Part shown: positions 1 to 64,000 of the stretch, piece by piece
How positions within the stretch are numbered: position 1 is the stretch's first letter
Layout: each line of letters begins with the position of its first letter
Origin: Bacteriovoracaceae bacterium
GTDB lineage: Bacteria > Bdellovibrionota > Bacteriovoracia > Bacteriovoracales > Bacteriovoracaceae
Length of the DNA: 64,000 nt
Assembly (NCBI GenBank): GCA_017858255.1
Contig: JAFMBV010000011.1
Location: forward strand, 1-64,000
Direction of reading: 5' to 3'
Notes under the pieces: generated by a model
Seen by the model: only the letters and a program-made list of their open reading frames with translations
Databases searched by the model: none
What the model was told of the DNA's origin: nothing
Program-made: the position numbers and the translations under genes

Positions 1-1863
1 CTCAGTTCCTTCTAGGACCTCTTGAACTGCCTGATCACTGATGGCCTCTGCAGTCACGTCTTCAGCACTTAATCCCTTTGCACCCTTTGCGGCCAAATCT
101 GCAATGACTGCAAGTCTTGTTGCCCGGACGACTGATGATGAATTTCCTAAGCTTAGTTGGCTTCCTTCTAATCTATCTCTTTCTCTTTGATCTGAGTCAT
201 CATCCCTTTCTCTTCGATCTCTATCTTCGTCTCTTCTTTGATTGGCCAATCTCTCTTGGTCTGGTCCACCATTTGGTGTATCGTTTCGATCCGCAGGTCT
301 GTCGACTTGAGCCTGTTGATTCCCCGTGTGAGCGTTTGCAGAATGAGTCTCTGGTCCCGTGTTATTTCTTCCATGAGGCAGACCACTTTCCTCAACGCTT
401 CTACGAGCTTTTCCGGCAGTTCTTCTTCGGTTAGTCGCTCTAACTATTCGAGAACCAACTCGAGCACCAAGGAGAGAGCGAGTAGCTATGCTTCCTCCTG
501 AACCGCCAATGTCTGTACCTCGGCCTGCCATTCGTAATGCTCTAAAATCCTGTCTAGCTGTTTGACGGACTAACTGACTGACGGCATTGTTTCCACCAAC
601 ACGAGAAGCTCCTATGAGTACACCTTGCATGGCCCTAGTCGACATATTGTCGATTATTTTAACCGGTGCCAATACGATGTCTTTAGCGCCTCCTGTTATG
701 CGGCCGACTCTTGAATTGGATAAATATTTTCCAAAACGCATGACATTTTCTTTGGCCCTAGAAAAAGTATTGGAAGTTCTCGCTATTAGACTAGCACTAC
801 TCGTTGTGGTTTGCGTGGCCTTGGTTCCTCTATTTGCAAGACGAGCAAGAGCGGGAACTTTCGCTGATAGCATATGAGCTCCTCTTAAACTTGCTCCCTT
901 TACGGCAGTGGCACCAACTCGAGCAGCAAGTCCTAAGCCTGTAAACGTTCCGGCCGTTGCGATGGTTAATAGGCCTTCTGAGATAAAGAATCCGGCACCG
1001 GCGCAAAAGGCATTAATGCCATCATTGCAATCAAGGCAAGCATAACCTTGTAAAGGTTCAACACACTTTCTTTCGCCACTCTCAGGATCGTCGGCCCATT
1101 CTTGACAAAATATCTGACTCTTTATCCAGGTATCAATACCACTTTTAAATGATTTCAATTTATTTACGATGTACTTACCAGGAGAATCCAAAAAGAGAGA
1201 GGCTTCACTTCTAGAAGTGGCCGCAGCAGTGTGAAGATCGTCACTTTTCGCGAATAAGTAATCTCTCATATTAGAAAAGGCGCCAACCGCAGCTCGCCCG
1301 ATATCCCTTAAGCTATTTAAAGTTGAAAGCAGACTTGAGATAAAGGCGCGGTAAACTTCACTGACACAGTCCGGTTGGTCCCCACCTAAACATTGGGAAC
1401 CTTCCTCAGCTGCTAAAACTGAGCCAAGGGAGCGTTCCACACGGCTAGTTATAAAGCTTGGAGCGACCTTACCAACGATACGAACAACTGAGCGACCCAT
1501 ATTGCACGCCATTTGTTTGCCACAGTGATCTTGAACATAATTTGCATCTTCTTCAGTACAGCTTAACTTTGTGGAAACTTCATCGAGGTCTTCTGCCAGA
1601 CCATTAATTCCTAAAAGAGGACCTTGGCTTTCCGGCGTGGCGCATGCATTAGCTTCTGCTGTATTGCCAGCAAGGTCTTGATTCTCATCAACGTAAACAG
1701 ATATTTCTTCATAACGCCGAAGACACGTTGGATCTTGTATGGATGCTTCACTAGAGCATTCTGTTTCAAAGGCTTCGACCTCTTGCTCACTAACGGCCCA
1801 AGTATTAAAGGCAATTAGTGAAGCGATAAAAATAATTAGAATTGGATTTTTTTTCTTAACCAT
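1..1863 (-). CDS. Large secreted protein of unknown function, cut by the left window edge
   Basis: Reading the minus strand from the ATG at 1863 gives 621 uninterrupted codons to base 1, so the gene continues outside the window. The N-terminus is a clear signal peptide (about 23 residues ending in NTWA). The next 330 residues are cysteine-rich and include a CGKQMAC motif and a CLDCNDGINAFC cluster. A small Gly/Ala-rich hydrophobic stretch and a long Arg/Ser/Gly-rich basic region follow. Near codons 520-570 there is a low-complexity charged tract of alternating Arg, Asp and Glu, then an Ala-rich helical region. I do not recognise a catalytic domain. The sequence starts divergently from the gene at 1969, with about 100 bp between them. 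Function unknown; export is well supported, the rest is description. Confidence 0.8.
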   Translation of the reverse strand, partial: MVKKKNPILIIFIASLIAFNTWAVSEQEVEAFETECSSEASIQDPTCLRRYEEISVYVDENQDLAGNTAEANACATPESQGPLLGINGLAEDLDEVSTKLSCTEEDANYVQDHCGKQMACNMGRSVVRIVGKVAPSFITSRVERSLGSVLAAEEGSQCLGGDQPDCVSEVYRAFISSLLSTLNSLRDIGRAAVGAFSNMRDYLFAKSDDLHTAAATSRSEASLFLDSPGKYIVNKLKSFKSGIDTWIKSQIFCQEWADDPESGERKCVEPLQGYACLDCNDGINAFCAGAGFFISEGLLTIATAGTFTGLGLAARVGATAVKGASLRGAHMLSAKVPALARLANRGTKATQTTTSSASLIARTSNTFSRAKENVMRFGKYLSNSRVGRITGGAKDIVLAPVKIIDNMSTRAMQGVLIGASRVGGNNAVSQLVRQTARQDFRALRMAGRGTDIGGSGGSIATRSLLGARVGSRIVRATNRRRTAGKARRSVEESGLPHGRNNTGPETHSANAHTGNQQAQVDRPADRNDTPNGGPDQERLANQRRDEDRDRRERDDDSDQRERDRLEGSQLSLGNSSSVVRATRLAVIADLAAKGAKGLSAEDVTAEAISDQAVQEVLEGTE

Positions 1864-1968
1864 TATTTCCAGTCTTGTACATTGGCCAACTTCAGCTAAC
1901 AATAGGTTAAGGGCTTATCGTCTTATTAGGTGAGTCTTTTAAGCAGTATTTTTATAAGGAAAATAATT

Positions 1969-2511
1969 TTGCTAAATAAATTAAAGTTTTTAAATATAAT
2001 TTTTTTGCTTTTGTTTAGTGCCAATTCCGCGGTAGCAAAATCAGAATTATTTATCGTGGAGAAACTTAATATTTCTTTAGAGATACCACAAGGCTGGCAG
2101 GGCTTACGAGGACATCTTGGAAGAGATATAACTCTGCTCGGGCTTGAACTAGGCAGTCGACGGGATACTATTTTTATTGAGGTCACGGATCGTAAAAGAT
2201 TAGACCTTAAAGCAGAAAAAAAAGCCTCCAAAAATTTTAAGAAGATTAAAATTGAGTGGCTAAAAAATAAGGCGGCGATTCTTAAAAACATCTCATTGGA
2301 TAAACCAATATCATTTTTAAATAAAAAACACCTTTACCATGAGGTTAGCTACTTACTTGGTGGTAACAGTTTTGTTGAGGGGAATCTGTTCTTAGAATGT
2401 GGACCTGATGCAGGACTTAATGTCAGTTTTTTAACGTTAGAAGAAAAAGAGAAAGCATTCCAAAAGAACTTTAAAGAAGTATTAACTTCTTTAAAGTGTC
2501 TTAAGAAATAA
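1969..2511 (+). CDS. Small secreted protein, PsbP/DUF1795-like
   Basis: The open frame begins at a GTG at 1930. The TTG at 1969 is preferred because AAGGA at 1956-1960 lies at proper distance and the protein then starts directly with a signal peptide (MLNKLKF, hydrophobic core, cleavage near SAVA). The mature part of about 157 residues carries an EIPQGWQG segment, like the strand-rich N-terminus of PsbP/DUF1795-type proteins, and ends with a Lys-rich helix. Likely periplasmic. The family match is by eye and weak; function unknown. Confidence 0.65.
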   Translation: MLNKLKFLNIIFLLLFSANSAVAKSELFIVEKLNISLEIPQGWQGLRGHLGRDITLLGLELGSRRDTIFIEVTDRKRLDLKAEKKASKNFKKIKIEWLKNKAAILKNISLDKPISFLNKKHLYHEVSYLLGGNSFVEGNLFLECGPDAGLNVSFLTLEEKEKAFQKNFKEVLTSLKCLKK

Positions 2512-2515
2512 GGAT

Positions 2516-2893
2516 TTAGATTACGCAGTTTTCAAGATTTGTTGAAATAAAGAAGTCCCACTTAACATGCCATGATTTCCCAAACTCCTGAGCACCGTAA
2601 TGACCAAGTTCAACTTCTGTGTTGGCAGGAATTATAAAGTTAGGTTCTAAAAATTCATTACGTCCATTTTTAATAAGATCTAGTGTTGGAATTAAGCAAA
2701 TTTCAAATGAGTAATTATTCGTAACTGTTACATGATAATCACTTGTTCTCTCACCGAGCATTCCTGCTGAACGATTGAACTCCACTTCACCTAATTGAAA
2801 GTAATTCTCATAGGCACCATAGTTTAATTCATTGCTTGCTTGAGTAGAGGTGATAGTTAAAAGGGTGATCATCGCTATGATGTATTTTTGCAT
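2516..2893 (-). CDS. Small secreted hypothetical protein (125 aa)
   Basis: Starts at an ATG preceded by a strong GGAGGA ribosome-binding site on the minus strand. A signal peptide covers residues 1-19 (ending TSTQA). The mature protein has about 105 residues, is rich in Asn, Tyr and Glu, and has two cysteines (in EICLIP and near the C-terminus), which could form one disulfide. It is convergent with the preceding plus-strand gene, with only 4 bases between the stops. I do not recognise a family. Confidence 0.7.
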   Translation of the reverse strand: MQKYIIAMITLLTITSTQASNELNYGAYENYFQLGEVEFNRSAGMLGERTSDYHVTVTNNYSFEICLIPTLDLIKNGRNEFLEPNFIIPANTEVELGHYGAQEFGKSWHVKWDFFISTNLENCVI

Positions 2894-2970
2894 TGAGTCC
2901 TCCGTGAACGAATTTGCTAAGCAATTCTACGACGGATGGAATAGGGTTCGCAAGCTACACGGAGAGGCTC

Positions 2971-4212
2971 TTATAGGAGCTTATAGGCCTTTTTAAAGTG
3001 AAGATATTCTCTAACGAGGGTCGTTGGCTGAGTGTTTTCCACTGTGTCAATACGGCAGGAGCCCGCAAGGGGTTCGGAAGTAGAGCTGCCACCATCACAA
3101 ACTACGCGGGCATTACAGCTTTTAAAATCACATTGAAGAGCGTTGCCCGGGTGCATTTGAAAAACATGGTCTCCTGTGTTCACAGCGCTTTGAATGCCTT
3201 CTATGCATTTTTGAAAATAATTAGGGTCTATAGCAGTTGAGCATAAGTGATCAAAAACTTTGGCCTCGTATTCTTCCCAGCTGGGAATTAACTTGGCCTC
3301 ATTGGTGCTTGGTTCTGCTAACAGGCTATTGGCCATTCCTTTAAGGCAGCTGTCATTAGAATCACTATAGTCACAAAAGAACTTAGAAAAGCTTAGGCCA
3401 CCTGCCTTAAAATTTCCCCAGTAAGAAGCGTAGTCATTCCGTTGAGACTTTAGACGCCAGCAAACACCTTCGGAGCATGAGCGTCTCTCTTTAAAATTGA
3501 TATTATTTCTGACTACCCATTCAGAACGGGTGCGATCTACTTTCTTATACCAATGATTGTCTGCTTGAAGCCTTTCAAAAAGAGCACCGGTTAAAGTACC
3601 GCTAACAGGAATATTCCAAAGCTTTGATAGAGCAGGGGCAACCATAAAGCCGGTGTTACAGCCGTTAAGAGTTGCAAAAGCTCCTTTCATAAACTGATCT
3701 CTAAGTTTTTCAAACCCTTTTGAAGTATACATGGAGGCTTTTGTTTGACCGAGTCTTAGGGACCAAGGGCTTGCATGGCCATAGAAATCAAAACTGGCGA
3801 TTTGCTTAAACTTTTTCATGACTCGATAAAGTTGTGCCGCCGTTAACTGACCTTTCTCTGTAGCGACAACCTTAACCCCATAGCGCTGAAAAACTTCTTC
3901 TTGGGTTGCCTTAATAACATCTGGTTGAGAGATGAAGACTACTTGGTGTTTTGGGTGTAGTGCCTGAAAAATTTTTCCTCTAAGGAGGGCCGATTGGAAG
4001 AATTGATCGGAGTCAACGCTCATGGCGGAGCCAATCACTAATATATGGGTAGGTGTTTGAGGATTAAGTTTTTGGTTAAGGGTTCCCACAAGAAAACGTG
4101 ATTTGTGAGAATTGTTCTTTTCTCCATTGAATCCACTACGATCCAAAAGATTTGGTACTCTCGCCTGAGGATTAAAGAGAATTACAAAGAATAAAAGAAA
4201 TCCCTTTTTCAA
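2971..4212 (-). CDS. Secreted caspase/gingipain-fold-like protein (putative clan CD cysteine peptidase)
   Basis: 413 residues from a TTG start with GGGGA just upstream; a signal peptide covers roughly residues 1-17. After a strand-like HILVIGSA segment (56-63) come two motifs with the order and setting of clan CD peptidases (caspases, gingipains, CHAT): FDFYGHASPW with His146, and ATLNGCNTGF with Cys185. A hydrophobic strand precedes each. The spacing of 39 residues suits that fold. The C-terminal 200 residues are cysteine-rich (several Cys pairs between 240 and 400) and may be disulfide-bonded. The activity is inferred from the dyad only; substrate unknown. It is transcribed divergently from the LamG lipoprotein gene. 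Confidence 0.6.
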   Translation of the reverse strand: MKKGFLLFFVILFNPQARVPNLLDRSGFNGEKNNSHKSRFLVGTLNQKLNPQTPTHILVIGSAMSVDSDQFFQSALLRGKIFQALHPKHQVVFISQPDVIKATQEEVFQRYGVKVVATEKGQLTAAQLYRVMKKFKQIASFDFYGHASPWSLRLGQTKASMYTSKGFEKLRDQFMKGAFATLNGCNTGFMVAPALSKLWNIPVSGTLTGALFERLQADNHWYKKVDRTRSEWVVRNNINFKERRSCSEGVCWRLKSQRNDYASYWGNFKAGGLSFSKFFCDYSDSNDSCLKGMANSLLAEPSTNEAKLIPSWEEYEAKVFDHLCSTAIDPNYFQKCIEGIQSAVNTGDHVFQMHPGNALQCDFKSCNARVVCDGGSSTSEPLAGSCRIDTVENTQPTTLVREYLHFKKAYKLL

Positions 4213-4450
4213 GCACCAGTCCCCATTTTAGTTTTATAAAGGCTTATATCGTTTTGCCGTAAACCGGTCTATAGGGTCTGTAGAAAAGGAGGGATAGATT
4301 TGACCACTATTGGTAGTGTCAAAAGTCTTTTCAGTGTCAAAATGAGTGAAAGTTTCTGACGTGATTTCAGTGGGTTATCGGTGCCGCATGGTATGCATAG
4401 TGGAGTCAAACTTGCATAATTTAAAGATAACAATGTGCTGGAGAAGCCCC

Positions 4451-6091
4451 ATGAATAACTTAGTAAAAATAAGCGCCATGATAATCCCTTTCATTCTTTC
4501 AGGTTGTGGAAGTGATAGTGATTTATCTGGAGATTTATCTCTGGTAGGGCTTCAGCCAGTTGTAACCTATAGTAGTTTACTTAAAGTCGATTCATCCAAC
4601 GTTACTTCCTTTGAGTTTAAGGGTGAATGTAAAAATATTGAAAAAGTTATGGTTAAAGGGAGTGTGACCTTTGATATCGCCTGTGAAAATGGAACGTGGT
4701 CAAAAGTAATAGACTTAACTTTTCTCCCAAACGGTCTCCACAGTATATCGATTGAAGCCGAAGATAAAAAGGTTGATATTGAGCTTTTTAAAGACAGCCT
4801 TCTTGCGGACTCAAGTGCCGTCTATCTTTTTTCAGACGCAAGTGATTTAGGTAAGGAGAGCCTTGGGCTTCATCCGGCGGTAAGTTTGGTGGATGTCGTA
4901 GACACAATAGATAGTGAAAGAGGCATTGTCGCAGAATTTAATGGTGCCTCTTCTCAGATTCAATTATCGGATGGAAACTTTTTTAACAATCAATTTAGTG
5001 ACAAAACCTTCTCTTTCTTTATGAAGTCTTCTGATTTTCAAACTAGTCAAGTGGTCTTTGAAGAGGGTGGTAGTGGCAATGGAATTGCTTTGAGAATTGA
5101 AAATGATGAATTGATCTTAGCTAGCCGTGCTGGTGGTTCTGGAACTCAAGTTGAAGTGACAGGCAGTTTAGTTAATCTTGAAAATAATTGGGTTTTTATT
5201 GTCGCTGGATTTTATAAGGGAAACCTAGAGCTCTCAATTAATGGTGTGAAGACGCAAACATCAGCTGGCTACACCTTAATCCCAAATCATGGAGATGTCG
5301 GGGGAATAGGTAGCATCTTTGGCTCAAGTGTTTTTGAACCCGTTGGCCCAGCCCCGTTATTAGGTCTCTTAAGTTCGCTTTTTATCCTCGATCGTCCCCT
5401 ATCTGCTGATGAAGAAGTAATCCTATCAGGAAGTGTTCTTACACCAAGAAATTATGATCCTTTAAAACTTGGACTAGTGGCCTCGCTTGAGTTTGAAAAC
5501 ATTGCTCTACCTGGTGAGGATAGCAATGGAAGTGTTAGTGGAGTTTCTCAAAATATTGTTGTTGCAAATGATGGAGAGAGAGGAAATGTCGCTAGCTTTG
5601 ATGGCACAAGTGAGATCAAATTAAGCAATGGAACTTATTGGAATGATGAATTTAGCACGAAGTCTTATGCACTTTACTTTAAAGTAGCTGACCTTATGAC
5701 AGAGCAAGTGATTTTTGAAGAGGGTGGCTCTACCAATGGTATTTCTTTAAGAGTTGAAAATGGTTATCTCTTTGCGGATGCACGGGCCGGTTCAGCAGCA
5801 CCAGCTCAAGTGCTTATTACTGATATTATAGATCTTGCTGATCAATGGGTGAAAGTAGTCGTACAGTTTGATAAGGGTAATTTTCTAATGAACGTTAATG
5901 ATGGGAACACCCAAGTTTCCCGTTCTGCCGGTTTTACGTCAATTCCCGATCACTCTAGTGAGGGAGGACTTGGAAGACGTTTTGGTGGCGATGCTAGCGG
6001 GAACTCTGGAGATGCCTTCTTCACAGGTTCAATTGATAAGTTTTCTACTTATAATCGTATACTAAGTGATTTTGAGTTCAAGTCTTACTAG
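4451..6091 (+). CDS. Lipoprotein with two tandem LamG/concanavalin-like domains
   Basis: An upstream in-frame ATG at 4346 is open, but the ATG at 4451 begins a canonical lipoprotein signal (MNNLVKISAMIIPFILSGC, lipobox LSGC, Cys19), so it is taken as the start. After an N-terminal beta-rich region of about 110 residues, two copies of a roughly 180-residue module follow. Both share the blocks ERG-VA-FDG, FSTKSY/FSDKTF, VIFEEGGS-NGI-LR-EN, and IPDH/IPNHGD-GG-G. This is the usual LamG-like jelly-roll layout, often carbohydrate- or protein-binding. It is probably displayed on the outer membrane. The two modules are diverged duplicates. Confidence 0.75.
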   Translation: MNNLVKISAMIIPFILSGCGSDSDLSGDLSLVGLQPVVTYSSLLKVDSSNVTSFEFKGECKNIEKVMVKGSVTFDIACENGTWSKVIDLTFLPNGLHSISIEAEDKKVDIELFKDSLLADSSAVYLFSDASDLGKESLGLHPAVSLVDVVDTIDSERGIVAEFNGASSQIQLSDGNFFNNQFSDKTFSFFMKSSDFQTSQVVFEEGGSGNGIALRIENDELILASRAGGSGTQVEVTGSLVNLENNWVFIVAGFYKGNLELSINGVKTQTSAGYTLIPNHGDVGGIGSIFGSSVFEPVGPAPLLGLLSSLFILDRPLSADEEVILSGSVLTPRNYDPLKLGLVASLEFENIALPGEDSNGSVSGVSQNIVVANDGERGNVASFDGTSEIKLSNGTYWNDEFSTKSYALYFKVADLMTEQVIFEEGGSTNGISLRVENGYLFADARAGSAAPAQVLITDIIDLADQWVKVVVQFDKGNFLMNVNDGNTQVSRSAGFTSIPDHSSEGGLGRRFGGDASGNSGDAFFTGSIDKFSTYNRILSDFEFKSY

Positions 6092-6097
6092 TCGTGA

Positions 6098-6967
6098 TTA
6101 TTTAGTACTGCAAGGGCCGAGTACTTCGCAAGTTCCGCGGTAGTCCTTATTGTGGGCCTGGCTCCAATCTGGGATGTTGTTATAATCGCTAATCATATAA
6201 GCTCTAAGAGAAGCTGTATCTGGGAAGTCTTGTTGAGTACAGGTAGCACTACTCCCCCTTATAACCCTGACATTACAAAATCTAAGCCCTTGATCTTTGG
6301 GAGGGATGGGATTGACTGGCTCAACAGTGATTGTTGGCTCTACTGTGACTTTTTTTAAGTCCCATGGTCTAAGCATCGTTTTTTGATTTTCTTTAAACAT
6401 CATTCTTACAAAGCAGCTACGGGCTTCACTTATAGTTGTTTGAAAAGTACGAAGGCCATTGAAGGGAAGTTCATCTGTAGTATAAACCGGGGCCGATGCG
6501 TAATTGTAAGGTCCTTCTTCTGTCGTTTGATCACAGAAAACACCATTCTTTTGAGAAACAAGAGCACTATTAAGATAGCCGCTTCCACTATTAAATAAAT
6601 CCGATGTGAGCATTATTTCTGCCTCCATTTTAAGAGGTATAGAAAGAAGGCTTTCATCAAGTACTTCCCAACAGAGATCAACAAAGTACTCAGATCCAAA
6701 TCGCTCGGAACCTAAAGAAAAAGTAACTCCCTTTTCTTTGTTTAGGATATGAGCTCCTTGGTCACTAGAGGCCTGGATATAACTTACTCGCCCTGAGGCT
6801 TTAGTAATTGAACTATAAGAGCTTCTTATCTCTCCTTGGGAGTAGTTAGCGATATCATAGGAGAAATAGTCAAAGTCATTCAGAATCTGTGGCAGGGCAT
6901 CTCCAGAGCACAAACAGTTTGAAAGGCCTTGGCAACTTGGAACCTCAGCTCCATCATTAACTTTCAA
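6098..6967 (-). CDS. 5'-truncated gene for an exported-type Cys-rich protein, paralogue of the fragment at 6960-7394
   Basis: The frame is open for 289 codons from a TTG at 6967 but has no signal peptide and no convincing ribosome-binding site; the frame upstream closes at a TAA at 7013-7015. Protein content looks real: conserved Cys (PSCQGLSNCLC, DLCWEV, VFCD, SCFVRM, TCEVLGPC) and an LGSERFGSEYF block near residue 95. From that block to KKVTV it aligns with the translation of 6960-7394 on the opposite strand. The first residues after the TTG appear to come from antisense of that neighbour, so the true N-terminus is missing. Function unknown. Compare the finding on the junction at 6960. Confidence 0.55.
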   Translation of the reverse strand: MKVNDGAEVPSCQGLSNCLCSGDALPQILNDFDYFSYDIANYSQGEIRSSYSSITKASGRVSYIQASSDQGAHILNKEKGVTFSLGSERFGSEYFVDLCWEVLDESLLSIPLKMEAEIMLTSDLFNSGSGYLNSALVSQKNGVFCDQTTEEGPYNYASAPVYTTDELPFNGLRTFQTTISEARSCFVRMMFKENQKTMLRPWDLKKVTVEPTITVEPVNPIPPKDQGLRFCNVRVIRGSSATCTQQDFPDTASLRAYMISDYNNIPDWSQAHNKDYRGTCEVLGPCSTK

Positions 6968-7394
6968 CCTTGGTTCTGAAAGATATGGTGCAGAGTACTT
7001 TCTAGATGTTTGTTATAAGGCAACTCAGATTAACTACCCTAATGGTTTAGGTCTGAACTACTCTCATGACAAGCAAATTACTATGACTGACCTTGATCCT
7101 CAAAGTGGTTATAACTACGAGAGACTTTCGGCCCTTGCTTATAGAACTGTGGTAATTTGTAAAGAAAAAGATAGTACTAGACCATTAGTAACGGAAACTC
7201 GTTGGGATCGTTTCAATGGCCGTAACGTAATTGACTTCAGGAACATTAATTTCTCTATGGACCTTGAAAAATGTAAAGTTCGTTACATGTTCAAAGAAAC
7301 TAACCTTGAAGGCGTTGCTTCTCTTCGTCGTTGGAATCTACAAAAAGCTCGTGTGTGTACTTACACATCATTCAATGAGCCAGCTTTAGATTAA
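6960..7394 (+). pseudogene. 3' fragment of a paralogous exported-protein gene, lacking its 5' half
   Basis: The plus-strand frame read from 6960 gives TFNLGSERYGAEYFLDVC and continues without a stop to 7394, ending in TYTSFNEPALD. This matches the middle and end of the minus-strand neighbour: LGSER[YF]G[AS]EYF, a CKVRYMFKE / CFVRMMFKE block and LRRWNLQKARV / LRPWDLKKVTV. The first ATG is at 7083, in the middle of the homologous region, so there is no proper start or signal peptide. It is best read as the 3' remnant of a second copy. Upstream of 6960 the frame stays open but is antisense to the neighbour. Confidence 0.65.
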
Positions 7395-7413
7395 TTTAAA
7401 ATTTTATATTATT

Positions 7414-7433
7414 CGGGGTCCCTAGGGACTCCG
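7414..7433 (+). terminator. GC-rich hairpin, terminator or attenuator
   Basis: Arms CGGGGTCCC and GGGACTCCG separated by TA form a 9-bp stem with one G-T pair, followed by TTTATT. It sits between the truncated gene ending at 7394 and the lipoprotein gene starting at 7448. Confidence 0.55.
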
Positions 7434-7447
7434 TTTATTGGTGAAAA

Positions 7448-9052
7448 ATGAAAAGACTCTCACTATTTTTATTTATACTTTCTATTTCTAATTGGGCCTG
7501 TCAGCCCTTAGCTCCGCGTGAAATAAATATTCATGTAGATCTCCAAAAGAAAATAAGAAAGTTTTATACATCCAAAAAACTCCTTGAAGAGAGACCTTCT
7601 CTATCTTTGGAGAGTTGTCGAGATACTGCTCTGACAAAGAAATTTATTATGTTAGGACTTGGTATTGAAAACCTGACCTTAACTAATAGCACTATTGGTT
7701 TTAACTTTACGCCACAAGAAGAAAATTTAAATTGTGAACTAAGGAATAACCCATATCAAAATAAAGAAACAAGAGAAGATCGTTTTTCGAAAAATAAGGC
7801 GAAACGAGCTTTTTTCGATCGCTGTGTGGTTGTTCAAGTAACGGAGCTTAATGAAAATATAGCTCTTAAATATCCTGAAGAACAAACAGGGTGCTCTATT
7901 AAGAAAATCAGTAAATGGAGTGTTGATTTTAGCGGTTCCTACTGTTTCTTTCAGCCTCAGACCGAATCTCTCTATTCAGTTCATCTGGATGTAAAGAAAG
8001 AGTGTCTATCAGAAGGTTCATTAGCAGAAAAAGAAACAATTCTTAGTGACTACAACGCTCTCCTTAATACCTACATAGCAGGTGATGCAACAGGCTTTAC
8101 ACAAGACTTAACTGCTTTAACGACTACACCTGTTAGGTTAAGTGTTGGTGCACTTCCATCATTGACTCCTGTTAGTGAGGACTTCGGTGTTGAAAGACCC
8201 CGATGGCCTACAACTTGGCAGGCAGCTGATTTATATTTAGGGAAGTTGAACATTACTTCTCAAGGAAATAATTACGACGAGGTCCGCTTACCTTTAGTTG
8301 TAAATACAATATGCGAGAGAAAGTGTAAGGGGAACCTTTGTACTTCTCCTTGTGATTACTCTCAACCAGTCGTTGGGGAGTTTTCTCTTTATGAAGTTAA
8401 TGGAAGTAAAAGAGAGTTTCTAAAGCTATGGCATGATGGTTCAGTGGCCTCTGCTAATTATCAAGGAGTGCTTCACGGAATGGGAGTGACATTACCAAAA
8501 GGTGTTCTTGAGAATGGTAAGAAGTATGAAGTTGAAGCTATCTTTAGAGAGCCTGATCTTGATTTTGCTTATTTTTCTGGGAGAGTGAGTAGAGAACTTC
8601 GATTCAGTAGAAACTACATTGGACCTCTTTCGAGATCCGGACAAATCAACCTTGTTCCGCAGATCAATGTCATTGGAAAGCCTGGTGAAGTTCCTATGAT
8701 TCCAGTGATTAGAAATTTGTCTTTTGAAAATAGTGAACTTGATGGCCTTTCTCGTGCTTTATCAACTTGGCAGTCAAAGCTTGATAACGCCTTTTGGCCG
8801 CCATCATATAGGCTTATGTGCGATCAAAGAGGTATTTGCGAGCCATCAGGAAAAGGCATTGTAAAAGTTAAAACACGCTTTCAATTAAAAGAAGATACAA
8901 ACTCCGGTTGGGAAGTTGTTGAACTTGGTGGAAACCGTGAAAGTAATATTGTTTCTAGCGCCCGTTGGAGCGCTGACGAGATACCAGAATTAGATTGTGG
9001 CATTGATTTAAATGATGATGAAGATGACTTTGATTGGGGTGATATCCTCTAA
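7448..9052 (+). CDS. Exported protein (possible lipoprotein), first gene of a secreted-protein operon
   Basis: 534 residues with a signal peptide (MKRLSLFLFILSISNWAC). The residues before the Cys (NWA) are not an ideal lipobox, so either lipidation at Cys18 or ordinary cleavage is possible. The mature protein is Cys-rich, with a CERKCKGNLCTSPC cluster near residue 290, and ends in a strongly acidic tail (DLNDDEDDFDWGDIL). No known domain is recognised. The next gene begins about 20 bases downstream and also carries an acidic stretch near its N-terminus; the cluster 7448-12879 is probably one transcript. Confidence 0.75.
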   Translation: MKRLSLFLFILSISNWACQPLAPREINIHVDLQKKIRKFYTSKKLLEERPSLSLESCRDTALTKKFIMLGLGIENLTLTNSTIGFNFTPQEENLNCELRNNPYQNKETREDRFSKNKAKRAFFDRCVVVQVTELNENIALKYPEEQTGCSIKKISKWSVDFSGSYCFFQPQTESLYSVHLDVKKECLSEGSLAEKETILSDYNALLNTYIAGDATGFTQDLTALTTTPVRLSVGALPSLTPVSEDFGVERPRWPTTWQAADLYLGKLNITSQGNNYDEVRLPLVVNTICERKCKGNLCTSPCDYSQPVVGEFSLYEVNGSKREFLKLWHDGSVASANYQGVLHGMGVTLPKGVLENGKKYEVEAIFREPDLDFAYFSGRVSRELRFSRNYIGPLSRSGQINLVPQINVIGKPGEVPMIPVIRNLSFENSELDGLSRALSTWQSKLDNAFWPPSYRLMCDQRGICEPSGKGIVKVKTRFQLKEDTNSGWEVVELGGNRESNIVSSARWSADEIPELDCGIDLNDDEDDFDWGDIL

Positions 9053-9072
9053 CGACTTTTAGGAGAATGAAA

Positions 9073-9594
9073 ATGAAGAATGTACTACTTATGCCTGCTC
9101 TATTGTTGAGCACTAACATTTTGGCCGGAGATATCGATGATATGTTCGGTGGTGGAGAAGATGAATTTGAGTTTGAAAGATTTAGCGATAACCAAATCCT
9201 TCTTGCTATTGATGCAGACGCAGAAGTTGCCTGTAAAGCCGGTGTTTGTACTTTGCACTCAGTAAGCAACACTTACGGTGGTTGGGAAGTTTCTTTCAAC
9301 GTTGGTGAAGGATCAAATGGCAACTCTGGTGGAACAAATATTTATACTGGTGGTAGCACTGGTTCAAGTAGTGAGCCACGTGATTACTGGGGAGTTCAAG
9401 TTAAATACGGAAGAGGACAATGTACACAAAGAATCAATGTTCCTCGTTCAGTATATTATGCCGTTAATCGTTACATGTACGGTCTAATGACAGAAGAGGG
9501 TGGAACACGTCGTGGATTCACTCCTGCTGATGAAGCAATGATCATGTTTTACACAACCATTATGAGTAAGGCCTCTGGCTGTACAATGCAATAA
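9073..9594 (+). CDS. Secreted Gly-rich protein of unknown function
   Basis: The ATG at 9067 is in frame, but AGGAG at 9061-9065 is correctly spaced only for the ATG at 9073. The product of 173 residues has a signal peptide ending in NILA, then an acidic DDMFGGGEDEFEFERF segment. A Cys pair in a VACKAGVCTLHS hairpin, a Gly/Ser-rich linker and a C-terminal helical part with two more Cys follow. No family is recognised. Tight spacing to both neighbours puts it in the same operon, and the proteins may work together at the cell surface (inference). Confidence 0.75.
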   Translation: MKNVLLMPALLLSTNILAGDIDDMFGGGEDEFEFERFSDNQILLAIDADAEVACKAGVCTLHSVSNTYGGWEVSFNVGEGSNGNSGGTNIYTGGSTGSSSEPRDYWGVQVKYGRGQCTQRINVPRSVYYAVNRYMYGLMTEEGGTRRGFTPADEAMIMFYTTIMSKASGCTMQ

Positions 9595-9607
9595 TTGGGA
9601 GTTTGAT

Positions 9608-12358
9608 TTGAAGTACTTGGCGCCTATTATATTTACAATACTTTGCTCCTCTGTTTGGGGGAGCTTTGAGGCGCCTCGTTTTGAGCTTCAAAAACTCGAC
9701 TACTCTAATAGGGCCAAGTGTGCTCTAGAGAGTCAAAAGCCAGCTAAGTCAGCATTTCTTATGATTTCCAATGTTGATGCTGCCAAAGCTGTTTATCGTC
9801 TCGCTAAATTCAGGGGAGACGATGTTGAAGAGACTACAAAAATGGGGATCGATCGTTTTCGGTTCTCTGTTTTATCCCTTATGAATCTCATTCATAATAG
9901 ACTCGTTAGTCGTCAATTACCTTTACTACCTAGTGATATTACAAATACTGATGGTCATATACCTTCTCGTTATAAAGAGGTTATGGGCCAATGTCGCCAA
10001 GGTGAATATTGCGCGGCCCTAGATGAATATTTAAAAGATATATGGACCATTTCCAGTAAAGACTGGAATCCAGGTTCTAAATACCTAGAGTTTTTTAAGG
10101 TAGATAATTATCACTCTGAAGATAACTACCTCTCCGATAAAGATTATGAAAAAGAGGCAGATAAAGAACTTACGTGTGCTTACTTAAAGAAGTTCAGCCC
10201 TCTACAGGCCAATCTATTTGGGACTAAACCAAATAAGGTCGCCCTTGAAATGATAGCTGATGCTGTCGCTCAAAAAGACAGTAAATATGGTCATTGTGAA
10301 GATTTTGATGCACAGGAAAATCTTCAGGTTGCAGCTTATGAAATTAATCTTCCTGATCTAAAAGAAAAGAAATTATTTAGAAAAGAATCCTGGGTAAATA
10401 AAGGTTTTGATTACTGGCACAGCCTGCGCCTTTATTTAAGCTTTGCGTTTAGATTTGCTCCAGAAATGGAACAGATGGCCTATCCTTTTGCCCCTCTTTT
10501 TAGAGGTATCACTCTAGAAGAAAGTGTCATGCTTGTACCTAATGGGTGCAGATCATTATCTCCTGCAAAATGTGATGGAGACCGTTTGGCCCTTAACTCT
10601 ATTAGAGAGTTCGCGAAGGAAGACTTTAAAAAAGAAGCCCTCGAATTAGATATTCTTTCTGAAGTACCAAATGGTCCAGATGATGATCTTGTTAATGATA
10701 TGATTCCTTCTGTTAATGTGGATGAACTTGATCTTGGTGCTCACCGCACGGCCAGTGATTGGCTTGAGAGTTTCTCTGGAAACCTTTCTCAATCTCGCGC
10801 CCTCATGAAAAAAAGGCTTATTAAGGCAATCAACCTCTTTAATTTCGTAACAACGTCTATCCCAGTTGAAAGTCTACTGAAGCGCCTTGATCAACAATTT
10901 AAGGGTAAACTTCTTAGTGGAAAAAATAGTACGCTCTCTGTTGCAGAGAAAAACGACCTTTATTATCTGTGTAGTGAATTTAGTTTTGCTCAACATGAAA
11001 AATGGTCCTTTATTCGTAAGAATCTAGAAATCCTTTCAAAGTCTAAAGTTGTAGAAGGACTAACTTCTTCTATTTCAAATGTTAGCACTGAAGAGTCGTT
11101 TAAATACTTTGTTACCCTAGGAGACGCTGTCAATAGTGCCTGCTACTCATTAAAACAACACGATATTTGGGACGAAGATTTTAGCCTAGATAAAGAAGGC
11201 TTTCTTCCTTGGTACACGACCAAAATTTATGAAGGTAAAGTTAAATCCAAATATAATGACAGGCTTAGTGAATACTTATCAAATAATAAACCACTTTTGG
11301 CCTTCCCTCAGTATCAGGCGACAAAGTCTATCGACGATGTCATCTGTGCCAATGCTAGTGATTGTGCAAGAAAGACTATTGAGGCCACCTTGTCGCTTTA
11401 TTCAGCAACACAATACGCTTCGACCTTTTGGTCACTAGAGCAAAAAGTTAAGTCTCCAGATCTTTTTAATCCCTATGCCGAAAGAACTTCGTGTAAAGTC
11501 TATGACCCATGGTTTAAGACGCGTTCGACTCTATTTAGCTTTTTATGGGATATGGGACAGACTGCCGCCAGTGCCTTCGTTCCTGGGATGATTTATACTT
11601 CTGCGGAACTTCAGCCAAAAATGGTTACTAGCTTTAATGAGTTGGTTAAAGACGGCAAGATTGAATACGACACTCGTTATCAGAAAGAAAAAATTCTTAC
11701 GGCGATTACAGCAGATTTTGGTCCTCTAACCGGTGTACCTTGCGCTGTTTCTCTTAATCGGAACCCTAACAATCCTTTTAGCGTTATGCGTTTTACAGGG
11801 ATAAGTGTTGGGGCCTGTAATAGTGATACTGATCATAACCTCAACGTATATTCTGCAAGTGACATTGATGCCAACAGAGAGTCAGGTCATAGCGAATGCT
11901 TAAGCTGTCGCTTAAACTTTGAAAGCATGTCAGGTGTTGTGGCCTATGCAACTCAAAATGTTGGACCAGTGTTTTTCTTGGTCCGTGGTCTCTACAATCT
12001 CTATAAGTCTTTAAAAGACCCTTATAATATTCCTCGTTCATGGGAAGTTCACCCCTATGATGCCTATGAAACTAAGGCACTCTACGGTGAAATCCCTAAG
12101 TCTTGTGTCAAGAACCTAAGAAAAGGGAAGAGCTGTTTAGATGCTTGTGCCGAGAAAGTAAGTAATCGCCTTAGCGAAGTAATGGGTGGCCACATAGAAA
12201 AGTTTGATCTCTCTAGTCGTGGAACAGGTAGCGTTAAGCACAGTCTTTGTGCGGAACCTATCAAAACTGTAACTTACGAGAATTCAAATGGTAACACTAC
12301 AAGCTGCAGGTTAAAGAAAATTGAAGTACCAAGTAGCTGTAAGGGGATGTTGAAATGA
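9608..12358 (+). CDS. Large secreted Cys-rich protein of unknown function (916 aa)
   Basis: Starts at a TTG with TGGGAG seven bases upstream; the signal peptide ends near SSVWG. The mature protein is mostly helical in appearance and has about two dozen cysteines, including an HSECLSCRLNF motif and a C-terminal cluster (SCVKNLRKGKSCLDACAEK). There is a hydrophobic segment near VGPVFFLVRGLYNLY in the last fifth. I recognise no enzymatic domain. Its stop overlaps the start of the next gene (ATGA), indicating translational coupling. Confidence 0.75.
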   Translation: MKYLAPIIFTILCSSVWGSFEAPRFELQKLDYSNRAKCALESQKPAKSAFLMISNVDAAKAVYRLAKFRGDDVEETTKMGIDRFRFSVLSLMNLIHNRLVSRQLPLLPSDITNTDGHIPSRYKEVMGQCRQGEYCAALDEYLKDIWTISSKDWNPGSKYLEFFKVDNYHSEDNYLSDKDYEKEADKELTCAYLKKFSPLQANLFGTKPNKVALEMIADAVAQKDSKYGHCEDFDAQENLQVAAYEINLPDLKEKKLFRKESWVNKGFDYWHSLRLYLSFAFRFAPEMEQMAYPFAPLFRGITLEESVMLVPNGCRSLSPAKCDGDRLALNSIREFAKEDFKKEALELDILSEVPNGPDDDLVNDMIPSVNVDELDLGAHRTASDWLESFSGNLSQSRALMKKRLIKAINLFNFVTTSIPVESLLKRLDQQFKGKLLSGKNSTLSVAEKNDLYYLCSEFSFAQHEKWSFIRKNLEILSKSKVVEGLTSSISNVSTEESFKYFVTLGDAVNSACYSLKQHDIWDEDFSLDKEGFLPWYTTKIYEGKVKSKYNDRLSEYLSNNKPLLAFPQYQATKSIDDVICANASDCARKTIEATLSLYSATQYASTFWSLEQKVKSPDLFNPYAERTSCKVYDPWFKTRSTLFSFLWDMGQTAASAFVPGMIYTSAELQPKMVTSFNELVKDGKIEYDTRYQKEKILTAITADFGPLTGVPCAVSLNRNPNNPFSVMRFTGISVGACNSDTDHNLNVYSASDIDANRESGHSECLSCRLNFESMSGVVAYATQNVGPVFFLVRGLYNLYKSLKDPYNIPRSWEVHPYDAYETKALYGEIPKSCVKNLRKGKSCLDACAEKVSNRLSEVMGGHIEKFDLSSRGTGSVKHSLCAEPIKTVTYENSNGNTTSCRLKKIEVPSSCKGMLK

Positions 12359-12879
12359 GACTATTAATACTTCTCTTTTTTGTAAGTATGCCTTCCTTTG
12401 CTCTTCAGCTAGAAACTGTATGGACAGAACGTGCTGAGAAAAACCTTTCACTCACTTGTGAGGGTGAAGAGACTTGTGTCCGTTACTGTCAGGAAAAAGA
12501 GAGTTGCACTGTTGTTGAAAAGGTTTGTAAGAACTGTGTGGGTACTTCTTTGGCAATGACATTTGCTTTTAACGAAATGGGGCGATCATTAGTTGCTTCT
12601 GAAAAATTAGATGATTATGCACTCTTCGATCTGTTAGAGAAAAACTCATTTGTTAGTTTAACTTCAAGATCAGTTTATAATCTTGTTGAGCGGTTTGATT
12701 CTTCAAGCCTTAAAACTAAATTTAGAAGTCTTTGTGAAGACGGTACTCGCTATCCGGTTGTGTTCTTTGGCAAAACGGCCTCTGGAGAAATGGGGCGAGT
12801 CCAAGCTGTTTGGTGTGAGTCAGGCTTCTATGAAATGCTTCAACTTGATCAGTTACCTACTGATGGAGAGTTATTCTAA
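12355..12879 (+). CDS. Small secreted Cys-rich protein, last gene of the operon
   Basis: 174 residues with a signal peptide (MRLLILLFFVSMPSFA). A dense cysteine block (CEGEETCVRYCQEKESCTVV then CKNC) directly follows and suggests a disulfide-rich head; two further Cys lie near the C-terminus. It overlaps the preceding gene by 4 bases and has a good AAGGGG site inside that gene's end. Exported; function unknown. Confidence 0.75.
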   Translation: MRLLILLFFVSMPSFALQLETVWTERAEKNLSLTCEGEETCVRYCQEKESCTVVEKVCKNCVGTSLAMTFAFNEMGRSLVASEKLDDYALFDLLEKNSFVSLTSRSVYNLVERFDSSSLKTKFRSLCEDGTRYPVVFFGKTASGEMGRVQAVWCESGFYEMLQLDQLPTDGELF

Positions 12880-12883
12880 AATA

Positions 12884-13345
12884 TTATTTACCTGAAAATT
12901 TGGATAAAAAGTCACCGAACTTATCAAGAAGTTTAAAGATAGCACCACGTTTTCTTTTATAAAACTCCAATAGATTGTAAATAAGGATCATATAAAGAAG
13001 TAGTGCTGTAAGCATTAAGAGACTCATTAGAGTTTGATCACTAGATTGCTCCTCAAATTCTTCCGGCCTAAAAGAGATTTCTCTCATACATTGTTCACGA
13101 CTTTTATTGTCTTTTTCTATTAAGTAACATTCATTCTTGTAATGTGAATAGATCGTCTCTTGGCAGGACCTGCGTAGCCAATCAAGTTTTACTTCCTGAC
13201 AGCCTTTGAAGTCATAAGTTCTTGTTGCCTTATGCATGGATATATTAGAGTCACGAGTGATTGATGACACGGTTAAAAATGTTGGTAAACTTGCAATGAC
13301 AAGAAGAGGAATCATTCTCCAAAGAGTTATTTTTATTTTATTCAC
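12884..13345 (-). CDS. Small inner-membrane protein with two transmembrane segments
   Basis: 153 residues from a GTG. One hydrophobic segment lies near residues 10-27, then a loop of about 80 residues with four cysteines (CQEVKL, SCQE, NECY, CMRE), then a second segment (LLMLTALLLYMILIYNLL) and a basic tail. The layout predicts an extracytoplasmic disulfide-containing loop between two helices. It is convergent with the secreted-protein operon, 4 bases apart. Function unknown. Confidence 0.65.
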   Translation of the reverse strand: MNKIKITLWRMIPLLVIASLPTFLTVSSITRDSNISMHKATRTYDFKGCQEVKLDWLRRSCQETIYSHYKNECYLIEKDNKSREQCMREISFRPEEFEEQSSDQTLMSLLMLTALLLYMILIYNLLEFYKRKRGAIFKLLDKFGDFLSKFSGK

Positions 13346-13428
13346 TTATTAACCAGGGGAAAAACTCAATTAATATTTTTTTTACCATTGTAACCTATTA
13401 TTCTTCTATAATTACGGTGGAGGATTTT

Positions 13429-14130
13429 ATGTCGAAATTAACCTTAGAGAGAATTGTTAATCATACAGATACTTTTTGGGGGAGGTTCTTTAATTGGACT
13501 GTCCAGACCTTAATTATGTCTTCTATAATCTGCCTTTCATTAGAAACGATTCCCGAACTGCAAGAGCATAAAAAATTGTTTGTAGTTTTAGAGAAGTCTT
13601 TGGCTGTGATGTTTATTCTTGAATATTTTTTAAGAATCTATGTTGATAACGAACGTCTTAAATTTATCTTTAGCTTTTATGGGCTTGTTGATTTGGTCTC
13701 GATTCTTCCCAGTATTGCTACCTTTGGGATTTTAGACTTGCGCTTTCTCAGGGCGTTTCGATTTTTACGGGCCATACGGATTTTTAAATTAGCTAGATAT
13801 TCTGTTGCCATGGATCGTTTAAAGAGTGCAGTTTTAGAAGTAAAGAATGAAATGATTGTTTTCTTTGTACTTACATTGATTGTTCTATATATTGCAGCCG
13901 CAGGAATTTACTTTTTTGAAAATGCAGCTCAGCCAGAGCAATTTAAATCTATTTTTCACTCCTTGTGGTGGGCTGTCGCTACGCTTACAACTGTTGGGTA
14001 TGGAGATGTCTATCCAGTTACTGTTGGCGGAAGAATTTTTACCTTTCTTATCCTCATCGCAGGTATTGGTGTCTTTTCTGTTCCTTCGGCCTTACTTGCT
14101 AGTGCCTTTTCAAAAAAGATAAATGATTAA
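13429..14130 (+). CDS. Voltage-gated-type potassium channel
   Basis: The in-frame GTG at 13417 is rejected because it overlaps the GGAGG site serving the ATG at 13429. The 233-residue protein has six transmembrane segments in Kv order: an S4 with regularly spaced arginines (RFLRAFRFLRAIRIFKLAR), then a pore loop with the TVGYGD selectivity filter, then S6. It resembles KvAP-type bacterial channels and lacks an RCK domain. It should conduct K+ across the inner membrane in response to voltage; the presence of the S4 charges supports voltage sensing. Confidence 0.92.
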   Translation: MSKLTLERIVNHTDTFWGRFFNWTVQTLIMSSIICLSLETIPELQEHKKLFVVLEKSLAVMFILEYFLRIYVDNERLKFIFSFYGLVDLVSILPSIATFGILDLRFLRAFRFLRAIRIFKLARYSVAMDRLKSAVLEVKNEMIVFFVLTLIVLYIAAAGIYFFENAAQPEQFKSIFHSLWWAVATLTTVGYGDVYPVTVGGRIFTFLILIAGIGVFSVPSALLASAFSKKIND

Positions 14131-14131
14131 C

Positions 14132-14152
14132 TTAGGCAAGTACCTAATTTTT
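14132..14152 (+). terminator. Short rho-independent terminator candidate after the K+ channel
   Basis: TTAGG / CCTAA arms with a 6-base loop, followed directly by TTTTT. Two bases after the channel stop codon. The stem is short, so it is weak. Confidence 0.4.
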
Positions 14153-14242
14153 CGTTACTTATAGCAAATTAAGTTTAGGATAGAGGCCCTGTGTCGTTTT
14201 AATTAGTTTAAAGAAGCATCTCGCTCTTGGTAGAATTTAAGA

Positions 14243-16003
14243 ATGTATACACTTCGTCCATACCAACAACAAGCTGTTGATAATACAGTGGCCTTCTTTA
14301 AGAAAACTCGCGACCCCGCCGTGGTTGTCTTGCCGACTGGTGCCGGGAAAAGTTTAGTGATTGCTGAACTTGCCCGTATTGCTAAGGGCAGGGTTTTGGT
14401 TTTGGCCCACGTTAAAGAACTTGTAGAACAGAATCATGGCAAGTACGTAGCTTACGAATTAGAGGCCGGTATTTATTCCGCCGGTCTAAACAAAAAAGAA
14501 ACCACTCAGAAAGTTATTTTTGGCTCCATTCAATCAGTGGCCCGTGCGCCTGACTCTTTTTTTAAAGACTTTTCTCTACTTATTATTGATGAATGCCATC
14601 GTGTTAATAGTGATAATGATACCCAGTACGGGGATGTCATTCGTAAGTTGCAAGAAAAGAATGAAGGTCTCTGCATTCTTGGTCTTACGGCCACTCCCTA
14701 TCGCCTTGGCATGGGATGGATTTATGAGTATTCAAGTCGAGGTGTCTTACAAACACAAGAGGAGCGTTTCTTTAAGCAATGTGTTTTTGAACTTCCTCTT
14801 GAATATATGATTAATCATAAGTTTCTGACCAAGCCTATAAAAATAGATATTCCGGTCACATCGTATGACTTTTCCGAATTAACAGAAAAAGGCCGCATGT
14901 ACACCACGGCCGAAGTTGAAGAGTTACTAAAGACCCAAAAACGACTGACGCCCCTGATTATAAAGAATATTATTGATATTACTGAGCAGTACCAGCGTAA
15001 AGGTGTCATGATTTTTAGCTCAACTGTGAAGCACGCTAGAGAAATCTTAGAGTGCCTACCTGAAAGTGAAGCTGAAATAATTTTAGGAAATACCGAAAAT
15101 CATGTTCGCGATGATCTTATTCAACGCTTTAAGAGAAGGGAATTTAAGTACCTAGTGAATGTTTCAGTTTTAACTACTGGGTTCGACGCTCCTCATGTTG
15201 ATGTCATCGCCATTCTTAGACCGACCGATTCTGTGAGTCTCTATCAGCAAATTATAGGGCGTGGTCTCCGGCTAGATAAGGGCAAGACCGATTGTTTTAT
15301 TCTTGATTATACAGGAATGGGCCACGATATTTACGCCCCAGAGGTTGGAGAGAAGAAGCCATCCACAGAAAGTGAGGCCGTCCAAGTTCCTTGTCCAAAA
15401 TGTGGCTTTGATAATGATTTTTGGGGCATTACAGATGACGAAGGAAATCTTGTCGAGCATTACGGTAGAAAATGTAAGGGTGCAGTTCAAGATTATCAAA
15501 CACTAGAGATCGTTCCTTGTGGCTTTAGGTTTCGATTTAAACTATGTCCAAGCTGTGGCGTAGAAAATGATATTACGGCAAGGGATTGTGAAAACTGTAA
15601 TGCTGTTTTAGTTGATGCAGACTCTAAGCTAAAACAAGCAAAGCTTTCCAAAAATATGCACGTTCTTAGTCCTGATTCTGTTGACCTTGAAGAAAAGGTT
15701 GATCGTAATGGTAATAAGTACCTTGATGTTCGCTATTATGATTATGACGCCAAGTATTTTAAAGAAATTCATTATCTTAATAATGATACTAGTTTAAAAA
15801 AGTTTAATATAAACTTTCTAAGGTCCCATCTTAAGAGGCCAGAGTTCGCTACTCAAATCAAAACAGTAGAGGATGTGCTCGACAATAGTCATTTTCTTAG
15901 AAAACCACGTTTTATTATCGCCCGAAAGCAAGATAAGTACTGGAAAATAACTGAGAAAATCTTCTCAGAAGAGCTAAGTAATCGAATTAGAGAAGATTAC
16001 TAA
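14243..16003 (+). CDS. radD: RadD-type superfamily 2 helicase
   Basis: 586 residues, the length of E. coli RadD (YejH). Visible motifs: RPYQQQAV (Q-like), LPTGAGKS (Walker A), LIIDECHR (DECH box), LGLTATP (motif III), [11 protein letters not shown] (motif V) and QIIGRGLR (motif VI). The C-terminal part has zinc-ribbon cysteine pairs (CPKCG, CPSCG, CENC), as in RadD. RadD is a DNA-dependent ATPase that assists RecA-linked repair of double-strand breaks and stalled forks. The gene stands alone between the channel gene and a secreted protein gene. Confidence 0.9.
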
Positions 16004-16074
16004 ATATTATTAAAGAAAACCTATATTTTTTGCACGATTTAACCTAGATAGTGAAATTTTAGTTAATCTTTTTC

Positions 16075-16776
16075 ATGCACAAATTAGGACTTCTCCTTCT
16101 TCTTTTCATTCAGCTCTCCTATGCTCAGGGATCATTTCCTGAAAACTTAGCAGGTAAGACTTTTCAGTACTTAGGACCTAACTGTTTCGGGGTGGCCATG
16201 CTCGCCAATGGCGCTTTAAGTTCAATTAGAGGTGTTGATCTTCTAGAGTTTGAATCCTTTATTAAGTTAAATTGTAAAAGTGTACGGCGGCCAAAAAGAG
16301 GGGATATTGGTACCTTTCATAACGGCCAGAGCTTTATCCATGCTTTCTATTACTTAGGCAATGATTTGGTTCTTGAGAAGACCGGTGTTGATTATATGGG
16401 TAAGACACCTATCCACTTAAGGGATATCGGCCACACTATCTATAGCTTTGAGGCCAGTCAGGAGTGCCGTCGTTATGGTGGGGGATCAAGGTCCTGTTAT
16501 AATGACCTTGAGTATTTTCGCTGTCAACCGACTTCGCCAATTTCTAGATCGAGAACTTTGATTAGCTTAGAAAATGAAATCACAAAGTCCTTTTCAGAGT
16601 ATTTAAATATAGGTCATTCACCCAAGTCATTACAGCAATTAGGTGAATTAATTCATCAATACTTCAGCCTTATTGAAGAATTAAGTGATGATGATTCAAT
16701 GTCAAGGGATCATTTGGAAGCACTAAAGGCAAGGCTACTAAGTTTTGAAAAGCAGCTTTTATTTATTAAAAACTAA
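16075..16776 (+). CDS. Secreted NlpC/P60-like protein (putative cell-wall peptidase or amidase)
   Basis: 233 residues with a signal peptide ending in SYAQG. The pattern [10 protein letters not shown] (Cys37) followed by [11 protein letters not shown] and [10 protein letters not shown] (His89) reproduces the NlpC/P60 order: nucleophile Cys at a helix start, PGD-type turn, then catalytic His on a strand followed by YLG. The rest is a helical C-terminal extension that may bind a partner. Expected to act on peptidoglycan peptides in the periplasm, but the match is by motif only. Its stop codon overlaps that of the convergent kinase gene. Confidence 0.6.
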
Positions 16777-18869
16777 CTGGCCGTTTTCTTTTGCTGCTCT
16801 TTATTTGTAAATTTAGCGAATGTTTCAGCTAGTTTTCTTCGACTTAAGGGTTTAGATAAAAAGCCAATCATTCCTGCTTCTCTACATTGCCTTTGATCTT
16901 CTTCAAGTGCATTTGCAGTAAGGGCGATGATTGTTGGAGATTGGTCTCCATAAGTCTCGATGATTTCTTTTGTCGCAGTAACACCATCTTTCTTAGGCAT
17001 CTGCATATCCATTAAAATAATTGTGTATCTTTTGTTGGCGACCATCTGAATAGCAACTTCTCCGTCACAGGCAATATCAGGATTAAAGCCCAGTCTATTA
17101 AGCATCTTTGTCGCGACTTTTTGATTGATAGGGTTATCTTCAACAAGCAATATCTCGTTTGGGTATAATAGAGCAAACTCTTCATTATAATTTAGGTCAA
17201 AAACTTCCGTACTCGTTATTTGATCTGAAATTTCTAGTGGAAGTGTAACAATGAATTTGGTGCCTACACCCTCTTCACTTTCTAAGCTAATTTCACCTTT
17301 CAATAGTTCAGATAAGGAATGACAAATGGATAGGCCAAGGCCGGTGCCGCCATACTTTCGAGTGATCGTCATATCTGCTTGAGAGAAAGAGTGAAAAAGT
17401 TTGTTTTGATTTTCTTTTGCTATACCAACGCCATTATCTTCAACCGTAAACGTGAGCATTTCACGACCATCCCCAAAGGGTCTAGAATCAACAGTGATGA
17501 TGATTTTTCCATTTTCTCCACTGAATTTTATAGCATTTGATAAGAGGCTACTTAATATTTGCTTGATTCGAGTTGGATCAGAATTATAACTCTTTAATAC
17601 ATTTGTTGAGTAATCCCTTTTTACCTGAATATTCTTTTCTTTCGCCGACATTCTAAAGAGAGATACGACATCGTCAACTAAAAGCCTTGGCTCAATGGGT
17701 ACCACCTCAATTTTTACTTGTCCTGCTTCTAGCTTCGAATAGTTAAGCACATCATCAAGGATGGTAAGAAGACTTTCTCCACAGGATTCAACAGTTTGAA
17801 TGTAATCTTTTTGTTCACTAGAGAGTGAAGTATCTCTTAAAAGGGAAATCATGCCTATTACGCCATTAAGTGGAGTCCTGATCTCGTGCGACATATTTGC
17901 CAGAAAAAGCGATTTAGTCTCAGCATAATTTTCAGCATCATTTTTGGCTTTTATGAGTAGGTTTCTAATCTCAATTTCTTTGTCATTATCCCAGCAAAGT
18001 CCAACAACTTTCTTTTGATTGATTGTTTCATCAAAATAGGAATCTGATCTGATTTTAATGTTTTTCTGGAAGGGCTTATTTGGATTTACTTTTAACTCGG
18101 CCTCAAAACCTTCTCCTTGATTTAATACTTCTGTAAACTTCTGATGAAAAGTATCTATATGTTCTTTTAACAATAGCTTGATAAAATCATCGTATTTGAG
18201 TGTATTTTCTTCAATATTAAGTAACTTCATCATTTCGTTATCAATATTGAATATGTCTTTATGTGTATTGTAGGTCCAAATTCCAATACCCGTTTCTTCT
18301 AACATCATTTTCTGTTCTGATGTCTTTTCCTTGAGTTCACTGGATTGCTTTTTTAAATTATAATAGACTTTATTCATCTCCAATATATTCATTATGAGTC
18401 CCACAAAATAGAGAAACATAAAACCACTAATGACTTTAAGGTCTACTGGGGCAAATAAAATAGTGTTGGTAAGAACGGGCAGGGTTACGAGAGTGATGTA
18501 AATAATCCCAATTAATTTCTTCTCTGCATATAAGCTGATAATTCCAGAGGACATGGCACAGACAAAAATAAAGGCCATCATTTGAAGAATATAGTCCCCA
18601 GTGTTTACCAAGTAGATTGGTATTAAACCCTGACCTAGGCCAATAAGAGTTCTTAAAATAAACTCATGAAAGGGGTCTTCTTGATAAGGAGATTTTAAAT
18701 CTTTTTTGGCGAAAAAAAGTCTCATTAAGTTAAGAGGAATGAGAACAATGGGGAAATAGATAAAGTGAAAGTGATTTTTGAAGTAGATTACATAAAGGGA
18801 TAGCAATGAAATGACTGCAATCATGATGATTACAGATTTTTTGAATTTGATGTAAAAGCTATTGTCCAT
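16773..18869 (-). CDS. Hybrid sensor histidine kinase with receiver domain
   Basis: 698 residues. Residues 1-170 form about six transmembrane helices; a PAS-like segment (about 185-300) follows. HisKA has [11 protein letters not shown] with phosphoacceptor His328. The HATPase domain has the N box around Asn445, then DNGVGIA and GGTGLGLSI. The C-terminal receiver has acidic EDN at 577-579 and phosphoacceptor Asp621 ([10 protein letters not shown]). No output domain is fused, so phosphate is presumably passed on to a separate Hpt or regulator, none of which is adjacent. The signal is unknown. Confidence 0.92.
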
Positions 18870-18942
18870 ACACTTTAAGTATCGACAATTTTGAATAGAA
18901 TTATGAGTATTTTTCTTTAGTCAGCTACTTTGGTCGGGAATT

Positions 18943-18971
18943 AGAAGAAGCCCACTAAATGGGCTTCTTCT
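18943..18971. terminator. Perfect 12-bp stem terminator
   Basis: Arms AGAAGAAGCCCA and TGGGCTTCTTCT with loop CTAAA, placed just past the stop of the minus-strand gene 18975-19439 and about 75 bp upstream of the kinase start. It should end that gene's transcript and shield the kinase from read-through. Confidence 0.75.
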
Positions 18972-18974
18972 GGC

Positions 18975-19439
18975 TTAATTGCAACCGACTGCTGGCAGAA
19001 GTTTTCCCAGAAGTGATGTTTCTAAGACTGTTCCTTGTTCGAAGTCAATTATGAGTTTTTCTTGATAATTACGCTGACATTTTCCAAAGACAATTCTTGG
19101 GAATTTCGCCGTTCTTTTTACAATCGTTATTGTCGCCTCAGCGTGGCCAAAGCTCATATGTGAGTCTTTAATTAACTTGTCCAGAATTGCTAAGTCACAA
19201 CCACTTGTTGAAGCGACTTCATTATCAAAGAGAATATTTGAATTTCTATGATGAAGACCAAGTTTTTCTAATATCGTAATGGTTCGGTCTTCCTTTGGAA
19301 GATCCTGTCCGACAACAATCTTACAGCTGATACCGTACAAGTTTATATGCTCAACAAAATCAATTCTCTTTTCATTGAATTCAATTTGGGCAAAAACTTG
19401 GGTTGATAGTAAAATAAGTCCTAATATTATTTTCTTCAT
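18975..19439 (-). CDS. Small secreted hypothetical protein (154 aa)
   Basis: ATG with GGAGAG upstream; signal peptide MKKIILGLILLSTQVFA. The mature part of about 137 residues has four cysteines (SCKIVV, SGCD, KCQR and the C-terminal VGCN), probably two disulfides, and alternates strands and short helices. Not recognised. It has its own terminator (18943-18971) and so is probably a single-gene transcript. Confidence 0.7.
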   Translation of the reverse strand: MKKIILGLILLSTQVFAQIEFNEKRIDFVEHINLYGISCKIVVGQDLPKEDRTITILEKLGLHHRNSNILFDNEVASTSGCDLAILDKLIKDSHMSFGHAEATITIVKRTAKFPRIVFGKCQRNYQEKLIIDFEQGTVLETSLLGKLLPAVGCN

Positions 19440-19664
19440 ATGCTCTCCATTTCTTTCCGGTTATGCAGACTTTTATCTGGCAAAAGGAAAATAACGAAAA
19501 AGAGGAGATAAATAAAATAAGACTTTGGCTTGTGTGTGATAAGAGATACTTATGATTATTTTAAAATTCCTCCTCCTTCAGAGCTATTGCAGTGTCTACC
19601 ATCTTGATAGGTTATTTAATTTTTATCTTTGAGATTATCGTGTAGATTTGGACATGGAGGCTTT

Positions 19665-20327
19665 ATGCTAGAAAATTTCAATATGAATTTTAATTTGAGA
19701 GTTTTTATTAATCCCAGTGAGGAGTCATGGGTTGAGTCTCCCGCAAAAGATGTGGTGAGAATCCCTTTTGAGAGAGAAGCTGCTGAATCTGGCCACACAA
19801 CTTCTCTTGTGCGCTATTTGCCTGGCACAAGTTTTAGAAAGCACTCACACCCTTTAGGAGAAGAGATTTTCGTTTTAGAAGGAATCTTTTCCGATGAAGA
19901 AGGTAATTATCCTGCAGGAACCTACATTCGCAATGCACCTGGTACAAGTCATGCGCCTTTTAGTAAAGAAGGCTGCCTACTTTTGGTAAAGTTGAACCAA
20001 TTCAATCCAATGGATGGCCTCAAGGTGCGAATAGATACTAAAAATGGAGATTGGCGCCAGGGTCATGGAAACTTAAAAGTATTTCCTCTTCACACCTACG
20101 GTACTGAAAACACGGCCTTGGTTAAGTGGCCGGCCCATGAGGTCTTTTTACCTCATACTCATTTTGGTGGAGAGGAGATCTTTGTCATTCAGGGAACCTT
20201 TATGGATGACCATGGAAATTACCCAATCCACAGTTGGCTTCGTAGCCCCCATATGTCACAGCACCATCCAAGAGTGGAAGACGAGACGATTATATTTGTA
20301 AAAACTGGTCATCTTATTAAAGAATGA
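19665..20327 (+). CDS. Double cupin protein, ChrR-cupin-like
   Basis: Start placed at the ATG at 19665, six bases after GGAGG; the longer frame from 19629 is not needed. The 220-residue protein has two cupin halves of about 100 residues. Each has a metal-binding pattern: GTSFRKHSHPLGEEIFVLEG with a later SHAP in the first, and HEVFLPHTHFGGEEIFVIQG with QHHP in the second. This is the layout of the ChrR-like cupin family (anti-sigma ChrR C-domain and dioxygenase-like proteins). A fused zinc-binding anti-sigma domain is absent. A metal-dependent enzyme or sensor in the cytoplasm; substrate unknown. Confidence 0.75.
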   Translation: MLENFNMNFNLRVFINPSEESWVESPAKDVVRIPFEREAAESGHTTSLVRYLPGTSFRKHSHPLGEEIFVLEGIFSDEEGNYPAGTYIRNAPGTSHAPFSKEGCLLLVKLNQFNPMDGLKVRIDTKNGDWRQGHGNLKVFPLHTYGTENTALVKWPAHEVFLPHTHFGGEEIFVIQGTFMDDHGNYPIHSWLRSPHMSQHHPRVEDETIIFVKTGHLIKE

Positions 20328-20328
20328 T

Positions 20329-20715
20329 TTAAATCGACCAAGCCTTGTAATAGAGAATGACCACACAAATCCAAGCTGCAAACCAAATAATTGAGCGGGC
20401 CGTAGGCTTATCCAAAATATACGCCATTCCATAAGCAAATCTGAGTGCTACGAACGATATGGCCAGCTGATCAACAAATACTTTAGGGACACCTGTGTAG
20501 AAGCAAGCAAGTACAGCTGCTGCAAAAGGAGCAAACGCTTCCCAGGAGTTATCATGTGCAGACTTGGCAAGAAATGGGCGGCCTTCCAACTTGTTTAAAT
20601 GGTAACGAGGTTGATGGTTATGACCTAGTTTAAATCCTCCCGTGAGTTTAGCGATACCGATAAAGATTACGGGGAGAATAGAAGCGATAAAAATACAAAA
20701 AATAGCGATATTCAT
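20329..20715 (-). CDS. MAPEG-family membrane protein
   Basis: 128 residues with four hydrophobic segments and the MAPEG-type loop between helices 1 and 2 (RYHLNKLEGRPFLAKSAHDNSWEAF shortened here to its RYHLNKLEGRPF core). MAPEG proteins include membrane glutathione transferases and many bacterial members of unknown activity. Convergent with the cupin gene, with one base between the stops. Confidence 0.7.
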   Translation of the reverse strand: MNIAIFCIFIASILPVIFIGIAKLTGGFKLGHNHQPRYHLNKLEGRPFLAKSAHDNSWEAFAPFAAAVLACFYTGVPKVFVDQLAISFVALRFAYGMAYILDKPTARSIIWFAAWICVVILYYKAWSI

Positions 20716-20868
20716 GTTTGAAAACCTTATTTAGGATGTTTATTATAATTTTTTATAACTCTTACATCATAGTATTCTTACTTACATTTAACGAGTTGAA
20801 TATATGTTCCCAAAAATAGACATGCTCTTAACTAATTTTACGGTTTGCTAATCTAAGGTATTACTGCT

Positions 20869-20885
20869 ATACCCCATAGGGGTAT
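20869..20885. promoter_or_regulatory. CsoR-type copper operator overlapping the cop promoter
   Basis: ATACCCCATAGGGGTAT: perfect 7-bp arms around ATA, matching the TACCC-n-GGGTA form of CsoR (DUF156) operators. A TTTGCT / CTATAC pair with a 17-base spacer could be the promoter, its -10 overlapping the palindrome. The ribosome-binding site GGAGG begins two bases downstream, so repressor binding would block transcription of the whole copper operon. No csoR gene is in the window. Confidence 0.7.
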
Positions 20886-20895
20886 GGAGGTATAT

Positions 20896-21111
20896 ATGAA
20901 AACAATGATATTTAAGGTTGAGGGCATCAAATGTGGTGGTTGTGCAGGCAAAATAAAAGGCGCCTTTGAGGGCTCTCAGGAAGTTAATTCAGTCGAAGTT
21001 TCTGTTGATGATAAGGAAGTCACTGTTATGGGAGAGAAGCTCTCCGGTATGGGGATAAAGAAATCAATTGAAGAGCTCGGTTTTGAAGTATTAAGTATGA
21101 AAAAGGCTTAA
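20896..21111 (+). CDS. copZ: Copper chaperone, HMA domain (CopZ-like)
   Basis: The ATG at 20884 is fused to the GGAGG site, so the ATG at 20896 is the start. 71 residues forming a single heavy-metal-associated domain. The metal-binding loop is GIKCGGCAGKI, i.e. the CxxC of the family, followed by the usual beta-alpha-beta order. It would carry Cu(I) in the cytoplasm and hand it to the CopA pump encoded 6 bases downstream. First gene of the copper operon. Confidence 0.88.
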   Translation: MKTMIFKVEGIKCGGCAGKIKGAFEGSQEVNSVEVSVDDKEVTVMGEKLSGMGIKKSIEELGFEVLSMKKA

Positions 21112-21116
21112 CTATA

Positions 21117-23315
21117 ATGGAGAAGATTGATTTAAAAATTGAAGGTATGAGTTGTGCTAGTTGTGCTTCGAGCATCGAGCGTGAAACGGCGAAGCTTCCT
21201 TTTATTCAATCCTCTCAGGTTAATTATGCCATGGAAACTGGCTCCTTCGTTTTAAAGGAAGGAATTGAGTCAAAAGCCTCTCTATTAAAAATAGAAGAGG
21301 TCATATCTGAATTAGGGTTTAAGGGTTTAGAGAAAACCCAAGAGAAGCCAGTTGATAATAAGGAAAAGGAAAAGGATAACTTTTATAAATTTGTTATATC
21401 CTTAATTCTTTCCCTCGCACTTTTTTCTTTGGCGATGTGGCCATTAATGGGCTGGCCCTCACAAAAAGTAAACTGGTACCTACAACTCTTAATTTGTGCA
21501 CCCATATACTTCTGGATTGGTTGGAAGTTTCAAGCATCTTTAATTCGCTTCCTAAAAACTGGTCATTCTAATATGAACACTTTGGTAGGGCTTGGAACAA
21601 CCGCTGCTTTTCTCTATAGTACTCTACTTACATTAGCGACAGAGAAGGCGATATCCTGGGGATTAGTGCCAACCGTTTATTTTGAGGCCGTAGGCTTCAT
21701 TATTTGTTTTATATATCTTGGTCAATACTTTGAAGATAAGGCAAAGAAGAAAACTAAAGAGGCACTGAATTCTCTTTTTAAGTTGACTGAAAAAAAGGCG
21801 CTGTTAATCAAAGATGATGGTGTTGTAGAGGTAGCCGTCAGTCTGCTTCAGGTTGGCGATATTATTCGTGTCAAAAGTGGGGCAAGTTTTCCCGTAGATG
21901 GAACTGTTATCAAAGGTATGTCTTCTGTTGATGAGTCAATGGTAACAGGTGAATCGATTCCAGTATTGAAGCAATTGGGTGACCAAGTTATAGCAGGCAC
22001 CATAAATGGTGGCAGCCCAATTGATTTTAAAGCAAAGAAAGTTGGGAGTAATACTTTCTTGTCCCAGATTATCCATTACGTTGAGGAAGCACAAAATTCA
22101 AAGCCAGAAATACAGAAATACGCAGACCGCATAAGCGCTGTCTTTGTTCCTTCTGTCATTGTGATTGCTCTGCTTACATTTTTAGCCTGGTTTTTCATGG
22201 GGCCTGAGCCTGTATGGGGAACAAGTGTTAGTAATTTAATTGCGGTATTGGTTATCGCTTGTCCTTGTGCTCTTGGGCTCGCGACTCCTACTGCTGTTGT
22301 TGTGGCAACTGGCAATGCTTCTCTAAAAGGTATTCTTATAAGCGGTGGGGAAGTTCTCGAAAAAGCGAATAATATAGATGTCATTGTTTTTGATAAAACA
22401 GGGACTGTAACCGTAGGAAAGCCTTCTGTTATTGAAGAGGTTTACGATACTTCTATAATTCGTAATGACCTACTAAGAGCAGTGGCCTCTATTGAACAAT
22501 TTTCTGAACACCCTCTATCTAAAGCCGTTGTACATTTGGCCGAAAAAGAATCACTTGTATTAGATGAACCCGATCTCTTTGAGACAGTTAAGGGCAAAGG
22601 TATTAAGGCCGAATTTGAAGAAAATGAATTTCTATTGGGTAATGAAAATCTTCTCACTGATAACAATATTGAATTGAATAAGAGTCTCGCAATCATAGAA
22701 GTGGGGTCTTTAATATATGTAGCAAAAGAGGGCAAACATGTCGCAACTTTGGTTATCGGCGACGATATAAAAGAAGAATCTCTTGCGACAATAAATGAAA
22801 TGCGAGAAAGAGGCATTACCACCTGGATGATTACTGGTGATAATCAAAGTGTTGCAGATCATGTGGGGAAAAAGTTAGGCATTGACCATGTTTTGGCCCA
22901 TGCACTGCCTGTTACTAAGGCCGAAAAGATAAAAGAATTTCAGTCCCAGGGACTAAGGGTCGCGATGGTAGGCGATGGGGTTAATGATGCTCCGGCTTTA
23001 GCTCAGGCTGATTTATCTATGGCCATGGGCACTGGTACAGATGTCGCTATGAGTACAGCTGATGTAACTCTCGTTCATGGAGATTTAAAGAGAGCTTTGG
23101 ATTTTTTACGTCTTGGTGAAGGGACCATGACAATCATCAAACAAAACCTCTTCCTCTCCCTTGTTTATAATAGCGTTCTCATCCCTATCGCTGCGGGACT
23201 TTTAGTGCCTTTTGGTGGGCCAATGATGCCACCTGTTTTAGCAAGTATCGCCATGGCATTAAGCTCGGTTTCAGTGGTTTCAAATAGCTTGAGAATCAAA
23301 AATATTCGACTTTAA
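21117..23315 (+). CDS. copA: Copper-exporting P1B-type ATPase CopA
   Basis: 732 residues. One N-terminal HMA domain (GMSCASC, Cys13 and Cys16), then eight expected membrane segments. The ion-binding CPC motif is at 382-384 in the P1B-1 context ACPCALGLATP; the phosphorylation site is DKTGT (Asp426), and the hinge GDGVNDAPALAQAD is near residue 620. The TGES phosphatase motif is present. It exports Cu(I) to the periplasm using ATP. It has one HMA domain rather than two, complemented by the separate CopZ. Confidence 0.95.
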   Translation: MEKIDLKIEGMSCASCASSIERETAKLPFIQSSQVNYAMETGSFVLKEGIESKASLLKIEEVISELGFKGLEKTQEKPVDNKEKEKDNFYKFVISLILSLALFSLAMWPLMGWPSQKVNWYLQLLICAPIYFWIGWKFQASLIRFLKTGHSNMNTLVGLGTTAAFLYSTLLTLATEKAISWGLVPTVYFEAVGFIICFIYLGQYFEDKAKKKTKEALNSLFKLTEKKALLIKDDGVVEVAVSLLQVGDIIRVKSGASFPVDGTVIKGMSSVDESMVTGESIPVLKQLGDQVIAGTINGGSPIDFKAKKVGSNTFLSQIIHYVEEAQNSKPEIQKYADRISAVFVPSVIVIALLTFLAWFFMGPEPVWGTSVSNLIAVLVIACPCALGLATPTAVVVATGNASLKGILISGGEVLEKANNIDVIVFDKTGTVTVGKPSVIEEVYDTSIIRNDLLRAVASIEQFSEHPLSKAVVHLAEKESLVLDEPDLFETVKGKGIKAEFEENEFLLGNENLLTDNNIELNKSLAIIEVGSLIYVAKEGKHVATLVIGDDIKEESLATINEMRERGITTWMITGDNQSVADHVGKKLGIDHVLAHALPVTKAEKIKEFQSQGLRVAMVGDGVNDAPALAQADLSMAMGTGTDVAMSTADVTLVHGDLKRALDFLRLGEGTMTIIKQNLFLSLVYNSVLIPIAAGLLVPFGGPMMPPVLASIAMALSSVSVVSNSLRIKNIRL

Positions 23316-23380
23316 TGTCACAAAAGCCAACCCTTTAACGTATATTTTCAAAATATCTTTAAATTAGTAAGGATTGGTCC

Positions 23381-24601
23381 ATGCTTTCAACTAAGTATTT
23401 GATTTTATTGCTATCTCTGTTGCTACCTTTTGTAGCGCCATTCGCTAAAACATCGTTTAAAGATGCAGCCGATATACTCTCAGGCCATTCTTCCGTCGTA
23501 GCTATTGAAAGGAATTCTCAGGGTCTCAAAGAAAGGGGCGAGGTTGAGGGATCTTGGGGAGATCCTCAGGTAAGTGTCGCCTTTAAAAACTTTCCCCGAG
23601 ATACACTGGCCAGTGATGAAACACCAATGACGGGAATAGAGTTTGGTGTGGCCCAGAAAATAGCTTTAACCCCCAAGTACGCTCGTAAGCAAAAGTCCTG
23701 GGATAGTTTTGGGGATGCAGAGGCCTTCGCAGCTAAGGATCATTATCGAGTACTATTGAAGAACTTTTGGCAAATCTTAATTACAGAAAAACTGATAAGA
23801 GAAAAAAGAAAAGTATTTAAAGAAAATCTAAATTCAATAAGTAAAATCTTAAAAACATCAAAGAGGCTTTATGCAAATGGACGAGGCTCTCAGCAGGCGG
23901 TCCTCGATATTCAAATTCGTAAGACAGAAATTGAAAGTGGACTTCAGTCCTTAGGTTTTGAAAGGTCCCAAGTCAAAGATCAATTGTCTTATTTATTGGG
24001 AGAAAAAGCACCCAGCTTTGATTATAGCTCCACTCCTTGGAAGAAGCTTCTTTCATTAAATACTAAAGGTGAAGATTTTAAAGAAAAAAGTTTAAAGGCA
24101 AAGGTACAGGCGAAGAATTATCAGCATCAGGCGATGCAGTTAAATATGGTTCCTGACATCCAAGTGAAACTTGGTTATACAAAACGATCGAACATTGATG
24201 GTCGCGGAGACTTTGTTTCTGCCATGATTAGCCTTCCTCTACCATTTTCTCAAACAAAGTATGCGGGTAAGGCCCAGGCTTACTACGAAAAAGAGTCAAT
24301 GCAAAAGTCATTGGTAAATTATCAACGTTTTAAAGAAAATGAACTGAGCGTCTTAAGTACTCAAATAGCCCGTATTCAAAACGAATTAGAAATCCTTAAT
24401 CAAAAGACACTACGGTTTGCAGAAAACTCTCAAAAGATAACCTATAAATCTTATGCTCTCGGAAACTCAAGCTATAATGACCTGCTTCAAAGTGATCTCA
24501 AACTTCAAGAATTATATTTAAAAAGAATTAATTTTCAATCGTCCTTAGAAAAGGCCTACCTTTCTCTTAAATTTTTAAAAGGTGAGAAATTATATGAATA
24601 A
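23381..24601 (+). CDS. TolC/CusC-like outer-membrane efflux protein
   Basis: 406 residues with a signal peptide (cleavage near PFAKT) and long helical repeats typical of the outer-membrane efflux family: two halves with Gln/Lys/Glu-rich coiled coil and the YALGNSSYNDLLQSDLKLQEL segment near the C-terminus. It forms the exit duct for the CusBA pump encoded directly downstream. Its last 8 bases overlap the start of the adaptor gene. No lipobox, unlike E. coli CusC. Confidence 0.82.
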   Translation: MLSTKYLILLLSLLLPFVAPFAKTSFKDAADILSGHSSVVAIERNSQGLKERGEVEGSWGDPQVSVAFKNFPRDTLASDETPMTGIEFGVAQKIALTPKYARKQKSWDSFGDAEAFAAKDHYRVLLKNFWQILITEKLIREKRKVFKENLNSISKILKTSKRLYANGRGSQQAVLDIQIRKTEIESGLQSLGFERSQVKDQLSYLLGEKAPSFDYSSTPWKKLLSLNTKGEDFKEKSLKAKVQAKNYQHQAMQLNMVPDIQVKLGYTKRSNIDGRGDFVSAMISLPLPFSQTKYAGKAQAYYEKESMQKSLVNYQRFKENELSVLSTQIARIQNELEILNQKTLRFAENSQKITYKSYALGNSSYNDLLQSDLKLQELYLKRINFQSSLEKAYLSLKFLKGEKLYE

Positions 24602-25958
24602 ATATTTAATCATCCTTCTCTTTATTTCTATAGGTTTTGTGAGTTGCCAGGAAAAAGAAAAAACTTCCACTAGTCACGAACATAATGAAAGTTATTATAC
24701 CTGTGCGATGCACCCTGAAATAAAAGAGGATAAGCCAGGTAAATGCCCAATCTGCCACATGAACTTAACAAAAGTGACGGTTTCTAATGAAACAAAAAAA
24801 GCCCCTGTTGAAGAGTCAGAAGGCCAAACGAAAATGTGGCGCTGTAAAGAATTTCCTGAGGTCACAAGTATGAAAGAAGAGGTTTGCCCACTAGATGGCA
24901 CGCCGATGATACTCGCTGGTGGTGGAGACCATCAGGCAGCGGAAAAGGCCATCGCTCAAGTGATGTTAAGAAAGTCACAACTCATTCACTTTAGACCTCA
25001 GCTTTATCCGGTTACAACGATGCAAATGAAAAAGGAAGTGCGGCTGTTAGGTAATGTGCTTCAATCAGAAGATAAGGAGAGTTCTATTCCTGCCCGTATT
25101 CAAGGCCGAGTGGAGAAGGTATTTGTTAAATCCACAGGTAGTTTTATTAAAGAGGGGGATTTAGTCTTAGAGTATTACAGCCCTCGTCTAATTTCTGCAG
25201 GGGAAGAGTACCTAGTGAATCTTTCAAGTTATAAGAAAAATAAGAGTAGCGATTTTAAGGATCTTTTAAAACAAAGTCGGGACAGACTTCTCTTATGGGG
25301 CATAAAGAAGGATCAGTTACAACAATGGGCGAAGGAAAAGAAAATCCCTAAGAGTATCCCAATCTATTCACAAGCTACGGGGATCGTTCGGAAAAGACAT
25401 GCTATTTCTGGAAAGTATTTCAAAGAGGGGCAAAACTTTTTTGAACTATCAAATTTGAGCGATGTTTGGGTTGAGATGGATGTCTATGAACAAGATGCTG
25501 CTCTAGTAAATTTGGGACAAGAAGTTAAATTGAAATTTTCGGCACTACCTGGAACAGAACTTCAGAGTGAGGTCGACTTTGTGGCACCAGTACTAGATCC
25601 CCAATCACGCACCCTAAAGGTAAGGGCGACTGTTAAAAATAAGAATGGTTTGCTAAAGCCTGGGATGATCGCGGATGCTTCTTTAAGTGTCTTGATAAAA
25701 GGAGAGCCTCTCGTTGTGCCTAGATCTGCCATTATCGATACAGGAAAGAGAAAGGTCGTTTGGCTTAAAAAATCGACTCAGCTTTATCATGCTCATATAG
25801 TAAAAACAGGTTTTGAATCCTCTGGTTATGTTGAGATTCGCAGCGGCCTTAATGAAGGCGATGAGGTTGTTCTTGATGGGAACTTCCTTCTCGATGCTCA
25901 GGCCCAACTATTTGGTGGATATGAGTCTATGACTTCAAAAAGCGCGCATCAGCACTAA
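24594..25958 (+). CDS. cusB: CusB-like periplasmic adaptor with N-terminal heavy-metal-binding domains
   Basis: Start at the ATG 24594 (the upstream frame start at 24582 lies within the previous gene). Lipoprotein-type signal with Cys20 (GFVSC). Two metal-binding modules follow: YTCAMHPEI-KPGKCPICHMNL near residue 35-60, and a variant WRCKEFPEV-VCPLDGTPM near 80-105. After that comes the membrane-fusion architecture: barrel-sandwich, hairpin (about residues 200-240) and beta-barrel. The C-terminus is His-containing (SAHQH). It links the RND pump to the outer-membrane duct and probably passes on Cu(I)/Ag(I). Confidence 0.88.
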   Translation: MNKYLIILLFISIGFVSCQEKEKTSTSHEHNESYYTCAMHPEIKEDKPGKCPICHMNLTKVTVSNETKKAPVEESEGQTKMWRCKEFPEVTSMKEEVCPLDGTPMILAGGGDHQAAEKAIAQVMLRKSQLIHFRPQLYPVTTMQMKKEVRLLGNVLQSEDKESSIPARIQGRVEKVFVKSTGSFIKEGDLVLEYYSPRLISAGEEYLVNLSSYKKNKSSDFKDLLKQSRDRLLLWGIKKDQLQQWAKEKKIPKSIPIYSQATGIVRKRHAISGKYFKEGQNFFELSNLSDVWVEMDVYEQDAALVNLGQEVKLKFSALPGTELQSEVDFVAPVLDPQSRTLKVRATVKNKNGLLKPGMIADASLSVLIKGEPLVVPRSAIIDTGKRKVVWLKKSTQLYHAHIVKTGFESSGYVEIRSGLNEGDEVVLDGNFLLDAQAQLFGGYESMTSKSAHQH

Positions 25959-25972
25959 TAGGGGAGAGTAAT

Positions 25973-28900
25973 ATGTTAGAAAATCTTCTTGAGAAGTGCA
26001 TTCAAAAAAGAGTTTGGGTCGTAGGATTTTTCTCCTTAGTAGCATTAGCTAGTATTTATTCGCTGCAAACACTTAAAGTGGATGCTATTCCTGATATTGG
26101 TGAAAACCAGCAAATTGTTTTTACGAACTGGCCTGGACGATCTCCGAAGGATGTCGAAGAACAAGTGACCTACCCTTTAAGTGTTCAGATGCAGGGGCTA
26201 CCAGGAGTTAAGTCTATCCGAGGAATGTCCGGTTTTGGGTTTTCCTCTCTTTATATAATTTTTGACGACAAGGTCGATTACTACTGGAGTCGCTCAAGAG
26301 TTTTAGAAAAAATCTCTATACTAGAAGGTCTACCGAGCGATGCACAGCCTCGCCTTGGGCCCGATGCTACTGGGCTTGGGCAAGTTTATTGGTATACCTT
26401 AGAAAACAAGCCTGGTGCAGAAAAACGTCTTTCCTTAGGAGATTTACGATCCCTACAGGATTACTATGTTCGCTATCAGCTACAAAGTATTCAGGGGGTA
26501 AGCGAAGTCTCAAGTGTGGGTGGGTTTGTTAAAGAATATCAAATTGATATGGACCCCAGAAAAATCTTTGCTTACAACATTCATTTCTCTGCAGTGATTA
26601 AGGCGATACAAGTTTCCAATATTGATGTGGGCGCTGAGGTTATAGAAGAGGGCAGTCGCGAATATGTTGTTCGAGGAAAAGGATTTTTCAAAAGTATTGA
26701 AGATATTGAAAATGTTGTAGTTGCTATAAAAAATAAAACACCCATTCGAGTAAAGGATTTGGCCACGGTTAAGGTTGGGCCGGCGTTCCGGAGAGGAGCA
26801 CTAGATAAAAATGGTGAAGAGGCCGTTGGTGGTGTTGTAACCATGCGTTTTGGGGAGAACCCAAAGGAAGTGATAGAGCGTGTAAAAGAACACTTAGAAG
26901 TCATTAAAAAGGGACTTCCTGAAGGTGTTGTCATTAAACCATTTTATGATCGAACTGAAGTGATTGAAAAAAGTTTATCAACAGTTAAGACGGCGTTGCT
27001 AGAAGAGATTCTCATTACAATCGTCGTTATCGGTCTCTTTCTTCTTCATTTTCAATCTAGCTTTCTCGTTTCGCTAACTCTACCTCTTGGCGTTGGTATA
27101 AGTTTTATCTTGATGAAGATAATTGGTATTGAATCTAATGTTATGAGTTTGGCAGGCCTTGTTATTGCCATCGGTTCCATGGTTGATATGGGGATCATAA
27201 TGGTGGAGGCCATTTATAGTAGTATTTTAGATGATGATTCTTCTAATCCTCCAGATCGATTAGGTGCGATTACCAAAGGCGCCCGTTCTGTCGCTCCCGC
27301 TATTCTTACAGCAGTCTCTACTACGATCATCACATTCTTACCGGTGTTTGGTTTGCAGGGAAGTGAAGGAAAACTCTTTCATCCCTTGGCCTGGTCAAAG
27401 ACTCTTGCCATGGGGGGGGCAGTTGTTGTCGCCATCTTTTTGATTCCCGCCCTGTCAGTCTTTCTTCTGCGTGGAAAACTACCCACCATAGAAAAAAATA
27501 AATCTAGTCTCCTCCTACAACATTTCTACCAAAAGATTCTAAGAAAAGTTCTTAATCAAGGCAGAGTACTACTAGTAATTCCCTTTCTCATTATCGTAAT
27601 GGGGATATTTAGTTTATCGCGTCTGGGGAGTGAATTCATGCCCTCTTTAAATGAAGGCGATATTCTTTATATGCCAGTAACAACTCCTGATGTGAGTATG
27701 ACAAAGGCGCGCGAGTTATTGAGTTATACTGATTCAGTGATTAAAGAGCATCCTCTCGTGGAAATGGTTGTTGGTAAGTTGGGGCGAGTTGATAGTGCCT
27801 TGGATCCCGCACCTATTGCCATGTTTGAAACTGTTATTCGCTTGGTTCCACAGAAGAATTGGCCAAGAGGAGTAGATATCTATGACATCATGGATGATCT
27901 GGATCAAAGACTTCAAATTCCTGGGCTGGTTAATTCTTGGGATTTTCCAATTCAAACAAGAATTGGAATGATCTCCACAGGCATCAAGACTCAGGTTGGG
28001 CTAAAAATTTTTGGAGATGATCCAGAGACCCTTGAGTCTCTTGCGTCGAAGGCCGGAGAAATTATAAAAACCATCCCTGGCTCTAAGAATGTCTATAGTG
28101 AGAAAATTACGGGTAAACCTTATATTGAGTTTCAGATCGATCGGGTGGCAGCCTCACGCTATGGTATCAATACAGGAGACATAAATAAAATTCTTCGAAC
28201 TGCTGTAGGCGGAATGACTATTGGACAGTTCTTTGAAGGAAGAGAGCGTTATCCCATTCGTGTACGCTATAAGAAAGAATTTCGTGATCGAATTGATCAG
28301 CTAAAAAAGGTATTGGTGCCAAGTCCTCTTGGCCATCATATTCCCTTACAACAATTGGCAAATATTAAGGTTGTAACGGGACCAGCAGTCTTAAACTCAG
28401 AGGCCGGTAAGTTACGTTTTTCTGTTCTCTTTAATGGGGATGGGAGTGATATTATATGCCTCGTTAACAAGGCAAAAACAAAGATCGAAAGTGAACTTGA
28501 ACTCCCAAAGGGATATACGCTTACTTGGGAAGGGCAGTTTAAGAATCAAAAGAGGGCCCAAAAGCGCCTCCTCTTTCTAATTCCTTTAGCTCTCTTGATC
28601 AATATCTGTCTTATGCGATGGGGATTAAAATCTTGGTTTGCTTCTTTTATGGTATTTAGTGCCATTCCACTCTCTTTGAGTGGTGGTCTTATGACCTTGT
28701 GGATATTTAATATTGATACTTCTGTAGCTGTTTGGGTTGGCTTTATTGCCTTATTTGGAATTGCTGTTGATGATGGTGTGGTGATGATGACCAACCTTCA
28801 AAGTCTAGAACTAACTAAGATGAAAAGCTTAATAGAATTTAAGGAAGCGGTTATTGAGGCCGCGGTCAAAAGAATACGACCTTTAGTTATGACGACAGTT

Positions 28901-29074
28901 ACGACACTCTTGGCCCTTGTACCTGTTTTATGGGCAACATCGATTGGTAGCGAAGTGATTCAGCCGATGGCCTTACCAATATTGGGAGGCATGATATTTG
29001 AACTTATGAGCTTATTATTATTACCTTTTCTCTTTTTAAATCATTATAAGAAACAAATTAAGGAGGAAGCATGA
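25973..29074 (+). CDS. cusA: CusA-type heavy-metal RND efflux pump
   Basis: 1033 residues with the RND layout: TM1, first periplasmic loop, TM2-6, second loop, TM8-12. HME-RND signatures include VDAIPDIGENQ near the N-terminus, PAPIAMFETVIRL and WDFPIQTRIGMISTGI in the second periplasmic loop, where the metal-binding methionines of CusA lie, and GIAVDDGVVMM in the membrane part. It pumps Cu(I)/Ag(I) out of the cell with the proton gradient, together with the two preceding gene products. Overlaps the next gene by 4 bases. Confidence 0.93.
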   Translation: MLENLLEKCIQKRVWVVGFFSLVALASIYSLQTLKVDAIPDIGENQQIVFTNWPGRSPKDVEEQVTYPLSVQMQGLPGVKSIRGMSGFGFSSLYIIFDDKVDYYWSRSRVLEKISILEGLPSDAQPRLGPDATGLGQVYWYTLENKPGAEKRLSLGDLRSLQDYYVRYQLQSIQGVSEVSSVGGFVKEYQIDMDPRKIFAYNIHFSAVIKAIQVSNIDVGAEVIEEGSREYVVRGKGFFKSIEDIENVVVAIKNKTPIRVKDLATVKVGPAFRRGALDKNGEEAVGGVVTMRFGENPKEVIERVKEHLEVIKKGLPEGVVIKPFYDRTEVIEKSLSTVKTALLEEILITIVVIGLFLLHFQSSFLVSLTLPLGVGISFILMKIIGIESNVMSLAGLVIAIGSMVDMGIIMVEAIYSSILDDDSSNPPDRLGAITKGARSVAPAILTAVSTTIITFLPVFGLQGSEGKLFHPLAWSKTLAMGGAVVVAIFLIPALSVFLLRGKLPTIEKNKSSLLLQHFYQKILRKVLNQGRVLLVIPFLIIVMGIFSLSRLGSEFMPSLNEGDILYMPVTTPDVSMTKARELLSYTDSVIKEHPLVEMVVGKLGRVDSALDPAPIAMFETVIRLVPQKNWPRGVDIYDIMDDLDQRLQIPGLVNSWDFPIQTRIGMISTGIKTQVGLKIFGDDPETLESLASKAGEIIKTIPGSKNVYSEKITGKPYIEFQIDRVAASRYGINTGDINKILRTAVGGMTIGQFFEGRERYPIRVRYKKEFRDRIDQLKKVLVPSPLGHHIPLQQLANIKVVTGPAVLNSEAGKLRFSVLFNGDGSDIICLVNKAKTKIESELELPKGYTLTWEGQFKNQKRAQKRLLFLIPLALLINICLMRWGLKSWFASFMVFSAIPLSLSGGLMTLWIFNIDTSVAVWVGFIALFGIAVDDGVVMMTNLQSLELTKMKSLIEFKEAVIEAAVKRIRPLVMTTVTTLLALVPVLWATSIGSEVIQPMALPILGGMIFELMSLLLLPFLFLNHYKKQIKEEA

Positions 29075-29559
29075 AAAATCTAATGTTTTTATTTTTAAAT
29101 TTTGTATTACTTTCTAATATTAGTTTTGCAGGAGAACGAAAGAAATTAACAGAAGAAACAAAGAGTAAGTTGATTACTGTCTTAGATTCAAATGAGTCTC
29201 TTCATGCTGCTTTTTTTAAATATGAAGGCAAAAATGTTGAAAAGGCAGCTCAAAGTCTAAAAACAAAAATGAAAGCGATTGAAAATGCTGAAATCAAGAA
29301 ACTTCTCAAATTTTCCATTGGTAAGTTGGATGAACTTAAAAGCGATACTGAGCGTGAGACCAATAATCAAAATTATCACTTGGTTTCTATGGCCTTAATA
29401 CATTTAGTAAACACCTATGATCTTGGTGACGCCTATAATGCCTACTCGTGTCCTATGGTGAAGAAGAAATGGGTGCAAAACTCTAAGAAAATGGCCCGAG
29501 TTCATAACCCCTATGCCCCAGGTATGCCGCATTGTGGGACTCAAGATTCTGAACATTAG
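29071..29559 (+). CDS. Secreted DUF3347 protein, probable periplasmic copper binder
   Basis: 162 residues; signal peptide ending in SFAG, AGGAGG site in the end of cusA. The four-helix body ends in the DUF3347 signature: YSCPMVKKKWVQNS then NPYAPGMPHCGTQ, with Cys, Met and His residues suited to copper. It occupies the place CusF has in E. coli operons and could be the metallochaperone of this pump (inference). Last gene of the copper operon. Confidence 0.8.
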   Translation: MKNLMFLFLNFVLLSNISFAGERKKLTEETKSKLITVLDSNESLHAAFFKYEGKNVEKAAQSLKTKMKAIENAEIKKLLKFSIGKLDELKSDTERETNNQNYHLVSMALIHLVNTYDLGDAYNAYSCPMVKKKWVQNSKKMARVHNPYAPGMPHCGTQDSEH

Positions 29560-29702
29560 TAGTTTAAGTAATCGTTTCTATCAAGTTTTTTGATAATATA
29601 GATTCAAAATGAACCTTTTGGCCCCTCGGTACGTCTAAGTTTCAAGAAAGAAGTTTTATCTTTCTCGATAAATGAAGCAAAGATGCGACTAAGAAGGAGA
29701 AT

Positions 29703-29777
29703 ATGATGATCCAAATCTCTTGGGCCGAAGGGGATGCCAAGAAAGGGAGCCGAATCTCTCGTGGATTGATGATTTAG
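29703..29777 (+). other. Possible 24-codon ORF overlapping a predicted three-way RNA structure
   Basis: Between the convergent copper operon and sbtA. AAGGAG at 29692-29697 precedes ATGATG, which opens a 24-codon frame (MMIQISWAEGDAKKGSRISR and four more residues). The same bases can fold: outer stem ATCCA 29709-29713 with TGGAT 29762-29766, hairpin CTTGG 29719-29723 with CCAAG 29737-29741, and hairpin GGGAG 29745-29749 with CTCTC 29756-29760. Both hairpin loops contain CCGAA. The span is clearly more GC-rich than its flanks. It could be a small protein, a structured RNA or the sbtA 3' end; no choice can be made from sequence alone. Confidence 0.35.
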
Positions 29778-29778
29778 C

Positions 29779-30714
29779 TTAAGCTGAAAATAAAGTAGTT
29801 ACAAATTTATAATAAAGGGGAATCCCTACTAATACGTTAAACGGGAAAGTTACACCTAACGATGCTCCAAGCGAAAGTGTCGGATTAGCATTTGGAACTG
29901 AGATCTTCATCGCCGCGGGAACAGCAATGTAGGATGAGCTGGCCGAAAGTATTGCCAGCATCGTTGTACCTCCGAGAGATAGGCCAAGAGCGTGACCAAG
30001 ATAGGCCCCAATAAGTGCGGAAAATAAAGGCATAACGATACCGAAGACAATTAGGAAACCACCATATTGTTTCAAAGACTTGATTTCCTTTGCCGTTATC
30101 ACGCCCATCTCCAGCAGAAATATCGCCAAGGCACCCTTAAAAAGATCAATAAAGAAGAACTTTAAATCTCCTATCCCATCTGGCCCTGAAGCCCATCCAA
30201 TTACTAGTCCTGCAATCATAAAAACAATGGACTTGCCTAGAAAAATTTCATGAATCAAGGCTTTCCAGTTCAAATCTTTGCTGATTCCTTTAGCGAGTAT
30301 AATTCCTACAATAATGGCCGGTATTTCTAATATAACAACGAATAGGGGCATATAGGATTCAAAAGGGACACCTGAGGATTGTAAAAAAGAGACACCGACT
30401 GCGAAAGTACCGACGCTAACAGATCCGTAATGAGCAGCAATACTTGCTGCATCTTCTCTTTTAAAGTGGCCTAGCTTCTTTAAGATTGGGTAGGCCAACA
30501 ATGGAATTAAAATACCGAGTAGAGCAACACTCATGGCCTTTGGGGCCAGCTCTCCGATAGGGTTCTTGCTGAGTTCAATGCCACCTTTTAAGCCAATCGC
30601 AATAAGTAGGTAGGAACTCAAAAATTGGTAAATATGTTCAGGTAGTTTAATCGGTGATCTCAGGATCCCTGCGAAAAGACCAAAAGCAAAAAAGTAGATC
30701 ACTGGATCAAACAT
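29779..30714 (-). CDS. SbtA-family sodium-dependent transporter (DUF897)
   Basis: A GTG at 30765 is open, but the ATG at 30714, with AGGAA upstream, gives the usual family start (MFDPVIYFFAFGLFAG). 311 residues, about ten transmembrane helices in two inverted halves. Conserved SbtA-type segments include LLIAIGLKGG, AAHYGSVSVGTFAVG and ILSASSSYIAVPAAM. SbtA of cyanobacteria imports bicarbonate with Na+. Heterotrophic members are of uncertain substrate. No PII-like sbtB is adjacent. A LysR regulator is divergently transcribed 158 bases away. Confidence 0.82.
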   Translation of the reverse strand: MFDPVIYFFAFGLFAGILRSPIKLPEHIYQFLSSYLLIAIGLKGGIELSKNPIGELAPKAMSVALLGILIPLLAYPILKKLGHFKREDAASIAAHYGSVSVGTFAVGVSFLQSSGVPFESYMPLFVVILEIPAIIVGIILAKGISKDLNWKALIHEIFLGKSIVFMIAGLVIGWASGPDGIGDLKFFFIDLFKGALAIFLLEMGVITAKEIKSLKQYGGFLIVFGIVMPLFSALIGAYLGHALGLSLGGTTMLAILSASSSYIAVPAAMKISVPNANPTLSLGASLGVTFPFNVLVGIPLYYKFVTTLFSA

Positions 30715-30872
30715 AATGAAATTCCTGGCGAAAAAAAACCTCGCTGCTTCGATTTCTCTCCACAATGGATTTAGCGTTATCTTTATACTTATAGCGAAAT
30801 TATGAGATTTTCTTACCCGAGTAAAATAGATAATATGGATTACATTTATAGTTTAAAACGATATAATGAATT

Positions 30873-31766
30873 ATGGAATGGATTAACTTTAGGCACCTTT
30901 ACTCATTTTGGATGGTTAAGCGGCATGGAGGCTTTTTAAAGGCTTCTCAAGAGATGCATGTTTCCCAATCAACAGTAAGTGAACAAGTCTCTCTTTTAGA
31001 AGAATATTTACAGGAGAAACTTTTTGAGCGCACAACTCGATCAATGCATCTCTCTGAGGCGGGAATTCGGTTGTTTAATTTTGCTGATGAAATCTTTCAG
31101 AAAAGCAGAGAAATAAATAGAATCATTCGGGATGGGGAGGGTGGCCGTGAGCCACTAACCCTTAAAGTTGGCATTGTTGGTGGAGTCTCTCGAAACCTTC
31201 TTTATCGTGCCTTTCATGGATTTCTTAATCAATCAGATGACCTTAAATTGGAAATTATAAATGGGGCCTTTGAAGAGTTGCTCCAGCTTTGTGGCAATTT
31301 TGAATTGGACTTTATCATCACTACCCAACTTCCTCATGGAAAGGATGTACTTAACTTTAAAACAAAAGTGATTGAAAAAAGTCCTTTATGCGTCGCTGGG
31401 AAAAAGAAGATCATCAAGAAGCTAACCAATGATAAATCGAAACCTCAGAAAATTGATGCCTATGTTTTTAGTTACCCTTTTCGACATAATGATTTCGAGT
31501 CACGCTTAAATAAAACATTTCCTCATTCATTTAATTACAAATTAGAAACGGATGATATTTCCTTACTGAGGTTCTTTGCTAATAGTAATGAGGGAGTGGC
31601 AATTTTACCTGAGATTGGAGTTCTAGAGGATGTTCAAAAAGGTGATATTGAGATTCTAAAAATACCCTTCACGGAAGATTTACCTTTCTATGCTCTCTAT
31701 CATAGAAAAACAATGCATATAAAAGAAGTTGAGGATTTGATAAAAGCTTCTTTCAAAGACTTTTAG
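30873..31766 (+). CDS. LysR-type regulator (NhaR-like), probable regulator of the sbtA-like gene
   Basis: 297 residues. The N-terminal winged helix-turn-helix reads FRHLYSFWMVKRHGGFLKASQEMHVSQSTVSEQ in NhaR-like order (split here: FRHLYSFWMV then GGFLKASQEMHVSQSTVSEQ). The ligand-binding part starts near residue 95. Divergent placement next to a Na+-linked transporter fits the usual LysR arrangement of regulating the neighbour, and NhaR itself responds to Na+; that link is inference. The stop overlaps the convergent kinase gene. Confidence 0.85.
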   Translation: MEWINFRHLYSFWMVKRHGGFLKASQEMHVSQSTVSEQVSLLEEYLQEKLFERTTRSMHLSEAGIRLFNFADEIFQKSREINRIIRDGEGGREPLTLKVGIVGGVSRNLLYRAFHGFLNQSDDLKLEIINGAFEELLQLCGNFELDFIITTQLPHGKDVLNFKTKVIEKSPLCVAGKKKIIKKLTNDKSKPQKIDAYVFSYPFRHNDFESRLNKTFPHSFNYKLETDDISLLRFFANSNEGVAILPEIGVLEDVQKGDIEILKIPFTEDLPFYALYHRKTMHIKEVEDLIKASFKDF

Positions 31767-33088
31767 GCGGCTTTTGATTCCTGGTCATTTTTTTTGATAA
31801 CTTTAGGTAGTCTGATTAGAAATGATGCACCTTCTAGACTATCTTCGACGATAAGATGGCCATTATGTTTTTGGATGATTTCTGAAGCGATACTAAGGCC
31901 TAGTCCCGTACCTTTTCCGACAGGCTTTGTCGTAAAAAAGGGTTTGAGCACCTCACGCTTAATCTTTGCAGGGATCCCTGGCCCATTATCTCTTACTCTT
32001 ATAAAGACATCTTTGTTTCCTTCTGAGACAACAATCGAAATGTTTTTTTCTTCTTGTTCGCCAAAAGCATCGATGGCATTTGATATTAAGGTGAAAACAA
32101 CTTGTTCAATTTGAACAATTCTTATATTACAAGTGGCTTGAGTATAGAGAGGTACAAAATTGGAAGTTACCCCTTCACTTGTAAGTTTATAACGGCAAAG
32201 TTCATAAGCATCTTTAATAGCTTCATTTACATCATGAGGTTCAAAAGTATCATTAGTAGCATCTCTAGAGACAAAGCGAAGCCCTTCGACTATTTTTACA
32301 ACTCTGTCGACATGCTTTGTCACTTTCGTAAGTTCACTTTTTAAGCGTTGATTATCAAGTTGATTATTTCGGAGCCTCTTTAAACAATATGATGATGAGC
32401 CTCTAATGACAGTGAGAGGATTATTTATCTCATGGGCTATCCCTGCTGTTAGACGGCCAAGGTCGCTCATCCTTGTTTGATTCTCTAACTTTGAATTATT
32501 TTCAAGGTAGGCATTATAGCGATTATTCATCTCAGTTAAATTAGAAAGTACTTTGAAAATATAAAGTGCACTGGCCTGTAGAAAAACAAGGAGACGAATA
32601 CTTTGTATATTTTCAACTGGTATTACAGTCATGCCTTTTTGATCAAAATCAAAAAAGATTATGGTCGCGATCATAGCTAAAACTGCGCCCATTAAAGTGA
32701 GAATAGATTTTCTTTTCTGCACTGGTAAAGTAAATCCAGGCAAACCAAGAATGGCAAACAGGAGGTAGTGAAACCCTAAATCTGATTTGATGTCATAAGA
32801 AATTGCCATAATTAATGCACTCATAAAAAAAAGGGAAAACCATGCTGATAGGCGGTTATATCCCAATGAATTTAAGTAATAACTGAAGCCAAGAATTGGT
32901 AGCGAGCTTATGGCGAGATAGGTAGGCCTCTCTAAACCATAGTAAGAATTTACAATTATAAAGAAAATGGAAGAGCAAAAACCAAAGAAGAGCATGCGGT
33001 TTATAAACCTTACTCGATGCTCTTCCCTAACACCCACTACATGCTTTAGTCCGATATTTAAAATAGGGTCAATAAACTTAAGTTTCAT
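31763..33088 (-). CDS. Membrane sensor histidine kinase
   Basis: 441 residues. About six transmembrane helices in residues 30-180 with no large periplasmic loop, then HisKA (LGRLTAGIAHEINNPL, phosphoacceptor His219). HATPase has [27 protein letters not shown] and a standard N box (LISNAIDAF). The GIAHEINNPL form is common in kinases paired with NtrC-type or stand-alone regulators. No response regulator lies next to it, so it is an orphan. Signal unknown; sensing through the membrane domain is likely. Confidence 0.88.
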   Translation of the reverse strand: MKLKFIDPILNIGLKHVVGVREEHRVRFINRMLFFGFCSSIFFIIVNSYYGLERPTYLAISSLPILGFSYYLNSLGYNRLSAWFSLFFMSALIMAISYDIKSDLGFHYLLFAILGLPGFTLPVQKRKSILTLMGAVLAMIATIIFFDFDQKGMTVIPVENIQSIRLLVFLQASALYIFKVLSNLTEMNNRYNAYLENNSKLENQTRMSDLGRLTAGIAHEINNPLTVIRGSSSYCLKRLRNNQLDNQRLKSELTKVTKHVDRVVKIVEGLRFVSRDATNDTFEPHDVNEAIKDAYELCRYKLTSEGVTSNFVPLYTQATCNIRIVQIEQVVFTLISNAIDAFGEQEEKNISIVVSEGNKDVFIRVRDNGPGIPAKIKREVLKPFFTTKPVGKGTGLGLSIASEIIQKHNGHLIVEDSLEGASFLIRLPKVIKKNDQESKAA

Positions 33089-33377
33089 TATAAACTTATC
33101 GGGTTTAGTTCAAACTCTTAAAGGTTTTAGCTAAGCTTTTTTAATTTAATTAATGCATAAGTTACTGTATTTATTTAAGTTCAAGAATTCTTTACACCTT
33201 AAATAGGAGCTAACTGTTAAAGCTCAATATCAAAATCTAATTACATCCAGACCTATCAGGGGATTTAGGAAAATAACAAATAAGCTATATTAACTCATGT
33301 AATTCAGAAGATTCATTTTCTAGCCAATGTATTCTTGGGCGAGATATATTGGCACGGCCAGTTTTCAGGGGGAGAGC

Positions 33378-33818
33378 ATGCAATACCTACATACTATGGT
33401 GAGAGTAAAAGATTTAGAAGAATCGCTAAGTTTTTATTGTGAAAAGCTCGGCCTCGTTGAGATCAGTCGCCATGACAGCGAAAAGGGGCGATTTACTTTA
33501 GTTTTCTTGGCCGCTTCTCAGGACCTTGATCACGCCAAAGAAAATAAGGCACCCCTAGTGGAGCTTACCTATAATTGGGATTCCGAGAATTATTTGGGTG
33601 GGCGTAATTTTGGGCATCTAGCCTATAGAGTTGATGATATTTATAAAACTTGCCTGGATTTAATGAACAAGGGAGTCACCATTAACCGTCCTCCAAGAGA
33701 TGGTTATATGGCCTTTATTAAGTCTCCAGATGGTATTTCCATTGAACTTCTCCAAAAAGGTGAACCTTTAGAACCCCAGGAGCCGTGGAAATCTATGGAA
33801 AATACAGGTACTTGGTAG
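33378..33818 (+). CDS. gloA: Lactoylglutathione lyase (glyoxalase I)
   Basis: Start at ATG 33378 after AGGGGGA; the longer frame from 33327 adds an unrelated tail. 146 residues. All four metal ligands of the E. coli enzyme can be placed: His5 (MQYLHTMVRV), Glu in VELTYNW, His in FGHLAYRV and Glu in GISIELL. It converts the methylglyoxal-glutathione hemithioacetal to lactoylglutathione. Presence with a glutathionyl-hydroquinone reductase gene further on implies that the cell uses glutathione. Confidence 0.93.
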   Translation: MQYLHTMVRVKDLEESLSFYCEKLGLVEISRHDSEKGRFTLVFLAASQDLDHAKENKAPLVELTYNWDSENYLGGRNFGHLAYRVDDIYKTCLDLMNKGVTINRPPRDGYMAFIKSPDGISIELLQKGEPLEPQEPWKSMENTGTW

Positions 33819-33890
33819 ATCGGCCAGATAGGTAACTATTAAAGAGTTCTTAAGACCATACTGGTCAATATTCTCCATATAAGTTAAGCT

Positions 33891-33918
33891 CCCCGTGAAT
33901 TGAGATAATTTTACGGGG
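33891..33918 (+). promoter_or_regulatory. Hairpin in the leader of the ABC-F gene
   Basis: CCCCGT (33891-33896) and ACGGGG (33913-33918) with partly complementary AATT segments inside, 27 bases before the ABC-F start. No T-tract follows directly. It could be a terminator of gloA or a leader structure controlling the ABC-F gene. Confidence 0.35.
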
Positions 33919-33944
33919 AAGAGAATTCCTCGATGGAGGACCTG

Positions 33945-35531
33945 ATGATCAGCACAGATAACGTCAGTCTTAGCTTTGGTGGGCGCAAGCTCTTTGATGA
34001 TGTCAATATTAAGTTTATCCCCGGCAATTGCTATGGATTGATCGGCGCCAATGGTGCAGGTAAATCTACTTTTATTAAAATCCTTTCTAATGAAATTGAG
34101 CCCCAAACGGGAAAAGTTTCAATGGCCCCTGGTGAGAGGCTCTCCATCCTCAAGCAGGACCACTTCGCTTTTAATGATTATCCCGTTCTCCAAACAGTTG
34201 TTATGGGCAACGATAAACTTTATAAAATCATGTTAGAAAAAGATGCCATCTACGCTAAAGAAGACTTCACTGATGAAGATGGAATCAAGGCCTCTGAACT
34301 TGAAGCTGATTTTGCAGAGATGAACGGTTGGGAAGCCGAGTCTGATGCTGGAATTATGCTGGCAGGACTTGGTATCGGCACAGAGTTTCACGACAAAATG
34401 ATGAAGGACCTAAACGGCAGTGATAAAGTGAAGGTTCTTTTGGCCCAGGCGCTCTTTGGACAACCTGATGTGTTGTTATTAGATGAGCCAACCAACCACT
34501 TAGATATTAAAGCAGTTAAGTGGCTTGAAGACTTTTTAATGGACTTTAAAAATACAGTGATTGTTGTTTCTCACGATCGTCACTTTCTTAATAAAGTTTG
34601 TACCCACATAGCTGATTTAGACTTTGCTAAGATTACCATTTATGCTGGTAATTATGATTTTTGGAAATCCTCAAGTGAGCTCGCTCAGAGATTACGTTCT
34701 GACGATAACAAGAAGTCTGAACAAAAAGCGGCTGAGCTTAAGGCATTTATTCAACGGTTTTCTGCCAATGCTTCTAAATCAAAGCAAGCAACCTCAAGGC
34801 AAAAGCAATTAGAGAAGCTCAATATTAATGACCTTCCCATTAGTTCACGCAAGTATCCTTATGTTCATTTTGAGTCCCATCGTGAAGCTGGTAGGGAACT
34901 CCTAAGAGTCGATGGCCTTACGAAAACGATTGATGGGGTTAAGATTCTTGATAATGTGCGCTTCTCCTTAAGAAAAGGTGAAAAGGCCATCTTCTTGAGT
35001 GATAACTCTATTGCCGTGACGACTTTGTTTCAAATCCTCGGTGGAGAAATCGAGCCGGATAGCGGGACCTATGAATGGGGTGTTACGACAACGCTTGGTT
35101 ACTTTCCTTCAGATAATAAAAAATTCTTTGATAGTACTGATAGTCTTGTCGATTGGTTAAGGGAATATTCTAACGATAAAGATGAATCTTTTATTCGTGG
35201 CTTTTTAGGAAAAATGCTTTTCTCGGGTGAAGAGGCCAAGAAAAAGGCCAATGTTCTAAGTGGTGGGGAAAAAGTTCGTTGTATGCTCTCCAAGCTTATG
35301 CTCTCTGGTGCAAATGTTTTGATGCTCGATGGACCAACAGACCACTTAGACTTGGAAAGTATTACGGCCGTAAATGAAGGGCTCATCCGTTTTGACGGAA
35401 CCGTACTTTTTACGACTCACGATCATGAGTTTATTCAGACTGTAGCAAATCGCGTTATTACTTTAGATAAAGCGGTTACTTACGATAAAGAAATTACTTA
35501 TGATGATTATCTTTTAGAGTCTGTATTCTAG
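33945..35531 (+). CDS. ABC-F ATPase, YkpA/YbiT subfamily, with degenerate second nucleotide site
   Basis: ATG 33933 overlaps the GGAGG site, so ATG 33945 is used (528 residues). NBD1: Walker A GANGAGKST (34-42), Walker B LLLDEPTNHLD (Asp180, Glu181), switch His210, but signature LNGSDK (156-161). A charged linker with FSANASKSKQATSR (272-285) is typical of this subfamily. NBD2: Walker A reads SDNSIAVTT (352-360, Lys replaced by Val358), Walker B reads LDGPTDHLD (catalytic Glu replaced by Gly463), yet the signature LSGGEK (438-443) is intact. ABC-F proteins act on the ribosomal E site; this copy should hydrolyse ATP at one composite site only. Confidence 0.9.
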   Translation: MISTDNVSLSFGGRKLFDDVNIKFIPGNCYGLIGANGAGKSTFIKILSNEIEPQTGKVSMAPGERLSILKQDHFAFNDYPVLQTVVMGNDKLYKIMLEKDAIYAKEDFTDEDGIKASELEADFAEMNGWEAESDAGIMLAGLGIGTEFHDKMMKDLNGSDKVKVLLAQALFGQPDVLLLDEPTNHLDIKAVKWLEDFLMDFKNTVIVVSHDRHFLNKVCTHIADLDFAKITIYAGNYDFWKSSSELAQRLRSDDNKKSEQKAAELKAFIQRFSANASKSKQATSRQKQLEKLNINDLPISSRKYPYVHFESHREAGRELLRVDGLTKTIDGVKILDNVRFSLRKGEKAIFLSDNSIAVTTLFQILGGEIEPDSGTYEWGVTTTLGYFPSDNKKFFDSTDSLVDWLREYSNDKDESFIRGFLGKMLFSGEEAKKKANVLSGGEKVRCMLSKLMLSGANVLMLDGPTDHLDLESITAVNEGLIRFDGTVLFTTHDHEFIQTVANRVITLDKAVTYDKEITYDDYLLESVF

Positions 35532-35576
35532 TTGTCGGGCTTTTGCCTATAGCTAAGGCAAGAGCGTGAAGATAAG

Positions 35577-38500
35577 ATGCTCCTTATGAAAAACATTATC
35601 TCATACTTTGTTGAGCGCCACCTCATAACAAATGTTCTCTTTTTTGGCATTATTCTGATGGCAGTCTTCACTTGGTTTCGCATAGGTAAGGAAGAGTTAC
35701 CAGAATTTGCGAGTAACTGGGTTCGCATCAATACAGTTTATCCTGGCGCAGCGGCTGAAGATGTTGAGCTTTTTGTAACCAAGCCCATGGAAGACGAGCT
35801 TAAGGGTGTGGTTGGAATTGAAGAGATCGTTGCGACTTCAAGTGTCGGGGCCAGCAGCCTACGAATAACAATTGATGACGATTACCCTAATAAAGACGAA
35901 GTCCTGCAAGAAATTAAAGATGCAATCTTTCGTACTGATCTCCCAAGTGAAGTCAGAGATTTGCCTCGTATTCGCCAATTCAAAAGCGCTGAAAAAGCAA
36001 TCCTCGATATTGGCATCTATCACAAGGACCATGAGTTTCTCGATGTAGCTTCTCGTGCTCAAGTTCAAAGTTATATTCTAAGTTTTGAGAATCAATTATT
36101 GGCCTTGCCAGAGATTGCCTCTATCGAAAAATCCCATTATAGAAAGCCTGAACTTCAAATAAAAATTGACCCGAAGAAAATAATTAGTAATCAAATTACT
36201 CTCGCGGCCATTAGAGATCAGATTCAAAGCAATAATGTTCGCGCACCAATTGGCTCCTTAAAAGATAAAGGGGAGAGCAAGGTAACTGCGCTTAACGAGT
36301 TGGAGGATGTGGAGAGTCTTAAGAAGCTTGTCTTGCGAGGGAATTATAGTGGCGCCCAAATCAACCTAGGCCAAGTAGGGTCTGTAGAAGATGGTTATAT
36401 TGAAAGCAATTCCATATTTAAAATCAATGGTCATGAAGGCGTATTTATTAATGTTAAGAAAAACGTCTCTACGGACATTTTGACGGCGCAGGCTGCAGTC
36501 ATGCGTTTTATTGAGAACTTTAGAAAGGCCAATGAGAACGCCCCCATTGGTATCGTTCTCATGGATGACGAATCCTATGCTGTGACAAACCGCTTAGACA
36601 TCGTAACAACCAATGGATTGTTAGGCTTTGTTCTCATTATCTTAGTTCTTCTTTTATTCCTTAATTTAAAAACAGGTTTTTGGGTGGCGATGGGGATTCC
36701 CTTTAGTATTGCCTTCACTTTGATAGTTGCTCAGCTCGCCGGTTATACTGTTAACAATATGACCCTTGCGGGCATTATCATTGTTTTAGGTATTGTCGTA
36801 GATGATGCGATTATTATTGCTGAGAATATTTCTCGTCATAGAGAGTCTGGGAAAACTATTAAAGAAGCCGCCGTTATAGGTACCGTCGAAGTGATCAAAC
36901 CAATTACTGCAAGTATCATTACGACTTGTGTAGCGTTTATTCCTTTGATTTTCTTTGAAGGATTTTTTGGAAAGCTTGTTTCTTATATTCCTTTGATTGT
37001 CATATTAATGCTCCTGGGATCTTTGATTGAGTCGCTATTTATTTTACCCGGTCATTTGGCAGGTCGGACTCCGGTTTTAGACCGTTTCTCTAAAGAAGAT
37101 ACGGCAGACTCTTGGTATCATCGTTACGAAAAGAAATATGCGGGCTTTCTCTTAAAAGTCTTTCGCTTTCGTATCGCGATTCTTGCGGCCTTTGGTGTTT
37201 TTTTACTTGGGGGATTATTTCTTTATCAAACAAAAATGAAATTTGTGATGTTCCCTCGTGAGGAGAGTCAGGAAGTTTTTATAAAAGTTAAGGCCAAGAA
37301 AGAATTTACTAGAAAAGAAACAGCACGGGCGATAAGTCCTATGGAAAAGATTTTCTATGAAGATACTGCCAATGTTGTGGCCTCTCGTTCTAGCATTGGC
37401 CTTTCTCGTAGGGGAGGGGAAGTTCGAGAGAATGAAGCCTCAATTCTCGTGGAACTTATTCCGGCCGATGACAGAAATATTTCTCTCAATAAACTTTTGG
37501 AGCAATGGAAGGCGAGAACGAAGGAATTACCGGGAATAGTAGATATCCGTTTTTTGAGAGGTCGCTGGGGCAATTCTTCAGGAACTGCCCTAGAGCTGCA
37601 AATCTTAGAAAATAATGACGAGAAGAGGGCGGCCATTGCTAAAAGCCTTGAAGAAAGTCTTAAAAGCATGGATGACATCGTTGATGTTGAAGTAGAAGTG
37701 CCGCTTTTAAAGAATGAGTACGTCTTTCAAATTAAACAAGACCGTCTGGTTAAGTATGACGTGGCCCCGAGTCAGTTAACGACAACCTTACGTGCTTTTG
37801 TTGAAGGGTCCATCCTTTATAGTATCAACAAAGGGGACGAAGAAGTTGATGTCCGCCTAACAGTCTATGACAATGTAAAAGAAAACTTAGATACTTTGAT
37901 GAACTTAAGGGTTCCAAATCGTTCTGGGAATTTAACCTTTCTAAGAAATATGGTAGAACTTAGAGAATTAAAGAAACCTGTTAATATCACTCGCACTAAC
38001 TTTAAAAGAGTAACGACTGTTTTTGCTAACCCTAAACCAGGTGCTTCAACCACGCCTCTTCAAGTGGCTGAGCGTTTAGAGAGAGATGTTTTTCCTAAAC
38101 TTTACAATCAATATCCAACAGCTGTTTTGGCCTGGTCTGGTGAAGTCAAAGATTCTCGTGAAAGTCAGGGGGAATTTCGGGACTCTGTCTTCATGGTGAT
38201 TATTCTTATTTATCTCATATTGGTGATTATGTTCAATTCCATGGTGAAGCCTTTTATTGTATTATCCGTCGTTCCCTTTGGTTTGGCAGGTATTGTTTAC
38301 GTACTGATTGCCCATGGAATGAGTGTTTATGGTTTCTTCGCAGCTATTGGTGCCCTTGGGATGATAGGTGTTGTAATCAATGATGCTATCGTTATGATTG
38401 ATAAGATCGACAATACTCTTAAGCATGGGGGCGTGAGTAACCACCAAGTCTTGGCGGAAGTTGCCGCGACTCGTTTGCGTCCTGTAGTTGTGACGACAGT

Positions 38501-38678
38501 GACTACAGTTGTTGGTGTTTTGCCAACTGCTTATGGTCTTGGTGGCTATGATTCACTCTTGGCAGAGATGATGCTAACAATGGGTTGGGGCCTGGCGATT
38601 GGTACTTTTATCACCTTAGTCTTAATACCCTGTATCTATAGCTTTTCTGTTAAGGCCACGTCCATTGAGCTTAAATAA
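35577..38678 (+). CDS. RND-family efflux permease without adjacent adaptor
   Basis: 1033 residues; an internal ATG at 35586 is an alternative start. RND architecture with twelve membrane segments and two large periplasmic loops. Visible: ELPEFASNWVRINTVYPGAAAEDVE at the N-terminus (proton-pump-type RND, not heavy-metal type), GIVVDDAIIIAENI in TM4 and GVVINDAIVMID in TM10. This is the HAE1-like group. No membrane-fusion or TolC gene is next to it, so partners must be encoded elsewhere. Its end overlaps the convergent yqjG-like gene by 8 bases. Confidence 0.87.
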   Translation: MLLMKNIISYFVERHLITNVLFFGIILMAVFTWFRIGKEELPEFASNWVRINTVYPGAAAEDVELFVTKPMEDELKGVVGIEEIVATSSVGASSLRITIDDDYPNKDEVLQEIKDAIFRTDLPSEVRDLPRIRQFKSAEKAILDIGIYHKDHEFLDVASRAQVQSYILSFENQLLALPEIASIEKSHYRKPELQIKIDPKKIISNQITLAAIRDQIQSNNVRAPIGSLKDKGESKVTALNELEDVESLKKLVLRGNYSGAQINLGQVGSVEDGYIESNSIFKINGHEGVFINVKKNVSTDILTAQAAVMRFIENFRKANENAPIGIVLMDDESYAVTNRLDIVTTNGLLGFVLIILVLLLFLNLKTGFWVAMGIPFSIAFTLIVAQLAGYTVNNMTLAGIIIVLGIVVDDAIIIAENISRHRESGKTIKEAAVIGTVEVIKPITASIITTCVAFIPLIFFEGFFGKLVSYIPLIVILMLLGSLIESLFILPGHLAGRTPVLDRFSKEDTADSWYHRYEKKYAGFLLKVFRFRIAILAAFGVFLLGGLFLYQTKMKFVMFPREESQEVFIKVKAKKEFTRKETARAISPMEKIFYEDTANVVASRSSIGLSRRGGEVRENEASILVELIPADDRNISLNKLLEQWKARTKELPGIVDIRFLRGRWGNSSGTALELQILENNDEKRAAIAKSLEESLKSMDDIVDVEVEVPLLKNEYVFQIKQDRLVKYDVAPSQLTTTLRAFVEGSILYSINKGDEEVDVRLTVYDNVKENLDTLMNLRVPNRSGNLTFLRNMVELRELKKPVNITRTNFKRVTTVFANPKPGASTTPLQVAERLERDVFPKLYNQYPTAVLAWSGEVKDSRESQGEFRDSVFMVIILIYLILVIMFNSMVKPFIVLSVVPFGLAGIVYVLIAHGMSVYGFFAAIGALGMIGVVINDAIVMIDKIDNTLKHGGVSNHQVLAEVAATRLRPVVVTTVTTVVGVLPTAYGLGGYDSLLAEMMLTMGWGLAIGTFITLVLIPCIYSFSVKATSIELK

Positions 38679-39603
38679 TATGATCTGGACCTTTCGGGAT
38701 TATTCGATGAGGGTTTATTGATTCATGTGAATAATAGTAATGTCTCTTTATATGATCAAAGTTAGTTGTTTCTTGGATTGCAGGGATTTCGTACAAGTCC
38801 TTCGAGTAGCGCCTAAGGTTTTTATAATCACTTATCCTTCTGACATTACATTTGAAGTGAGTAAAGTAAACAATATCAAAACGAAGTAGAGTTGGAATTA
38901 GTCTTAGGTCCGCTTCTGTTAGATCCTCTCCGCAAAGAAATTTCTTCCCTTCTAAGCATTCTTCTAATCGATCAAGTGTTTGGAATAAACTGTTAACGGC
39001 TTCGTCGTATGCTTGTTGGGTTTTTGCAAAACCTGTGCGATACACACCATTATTTACACTTTCATAAATCATTTCATTGAGTTGGTCGATTTCCTCGCGA
39101 TGCTTTAGGGGATAGTAGTCGGCTTCATTACCTGTTAGTTGATTGAAACTTGTATTAAAAATTCGGATAATTTCAGAGGACTCATTATTTACAATCGTTT
39201 CATTCTGCTTGTCCCAAAGGATGGGAACCGTAACACTTGTGTTTATCTGTGGATCTGCTTTTTGATAAATCTTATACAGTTTATCGTAATCATAGAATGG
39301 TTCCTTTGTTGCTCCTGGATAAGTAGGGTCAAAAATCCAGCCCTGATCAAGCATATCTGGGGAAACAACACTGACACTTATATGGTCCTCTAGACTTTTC
39401 AGTTGGCGATAGATTAAAGTTCGATGCGCCCAGGGGCAGGCATAGCTTACATAGAGATGGTAGCGTCCACTTTCAGGTTTAAATTTCTCATGATCTGGCG
39501 CCACCGTATCTAGAAAAGAGCGTGGTATGCGTGCATAGGCGCCTTTATCATCACTTGTGATGACATCTGCTACATGCCATTTTCCATCTACTAATCTGCC
39601 CAT
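38671..39603 (-). CDS. yqjG: Glutathionyl-hydroquinone reductase (YqjG/Xi-class GST)
   Basis: 310 residues, the family's usual length. The thioredoxin-fold N-domain has the signature YACPWAHRT with its catalytic Cys, followed by VTVPILWDK and NNESSEIIR (glutathione-binding SNAIL-like segment). The C-domain shows GEDLTEADLRLIPTLLRFD and YKNLRRYSKDLYEIPAI. It reduces glutathionyl-hydroquinones to hydroquinones. Good GGAGC site before the start. Cytoplasmic. Confidence 0.92.
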   Translation of the reverse strand: MGRLVDGKWHVADVITSDDKGAYARIPRSFLDTVAPDHEKFKPESGRYHLYVSYACPWAHRTLIYRQLKSLEDHISVSVVSPDMLDQGWIFDPTYPGATKEPFYDYDKLYKIYQKADPQINTSVTVPILWDKQNETIVNNESSEIIRIFNTSFNQLTGNEADYYPLKHREEIDQLNEMIYESVNNGVYRTGFAKTQQAYDEAVNSLFQTLDRLEECLEGKKFLCGEDLTEADLRLIPTLLRFDIVYFTHFKCNVRRISDYKNLRRYSKDLYEIPAIQETTNFDHIKRHYYYSHESINPHRIIPKGPDHII

Positions 39604-39663
39604 TGTTCGCTCCTTATCTTTCGCTTTTTCTATTTTCTTTTGAATTTAAATTACCGAGGTTTC

Positions 39664-40632
39664 TTAAAGGTAGCCCATCTTCCCGGATTGGTAATCCTCT
39701 ACAGCTTGCATAAGCTCTTCGCGAGTATTCATGACAAAAGGACCATAGGTTGCAATTGGCTCATCAATTGGATCGCCGTTCAAAACCAAAAGTTTAGTAT
39801 TTTCTTCAAGGTCCAGTTTTATAGATTCACCTTCTCTCTCATAGATGAGAAGGCTTTTTTCTGTGAGGGGCTTTTGTTCATTGAAAACCTTTCCTCTTAA
39901 AACCAATACCAAAGAATTTGTGCCTTCTTTGAAGTTTAGGACGATGCTGTCCTTTAACTTATTGTCCACAAGAAACACATTAATATCTGTATAGGTATTG
40001 CATGGGCCGACTTTTTCAAGGCATTTACCTGCAACAACTTGAACTGTCGTTTGTTCCCCTAGTTGGACTCTCGGAAACTGCTCGTTCTTAACGCCTTGAT
40101 AACGTGGTGGGGTCATTTTTTTATTAGCAGGGAGATTAACCCACAGCTGAACCATTTCAAAAGTTCCACCCGTTTTAGCGAATTCTTTGGAATGAAATTC
40201 CTCATGGACAAGACCACTGGCCGCCGTCATCCACTGAACATCGCCGGTACCGATAATACCGCCGCCACCTGCAGAGTCTCTGTGTTCAACTTCACCATTA
40301 ATGGCAAAAGTAACGGTTTCAAAACCTCGGTGTGGGTGTTCGCCTACGCCTAGTTTTTTTGATGTAGGCTTGAACTCGCTTGGTGGGGCATAGTCCATTA
40401 AAAGAAATGGGGTGATCGAGGGGTAGAGCTCTGGCGAAGGGCTTACTAGGGTATGAACATGAAAACCATCGCCAACCCAATGTTGTTCTTTGGGACCCAG
40501 GACCATCTTTAGTTTTTTTTCGTTAGTCATGCTTGCCTCTCCCTTTGGCGTTCCAATTTTTAAGCAGGAAGTCATTAAACCTATTAAAAAGGTCCCACAA
40601 ACTCTTAAAAAATTACGCCTTTGATCGTCCAT
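39664..40632 (-). CDS. Pirin-family protein with a Tat-like lipoprotein leader
   Basis: 322 residues in the longest form. The pirin core is clear: VGDGFHVHTL, HPHRGFETV, GEVEHRDSAGGGG, QWMTAASGLVHEE (metal-binding His and Glu). Upstream of the usual pirin start the frame encodes DDQRRNFLRV, a twin-arginine motif, then a hydrophobic stretch ending LMTSC. A second start, ATG 40530, has an excellent GGGAGAGG site 5 bases upstream and would give an ordinary cytoplasmic pirin. The gene may thus give two forms, exported and cytoplasmic. Pirins are cupins, some with quercetinase activity; substrate here unknown. Confidence 0.82.
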   Translation of the reverse strand: MDDQRRNFLRVCGTFLIGLMTSCLKIGTPKGEASMTNEKKLKMVLGPKEQHWVGDGFHVHTLVSPSPELYPSITPFLLMDYAPPSEFKPTSKKLGVGEHPHRGFETVTFAINGEVEHRDSAGGGGIIGTGDVQWMTAASGLVHEEFHSKEFAKTGGTFEMVQLWVNLPANKKMTPPRYQGVKNEQFPRVQLGEQTTVQVVAGKCLEKVGPCNTYTDINVFLVDNKLKDSIVLNFKEGTNSLVLVLRGKVFNEQKPLTEKSLLIYEREGESIKLDLEENTKLLVLNGDPIDEPIATYGPFVMNTREELMQAVEDYQSGKMGYL

Positions 40633-40861
40633 GGGCTTAATATACGGGAATATTGAAACTCTATCATCAATAATAAGTATTTTATTGGAACTCGATAAGC
40701 TAGGCCTATAGTGTTGGCCAGAGCCGCCTTCTGTTAGGGTTTAATTGGCCAATGATGGGAAAGCTGTTAAACAGAGTAATTAAACGTAAAATCTCTAGCT
40801 GTGCTCGCTCACGATTGTTACAATTTCCATCTGAATTATAAAGGACCAAAGAGAGGACTTC

Positions 40862-42538
40862 ATGGAAGTTTTTAAAATTATCTATACCGTTCTTGGTGGT
40901 CTAGGCGTGTTTTTCTACGGCATGAAATCTATGTCTGAGGCCCTTCAGTCTGTGGCCGGTGACATGATTAAAACGATCATCAGCACCCTGACAAAAAACC
41001 GTATATCAGCATTAGTTGTCGGTATCGTTGTTACCATGTTGGTTCAAAGTTCTTCTGTGACCACAGTTATGGTGGTCGGGTTTGTGAATGCTGGACTGAT
41101 GCAGCTTCATCAAGCGATCGGCATTATCTTTGGCGCCAATATCGGTACGACTATCACAGGCTGGATTATTTCAATAAAAGTTGGGAAATATGGTCTGCTC
41201 TTTATAGGCATTGGCATCTTTCCTCTTCTCTTTGGGAAAACAAATAACCTGCGCCAACTTGGTAGGATTATATTTGGTATAGGTATGATTTTCTTTGGCC
41301 TAGACCTTATGAGTGGTGCCTTTAAGCCTCTGAGAAATATGCCAGAGTTTCTCAATGCGATTGCTTATTTTTCCGACCAAAATTATGGGGCTTACCTCGC
41401 TTCTATTGCGGTTGGTTGTCTTCTAACTGTTATCGTCCAATCAAGTTCAGCAATGCTCGGGATTACCATGGCCTTGGCCATGAGTGGTGTCATCCAATTT
41501 CATACGGCGGCGGCCTTAGTTCTTGGAGAAAATATTGGTACGACAATTACGGCATTGTTGGCCTCTGTCGGTGGCAATATTGAAGCAAAGAGAACCGCTC
41601 GCGCTCATGCCATTTTTAACCTTCTAGGTGTATTTGTTATTTTTTGTATATTCCCCTATTACGTCGAATTTATTGATTGGCTTATTCCTGGAGATCCGAA
41701 TTTTGTAAATGATAAAGGCGAGTATTCTAAGATTGCGGTACACATTGCCTCTGGTCACACGGTTTTTAATGTTTCGGCCGCTCTTATCTTTCTTCCCTTT
41801 TTGAGAACACTTGCTGCTCTTGTTACTAAAATTACTCCGGATAAAGGGCCAAAGGAACAGCATCATCTTGTGATGCTTGGTGATCCTTCTAATATTGTTC
41901 CTGCTACTGCACTATCTCAAGCACGAGTTGAGGCCAATAAGATGAAAGATATTGTTGACCGTACCTTTATGCTTACAGAAAAACTGTTAAGAGGTGAAGT
42001 TGATAAAACTAAAGTTAATGAAACGATTTCAAAAATTCATTCATATGAGCAGGCCTGCGATAATATTCAAAAAGAAATAACTCTATTTGTTTTGAAGTTA
42101 CTTGAAAGACCATTAAGTGCCAAAGAAACCGAAGATGCTCTTAGCTTAACGAAAGTGGCAGACGAGTTTGAATCGATTAGTGATTATTTAGCAAATGTGG
42201 CCAATTACTCAAAAAGAATGCCGATTGAAGTCCTCCTTGATGAAGAAGCAGGAGCGGACTTCTTTAACTTATTTGAGGATATTCGCGATTATTATTATGG
42301 GATAGGTCATGCTTTCCTAGAATACGAATCTATTGATATGGATCAGATGTATCGACGCTCAGAAGAGCTTCGAAAAGAAGCCAATGTTATTCGTGGTCGT
42401 CACCTCGAGAGAGTTGGAGAGGGCCGCTATGAACCAATGACTGCCCTTACTTATTCTGACCTTATTGTGAGTTTGAGAAAGATTCGTAGTCATTCACAAA
42501 ACCTAGCGGAAGGTCATCAACGAGTTATTGAAGCTTAA
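40862..42538 (+). CDS. Na/Pi cotransporter family protein with C-terminal PhoU domain
   Basis: 558 residues. Two inverted repeats each carry the family signature: VQSSSVTTVMVVGFVNAG and VQSSSAMLGITMALAMSG; each is followed by IGANIGTT / LGENIGTT. Residues from about 355 onward form a PhoU-like helical bundle (helices around EQACDNIQKEITLFVLKLLE). This is the YjbB/NptA-like architecture; such proteins move phosphate coupled to Na+. The PhoU part may regulate transport. Start has GAGAGGA upstream. Confidence 0.9.
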   Translation: MEVFKIIYTVLGGLGVFFYGMKSMSEALQSVAGDMIKTIISTLTKNRISALVVGIVVTMLVQSSSVTTVMVVGFVNAGLMQLHQAIGIIFGANIGTTITGWIISIKVGKYGLLFIGIGIFPLLFGKTNNLRQLGRIIFGIGMIFFGLDLMSGAFKPLRNMPEFLNAIAYFSDQNYGAYLASIAVGCLLTVIVQSSSAMLGITMALAMSGVIQFHTAAALVLGENIGTTITALLASVGGNIEAKRTARAHAIFNLLGVFVIFCIFPYYVEFIDWLIPGDPNFVNDKGEYSKIAVHIASGHTVFNVSAALIFLPFLRTLAALVTKITPDKGPKEQHHLVMLGDPSNIVPATALSQARVEANKMKDIVDRTFMLTEKLLRGEVDKTKVNETISKIHSYEQACDNIQKEITLFVLKLLERPLSAKETEDALSLTKVADEFESISDYLANVANYSKRMPIEVLLDEEAGADFFNLFEDIRDYYYGIGHAFLEYESIDMDQMYRRSEELRKEANVIRGRHLERVGEGRYEPMTALTYSDLIVSLRKIRSHSQNLAEGHQRVIEA

Positions 42539-42556
42539 TGTGATATCAATTCTCTC

Positions 42557-42598
42557 GTGTCAGATAACCTCAGCGTTTACTGACACCACCGGACGGTG
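42557..42598. terminator. Two adjacent inverted repeats between convergent genes
   Basis: GTGTCAG (42557-42563) with CTGACAC (42580-42586), followed at once by CACCG-GA-CGGTG (42587-42598). They lie in the 65-base gap between two convergent stops, the usual place for a bidirectional terminator, though neither has a long T-tract. Confidence 0.45.
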
Positions 42599-42603
42599 AT
42601 TCT

Positions 42604-43794
42604 TTAGAAGACAAGTCTAGCGCCATTTATCACAAAGAAAATAAGGGTAATAGCGAGAAGTAGATTTGTTGCCCAGTTATTTTTAAATTCTAAAGGGATA
42701 TTCTGACCATTATTTAAGATGATTAAACTTAAGGCGCATAGAGGTATAAAGAAAGCACCAATGACAGCATAGAGAAGTTGTATGGCCTGAAACTTTATAA
42801 GCAAACTAGTCATAGGTAAGATTGCGATAAAAAGTAAATATCCTCTATAAGCAGTCGTTTTCTTGATATCCTTAACTTCCAATTTATAATGAAGATGAAA
42901 TAAGTCGCTAAAGAGGTAAGGCACGGATTGCCACACACCTAACAGAGAAGAAAAGACACCGCAAAAGAAGCCTATCTTGAAAAGTAGGGCCCCCCATGGA
43001 CCTATTTTAAGAGTAAATAATTGGGCAACTTGGTTGATAAAGATAGAACCAGTTTTGCTAACCTCCGGAAGTTGGTGACCAAGGATCATCATAGAAACAC
43101 AAAAAAGTGCGGTAAGACTATAGCTCATGGCCAAATCAATTTTAGATTCTCTTAACCCTTGAATTCCTTTACGACCATTCTCTTGAAGCCAGTAGCCATA
43201 ACCTAGGATGGTTAGAGTTCCGCCAACGCCACCAAGAACGGCCAAAAACCACGGATCAATAAGAGATAGATTTTTGACGGATAGGAAGCCAAGAAAAAGC
43301 TCGCCTGGTTTATCAATAAATAGGAATGATGTGGAAATGACTGTAAAAAACATGACTCCAACTAATAAGGTCATGATTTTTTCAAAGAAAGCGAAATTTC
43401 CTGGGAGAACAATGGCGATGGCCAAGAGAGAGAGACAAATTCCATAAATATACTTTCCATGGGTAATCGGAAAAAGAGTATTGAGAGAACTACCTGAGGC
43501 ATTTATAAGAGCACCGCCCACCATATAAGACCAAAGTAGAAGGTAGACAAGAAAAGGAACTTTAACCCAATTACCAAGGTCTTCTATCCAACCATGAACG
43601 AGTGGCCTACCTGTTGCAAATTGATAGCGCGCAATACCTTCTGTGAGTATATATTTTAAAAGTGCGCCAATTATAGGAATCCATAATAGAAGTCCGAGGT
43701 AGTGACCAGCAAGGGCACCACTGATGAGATCGCCTGCGCCCACGCCGGTGGCCGCGACTAAAAGTCCTGGTAGAAATAATTTCAATTTTTTCAT
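42604..43794 (-). CDS. Nramp-family-like transporter lacking the canonical metal motifs
   Basis: 396 residues, about eleven transmembrane helices in the LeuT-like Nramp arrangement. TM1 begins FLPGLLVAATGVGAGDL, aligned with the classic GPG-DPGN region; the metal-binding Asp and Asn of DPGN are replaced (VGAGD). TM6 reads FCGVFSSLLGV instead of the MPH motif. The frame is intact and the protein full length, so it is likely a divergent Nramp clade with another substrate or mechanism. Substrate not predicted. Confidence 0.72.
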   Translation of the reverse strand: MKKLKLFLPGLLVAATGVGAGDLISGALAGHYLGLLLWIPIIGALLKYILTEGIARYQFATGRPLVHGWIEDLGNWVKVPFLVYLLLWSYMVGGALINASGSSLNTLFPITHGKYIYGICLSLLAIAIVLPGNFAFFEKIMTLLVGVMFFTVISTSFLFIDKPGELFLGFLSVKNLSLIDPWFLAVLGGVGGTLTILGYGYWLQENGRKGIQGLRESKIDLAMSYSLTALFCVSMMILGHQLPEVSKTGSIFINQVAQLFTLKIGPWGALLFKIGFFCGVFSSLLGVWQSVPYLFSDLFHLHYKLEVKDIKKTTAYRGYLLFIAILPMTSLLIKFQAIQLLYAVIGAFFIPLCALSLIILNNGQNIPLEFKNNWATNLLLAITLIFFVINGARLVF

Positions 43795-43944
43795 GGTGGA
43801 AGATTATCATATTTTATAAAAACATTAATAGGCATAAACTTTATGAATATTCGGCAAGTTAGCAGTAGATTATGATGGTTTTTTACAAGGTATTCTCTTC
43901 TCGCTGCCCTAGAGTGAAATACGACTTTGTGATAGTGTGCGTGA

Positions 43945-44943
43945 ATGATTAAAAAAGATATTCAAATTTTAAATCCAGATATTAAGAACGACCCGACTCA
44001 TGAGATGGCACTTTCTGTGCTAGAGGGACTTTCTAGCCGACCAAAGTCTTTACCTTCTCTTCTCTTTTACGACGATAAGGGGAGTGAACTCTTTAAGAAA
44101 ATTATGCAGCTTGATGAGTATTACCCCACGAGATGTGAAGCGGAAATCCTCCAAAAGTACTCTCAGGATATAACGAGCTTCGTTAGTGGAGAAAAGTTTA
44201 ACCTTGTAGAGCTTGGCTGTGGAGATGGAGCAAAGACAATTCTATTATTAAACACCCTCTTGAAAGAAAAAAGAGAATTTAACTATGTTCCTTTGGATAT
44301 ATCAAAGGCCGCAGTAGAGTTTCTCTTAGGGAATCTCGAGAAGGAGTATGGGCCAATACCATTTGATGTATTAGGTCTAGTTGCCGAATACTTCCAGGGT
44401 CTAGGTTGGCTAACTGAAAATGCTTCTGAGAGAAATATGGTGCTATTTCTTGGTTCTAATATAGGTAACTTTAATAGACCTACTGCTCTACGTTTTCTGC
44501 GTCACTTGTGGCATTCCCTCAATGATGGTGACTTGGTTCTTATTGGTTTTGACCTTAAAAAAGATCTCGATGTTCTCTATGACGCCTATAATGACAAAGA
44601 AGGGATCACAAAAGAATTTAACTTTAACGTTTTAGATAGAATTAATGACCTCCTAAAAGGGAACTTTAAAAGAGAGAACTTTCAGCATCAGGGATTATAC
44701 AATATTCAAACGGGAGCAATGGAATCTTATCTGATTAGCCAGTGCCAACATACAGTAACGATTGATGAAGTTGGTAAAAGCTTTAAGTTTGAGGCCTGGG
44801 AGGCCATTCATATGGAGTACTCCTATAAGTACCTTCAATCTGATATAGATAGTTTGGCGTCGAGTACTGGTTTTAAGATATTAAAGAATTATACGGATTC
44901 AAATGGTTACTTTATTGATTCTCTTTGGACCGTTTGTAAGTGA
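43945..44943 (+). CDS. EgtD-like SAM-dependent methyltransferase (histidine Nalpha-methyltransferase family)
   Basis: 332 residues with the EgtD/TIGR03438 layout: SLLFYDDKGSELF and DEYYPTRCE at the N-terminus (both family hallmarks), SAM motif I LVELGCGDGAKT, YVPLDIS (motif II), and FLGSNIGNF. EgtD trimethylates histidine in ergothioneine synthesis. The partner sulfoxide synthase EgtB, usually adjacent, is absent here, so the substrate could differ or egtB lies elsewhere. Cytoplasmic. Confidence 0.82.
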   Translation: MIKKDIQILNPDIKNDPTHEMALSVLEGLSSRPKSLPSLLFYDDKGSELFKKIMQLDEYYPTRCEAEILQKYSQDITSFVSGEKFNLVELGCGDGAKTILLLNTLLKEKREFNYVPLDISKAAVEFLLGNLEKEYGPIPFDVLGLVAEYFQGLGWLTENASERNMVLFLGSNIGNFNRPTALRFLRHLWHSLNDGDLVLIGFDLKKDLDVLYDAYNDKEGITKEFNFNVLDRINDLLKGNFKRENFQHQGLYNIQTGAMESYLISQCQHTVTIDEVGKSFKFEAWEAIHMEYSYKYLQSDIDSLASSTGFKILKNYTDSNGYFIDSLWTVCK

Positions 44944-44968
44944 TAACTCTTAAAGCCGCTAACGATAA

Positions 44969-45334
44969 TTAATTAGATATTATTGTAGATTGGCATTCTA
45001 GGAGTTTGAACTCTTTTCCTTCTAGGCCATCAAGAGGCAAGAATATTGTTCCAGAGTTCGTTGTCAGATCGACTTTTAGGTATTCACCATTTTCTTTATT
45101 TTGAAAGATAAAGCGTTCATTATTTTCTTCTTCTATCAGATCATTGCTTAGGTGAAGATAACTTTTTAAATCATCAATAGTAAAAAGAAGTGCATAGACT
45201 CTCGATGTATCTGGGCTTCGCTTAATTACCATGTCAAAACTTAATCCTTCCATTTTGCATTGAATTTCAAGTTCCCCTTGAGAAAGAGTTGCAAATGAAA
45301 ATAGGAAGGTGAGGATAAGGGTGATTTTCTTCAT
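44969..45334 (-). CDS. Small secreted hypothetical protein (121 aa)
   Basis: Signal peptide MKKITLILTFLFSFATLSQG. The mature 100 residues are strand-rich and contain two cysteines, one near each end (EIQCKMEG and KLLECQST), likely one disulfide closing a small barrel. Convergent with the EgtD-like gene. No family recognised. Confidence 0.65.
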   Translation of the reverse strand: MKKITLILTFLFSFATLSQGELEIQCKMEGLSFDMVIKRSPDTSRVYALLFTIDDLKSYLHLSNDLIEEENNERFIFQNKENGEYLKVDLTTNSGTIFLPLDGLEGKEFKLLECQSTIISN

Positions 45335-45427
45335 AAAAATTCATACCATGAGAGCTTGGTTTTCATAGAATTTGAGTAAACTTTTCAAATATTCTCACTA
45401 AAACTTTTGCCAAGGTATGATAAGCAA

Positions 45428-46354
45428 ATGATAAGACCTATCTTTAACTTGTTGATATTGCTTGTTTTTCTATTCGGTTCTGCTCAACTCGCGGCAACGC
45501 CGTTGGCGTCCGATCACTTCCTTTATCCAAGGGACAAAGAAGTAACCTGGATGACAGGGATTGAGACTGGTCTTAGTTTTTCGGGTAATAAAAGACTTTA
45601 TAAGAGCTGTCTTTCGGGTTCTTCATTTAATAATGGCACTTATAAAGAGTTTGTTTGTGAGTTGTATAAAAGTTCAAAAATAGTAGAGACAAGTCTAGCT
45701 GATGCTTTAAAAGAATTTGATTCCATGCAAGTTGTAATGGTGGGAGAGCGCCATACCTTTCATAAAAATCAATTTGAATTGGCCAAGGCAATAGAGGCGA
45801 CGAGTAGTTTTGATGTACTAGCTTTAGAGATGTTTAACTATCAAAGTCAAAGTGCAGTTAATGATTATTTGAATGAAATCATAGACCTTAACGAATTAAA
45901 GGTCGTTTTAGCTGGTGAATGGAAATATCAACTTGATGGTTATTTAGAATTGATTAAAGCGGCTAAAGAATCAGGTCTTAAAATTTTGGCCCTAGATGAT
46001 AGACAACGTTTTATTAGAGCAAACTTTTCAGATGGTCTAATCTTTAGGGATCAGGTGATGGCCGATATTCTCTCTGAACACTTGGTCGACCATCCTCATG
46101 AAAGGATTCTTGTATACTCTGGAAAACTTCATGCGTTTAAAGATCTAGGTGAGGGCATAGCGAGCATCGCGGAAATTATAAAGCAAGGTAATCTCACTCT
46201 AGAAGTTGGTCATATTCAATTATTCGATAAAAACCGAAAAAATTTATATTTTCCTCTGTTGTCTGCATTGCCTTTAACCTTATCTAAAGAAGCAACTTTT
46301 TCTTTAAAATCTTCGGTGTTAAATAACTATACTGACATGATTCTTTTTCACTAA
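45428..46354 (+). CDS. ChaN/TIKI-superfamily exported protein
   Basis: Start placed at ATG 45428; a TTG at 45407 opens the same frame but would put seven polar residues before the signal peptide (cleavage near QLAATP). 308 residues. The ChaN-like domain is marked by VVMVGERHTFHKNQ, with the Glu-x-His pair of the EreA/ChaN/TIKI fold. LALEMFNYQSQ, LAGEWKY, LALDDRQR and VYSGKLHAF follow in order. ChaN is a haem-binding lipoprotein and relatives are metalloproteases; which applies is unclear. No lipobox. Located in the periplasm or envelope. Confidence 0.75.
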   Translation: MIRPIFNLLILLVFLFGSAQLAATPLASDHFLYPRDKEVTWMTGIETGLSFSGNKRLYKSCLSGSSFNNGTYKEFVCELYKSSKIVETSLADALKEFDSMQVVMVGERHTFHKNQFELAKAIEATSSFDVLALEMFNYQSQSAVNDYLNEIIDLNELKVVLAGEWKYQLDGYLELIKAAKESGLKILALDDRQRFIRANFSDGLIFRDQVMADILSEHLVDHPHERILVYSGKLHAFKDLGEGIASIAEIIKQGNLTLEVGHIQLFDKNRKNLYFPLLSALPLTLSKEATFSLKSSVLNNYTDMILFH

Positions 46355-46397
46355 TAGTCATTCAAGGGTTAAAATATCCTTTATAAAAGAGGTGTTT

Positions 46398-47837
46398 ATG
46401 CTTGATTGGCTAGTGATTGGTCTTTATTTAATACTTATATTTGTTGTGGCCTACTTCTCTAAGCGAGAGAACTTGGCCCATGAGGCCACAGATGCTGATA
46501 TTGTGAATGATCAGTATTTGGCCGGGCGAAGTCTGAGCATGATAGAGAGCATGGGCTCAATTATTGCGACTGAAGTATCCGCCCTGACATTTATTGGGAT
46601 TCCCGCCTTTGCTTTTTCGAAAGACTTTTCATTCATCCATCTTTACTTGGGCGCAATATTGGGACGCTTTCTCATTGCCCATTATATCGTTCCCCTTATT
46701 TACAATAAAGGCCTTACTCTTTATGCGATAATGGGAAAAGAGGATGCCACAGAGCTAGGGGCCAGGTTTACTGCTATTATTTATTCTGTGACCAAGCTTC
46801 TCGCCGTCGGTGTAAGACTTTATGCCGGTTCTATCCTGGTAGCAGAGTTCTTTGAGCTTTCTATATATTGGGCCTTACTTATAATTACGACCTTGACCTT
46901 CTTCTATACTCTAATAGGAGGATTAAAGGCCGTTGTTAGAACCGATTTATTACAAACGATTCTCTTTATAGGCGGAGGTTTTGCTGCTCATTATATTATT
47001 CCAGAGGTTGCAGATAAAAGCTGGTGGGAACTCTACAGTACGGCCCAGTATTCTGGTCACACATGGATTTTCTCTGGTGAAAAATGGCTTACATTCTTTG
47101 TCGGTGTTAGTGGTGGTATTTTATTTGATATGTGTACTCATGGAGTTGACCAGGACTTTGCCCAAAGATTAATGGCCGCAAAAGATGAAAAAACAGCAAA
47201 GCTCTCCATTTTCTTTAGTACGTTCTTTTCCATTTTTGTAGGACTACTTTTTCTTAGTATTGGGGCCCTACTATTTGGTTTCTATCAGTTTGTACCTTTT
47301 CCAGTGGGTGTAAAAGAGGATGAGATTTTTGCTCACTTCATCACACAGTACTTTCCTTCACCCTTAAAAGGTTTAATGCTTGCTGGAGTTCTTGCGGCAA
47401 CGATGAGTACCCTTGATTCGACTATAAATGCCCTTTCAAGTGTCATGTGGAGTGAAATTTGGCCTCATCGTAATATTCATAAGATTAAAAAATATCTTAA
47501 AATAGATACTCTTATAATATCGACACTTCTCTTTTTCGTAGCTGTGCTAGCAAGTCACTCATCAGGAATTCTAGTCTTAGGACTAAAAATTGCCTCATGG
47601 TCTGGTGGCGCACTGGCCGCACTCTTCTTTAGCCAACTCGTATGGCATCGTTTTACTCGGTCACAATTGAATGGGCCGACAGTTTTCTTTGCCTACTTAT
47701 TTAATTTCGCTGGGGTTAGCTTTAACTCTTTTATTGTCGAGGGACCTTGGCAGTGGAATGTGTACTATGGCATGTCATGGGCCACAATATTTCTCTTTGT
47801 TCATGGTCATCTTAGAAAGTTAAAGACTAAAAACTAA
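46398..47837 (+). CDS. Sodium:solute symporter family transporter
   Basis: Start at ATG 46398 with AAAGAGG upstream. 479 residues, about thirteen transmembrane helices. Family blocks are YLAGRSLSMIESMGSIIATEVSALTFIG at the N-terminus (split: YLAGRSLS, then SIIATEVSALTFIG), the DLLQT and GLKAVVRTD helix 5 region, and LAATMSTLDSTINALSSV, the SSS signature with Na+-site Ser/Thr. Substrate cannot be predicted. The 3' end overlaps the convergent methyltransferase gene by 18 bases. Confidence 0.88.
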   Translation: MLDWLVIGLYLILIFVVAYFSKRENLAHEATDADIVNDQYLAGRSLSMIESMGSIIATEVSALTFIGIPAFAFSKDFSFIHLYLGAILGRFLIAHYIVPLIYNKGLTLYAIMGKEDATELGARFTAIIYSVTKLLAVGVRLYAGSILVAEFFELSIYWALLIITTLTFFYTLIGGLKAVVRTDLLQTILFIGGGFAAHYIIPEVADKSWWELYSTAQYSGHTWIFSGEKWLTFFVGVSGGILFDMCTHGVDQDFAQRLMAAKDEKTAKLSIFFSTFFSIFVGLLFLSIGALLFGFYQFVPFPVGVKEDEIFAHFITQYFPSPLKGLMLAGVLAATMSTLDSTINALSSVMWSEIWPHRNIHKIKKYLKIDTLIISTLLFFVAVLASHSSGILVLGLKIASWSGGALAALFFSQLVWHRFTRSQLNGPTVFFAYLFNFAGVSFNSFIVEGPWQWNVYYGMSWATIFLFVHGHLRKLKTKN

Positions 47838-48488
47838 AATATACTGATAAGGGAGAAATTGATGATTCTCTTTTAGCGTAAATCCGGCCTTTGATAATTC
47901 TTGGATAACCTGACTTTCTTCCAGTTTCATACTATCTCTTGGGCCTACAGGAAAATCTCCCTTTTTAAAATCGATGATAACCAATCGGCCATTTTTCCTA
48001 AGTTTCTTGCTGATATTTTTAAAATAAATCACACGATCAGATATGTGGTGGTAAGTGTCGACTGTAAGGATCATATCCACGGGACTTGGAATGAGTGGAT
48101 TAGAAGGGGTACCAAGTATACTCGTTAAATTATCAAGTCCTTCTTTAACTGCCCTCTTATTAAGGAAGTCTACAAGATTAGGTTCTATATCTATCGCCCA
48201 TACTTTGCCTTTGTTAGCTTTTTTCGCCAGGCGAATAGGGAAATAGCCTGTCGCTGAGCCGATATCAGCAATATGATGGTCTTTTTTTATGTTTAGAGTT
48301 TTCAAAACGAGGTCTGGCCTTTGCCAAACGTCCCTTTTTTTAGATTCAAATACTTTTTCCCACTTTTTAGCATCAGAGAATGAGTGATGCTTGTGATGAC
48401 CTTTTGGGTGGGCATGCTTTTTATGATGGCCTGTGTGAGAACAGGTAAAAAGAAAGAAAAGCATAGGTAGTAAAATTATGTTGTTCAT
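47820..48488 (-). CDS. Lipoprotein-type class I methyltransferase with His-rich linker
   Basis: 222 residues. The first 16 residues are a signal peptide ending in FLFTC, a probable lipobox. A linker of about 20 residues with nine His and several Lys follows (HTGHHKKHAHPKGHHKHH). The rest is a complete Rossmann methyltransferase: ADIGSATGYFPIRLA (SAM motif I), VWAIDIE (acidic loop), MILTVDTYHHI and LRKNGRLVIIDF. An exported SAM-dependent enzyme is unusual because SAM is cytoplasmic. The His-rich part suggests metal binding. Exact substrate unknown. Confidence 0.75.
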   Translation of the reverse strand: MNNIILLPMLFFLFTCSHTGHHKKHAHPKGHHKHHSFSDAKKWEKVFESKKRDVWQRPDLVLKTLNIKKDHHIADIGSATGYFPIRLAKKANKGKVWAIDIEPNLVDFLNKRAVKEGLDNLTSILGTPSNPLIPSPVDMILTVDTYHHISDRVIYFKNISKKLRKNGRLVIIDFKKGDFPVGPRDSMKLEESQVIQELSKAGFTLKENHQFLPYQYILVFSL

Positions 48489-48576
48489 AAAGAATCCTTG
48501 AGAAATGGAGCAGCGAGCTAGGCAAATAACCCTAATTAATTTAAGGTAAGATTGAATCGAAACAGGGAAAAATTCT

Positions 48577-49152
48577 ATGGAAGGTGCGTTAATTTTAGTT
48601 AAACATGCAATGCCCGCTGTTGTGGATAGTCTGGTTCCTCATGAATGGAAATTGGATGAGAGTGGTCAGGCACAGGCCGTAAAGTTCTCCCAATTTTTAA
48701 AAAATAACTTTGATCTGGATAAGATTATATATAGCTCGGATGAGCCCAAGGCGCTTCAGACCGCTGAGATTATTGCCGATACTTGTAAGTGTAAAGTTCA
48801 AAGCACTAATGAGCTAAGAGAGATTGATAGGGAACAAGCATCTCTCATGGAAAAATCCGAAAACACAAAGAAAGTCTTTGAAAAAGTTGATGAGGCCATA
48901 TGTGGCAAGGAATCAGCTGTGCAGGCCTTAGAGCGTTTTGAAAAAGGTATTAAGACGATTTTAGAGATAGGAATGGAGGAAGAGCGAGTTGTTGTGACTC
49001 ATGGAGCAGTTATGTCCCTCTTCTTAGCAAAATATAATAAAGAAATGAGTGCGTTCGACTACTGGGAGAAGTTAGAGTGGCCATCCTACGCTGTGGTAGA
49101 TGCTGGTAGCTTTAAAATCCTTGAATTTAATGGAAGACCACTTTTAAATTAA
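48577..49152 (+). CDS. Histidine phosphatase superfamily protein (SixA/phosphoglycerate-mutase-like)
   Basis: 191 residues. The catalytic N-terminal motif reads LVKHAMP, with Lys in place of the usual Arg of RHG but the phospho-accepting His retained. The second half has SSDEPKALQTAEII (proton-donor region), LREID and RVVVTHGAVMSLFLA with the second catalytic His. The size and form suit a small phosphatase; the substrate is open. The Arg-to-Lys change also occurs in some relatives. Convergent with the following gene, with overlapping stops. Confidence 0.75.
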   Translation: MEGALILVKHAMPAVVDSLVPHEWKLDESGQAQAVKFSQFLKNNFDLDKIIYSSDEPKALQTAEIIADTCKCKVQSTNELREIDREQASLMEKSENTKKVFEKVDEAICGKESAVQALERFEKGIKTILEIGMEEERVVVTHGAVMSLFLAKYNKEMSAFDYWEKLEWPSYAVVDAGSFKILEFNGRPLLN

Positions 49153-51074
49153 AAAAGCTTTTTAAATAGTTTTTTCGCCTTGCCTTCCAGCTTCTTAGTA
49201 TTCTTCTTGATGCTATTCTTTTGCTGGCCTTTTAAGCCTGCTAAAAGGTCTTTAAGGTCACCCTTAAGCTGATCTTTTTGTTTGTTAAGTGTTTGATCAA
49301 GCTGACCTTTAATCTTTTTAACTTCGCTCTCATATTTTTTTCTTTGAGGTTCGATCTTGGCCATTAACTTTTTCTTTAAGTCTCGTTTCGCGTTTGCGAC
49401 CCTCTGACCTAATTCTTTTTTGAAGCCTTGGGCAAGCTCATTTCCAATATTGGAGCTAAATTTCCATTTAAGTTGTTCCCACTTCCCTTTTGCAGACCCC
49501 TGGAGAGTTAATGCCCGCATATTTTGAAGTGAGCTTGTAACGATTTCCTTAACAAGATCTTTCTTTGCAGACACTTCAAATTTAGGATTGTTGATCTTTG
49601 CTGAGAGTATAACATTTACCTCTTCACCGGCCTTGTCAGCATTAAAGCTTAGTGCTCCAGGTGAGGTCATAAGCTTAAGAGAAAGATCTGAAGATTTACT
49701 TAGACTCTGCTCTTTAAAAGGAAATTTTGAAATATTAAGATTTAATTTTTGTTTTGGAACTTCATCCCTGTGATCAACAGTCCCATTCAGGCTCATCCCA
49801 AATAGACCTTGTTTTGGGAATTCGCCTTTAATTCCTATCTTTACAGGTTTATCAATAATTTGAGGTGCAGATGTTATATCTGTAATCTGTCCCTCCAAGT
49901 TACCGCCGTAAGAGGACTTGCCGGCCTGGGAAGATATCTTAATTTTCTTAATCCAAAATTTTGGGTTTTCCCCAACAACTGGAAAGAGATAATTTTTTCC
50001 TTCACCTCTTTTTCTAGCAATAAGGTCCGTAGGCTTTCTTTGTTCCTTTGGAGGTGGCATATACTCTTTTGCGATCTCGGAATATTTTCTATACTTTGCG
50101 ACATTTGTCCCAAAGTAAGTACCAAAGAGAGAAAAGGCGAGTTTTTCTGGATCGAGATTAGGAACACCAGCTTTGCTTTGAAGCTTCTGCATATCCTCTT
50201 CTATCCATGTATCAATATTTTTAGAAATCCCTTCAATCTTTAAAACATCGGCTTTAATGGACTTTATATCGTCCTCGTATCTTTTTGCCGTAGATTTTGT
50301 TTTCTTAACCAGCTCATTTAAATCCTTTAAGGAGCCAATAGGGTTTGATTTATTCCATTTAAAGCTTTTGGCGGATTCTTTTATTTTTTTAAACTCTTCT
50401 TGGCTTTTTAATTCACTAATTTTTTTCTTATAGAATTCTTCTTTGCCTTTAAGGTCAGCTTCTAATTCTTTAATTTTCTTCTCGGTCGTTAACTCTGACT
50501 TAATTTCTTTTAGTTCATCTTTTGCATTATTACCTGCGAGTACATTGGCGACATTCCCAAGAGCGTTGCCCTGAAAGTTTTCTTGAGCAGCTTTGATTGT
50601 AGATTCTTCAAGCTTTGCTAATGATTCATTCTTACTCTTTGCGGGAACTGGGAATATCTTGCCAGGCTTCTTTCTCGGAGTACCCCATTCAATTCCGGTT
50701 ATCTCTGAAGTCTCCACAATGAATTTTGCTTTAAGTAATTCATATGTGTTGAGATTAAATTGGATATTCTTGATTCCAAGGAGATTTAGAGAAGGATTCT
50801 CTTTATCCGTTATTTCTAGGCCACCTAGAACCAATGAACCCTGGAAAAAGGAGAGCCTGAGCTTCTTAAGGTTTACTTCGGCGCCATGGGCCTGCTCGAT
50901 TGACCACACCAGAGCTTTTCGTAAGTGATTATCTAGGGCAAATTTTCCATAGAGAAATATTGCCAGTGTGATTACGACAATAGGGACGATTGCACCCCAA
51001 CGTATGGGACCGCTTTTCTTTGCAGTTTTTGTCGTTATATTACGTTTTTTGGGTTTATCCGTAGAGACTGTCAT
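49149..51074 (-). CDS. TIGR03545-family membrane-anchored AsmA-like protein
   Basis: 641 residues. A Lys-rich cytoplasmic start is followed by one transmembrane helix (IVPIVVITLAIFLYGKFAL), then the family's first domain (HLRKALVWSIEQAHGAEVNL, FFQGSLVLGGLEITD). Then come a long Lys/Glu-rich coiled coil (about 150-320), a beta-rich AsmA-like part and a second very basic coiled coil at the C-terminus. TIGR03545 genes are regularly paired with TIGR03546 genes, as here: it overlaps the upstream partner by 20 bases. Likely envelope or lipid-transport role; not experimentally defined. Confidence 0.85.
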   Translation of the reverse strand: MTVSTDKPKKRNITTKTAKKSGPIRWGAIVPIVVITLAIFLYGKFALDNHLRKALVWSIEQAHGAEVNLKKLRLSFFQGSLVLGGLEITDKENPSLNLLGIKNIQFNLNTYELLKAKFIVETSEITGIEWGTPRKKPGKIFPVPAKSKNESLAKLEESTIKAAQENFQGNALGNVANVLAGNNAKDELKEIKSELTTEKKIKELEADLKGKEEFYKKKISELKSQEEFKKIKESAKSFKWNKSNPIGSLKDLNELVKKTKSTAKRYEDDIKSIKADVLKIEGISKNIDTWIEEDMQKLQSKAGVPNLDPEKLAFSLFGTYFGTNVAKYRKYSEIAKEYMPPPKEQRKPTDLIARKRGEGKNYLFPVVGENPKFWIKKIKISSQAGKSSYGGNLEGQITDITSAPQIIDKPVKIGIKGEFPKQGLFGMSLNGTVDHRDEVPKQKLNLNISKFPFKEQSLSKSSDLSLKLMTSPGALSFNADKAGEEVNVILSAKINNPKFEVSAKKDLVKEIVTSSLQNMRALTLQGSAKGKWEQLKWKFSSNIGNELAQGFKKELGQRVANAKRDLKKKLMAKIEPQRKKYESEVKKIKGQLDQTLNKQKDQLKGDLKDLLAGLKGQQKNSIKKNTKKLEGKAKKLFKKLF

Positions 51075-51579
51075 ATTTGTAATACCATTTGAAGAGGGAT
51101 GTCGCTTGAACGGCCTTCCAGATCTTTGTTTCTTTGATTCTGTTGACCACGGTCTCGCGATATTTTGTGATGAGTATTTTACTGATAATAAAAATGAATG
51201 GCGTAAGGGCCAAGCCTAGGACACCTGCACCCATGACAATGGTGTTATTAAACTTTGTCAGTGGAACGAGTGGCATATTAAAAAGGGTTGTCCAAAGAGA
51301 GGTAAGACCAGGGTTTAGAAGGATTTTCTCTCCAATGGTATGAAAGGCAGGATCGAGGAGATAGGCCACAAAACTGAAGAAGAAAGAGCTGATAAAGACA
51401 GCGCCAATTTGAACCCTAAAGATAAGGGCAAATAAAATAATGCATAACCCCTGAAGGCTCAATAGAGGTGACATCCCTAAAACGAATCCGAGAGCAACTC
51501 CCATACTCAATGAAATAGTACCCGTATCAGAATTAAGAAGCTTTAAAAATCCAAAAATCTGCTTAAGTAAAAGTGTCAT
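51055..51579 (-). CDS. TIGR03546-family DUF2062 membrane protein
   Basis: 174 residues with three or four membrane helices and the DUF2062 pattern: SMGVALGFVLGMSPLLSLQGL, then RVQIGAVFISSFFFS. It precedes and overlaps the TIGR03545 gene, the standard pair. Function unknown, presumably acting together with that protein in the inner membrane. Confidence 0.85.
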   Translation of the reverse strand: MTLLLKQIFGFLKLLNSDTGTISLSMGVALGFVLGMSPLLSLQGLCIILFALIFRVQIGAVFISSFFFSFVAYLLDPAFHTIGEKILLNPGLTSLWTTLFNMPLVPLTKFNNTIVMGAGVLGLALTPFIFIISKILITKYRETVVNRIKETKIWKAVQATSLFKWYYKYDSLYG

Positions 51580-51685
51580 AAGACCCCGTTGAAATGGACC
51601 CTACGAGGCTAAATGGTTTTGTTAGTTTCGTCTAGGCTGAAAGGTTTAACGTGCCTGTAAATGGGACGGAGCGCAAACTGCTGAA

Positions 51686-52672
51686 GTGGCAGAGAAGACT
51701 TATGGTGCACACCTCTTGTATCCTTTTTACATGAGTTTACTATCGAGTAAGAAAATGGATTTCCTGTCATTTTTCCTCCCTGGAATATTGGCGATACTTG
51801 GTTTGAATTTTTTTAAAAATGAAGGCCTATTAAATATGGGACTTTTGGTCGCCGCTTATTATTTGGCCGATGCAGGTCATGTCTACACGACCATATTTCG
51901 CTATGGTTTTAAAAGTAAGGAGGACTTTAAGCAGATCTTCTACCCACTCATAATTTTTTCCGTACTATTTTATGGTGCTTTTGCTTACTCTCTCCCATAT
52001 GTTTAGACTTTAGTCATTTATGCTACTTTTATTCATAATTTAAAACAGTCTTTTGGTATATCCATTTGGTATGGGAAAATATCTGGCGAAAGCCGAAACA
52101 GGCTTTTTAAGCCTCTCTTTTATTTATTAAATACAGTGGCCTTGATTTCCTTTCACTTCAGAAGTGATTTTCCGATCACTGATACTTATCCTTTAAAATA
52201 TCTTTTTTTCTTTCAATCACCAAAAATCTTGTTTTACTTGCAAGTCTTTTATTGTTCCCTGATCTTTATGTTAATCGCAGAAAGGTTAAGAAATGGGAGA
52301 TCATTATTTTCCATCACATTTCCTTTGGTGATGACTTTTTTATATTTCTATAGTTTCTTTCTCTCTAAGAATGTGAATGAAATTTTTGTTCCTTTGATCC
52401 TCTCTCATGGTGTGGCGTACATTTCTCTAATTGAAAAAAGCCGAAAAGCCATTTTTAATAAAAGCTGTTTAATTGGAGTTGTCTTTGTGATTATATTTGG
52501 GGGACTTGCTGATTATTATTTAATGGAAAAAATTATCTTCTACTCTGTGAATATATTTCTCCACCATGTGGGGCGCTCCTTAATCCTAGGAGCTCTTTTT
52601 ACACACTATTTCTTAGATGGAATTTTGTGGAAGAGAGACCATCCACAGGGATCACTTCTTTATGCTTCTTAA
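51686..52672 (+). pseudogene. Polytopic membrane protein gene interrupted by one in-frame TAG
   Basis: A GTG start at 51686 (weakly supported) opens a frame that stops at TAG 52004-52006 and then continues in the same frame, without another stop, to 52672. Translation across the stop reads SLPYV-stop-TLVIYATFIHNLKQSFGI, and hydrophobic helices continue on both sides. Together 328 residues with about nine membrane segments; motifs are YYLADAGHVYTTIFRYGF, NLKQSFG and a C-terminal HYFLDGILWKR. Family not identified. Only a single base separates the two parts from one intact gene: CAG (Gln) to TAG would explain it. Confidence 0.7.
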
Positions 52673-53740
52673 TGATTGAAATGTTTTCTTAAGCACTCTT
52701 GCCATCAACTCTGGCAAAGGAAAGAGCATTATAAAGTAGAGGTCAAAGATTAAGGGGTTTTCGAAAAAAAACTTATCAAATTGTGCTCCTAGATAAAGAA
52801 GGAGTATATGGTATATATAAGTCAGTCCAAAATGAGAATTCCAGTATAGCTTTCTTAAATTTCTAAAGAGCCATTTCTTTGAGATTAAGACATTAAAGGA
52901 TTTTATAAGACTAATCCTCAAAATAAATAAAACCCAAACAAAGTAAGACCAAAATTCCATTGGGGCGAGATTTAGCATTTGGCAATAAAACTTAGATCCA
53001 ATGTGAACATCATAGAGACTACCTGGATAGAAACTAATAAGAGCGAAGAGACTTAAGCATAAAATAACAGGCCAAAAAAACTTTTCCCAACTTTGAAACG
53101 TTTCAAATTGTCCGATATTTTCTCTTACGACTTCTCCTCCATGATAAAAAAGTATTGGCAGAGCAAGCCAAGGAAACAATGGCCATGCACCACTTCCTCC
53201 ACTACTGCATGTTGACCATAACATGCCATTAAAAATATTAAGGGAAGAGTTACTTTGAATAATATTTGGTTGAATGAAGAGTAGGAGTCCACTAACAAGA
53301 ATGAGCGCTTTCTTAGATGTGGAAGAAAATTTACGACTAAAACGAATAACGAGGAAACTTATCGCCAAAAAGGGGTATATATCCCATTCAATGCTTTTTA
53401 AAATCATGCTTGGCTCATTGAAGTTGGCCGTTACGATTATATGGCCGAAAATAAAAAGCAGGAGATATAAGGTAAAAGTATCAAAGGACTTCTTTCGTAT
53501 TCCCCATAAGAAAAATGAAAGTGCAATGATGGTCTGACCGCTAAAGGGGATCCAGCGAGAATAAATATCAAAATATGGGAAAATATTAGTCTTTTCAGTT
53601 AATGGGAAATTTAATGTATAGAAGATAAATTCATTTGCGTGGAAAGATATGATTGCCACCATACTCATGAGGCGCAGGAGATCTAAAAGATAGAAGTATC
53701 TTCTTTCATGGTGAATATTTGGTTCGGTGATATCACTCAT
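52652..53740 (-). CDS. Acyltransferase-3/HGSNAT-like membrane protein
   Basis: 362 residues, about ten transmembrane helices. N-terminal YLLDLLRLMSMVAIISFHANEF fits the first helix of the acyltransferase-3 / DUF1624-like group (conserved D-x-R-L and a His after the helix). The middle has WPLFPWLALPILFYHGG, as in heparan-alpha-glucosaminide N-acetyltransferase relatives. Probably transfers an acyl group to a surface sugar or lipid. Last gene of the 57381-52652 minus-strand operon; it overlaps the 3' end of the interrupted membrane gene by 21 bases on the other strand. Confidence 0.65.
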   Translation of the reverse strand: MSDITEPNIHHERRYFYLLDLLRLMSMVAIISFHANEFIFYTLNFPLTEKTNIFPYFDIYSRWIPFSGQTIIALSFFLWGIRKKSFDTFTLYLLLFIFGHIIVTANFNEPSMILKSIEWDIYPFLAISFLVIRFSRKFSSTSKKALILVSGLLLFIQPNIIQSNSSLNIFNGMLWSTCSSGGSGAWPLFPWLALPILFYHGGEVVRENIGQFETFQSWEKFFWPVILCLSLFALISFYPGSLYDVHIGSKFYCQMLNLAPMEFWSYFVWVLFILRISLIKSFNVLISKKWLFRNLRKLYWNSHFGLTYIYHILLLYLGAQFDKFFFENPLIFDLYFIMLFPLPELMARVLKKTFQSLRSIKK

Positions 53741-53749
53741 TTACATCTT

Positions 53750-54430
53750 TTAAGGATAATAAATTATAACTTCATGATTATTTGTTATTTCGATTTTATC
53801 TAAAGGAAGTCTGGTTTCCATTCCAATTCTATAAATGATTTTTAAGAGAGGTGCTGGTAACCATTCCGCTTGAACATTGTTTAAACGATAAAAGACGCTA
53901 CTTAGAGCACCTTTGGTAAAATAATTCCTTTGATAATCTACAAACTCTTGAAAAATAAAGTGTTTGTTCTTTGTTAAAGGGAAGTTCTCTAAAGCTCCTT
54001 TGTTTTTTTGAACTGTATAAGTACTTGTTTCATCGCTACATATTAAAGTCTCCTGATCTTCGTGACAGGGACCTTCTTTGTCTGAGCGCCAGATAACAAA
54101 GTGACCAGGGTTTTCTTTTTGATGATACCTTAGGACATAAAATATTTTATCTGTCTTCTGATTGTGGCCAATACCCCATAGTATTTCCCTTTTGTTGAGA
54201 ACACTTCCTTTAATAAACCAATGTTGGTGTTGCTTTAGCATGTATTCAAATTTTTGATTATTGAATGTTGTTTCCCAAGAATAGATATTCTTGTTGAACC
54301 ATTTTGAAAAGGAACTTAAGTAGTGTGAGTAATATTCCTTGTCCTCTACCAGTTTTTGAACAAGCTTAGTGTGGGCCATAGACTGCCCAGTATTTAGAAT
54401 CAGAATTAACAAGATGAATCTATTGACCAT
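53750..54430 (-). CDS. Secreted hypothetical protein (226 aa)
   Basis: Signal peptide MVNRFILLILILNTGQSMA. Mature part of about 207 residues, rich in aromatic residues and Lys, with a Cys pair in GPCHEDQETLICSDE. No known domain. Its start overlaps the end of the spermidine-synthase-like gene by 11 bases, and the acyltransferase-like gene follows after 9 bases. It therefore belongs to the same operon and may be the periplasmic partner (inference). Confidence 0.65.
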   Translation of the reverse strand: MVNRFILLILILNTGQSMAHTKLVQKLVEDKEYYSHYLSSFSKWFNKNIYSWETTFNNQKFEYMLKQHQHWFIKGSVLNKREILWGIGHNQKTDKIFYVLRYHQKENPGHFVIWRSDKEGPCHEDQETLICSDETSTYTVQKNKGALENFPLTKNKHFIFQEFVDYQRNYFTKGALSSVFYRLNNVQAEWLPAPLLKIIYRIGMETRLPLDKIEITNNHEVIIYYP

Positions 54431-55988
54431 AAAATAAACTTATCGGTTTAAGGGTTTTCTCTAGTGGTTTAAATAGGTGTTTTAGGGATACTAAATTTAA
54501 GGTGGTTGAAAGTTTTAAATTGGGATTCATTTTATCGTAATGGAACTTTAACTCTCTCTGATTTACTTCACCGTAAATAAAGGAGCTATAAGGGCCAAAA
54601 GGTAATAAGGATTTAAAGCCAGACTTATGTAATGTCTTGGTCACTCTATGGGCCAAGGGGGATGCCTCGCCTTGTAATTTGTCTGTTAATGGAAAGTCCA
54701 TGACGATAAAACCATCTTTCGCCAATCTTCTATGAACAACTTGATAAAATTCTTGGCTATAAAGAGATAACAACTCGTCACTATAAGGATAGGGGAAATC
54801 AATAAATATCGCATCAAATACTGCGCTACTTTTTCTTATGTAATTAAAACCATCCTCGGTAATTAAATTATATTTGTCTTTTTGGTTCAAAACACCTTGA
54901 TTAAGGTAGATGAGAGCTGGCACTTCTTTTGAAATATTTAAAACCTCAAAATCTAATTCAACGAGAGTAACATCTGTTGATGGGAAGTTTCTTAAAATAT
55001 AACTTAATAAGATGCCATCACCACCCCCGAGGATGAGAACCTTTTTAGGAAGAGTTTGGCTGAGATTAAGAGCCCCAAATAACATACTTTCGTGATAAGT
55101 AGGGGAACTCATAAAATCAAACTGGGGCTTATGATTGAGGTAAAGAGTGAAATTACCGGGAGAAAGACTATTTTTTAGGGGCTTTTCTCTAACCAGATGA
55201 ATATCTTGATAGGGGCTTTTAATAGTCGTAATTTCTCCAACACTATTCACTGTTTTATTAAAGTCTTTAAGCTCATGCCAGTGGTTAACTTTTAGGCCAA
55301 AGTAATAAGCACCAAGAAAGGATTTTACTAATGGAACAGTATAATTTCCTACGAAAAATAATAGAATGATCGGAAGTATGGTTATCCATATTTTTGAAAA
55401 TTTTCTTGATAAGTATAAATAGCCAAATAAAGTCGACAGACTAATGAAAATGCCAAAGAAAATTAGACCACTCAAATTTACCTGAAGTCCTATTAAATGA
55501 TTTAATATTGGGCCTGCAAGTAGCGCCCCAAAGTAATTGGAAAATAGAATAACATTCTTATTCTCTGATCCAATTTTTAGAAATATTGGAAGCTGGGCAC
55601 CAGTGAATAGGCCGATGAAGCTAACCGCTATTAGTCCAATTATTGCCGTGGGAATGAAGCTAATATCCTGTGGGCTGACAGGGGCATAGAAGCCTTTTGC
55701 TGTCACAATATAGAGGTAGAGATAGAGCATTATGGGTGCCGTCGCTCCGGTGAATAGTGTGCCCCATTCCAGTTTAATTAATTGTTTGATCTTATCTTGA
55801 TAAAGCTCTTTTGGCCGAATGAAATAAGCTCCTGCACCCATTAGCAGCAAGTAGAGTCCAAGGCCTAGGGATTGATAGAACGTTTCCTCCCCAGTTATCT
55901 GACTGAGTTCTTTTGTCATTAGGAGGTAAAAGTAAAGACTAGATAAACTCGTACTAATATTAACAATTAAGAAAGTTATATTTTTCAT
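54420..55988 (-). CDS. Membrane-embedded spermidine-synthase-like protein with altered active site
   Basis: 522 residues. Residues 1-230 are about seven transmembrane helices; 240-522 is the aminopropyltransferase fold: SPYQDIHLV, YLNHKPQFDFMSSPTYHESM, LILGGGDG (321-325), TLVELD (Glu344), EDGFNYI (Asp379), then FIDFPYPYSDELLSLYS. In true SpeE this last block is D-x-x-D-P; here Asp397 is kept but the general-base Asp is Tyr400. The substrate-binding LDG and DE residues before YHE are also changed. The Rossmann fold should hold dcSAM/SAM, but classical spermidine synthesis is unlikely. Second of three overlapping genes in the operon. Confidence 0.8.
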   Translation of the reverse strand: MKNITFLIVNISTSLSSLYFYLLMTKELSQITGEETFYQSLGLGLYLLLMGAGAYFIRPKELYQDKIKQLIKLEWGTLFTGATAPIMLYLYLYIVTAKGFYAPVSPQDISFIPTAIIGLIAVSFIGLFTGAQLPIFLKIGSENKNVILFSNYFGALLAGPILNHLIGLQVNLSGLIFFGIFISLSTLFGYLYLSRKFSKIWITILPIILLFFVGNYTVPLVKSFLGAYYFGLKVNHWHELKDFNKTVNSVGEITTIKSPYQDIHLVREKPLKNSLSPGNFTLYLNHKPQFDFMSSPTYHESMLFGALNLSQTLPKKVLILGGGDGILLSYILRNFPSTDVTLVELDFEVLNISKEVPALIYLNQGVLNQKDKYNLITEDGFNYIRKSSAVFDAIFIDFPYPYSDELLSLYSQEFYQVVHRRLAKDGFIVMDFPLTDKLQGEASPLAHRVTKTLHKSGFKSLLPFGPYSSFIYGEVNQRELKFHYDKMNPNLKLSTTLNLVSLKHLFKPLEKTLKPISLFYGQ

Positions 55989-56614
55989 AAAACCTTCTGT
56001 AGATAAAGGTCAGATAAAAACTGATTTATTTCTAAGTGATAATAAGTAAACAGGACTCCTATGATAATAGGCACTGGGGTGAGCCATTTAATAGACTTTT
56101 TGCTTCTGACCAAACTAAGAGCAAAGGTTAAGTTTAGGCAGCTTATAAGAATGGTTGTCGCCCCTAGACCAATCGTTCGAAGGAAAAATAATGGAATGAG
56201 GATAGAAGCTAGAAACATTCCAATATAGTCCCAGGCCAAAACCTCATGGTCTCTATCTTCGTTTAGCTTAAAGAGAAGTGGTAATTCAAAGCCAGATAGA
56301 ACACCCACGAGGATGATAAAAGTATTACAAAGAATCATTGAGTGACTCATGAGAATAAATATTGGTCCTAACAATCCTGCAGCAAATAGGGCCAATTCAA
56401 TTCTAAACAATATTGCAAGGGGACTCTTGTTAATGAACTTCTGCGATAAAAGGGAGCCAACCCCAAGGGAAAAGGTGAAAAGTGATACTGTCAGATTGTA
56501 TTTAAATACCTGGCCACCCTGAATCGCCGTTGCCGCTTTGATAAAGATAAACTCATAGGCCAAAGAACAAAGGGCAAAAAAGAAAGAATAAATATTTCCA
56601 GAGAGTCTGTTCAC
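55985..56614 (-). CDS. Membrane protein, half-length relative of the membrane part of spermidine-synthase-like proteins
   Basis: 209 residues from a GTG that overlaps the upstream stop (GTGA), and ending in ATGA with the next start. Six hydrophobic helices. ALCSLAYEFIFIKAATAIQG and SLFTFSLGVGSLLSQKF resemble the first helices of the transporter-like domain usually fused in front of the synthase domain. So the full transporter-like unit seems split over this gene and the N-terminus of the next. They probably form one complex. Confidence 0.7.
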   Translation of the reverse strand: MNRLSGNIYSFFFALCSLAYEFIFIKAATAIQGGQVFKYNLTVSLFTFSLGVGSLLSQKFINKSPLAILFRIELALFAAGLLGPIFILMSHSMILCNTFIILVGVLSGFELPLLFKLNEDRDHEVLAWDYIGMFLASILIPLFFLRTIGLGATTILISCLNLTFALSLVRSKKSIKWLTPVPIIIGVLFTYYHLEINQFLSDLYLQKVL

Positions 56615-57381
56615 GGTCCCTTGGCTTTAAAATTTAAAAGGAGTTTATCTAAATAGCCTTCATTATTACTATAGAGCAATGGGTCCGCTTCTAGGATCAT
56701 TAGATAGGTACCTTTGTTGTCACTTCTTTTTAAAAGAGCAGCTTTAAAAGAGGGGTTTGATGACTCATAAACAAGGACTTCTCGAATATTTGTTCCTGGA
56801 GGGTTATTAATCTTCATGATTGCCTTTTCAGAGAATTGAACTTTACCTGAAAAGGGAAGTCCACTACTAGAATCATTTAAGTAGCCCACTGCCATTTTTG
56901 TAGAAATACTTCCTTCCTTTGCTAGTGCAGTAAAGCCTAAGATGTCACCTCTTCCTGTTCCAAAAACTCCTGCTATTCCCTCATCCAAGTCCATATTTAC
57001 GTAATCTAAATTTTCTGGCATCTCAAAGTCGGCCTTAATGAGGTTCTTAAATTCTTGGCGAATAATCTTTTGTTTTTCTTTCTTCTTTTCGAGTTCAGTT
57101 TTGAGTACAGGGTTAGCCTTGAACTTGATGGTCTTCTTTTCACTTTCTGTCATGTTCTCAAGAGCTAGTTCTCCGTCTTGGTTGTACGGAGAGTCCTTGT
57201 TGTTCTTTATAGAGAGAGGTGCTTTTGCTTTTCCCACGAGTCTTATTGATTTAGTGTTTAAATCTGTCGAATCATTTTTTGTTTCATTTTGACTCAAATA
57301 ATAGGCAATCCCCCCAGCAAAAATCGCGAGCGCTATAAGCAGGGGCTTGGTATTTGGTTTTCTTTGAGAGCTCATAAGCAT
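56611..57381 (-). CDS. Membrane-anchored periplasmic protein, first gene of the operon
   Basis: 256 residues; one N-terminal hydrophobic segment (PLLIALAIFAGGIAYYL) acts as an anchor or uncleaved signal. Then a charged, Lys-rich linker (residues 35-110) and a compact domain from about 115 (YVNMDLDEGIAGVFGTGRGD, ending LLNFKAKGP). No cysteines and no recognised family. It is divergent from the pilin-like gene at 57453, with 71 bases between them. Its overlap with the next gene (4 bases) marks the start of a translationally coupled operon. Confidence 0.65.
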   Translation of the reverse strand: MLMSSQRKPNTKPLLIALAIFAGGIAYYLSQNETKNDSTDLNTKSIRLVGKAKAPLSIKNNKDSPYNQDGELALENMTESEKKTIKFKANPVLKTELEKKKEKQKIIRQEFKNLIKADFEMPENLDYVNMDLDEGIAGVFGTGRGDILGFTALAKEGSISTKMAVGYLNDSSSGLPFSGKVQFSEKAIMKINNPPGTNIREVLVYESSNPSFKAALLKRSDNKGTYLMILEADPLLYSNNEGYLDKLLLNFKAKGP

Positions 57382-57452
57382 TCATTTGTTAAAGGAGTCT
57401 AATGGCATTAAGATTATAAGGGCGTTAACTAAATTACAACAGTAGGTGACTT

Positions 57453-58298
57453 GTGAAGTCGGGATTTGTGCAAAAAATGACAAAATCTTCCTCTGGGTTT
57501 TCCCTTGTGGAAGTTATGGTGGCAGCAGGTCTTATTGGAATTGTGGCCTTGGGTTCTATGAACCTTTCTGGACAACTCTCTAAAGTAAAAACAAGAGGCG
57601 AGAACTTTGTTAAAAGGAATGACTTTACAGGCGCTCTGTCCAGATACATTTATTCCGGTAAAGGATGTACTGACTTAGTCGGTATGACCGTTGGATCAAC
57701 TCTTTCTAATGTTTCCTTTAGCAATTGGAATTATCTTGGAGCAACAACACTTGCGACTGGTCAAAATATTGAAGGAATAGAGATCATCTCTCTACAGGCG
57801 AGGCAAGATCTTAGTTCTTCACTTCCAAAAATTAAAGTGGGTACCGAAGATCTATTGAAAACAACGCTAGAAATTGAAATGATTCTTAGACAAGGGAAGA
57901 GAGAGACAAGTCATTTCTATACTGTGCCAGTTCTCTCAAGAACAACTGGTGAGATTATTACCTGTAATGAATCTAAGGACGTGGCAGAAGTGTGTAATGC
58001 ACTCCTAGGTACTTATGATGCCGCGAGTAACCAATGTGATGTGGCAGATTCTTGCTTGTTAAAGGGAACCTACAAAACTTTGACTTGTTCCCCAACTCCC
58101 TCCGATGGGAGCCCTTGTAGCAGTGATTATGGGTTAGCTGAAGATAATCCCTTTACGAGCGCTGGTAGCTGTCCCACGGGAAGCTCGGCATCTCAAACTG
58201 GTATTGTCACTTGGAACCATAGTGTTTCTTGTGGAAAAAAATGTACTCAAACGATTACTAACGTAGCGAGATGGTTTACTTGTTTAGAATGTCCTTAA
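57453..58298 (+). CDS. Type IV pilin-like protein (prepilin N-terminus)
   Basis: GTG start with GGTGA upstream. The leader ends SSSG and is followed by FSLVEVMVAAGLIGIVALG, the class III signal: cleavage before Phe, Glu at +5, hydrophobic helix. Mature length about 265 residues. The globular part is unusually Cys-rich toward the C-terminus (CLLKGTYKTLTC, PCSS, SCPTG, SCGKKC, CLEC). Such proteins are minor pilins or pseudopilins in the pilus or type II secretion machine. Overlaps the next gene by 10 bases. Confidence 0.85.
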   Translation: MKSGFVQKMTKSSSGFSLVEVMVAAGLIGIVALGSMNLSGQLSKVKTRGENFVKRNDFTGALSRYIYSGKGCTDLVGMTVGSTLSNVSFSNWNYLGATTLATGQNIEGIEIISLQARQDLSSSLPKIKVGTEDLLKTTLEIEMILRQGKRETSHFYTVPVLSRTTGEIITCNESKDVAEVCNALLGTYDAASNQCDVADSCLLKGTYKTLTCSPTPSDGSPCSSDYGLAEDNPFTSAGSCPTGSSASQTGIVTWNHSVSCGKKCTQTITNVARWFTCLECP

Positions 58299-59065
58299 AA
58301 AGAAATAAAATTATTTCACATCAAAGTGGGTCTGCCTTAATTATGGTGCTATTTTTGGCAGCAGCGGTAAGTGCTGGCGCGTTCTATCTAATGCGCTTAA
58401 GTCACAATGTTGAATCCCAAATTAAAATAATTTCAAAGAGTGAAAAATATCTAAGAATTAATGAAATATTGCGAGAGCAATTTGAAGATCCTCAGATTTG
58501 TACAGCTATTCTGAGTGGAAAAAGTTTAGGCGGAGCTTTGACTGCTAATGGAGTTAGTTTACTACCGATAACCACCAACCTCTTAGGATCTACAGAGGTA
58601 TTAAATGACGGTTGGCGTAGTCCAGTGGGAAATAAATTAAAAGATATTAGATTAAAGCTAGAAAACACTCTTTTAAGAACGGGGCTGAAAAGAGATAGCT
58701 TAACAAGTCCTAATATTGATGTGGTTAATGGGGAAATTTACATCTCTACCTATGAAGGGACTCCCTCTTTGAATGTAGCGAGGCATAGTCTTTTAAAGGT
58801 TAAAGTTATGGTTTATGTGAACTCTGGCTCCCACACTCTCTATGCATGCTTCAGCTCAACTGGAGGCCCGGCAATGTGTACTCTTTCTGGTGGTATTTAC
58901 AATAGCTACGGTACAGGGACCAGACCAAAATGTGAGCCTTATTCAAGGTGCCACCTCGATGGGCAGGGGATTGTCTCTGATCCCACCCTTTGCAGCAATC
59001 CATTTAGCGCTATAAGAACGGGACCAGCGACTTATTTTTGTCAGTGGTGTAATCGAAATTTTTAA
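58289..59065 (+). CDS. PilX/PulK-like minor pilin component
   Basis: Start at ATG 58289 (the longer frame from 58271 overlaps the previous gene further). 258 residues. The N-terminus is GSALIMVLFLAAAVSAGAFYL, the PilX/GspK-like hydrophobic helix lacking Glu+5. The globular part has Cys residues near the C-terminus (CEPYSRC, LCSNPF, FCQWCNRNF). With the preceding pilin-like gene it probably forms the tip or initiation set of a type IV filament. No assembly ATPase or secretin is in the window. Confidence 0.7.
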   Translation: MSLKRNKIISHQSGSALIMVLFLAAAVSAGAFYLMRLSHNVESQIKIISKSEKYLRINEILREQFEDPQICTAILSGKSLGGALTANGVSLLPITTNLLGSTEVLNDGWRSPVGNKLKDIRLKLENTLLRTGLKRDSLTSPNIDVVNGEIYISTYEGTPSLNVARHSLLKVKVMVYVNSGSHTLYACFSSTGGPAMCTLSGGIYNSYGTGTRPKCEPYSRCHLDGQGIVSDPTLCSNPFSAIRTGPATYFCQWCNRNF

Positions 59066-59087
59066 CTTTTATAAAGTTTAGCGCTCG

Positions 59088-59690
59088 CTAGGACTTAGTA
59101 TCAGAAGCAGCTTCTGCGGCTTCACGTCTAGCTTTTGCGTCTGCCTCTATTTCTTCTACGCAGCTCGAATTTGCTAAGATTTTTTCAGAGACACAGGCTT
59201 CTACACTTTTTAGGCCCTTAATAAATCCAGTATATGAAGTTAAGGGAACATCAAAATTCTTTTGTCAGGAGTCTAAATTACTCTTAAAGCAAGAACCTCC
59301 AATGCTGTCTAGTCTTACCTGTTGTTCTTGAATTTCTGAGTAAAGGTCACGACAACCTGTTGAGAAGACATGACCTTTCTTAGCAATACATTCTGGAACT
59401 TCCATAGTCCCGCAATGGTTGGCAACTGCAGTAAAGCAATTCGCTTTTCCTGAATCAAAAAGCTTTTCTGCCTGCAGACTTTGCACTGGTTTAGGAGCAT
59501 CTGCTTCTTTTAGGAGAACACCTGTACATGTCTCCAGTTTTGTATTTCCAACATTATTTTTCATACACGCTTGCAGATCTTTATTTTTACATTTCTCTTC
59601 AAAGATTTGACGACACTCACCAGAAATATCTTCAGCTGCAGACAATCCCGTTATTGATGCCATAAGAATAAGGCCCGTAAGTAGTTTCAT
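59088..59690 (-). pseudogene. Cys-rich secreted protein gene interrupted by one in-frame TGA
   Basis: From ATG 59690 the frame stops at TGA (59265-59267) after 141 codons, then continues in the same frame for 58 more codons to a TAG at 59088. The extension is clearly coding in type: KNFDVPLTSYTGFIKGLKSV, then EACVSEKILANSSCVEEIEA, with a basic-acidic Ala-rich tail. The first part has a signal peptide (ending GLSAA) and many spaced cysteines (CRQIFEEKC, ACMK, ETCTG, NCFTAVANHC, ECIAK, GCRDL). One C-to-T change, CGA (Arg) to TGA, would restore a 200-residue protein. Recoding is possible but no selenocysteine element is evident. Confidence 0.65.
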
Positions 59691-59795
59691 TTAATTCTCC
59701 TATTTATTGTCTAATATATAGTGGTCTTAGTGGATCTCACTATTTTAATAGACCTTGGAGTTTCTCCTAAGTAGTTTCTAATATTTACTTTGAAT

Positions 59796-59911
59796 GTGGC
59801 TTAAGTGATTGTTTTTACTCGGATCGTGGTGATTTTACTTATCTATTGAAATGATTTCTTTGCCTGTTAAATTAGTCGCCAATCACTTGTAAATATTTCG
59901 AGTTAAGCCAC
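59796..59911. repeat. Nested inverted repeat upstream of the oxygenase gene
   Basis: The left arm GTGGCTTAAGTGATTG (59796-59811) is matched by CAATCACTT (59880-59888) and, after 16 bases, by AAGCCAC (59905-59911). All 16 bases of the left arm are thus mirrored in two blocks. It lies in the 279-base gap between the interrupted Cys-rich gene and the oxygenase. It could be a leader RNA structure; nothing else is seen in the gap. Confidence 0.35.
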
Positions 59912-59969
59912 CTGCTCATTAAAATATGGCATCTTAGGGGCACTTTAGTAAGAATTGAAAGATAGAGGA

Positions 59970-60965
59970 ATGATGAACGAATTTTTTAGAGTACCAGAGA
60001 ATATTGACGGAATTAAAGATGGGCCTCAGTTCAACCCAAAAGAGCATTTACAATTAGAGATGCCTGAAAAGGTTTATGGGCTCGATGAGTTTGGCTATCG
60101 CCAAGATATTATTGATCAGGCTCCTTATCCAATTGCTGTCACTACACCATTTCGCTTGCTTTCCGAGTCAGGGCTTAAGGCCTTGAGGGACTCTATTGAA
60201 GCTTTGAAGGTCCATCGTAAAAATAGTGAACGAATGGCCAACTTTATAAGAGGCAGTGCCTTTTATTCTCCATTTATAAGGGATTTTTGCTTAAACCCTG
60301 AAGTAAATGAACACATTTCAAAAATTGCAGGCGTTAAGGTTTTGCCGCATCCAATGGCCCTCTATCAAGGTCATATTAATTTATGTCCTGAAGAGAAGGG
60401 AAGAGAAGTTGACCGATGGCATACGGATACTGTCACCCTTGATTATGTATTAATGGTAAGTGACCCTACCGCTTATAAAGGTGGTCACTTCGAATATTTT
60501 AAATGCACAAAAGGTCAGGCCATTAAGGCAATGATCCGTGAAGAATCAGAGCCTCATATTGTTAAAGTCGAGTTTCCCGGAGCTGGAATGGCCATCCTTC
60601 AACAGGGAAATATGGTCGTCCACAGAGCAAGTGCTTTAACTGAGGGAAGTGAGAGGACTACTTTTGTTCAAAGTTTTATCCCTGATAAAGTTAATTTCAA
60701 TGATGTCTCTAAGCTTGATGATTGCAAGCTTGTGGATCCCCACGATATTTTATACTCAGAATGGGCGCGATATAAGGCCTTTCTTTCTCAAAGACGATTA
60801 GCAAAACTGTGTAGAGAAATTCCTTATACTGAAGATAAAAATAAAATATGTCTTGAGTTACGTGCGGCAATCAGAGATGTAGAAGAGGCCATCTTGGAAA
60901 TTTCAGATCCTTCATCAGGTCGACTGATTCATCTTGGACAAGATGCTCTAACTGACCACTTATAA
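59970..60965 (+). CDS. 2-oxoglutarate/Fe(II)-type oxygenase
   Basis: 331 residues from ATG 59970; the frame is open from a TTG at 59955 and ATG 59973 is also possible, since the AGAGGA site lies too close to the ATGs. The iron-binding triad is visible: DRWHTDTVTLDYV (HxD), then VVHRASALTEGSERTTFVQSF, with the distal His and the Arg that binds 2-oxoglutarate. GGHFEYFK lies between. Such enzymes hydroxylate or halogenate varied substrates; this one stands alone, followed by a strong terminator. Cytoplasmic; substrate unknown. Confidence 0.75.
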   Translation: MMNEFFRVPENIDGIKDGPQFNPKEHLQLEMPEKVYGLDEFGYRQDIIDQAPYPIAVTTPFRLLSESGLKALRDSIEALKVHRKNSERMANFIRGSAFYSPFIRDFCLNPEVNEHISKIAGVKVLPHPMALYQGHINLCPEEKGREVDRWHTDTVTLDYVLMVSDPTAYKGGHFEYFKCTKGQAIKAMIREESEPHIVKVEFPGAGMAILQQGNMVVHRASALTEGSERTTFVQSFIPDKVNFNDVSKLDDCKLVDPHDILYSEWARYKAFLSQRRLAKLCREIPYTEDKNKICLELRAAIRDVEEAILEISDPSSGRLIHLGQDALTDHL

Positions 60966-60966
60966 A

Positions 60967-60998
60967 AAAGCCCTCTGTCTTAGAGGGCTTTCTTTTTT
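60967..60998. terminator. Strong rho-independent terminator
   Basis: Perfect 10-bp stem AAAGCCCTCT / AGAGGGCTTT, loop GTCTT, followed by CTTTTTT. Just past the oxygenase stop and convergent with the minus-strand gene at 61022; the A-rich left flank allows use in both directions. Confidence 0.88.
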
Positions 60999-61021
60999 CA
61001 ATCTTAAATGTAACTCTCAGA

Positions 61022-61315
61022 CTAGTCGTTGTTTCTACAGCTTACTTTGATCGTTGCAGTCCATTGTACTTCAAGCTCACCAAAACGATTTACTCTGTAG
61101 CTCTTTTTAGGTGCAGTAGCAGCATAAACTTTTGGGCCTTCACAGTTTTGACCACCAATGTAAGTGCTATGGCTACGATTGATCTCTTGTACTTTCGCCA
61201 TCATTCTATTCTCAACTTGAGCTTCAGAAGTTCCACGAACAAATACTACGGCGGTTGATCCAGCAAAAGAAAGAGTAGAAGCAAGAAGCGCTACAGTTGC
61301 AATTAGTTTTTTCAT
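61022..61315 (-). CDS. Small secreted hypothetical protein (97 aa)
   Basis: Start at ATG 61315 (TTGGAGA upstream; the frame is open from 61348). Signal peptide MKKLIATVALLASTLSFA. The mature protein has about 79 residues with two cysteines (GGQNCEGP and VSCRNND), likely one disulfide. The plausible promoter lies in the motif-rich gap 61316-61713. Function unknown. Confidence 0.72.
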   Translation of the reverse strand: MKKLIATVALLASTLSFAGSTAVVFVRGTSEAQVENRMMAKVQEINRSHSTYIGGQNCEGPKVYAATAPKKSYRVNRFGELEVQWTATIKVSCRNND

Positions 61316-61385
61316 CACATTCTCCAAGTGTAAAAAGTTAAATCTCAAAAAAAAATTAAGATTGGGTGTAATTATGATTAACGAC

Positions 61386-61577
61386 CTGTATTCATTTGGT
61401 CTTGTGAAATAAAGAAATGTAACTAAAAACTGTATTCAAATGTGTACGGAGATTTACAAGAAGGTGAGATCATTCCTCTTTATAAGGATATTTAGGAGGG
61501 CTTTTTTTCACGTTTGTGTAGAAGGGGCGTTTGTTACACACATGTGAATAAAATTGCTGTACACATTTGAGTACAGC
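61386..61577. promoter_or_regulatory. Array of four related operator-like motifs between divergent genes
   Basis: In a 398-base gap. Site B, CTGTATTCAAATGTGTAC (61430-61447), is matched in inverted form by site D, GTACACATTTGAGTACAG (61559-61576): 17 of 18 bases agree. Site A (61386-61400, CTGTATTCATTTGGT) and inverted site C (61533-61550, GTTACACACATGTGAATA) are partial copies. Site D is itself an inverted repeat (GCTGTAC-8-GTACAGC, 61556-61577). Consistent with binding sites for a dimeric regulator acting on the secreted gene (61315, minus) and the TIGR02147 gene (61714, plus). Confidence 0.55.
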
Positions 61578-61713
61578 TTAAGTTTCTAAATACTGAATTT
61601 CTATGTGATTTCCTTTTTTATTTGTTTAGTCGATGTATTTCTCCTCCTAAGAAATTGACAGGTAAACTTGCGACTGATTAATTCACGTTTGTTAAAATAT
61701 CCAAGGAAAGTTG

Positions 61714-62559
61714 ATGATACCTAGTTCTCAATACCCTCAAGTGCGAGAGTATTTAGATTATAGAAAGTTCCTAAAAGATTTTTACCATCAGAAGAAAGAA
61801 AGCTCGGTTGATTATAGTTATCGAGTCTTTGCTCGAATGGCCGGAATCGCCTCACCAAGCCATTTGAAAATGGTTATGGATGGTAAAAGAAACCTCACTC
61901 ATGCAACCTTGAAAAAATATCAACAGGCCATAGGGTTTAAAAGAAAACAAGACTCTACTTATTTTGAGTTACTCGTTAGCTACAATCAAGAAATTGATCA
62001 CGATAAGAAAGTCGACATTTTTCACGAAATCATTACTGAAAAGAAAAAGAAAGGTTTCTCTGTTTTAGCAACTGAGCAGTTTAACTTTCTAAGTAAGTGG
62101 CATTATGTTGCCCTCTATGTCCTTGTTGATTGCAAGGACTTTGTGAATGATGTCCCATGGATCTGTTCTCGTTTAAGAAAAAAAGTGTCACCGAGAAATA
62201 TTGAAAACGCGATTAATGATTTGTTGAAAATAGGATTGCTTGAATACGATCAGGAAAAGGGGTTAAGGCAGGCCAAAGGTGCTCTCGATACTCCTGAAGA
62301 AATTCAAAGCATGGCCGTTATCCCTTATCATCGAAATATGATTAACTTGGCCATGCAGTATCTAGATGATGGACCTTGGGACTTAAGAGAGTTTAATGGT
62401 GGAACGATTCCTATGAATAAAGAAACCTTATTAGTACTTAAAGAAAAAATCAGAGAGCTGCGCAAAGAAATTAACGAGATGACAGAACAACTCGAAGATG
62501 TAACCGATGTATATCAACTTAATATACAGTTATTTCCCCTGACAGAGGTCAAGCAATGA
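61714..62559 (+). CDS. TIGR02147-family putative DNA-binding regulator
   Basis: TTG 61711 is adjacent, but ATG 61714 has AAGGA at the right distance (281 residues). Family blocks are clear: REYLDYRKFLKDFY, then YSYRVFARMAGIASPSHLKMVMDGKRNLT (split: RVFARMAGIASPSHLKMV, DGKRNL), an HTH-like region, and a long helical C-terminus with a coiled coil (ELRKEINEMTEQLEDV). The family is abundant in Bdellovibrionota and Fibrobacteres. It is thought to be regulatory; targets are unknown. It overlaps the secreted-protein gene downstream and lies behind the operator-like array. Confidence 0.9.
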   Translation: MIPSSQYPQVREYLDYRKFLKDFYHQKKESSVDYSYRVFARMAGIASPSHLKMVMDGKRNLTHATLKKYQQAIGFKRKQDSTYFELLVSYNQEIDHDKKVDIFHEIITEKKKKGFSVLATEQFNFLSKWHYVALYVLVDCKDFVNDVPWICSRLRKKVSPRNIENAINDLLKIGLLEYDQEKGLRQAKGALDTPEEIQSMAVIPYHRNMINLAMQYLDDGPWDLREFNGGTIPMNKETLLVLKEKIRELRKEINEMTEQLEDVTDVYQLNIQLFPLTEVKQ

Positions 62560-62972
62560 AGAAAATTTTAGGATTGTCTTTTCTTATCCTGGCGTTTTTA
62601 GGACTTAATGCTTTTGGAGGCGGAGTTACTGTTGGTAATGGGCAAGGCCGTACTATTGTAGGTTTATCACTAAAGAAGAACTTTAAAACTGAGATTGACC
62701 TAACTAAATATGCGAATCAAATAATTACGGCGATTGGCCAAAAAGGCTTTAAGAGAATCATCAATATGAAAAGAGCCGGAGAGTGTAGTAACGATTACAT
62801 CCAGATCAAAGACTTAAATATACAAAGTTTTTTTCCTATAATGGATGGTGAACTTACTCTTGAAAAAGAATATGTAGGCTACCTAAAGGTTGAGCTAAAA
62901 GATTGTAAAAAAGTTGAAAAGCTCTCAGGTGATACACCTTATGGCGGAGCCGACCTGTGGGATATTTACTAG
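62556..62972 (+). CDS. Small secreted protein coupled to the TIGR02147 regulator
   Basis: ATGA overlap with the regulator gene. 138 residues, signal peptide MKKILGLSFLILAFLGLNAFG. The mature start GGGVTVGNGQGRTIVGLSL is Gly-rich. Two Cys (GECSND and LKDCKK) probably form a disulfide. Likely periplasmic. Translational coupling suggests a common function with the regulator, perhaps as signal or sensor partner (inference). Confidence 0.75.
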   Translation: MKKILGLSFLILAFLGLNAFGGGVTVGNGQGRTIVGLSLKKNFKTEIDLTKYANQIITAIGQKGFKRIINMKRAGECSNDYIQIKDLNIQSFFPIMDGELTLEKEYVGYLKVELKDCKKVEKLSGDTPYGGADLWDIY

Positions 62973-63000
62973 GCTTACTCACTTCAATAGATGTCGCTAA

Positions 63001-63681
63001 TTAGAAGCTTTCAAACTTATTAAGCATCTTCCAACGACCTTTCCCTGCAGTCTTAAGGGTGTAGGTTGATCCCTTAATTTTCTTACGTAGATTACTGATG
63101 TGGACATTAATAGTTTGATCTTGAACCTTAATATCTCCATAAAGGTGACCGTAGAGTTCTTGCTTGGTAACGCAAGATCCAACTCTTTGAACAAGAAAAG
63201 AAAAAATCTGTAATTCTGTTTCTGTGAAATCTTCAATGAGCTGGTCTCTTGTCTTTAGCCCTTGTTCTGGATGAGTCTTACTCATTAGAGAAGTTACTTC
63301 ATGGGCGACAGAATATATTTGGCCATTAGTTGAAACTTTAGCCGACCACTGTAACCAAACCACTTTATTATTCTTTGTAAGGAAGCGGTTGGTAAATTGG
63401 CTCATTGTATCTTGAGCATCCCTTCTCGCCGCCAGACTTAGGGTCATCGCCATTGTACTTTTAAGGTCATCAGGGTGAATGAGGTTAAAGTAAGATGCCC
63501 TAGAGAGCTCCTCATACGTGTAGCCTAAAAGGTCGCAGAGGTTTGGAGAGAACTTCAGAAAATGATCACTACCATTCGTGATGGTGTAGTAGGAGTTCGG
63601 GACTCTATAGAACTCCTCCTTTTCATCGTTGGAGAATCTTAAGTGAGGCAATGGGTTCAGATTTATTTGTTGTATTGTCAT
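63001..63681 (-). CDS. PAS domain plus OmpR-type winged-helix regulator (no receiver)
   Basis: Start at ATG 63681 (TTG at 63717 is not needed). 226 residues. Residues 20-130 form a PAS domain: YYTITNGSDHFLKFSPNLCDLLGYTYEEL (split: FSPNLCDLLGYTYEEL), FNLIHPDDL, WLQWSAKV. Residues 145-226 form a trans_reg_C winged helix: TETELQIFSFLVQRVG, then DQTINVHISNLRKKI, the DNA-recognition helix, and YTLKTAGKGRWKM. Fusing PAS rather than a receiver domain to this DNA-binding domain makes a one-component regulator, probably sensing a small ligand or redox state. Confidence 0.85.
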   Translation of the reverse strand: MTIQQINLNPLPHLRFSNDEKEEFYRVPNSYYTITNGSDHFLKFSPNLCDLLGYTYEELSRASYFNLIHPDDLKSTMAMTLSLAARRDAQDTMSQFTNRFLTKNNKVVWLQWSAKVSTNGQIYSVAHEVTSLMSKTHPEQGLKTRDQLIEDFTETELQIFSFLVQRVGSCVTKQELYGHLYGDIKVQDQTINVHISNLRKKIKGSTYTLKTAGKGRWKMLNKFESF

Positions 63682-63871
63682 GAATTCTTTATATCTCCCA
63701 AGCGTTGTTCTGGTCAATTATGGCATATTGTTCCTGCACGTATTAGCCATTTTTAATCAGTAAAAACAGACGGTTATTTGTACTTTTCTCGTGTTTTTGG
63801 TACTTGAATTTAAATTTAACTAATTAAGGCTCTATTAATTTTAGTTACTTAGGTAATTTTTTCTTCACATT

Positions 63872-63943
63872 ATGGAGATTGATTTCTTGATAATAGTTGA
63901 TGATTTTAGAGCGAGCAGTAAGAAGATATTGGATATTTTCTGA
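63872..63943 (+). pseudogene. Possible remnant of a response-regulator receiver domain
   Basis: A 23-codon frame, MEIDFLIIVDDFRASSKKIL followed by DIF and TGA. It looks like the first strand and helix of a receiver domain (hydrophobic strand, VDD, then S-x-x-x-x-I-L). It ends inside a perfect palindrome. Too short to be certain; an alternative is a chance match. Confidence 0.35.
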
Positions 63944-63959
63944 CAATATGTCAGAAAAT
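63935..63959. repeat. Perfect 11-bp-arm palindrome
   Basis: ATTTTCTGACA, spacer ATA, TGTCAGAAAAT. No T-tract follows, so an operator or element end is more likely than a terminator. Confidence 0.6.
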
Positions 63960-64000
63960 GCTGCTTCAAGTCGATGGCTTGATTTTGCATAATGTAATTA

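Follow-up and report, generated by a model that had tools for sequence, protein, structure and literature searches.

In a Bacteriovoracaceae genome, one recent deletion of roughly 950 bp very probably removed the divergent promoter region between two genes, here called A and B, together with the 5' halves of both, a reading that is built on sequence comparison with related genomes. The window, the whole 64,000-bp stretch of DNA analysed, takes up positions 1-64000 of a contig 65,775 bp long, from an assembly of 4.08 Mb (207 contigs, 98% complete). Within it, the 3' parts of A and B lie head to head, in the order and orientation of an intact pair in a relative of the same genus that carries 950 bp more (Table 1). 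The odd junction is best explained as ordinary gene loss and not as a genetic switch, which removes a false lead towards phase variation.

Table 1. Junction of genes A and B and the downstream genes, in window coordinates
Feature	Coordinates	Strand	Remarks
Gene B remnant	6098-6961	-	Last ~287 codons; N-terminal ~97-101 codons and signal peptide gone
Probable deletion junction	6948-6961	.	~3 bp microhomology, TTA at 6957-6959; between blocks collinear with G002
Gene A remnant	6954-7394	+	Last ~146 codons; N-terminal ~140 codons and signal peptide gone
Hairpin	7414-7433	+	Between A and C; possible terminator or attenuator
Gene C	7448-9052	+	Downstream of A; open
Gene D	9067-9594	+	Downstream of A; open
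Gene E	9608-12358	+	Downstream of A; open
Gene F	12355-12879	+	Downstream of A; open

The two remnants and their intact relatives

Both frames of the preliminary description, related, head to head and lacking their 5' ends, are confirmed, as is the absence of a signal peptide from either. The minus-strand open reading frame (6098-6967) has 289 codons when counted from the TTG at 6967, the sole candidate start in that frame, which lies at the junction, and the plus-strand frame contains no ATG, GTG or TTG upstream of 7083. Likeness to family B begins in the minus frame at about 6958-6961, running downwards (NDGAEVPSCQGLSNC...); likeness to family A begins in the plus frame at codon 6954 (SLTFNLGSERYG...), close to but slightly before the position 6960 from which the plus copy had been described as recognisable. 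The remnants match each other with E = 7e-13 (BLASTP) and their intact counterparts in the relative with E = 1e-19 across 257 amino acids (BLASTP), so that A and B are true paralogues with similarity well above chance. The three short blocks on which paralogy was originally proposed understate it, the region common to A and B covering about 250 amino acids from (Y/W)ACNAGLxHK onward; most of the N-terminal part of this region is gone from the gene A remnant.

The intact pair belongs to G002, a genome of the same genus (contig JAIPEG010000020.1, Bacteriovoracaceae bacterium Tobar13m-G32), in which A and B are adjacent and divergently transcribed with 225 bp between their starts. The relative of the plus copy, A, has 285 amino acids, starts with MKSLFSLLVGLFLLSANTHA and is preceded by a Shine-Dalgarno sequence; the relative of the minus copy, B, has 385 amino acids and starts with MRYIIALLAITIACTNSFAG. 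The N-termini of both resemble signal peptides as judged by eye. The gene A remnant corresponds to residues ~141-285 of the former with 74% amino acid identity, and the gene B remnant to residues ~98-385 of the latter with 73%. A second genome, G005, has the divergent pair as well, its B being truncated where a contig ends, and in a third, G004, B is not on the contig that carries the A operon. The intact syntenic pair of G002 and the divergent pair of G005 support the first of the explanations originally offered, in which the divergent promoter region was deleted along with the 5' ends of both genes. The gene B of G005 is split over two contigs with an overlap of exactly 141 bp (L039 1-141, L040 1-141), a k141 assembly graph break, and a search for a third contig carrying the break sequence found none.

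The junction, its age and the alternatives

In BLASTN comparisons with the G002 region in reverse complement, window positions 3083-6947 align collinearly with 1044-4906 and positions 6954-13185 with 5857-12094, both flanks keeping their orientation, which leaves 950 bp of G002 unmatched in the window. The missing stretch amounts to ~140 codons of A, the spacer and ~101 codons of B. Homology on the left reaches 6959 through CATTA and homology on the right begins at 6957 with TTAACTTTCAACC, so that the two overlap by ~3 bp and the join has a few common bases without a long repeat; the true ancestor may have had a few more shared bases at the join. The endpoints lie at non-homologous positions of A and B, which rules out recombination between the paralogues as the cause. 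When the missing N-terminal halves were sought in the source assembly itself, the queries matched the known remnants only and no second copy was found. These observations are best explained by one deletion, with only a few base pairs of microhomology at its ends, that would have taken out the spacer with the 5' halves and left the head-to-head 3' remnants of two paralogues for secreted proteins. Both remnants would then be pseudogenes, and the loss would have arisen in the sequenced lineage or strain and not in the assembly.

Differences between the remnants and G002 fall mainly at third codon positions (0.20/0.15/0.41 in A, 0.18/0.18/0.55 in B), and relative-rate counts with outgroups (12 vs 6 and 7 vs 5 for A; 9 vs 24 and 14 vs 15 for B) give no consistent excess of change in the window's copies over those of G002. 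Retained third-position bias without consistent acceleration suggests that the deletion is recent compared with the split from G002, or else that it is an assembly error, the absence of decay being equally expected under either. A real deletion is favoured because the microhomology is tiny and no separate contig carries the missing segment. An artefact, in which the intact segment of ~950 bp is present in the organism and was skipped, or in which the assembler followed reads that were chimeric or came from a minority haplotype with the deletion, is nonetheless an alternative to be weighed, if an unlikely one: the assembly is fragmented, the remnants are undecayed and the gene B of G005 is likewise broken in a k141 assembly, but ~3 bp in common is far too short for a k-mer graph to collapse on, and no separate contig carries the missing halves. 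As for the chimeric join suggested in the preliminary description, collinearity on both sides excludes one between distant loci and reduces the proposal to this local drop-out of 950 bp.

The exact 141-bp break inside B in G005 hints at an A/B segment that is recurrently unstable in this genus, being lost or rearranged in a fraction of every population, and that would thereby switch the secreted A-F locus on and off; we consider this very improbable. Very little credence can be given to a reversible inversion, in which a phase-variable surface-protein locus swaps the ends of A and B. The oppositely oriented paralogues do offer 43 nt in common at 74% complementarity, in the LGSER block, but this is the only notable inverted repeat, with nothing else flanking the segment besides the paralogue similarity and short chance-like matches. 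The flanks are moreover oriented as in the intact relatives, the 5' halves are missing altogether instead of having been moved, the non-homologous endpoints do not suit an exchange between A and B, and G005 offers no third, alternative contig at its break. Nor is there an invertase nearby: the single serine (PF00239) and twelve tyrosine (PF00589) recombinase domain hits in the genome all lie on other contigs. That the two short forms still function as truncated genes, or arose separately as short genes, is comparably far-fetched, since their retained third-position bias is set against full-length relatives in the same syntenic place, the missing signal peptides, the want of a usable start in A and a cut that, in a low-confidence model, would deprive the shared domain of several predicted strands.

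The conserved locus downstream

A stands first in a conserved locus of mostly secreted proteins with the order A-C-(B)-D-E-F (window 7448-12879 and L038, L042, L043, L044, L049, L050 and L064-L067). B is part of the operon in some genera, but in the window's genus it lies outside; in more distant members of the family (G008, UBA3083) the genes run A-C-B-D-E-F in one direction, and in G016 A precedes and B follows the position of C. Gene E was found in 10 of the 39 genomes searched, all ten being among the 25 from the window's own family, and a search with A matched the same ten genomes and one more (G031). Three genomes of the same genus (G001, G003, G006) yielded no gene E, and the whole locus is therefore dispensable within the genus, a point in favour of the deletion reading. 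Within the locus, gene C of G002 is in two frames (L038 6640-6700), through a frameshift or a sequencing error, and gene E of G016 is shorter, at 838 amino acids, and its matched stretch contains an in-frame TGA (L043 4236-6752).

Searches of the A-F proteins against Pfam, NCBIfam and PHROGs returned nothing above a curated cut-off or otherwise convincing; Pfam gave no match, and no NCBIfam hit exceeded its cut-off. Neither A nor B has a sequence relative in the PDB, and phage records contain no relative of B. AlphaFold models of A and B are strand-rich and of low confidence (pLDDT 53 and 49), and Foldseek gave no match with E <= 0.001 for the model of A. A literature search on deletions in Bacteriovoracaceae metagenome assemblies also returned nothing.

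Because A heads the locus, the deletion probably also removed the main promoter of the A-C-D-E-F operon, and C-F, deprived of the divergent spacer, would have to be transcribed by read-through or from a weak internal promoter. The sigma-70-like match at 7385-7412 is no better than expected by chance. Against a deletion with promoter loss stands the fact that C-F are still open and conserved despite the presumed absence of their promoter. A hairpin occupies the same place between A and C, with a different sequence, in all four same-genus genomes, and on account of this position A may normally be expressed above C-F. Found in roughly one in three of the sampled Bacteriovoracaceae and in the course of being lost from some members of the genus, this unnamed and uncharacterised secreted-protein locus is more notable than the junction and a more useful lead.

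Comparison with known systems

Invertible-promoter phase variation, as in Bacteroides capsule loci, resembles the present case in having a divergent paralogous pair of secreted-protein genes around a shared control region. Here, in contrast, there are no flanking inverted repeats, nearby invertase or alternative orientation, and the segment is missing instead of inverted. The junction appears to be an event of a known kind, a simple deletion with small microhomology, and shares with microhomology-associated (illegitimate) deletions that create linked pseudogenes the collinear loss of one segment, the few bases common at the join and the otherwise intact coding remnants on both sides. Its only oddity is that a divergent promoter would have been spanned and two paralogues decapitated at once.
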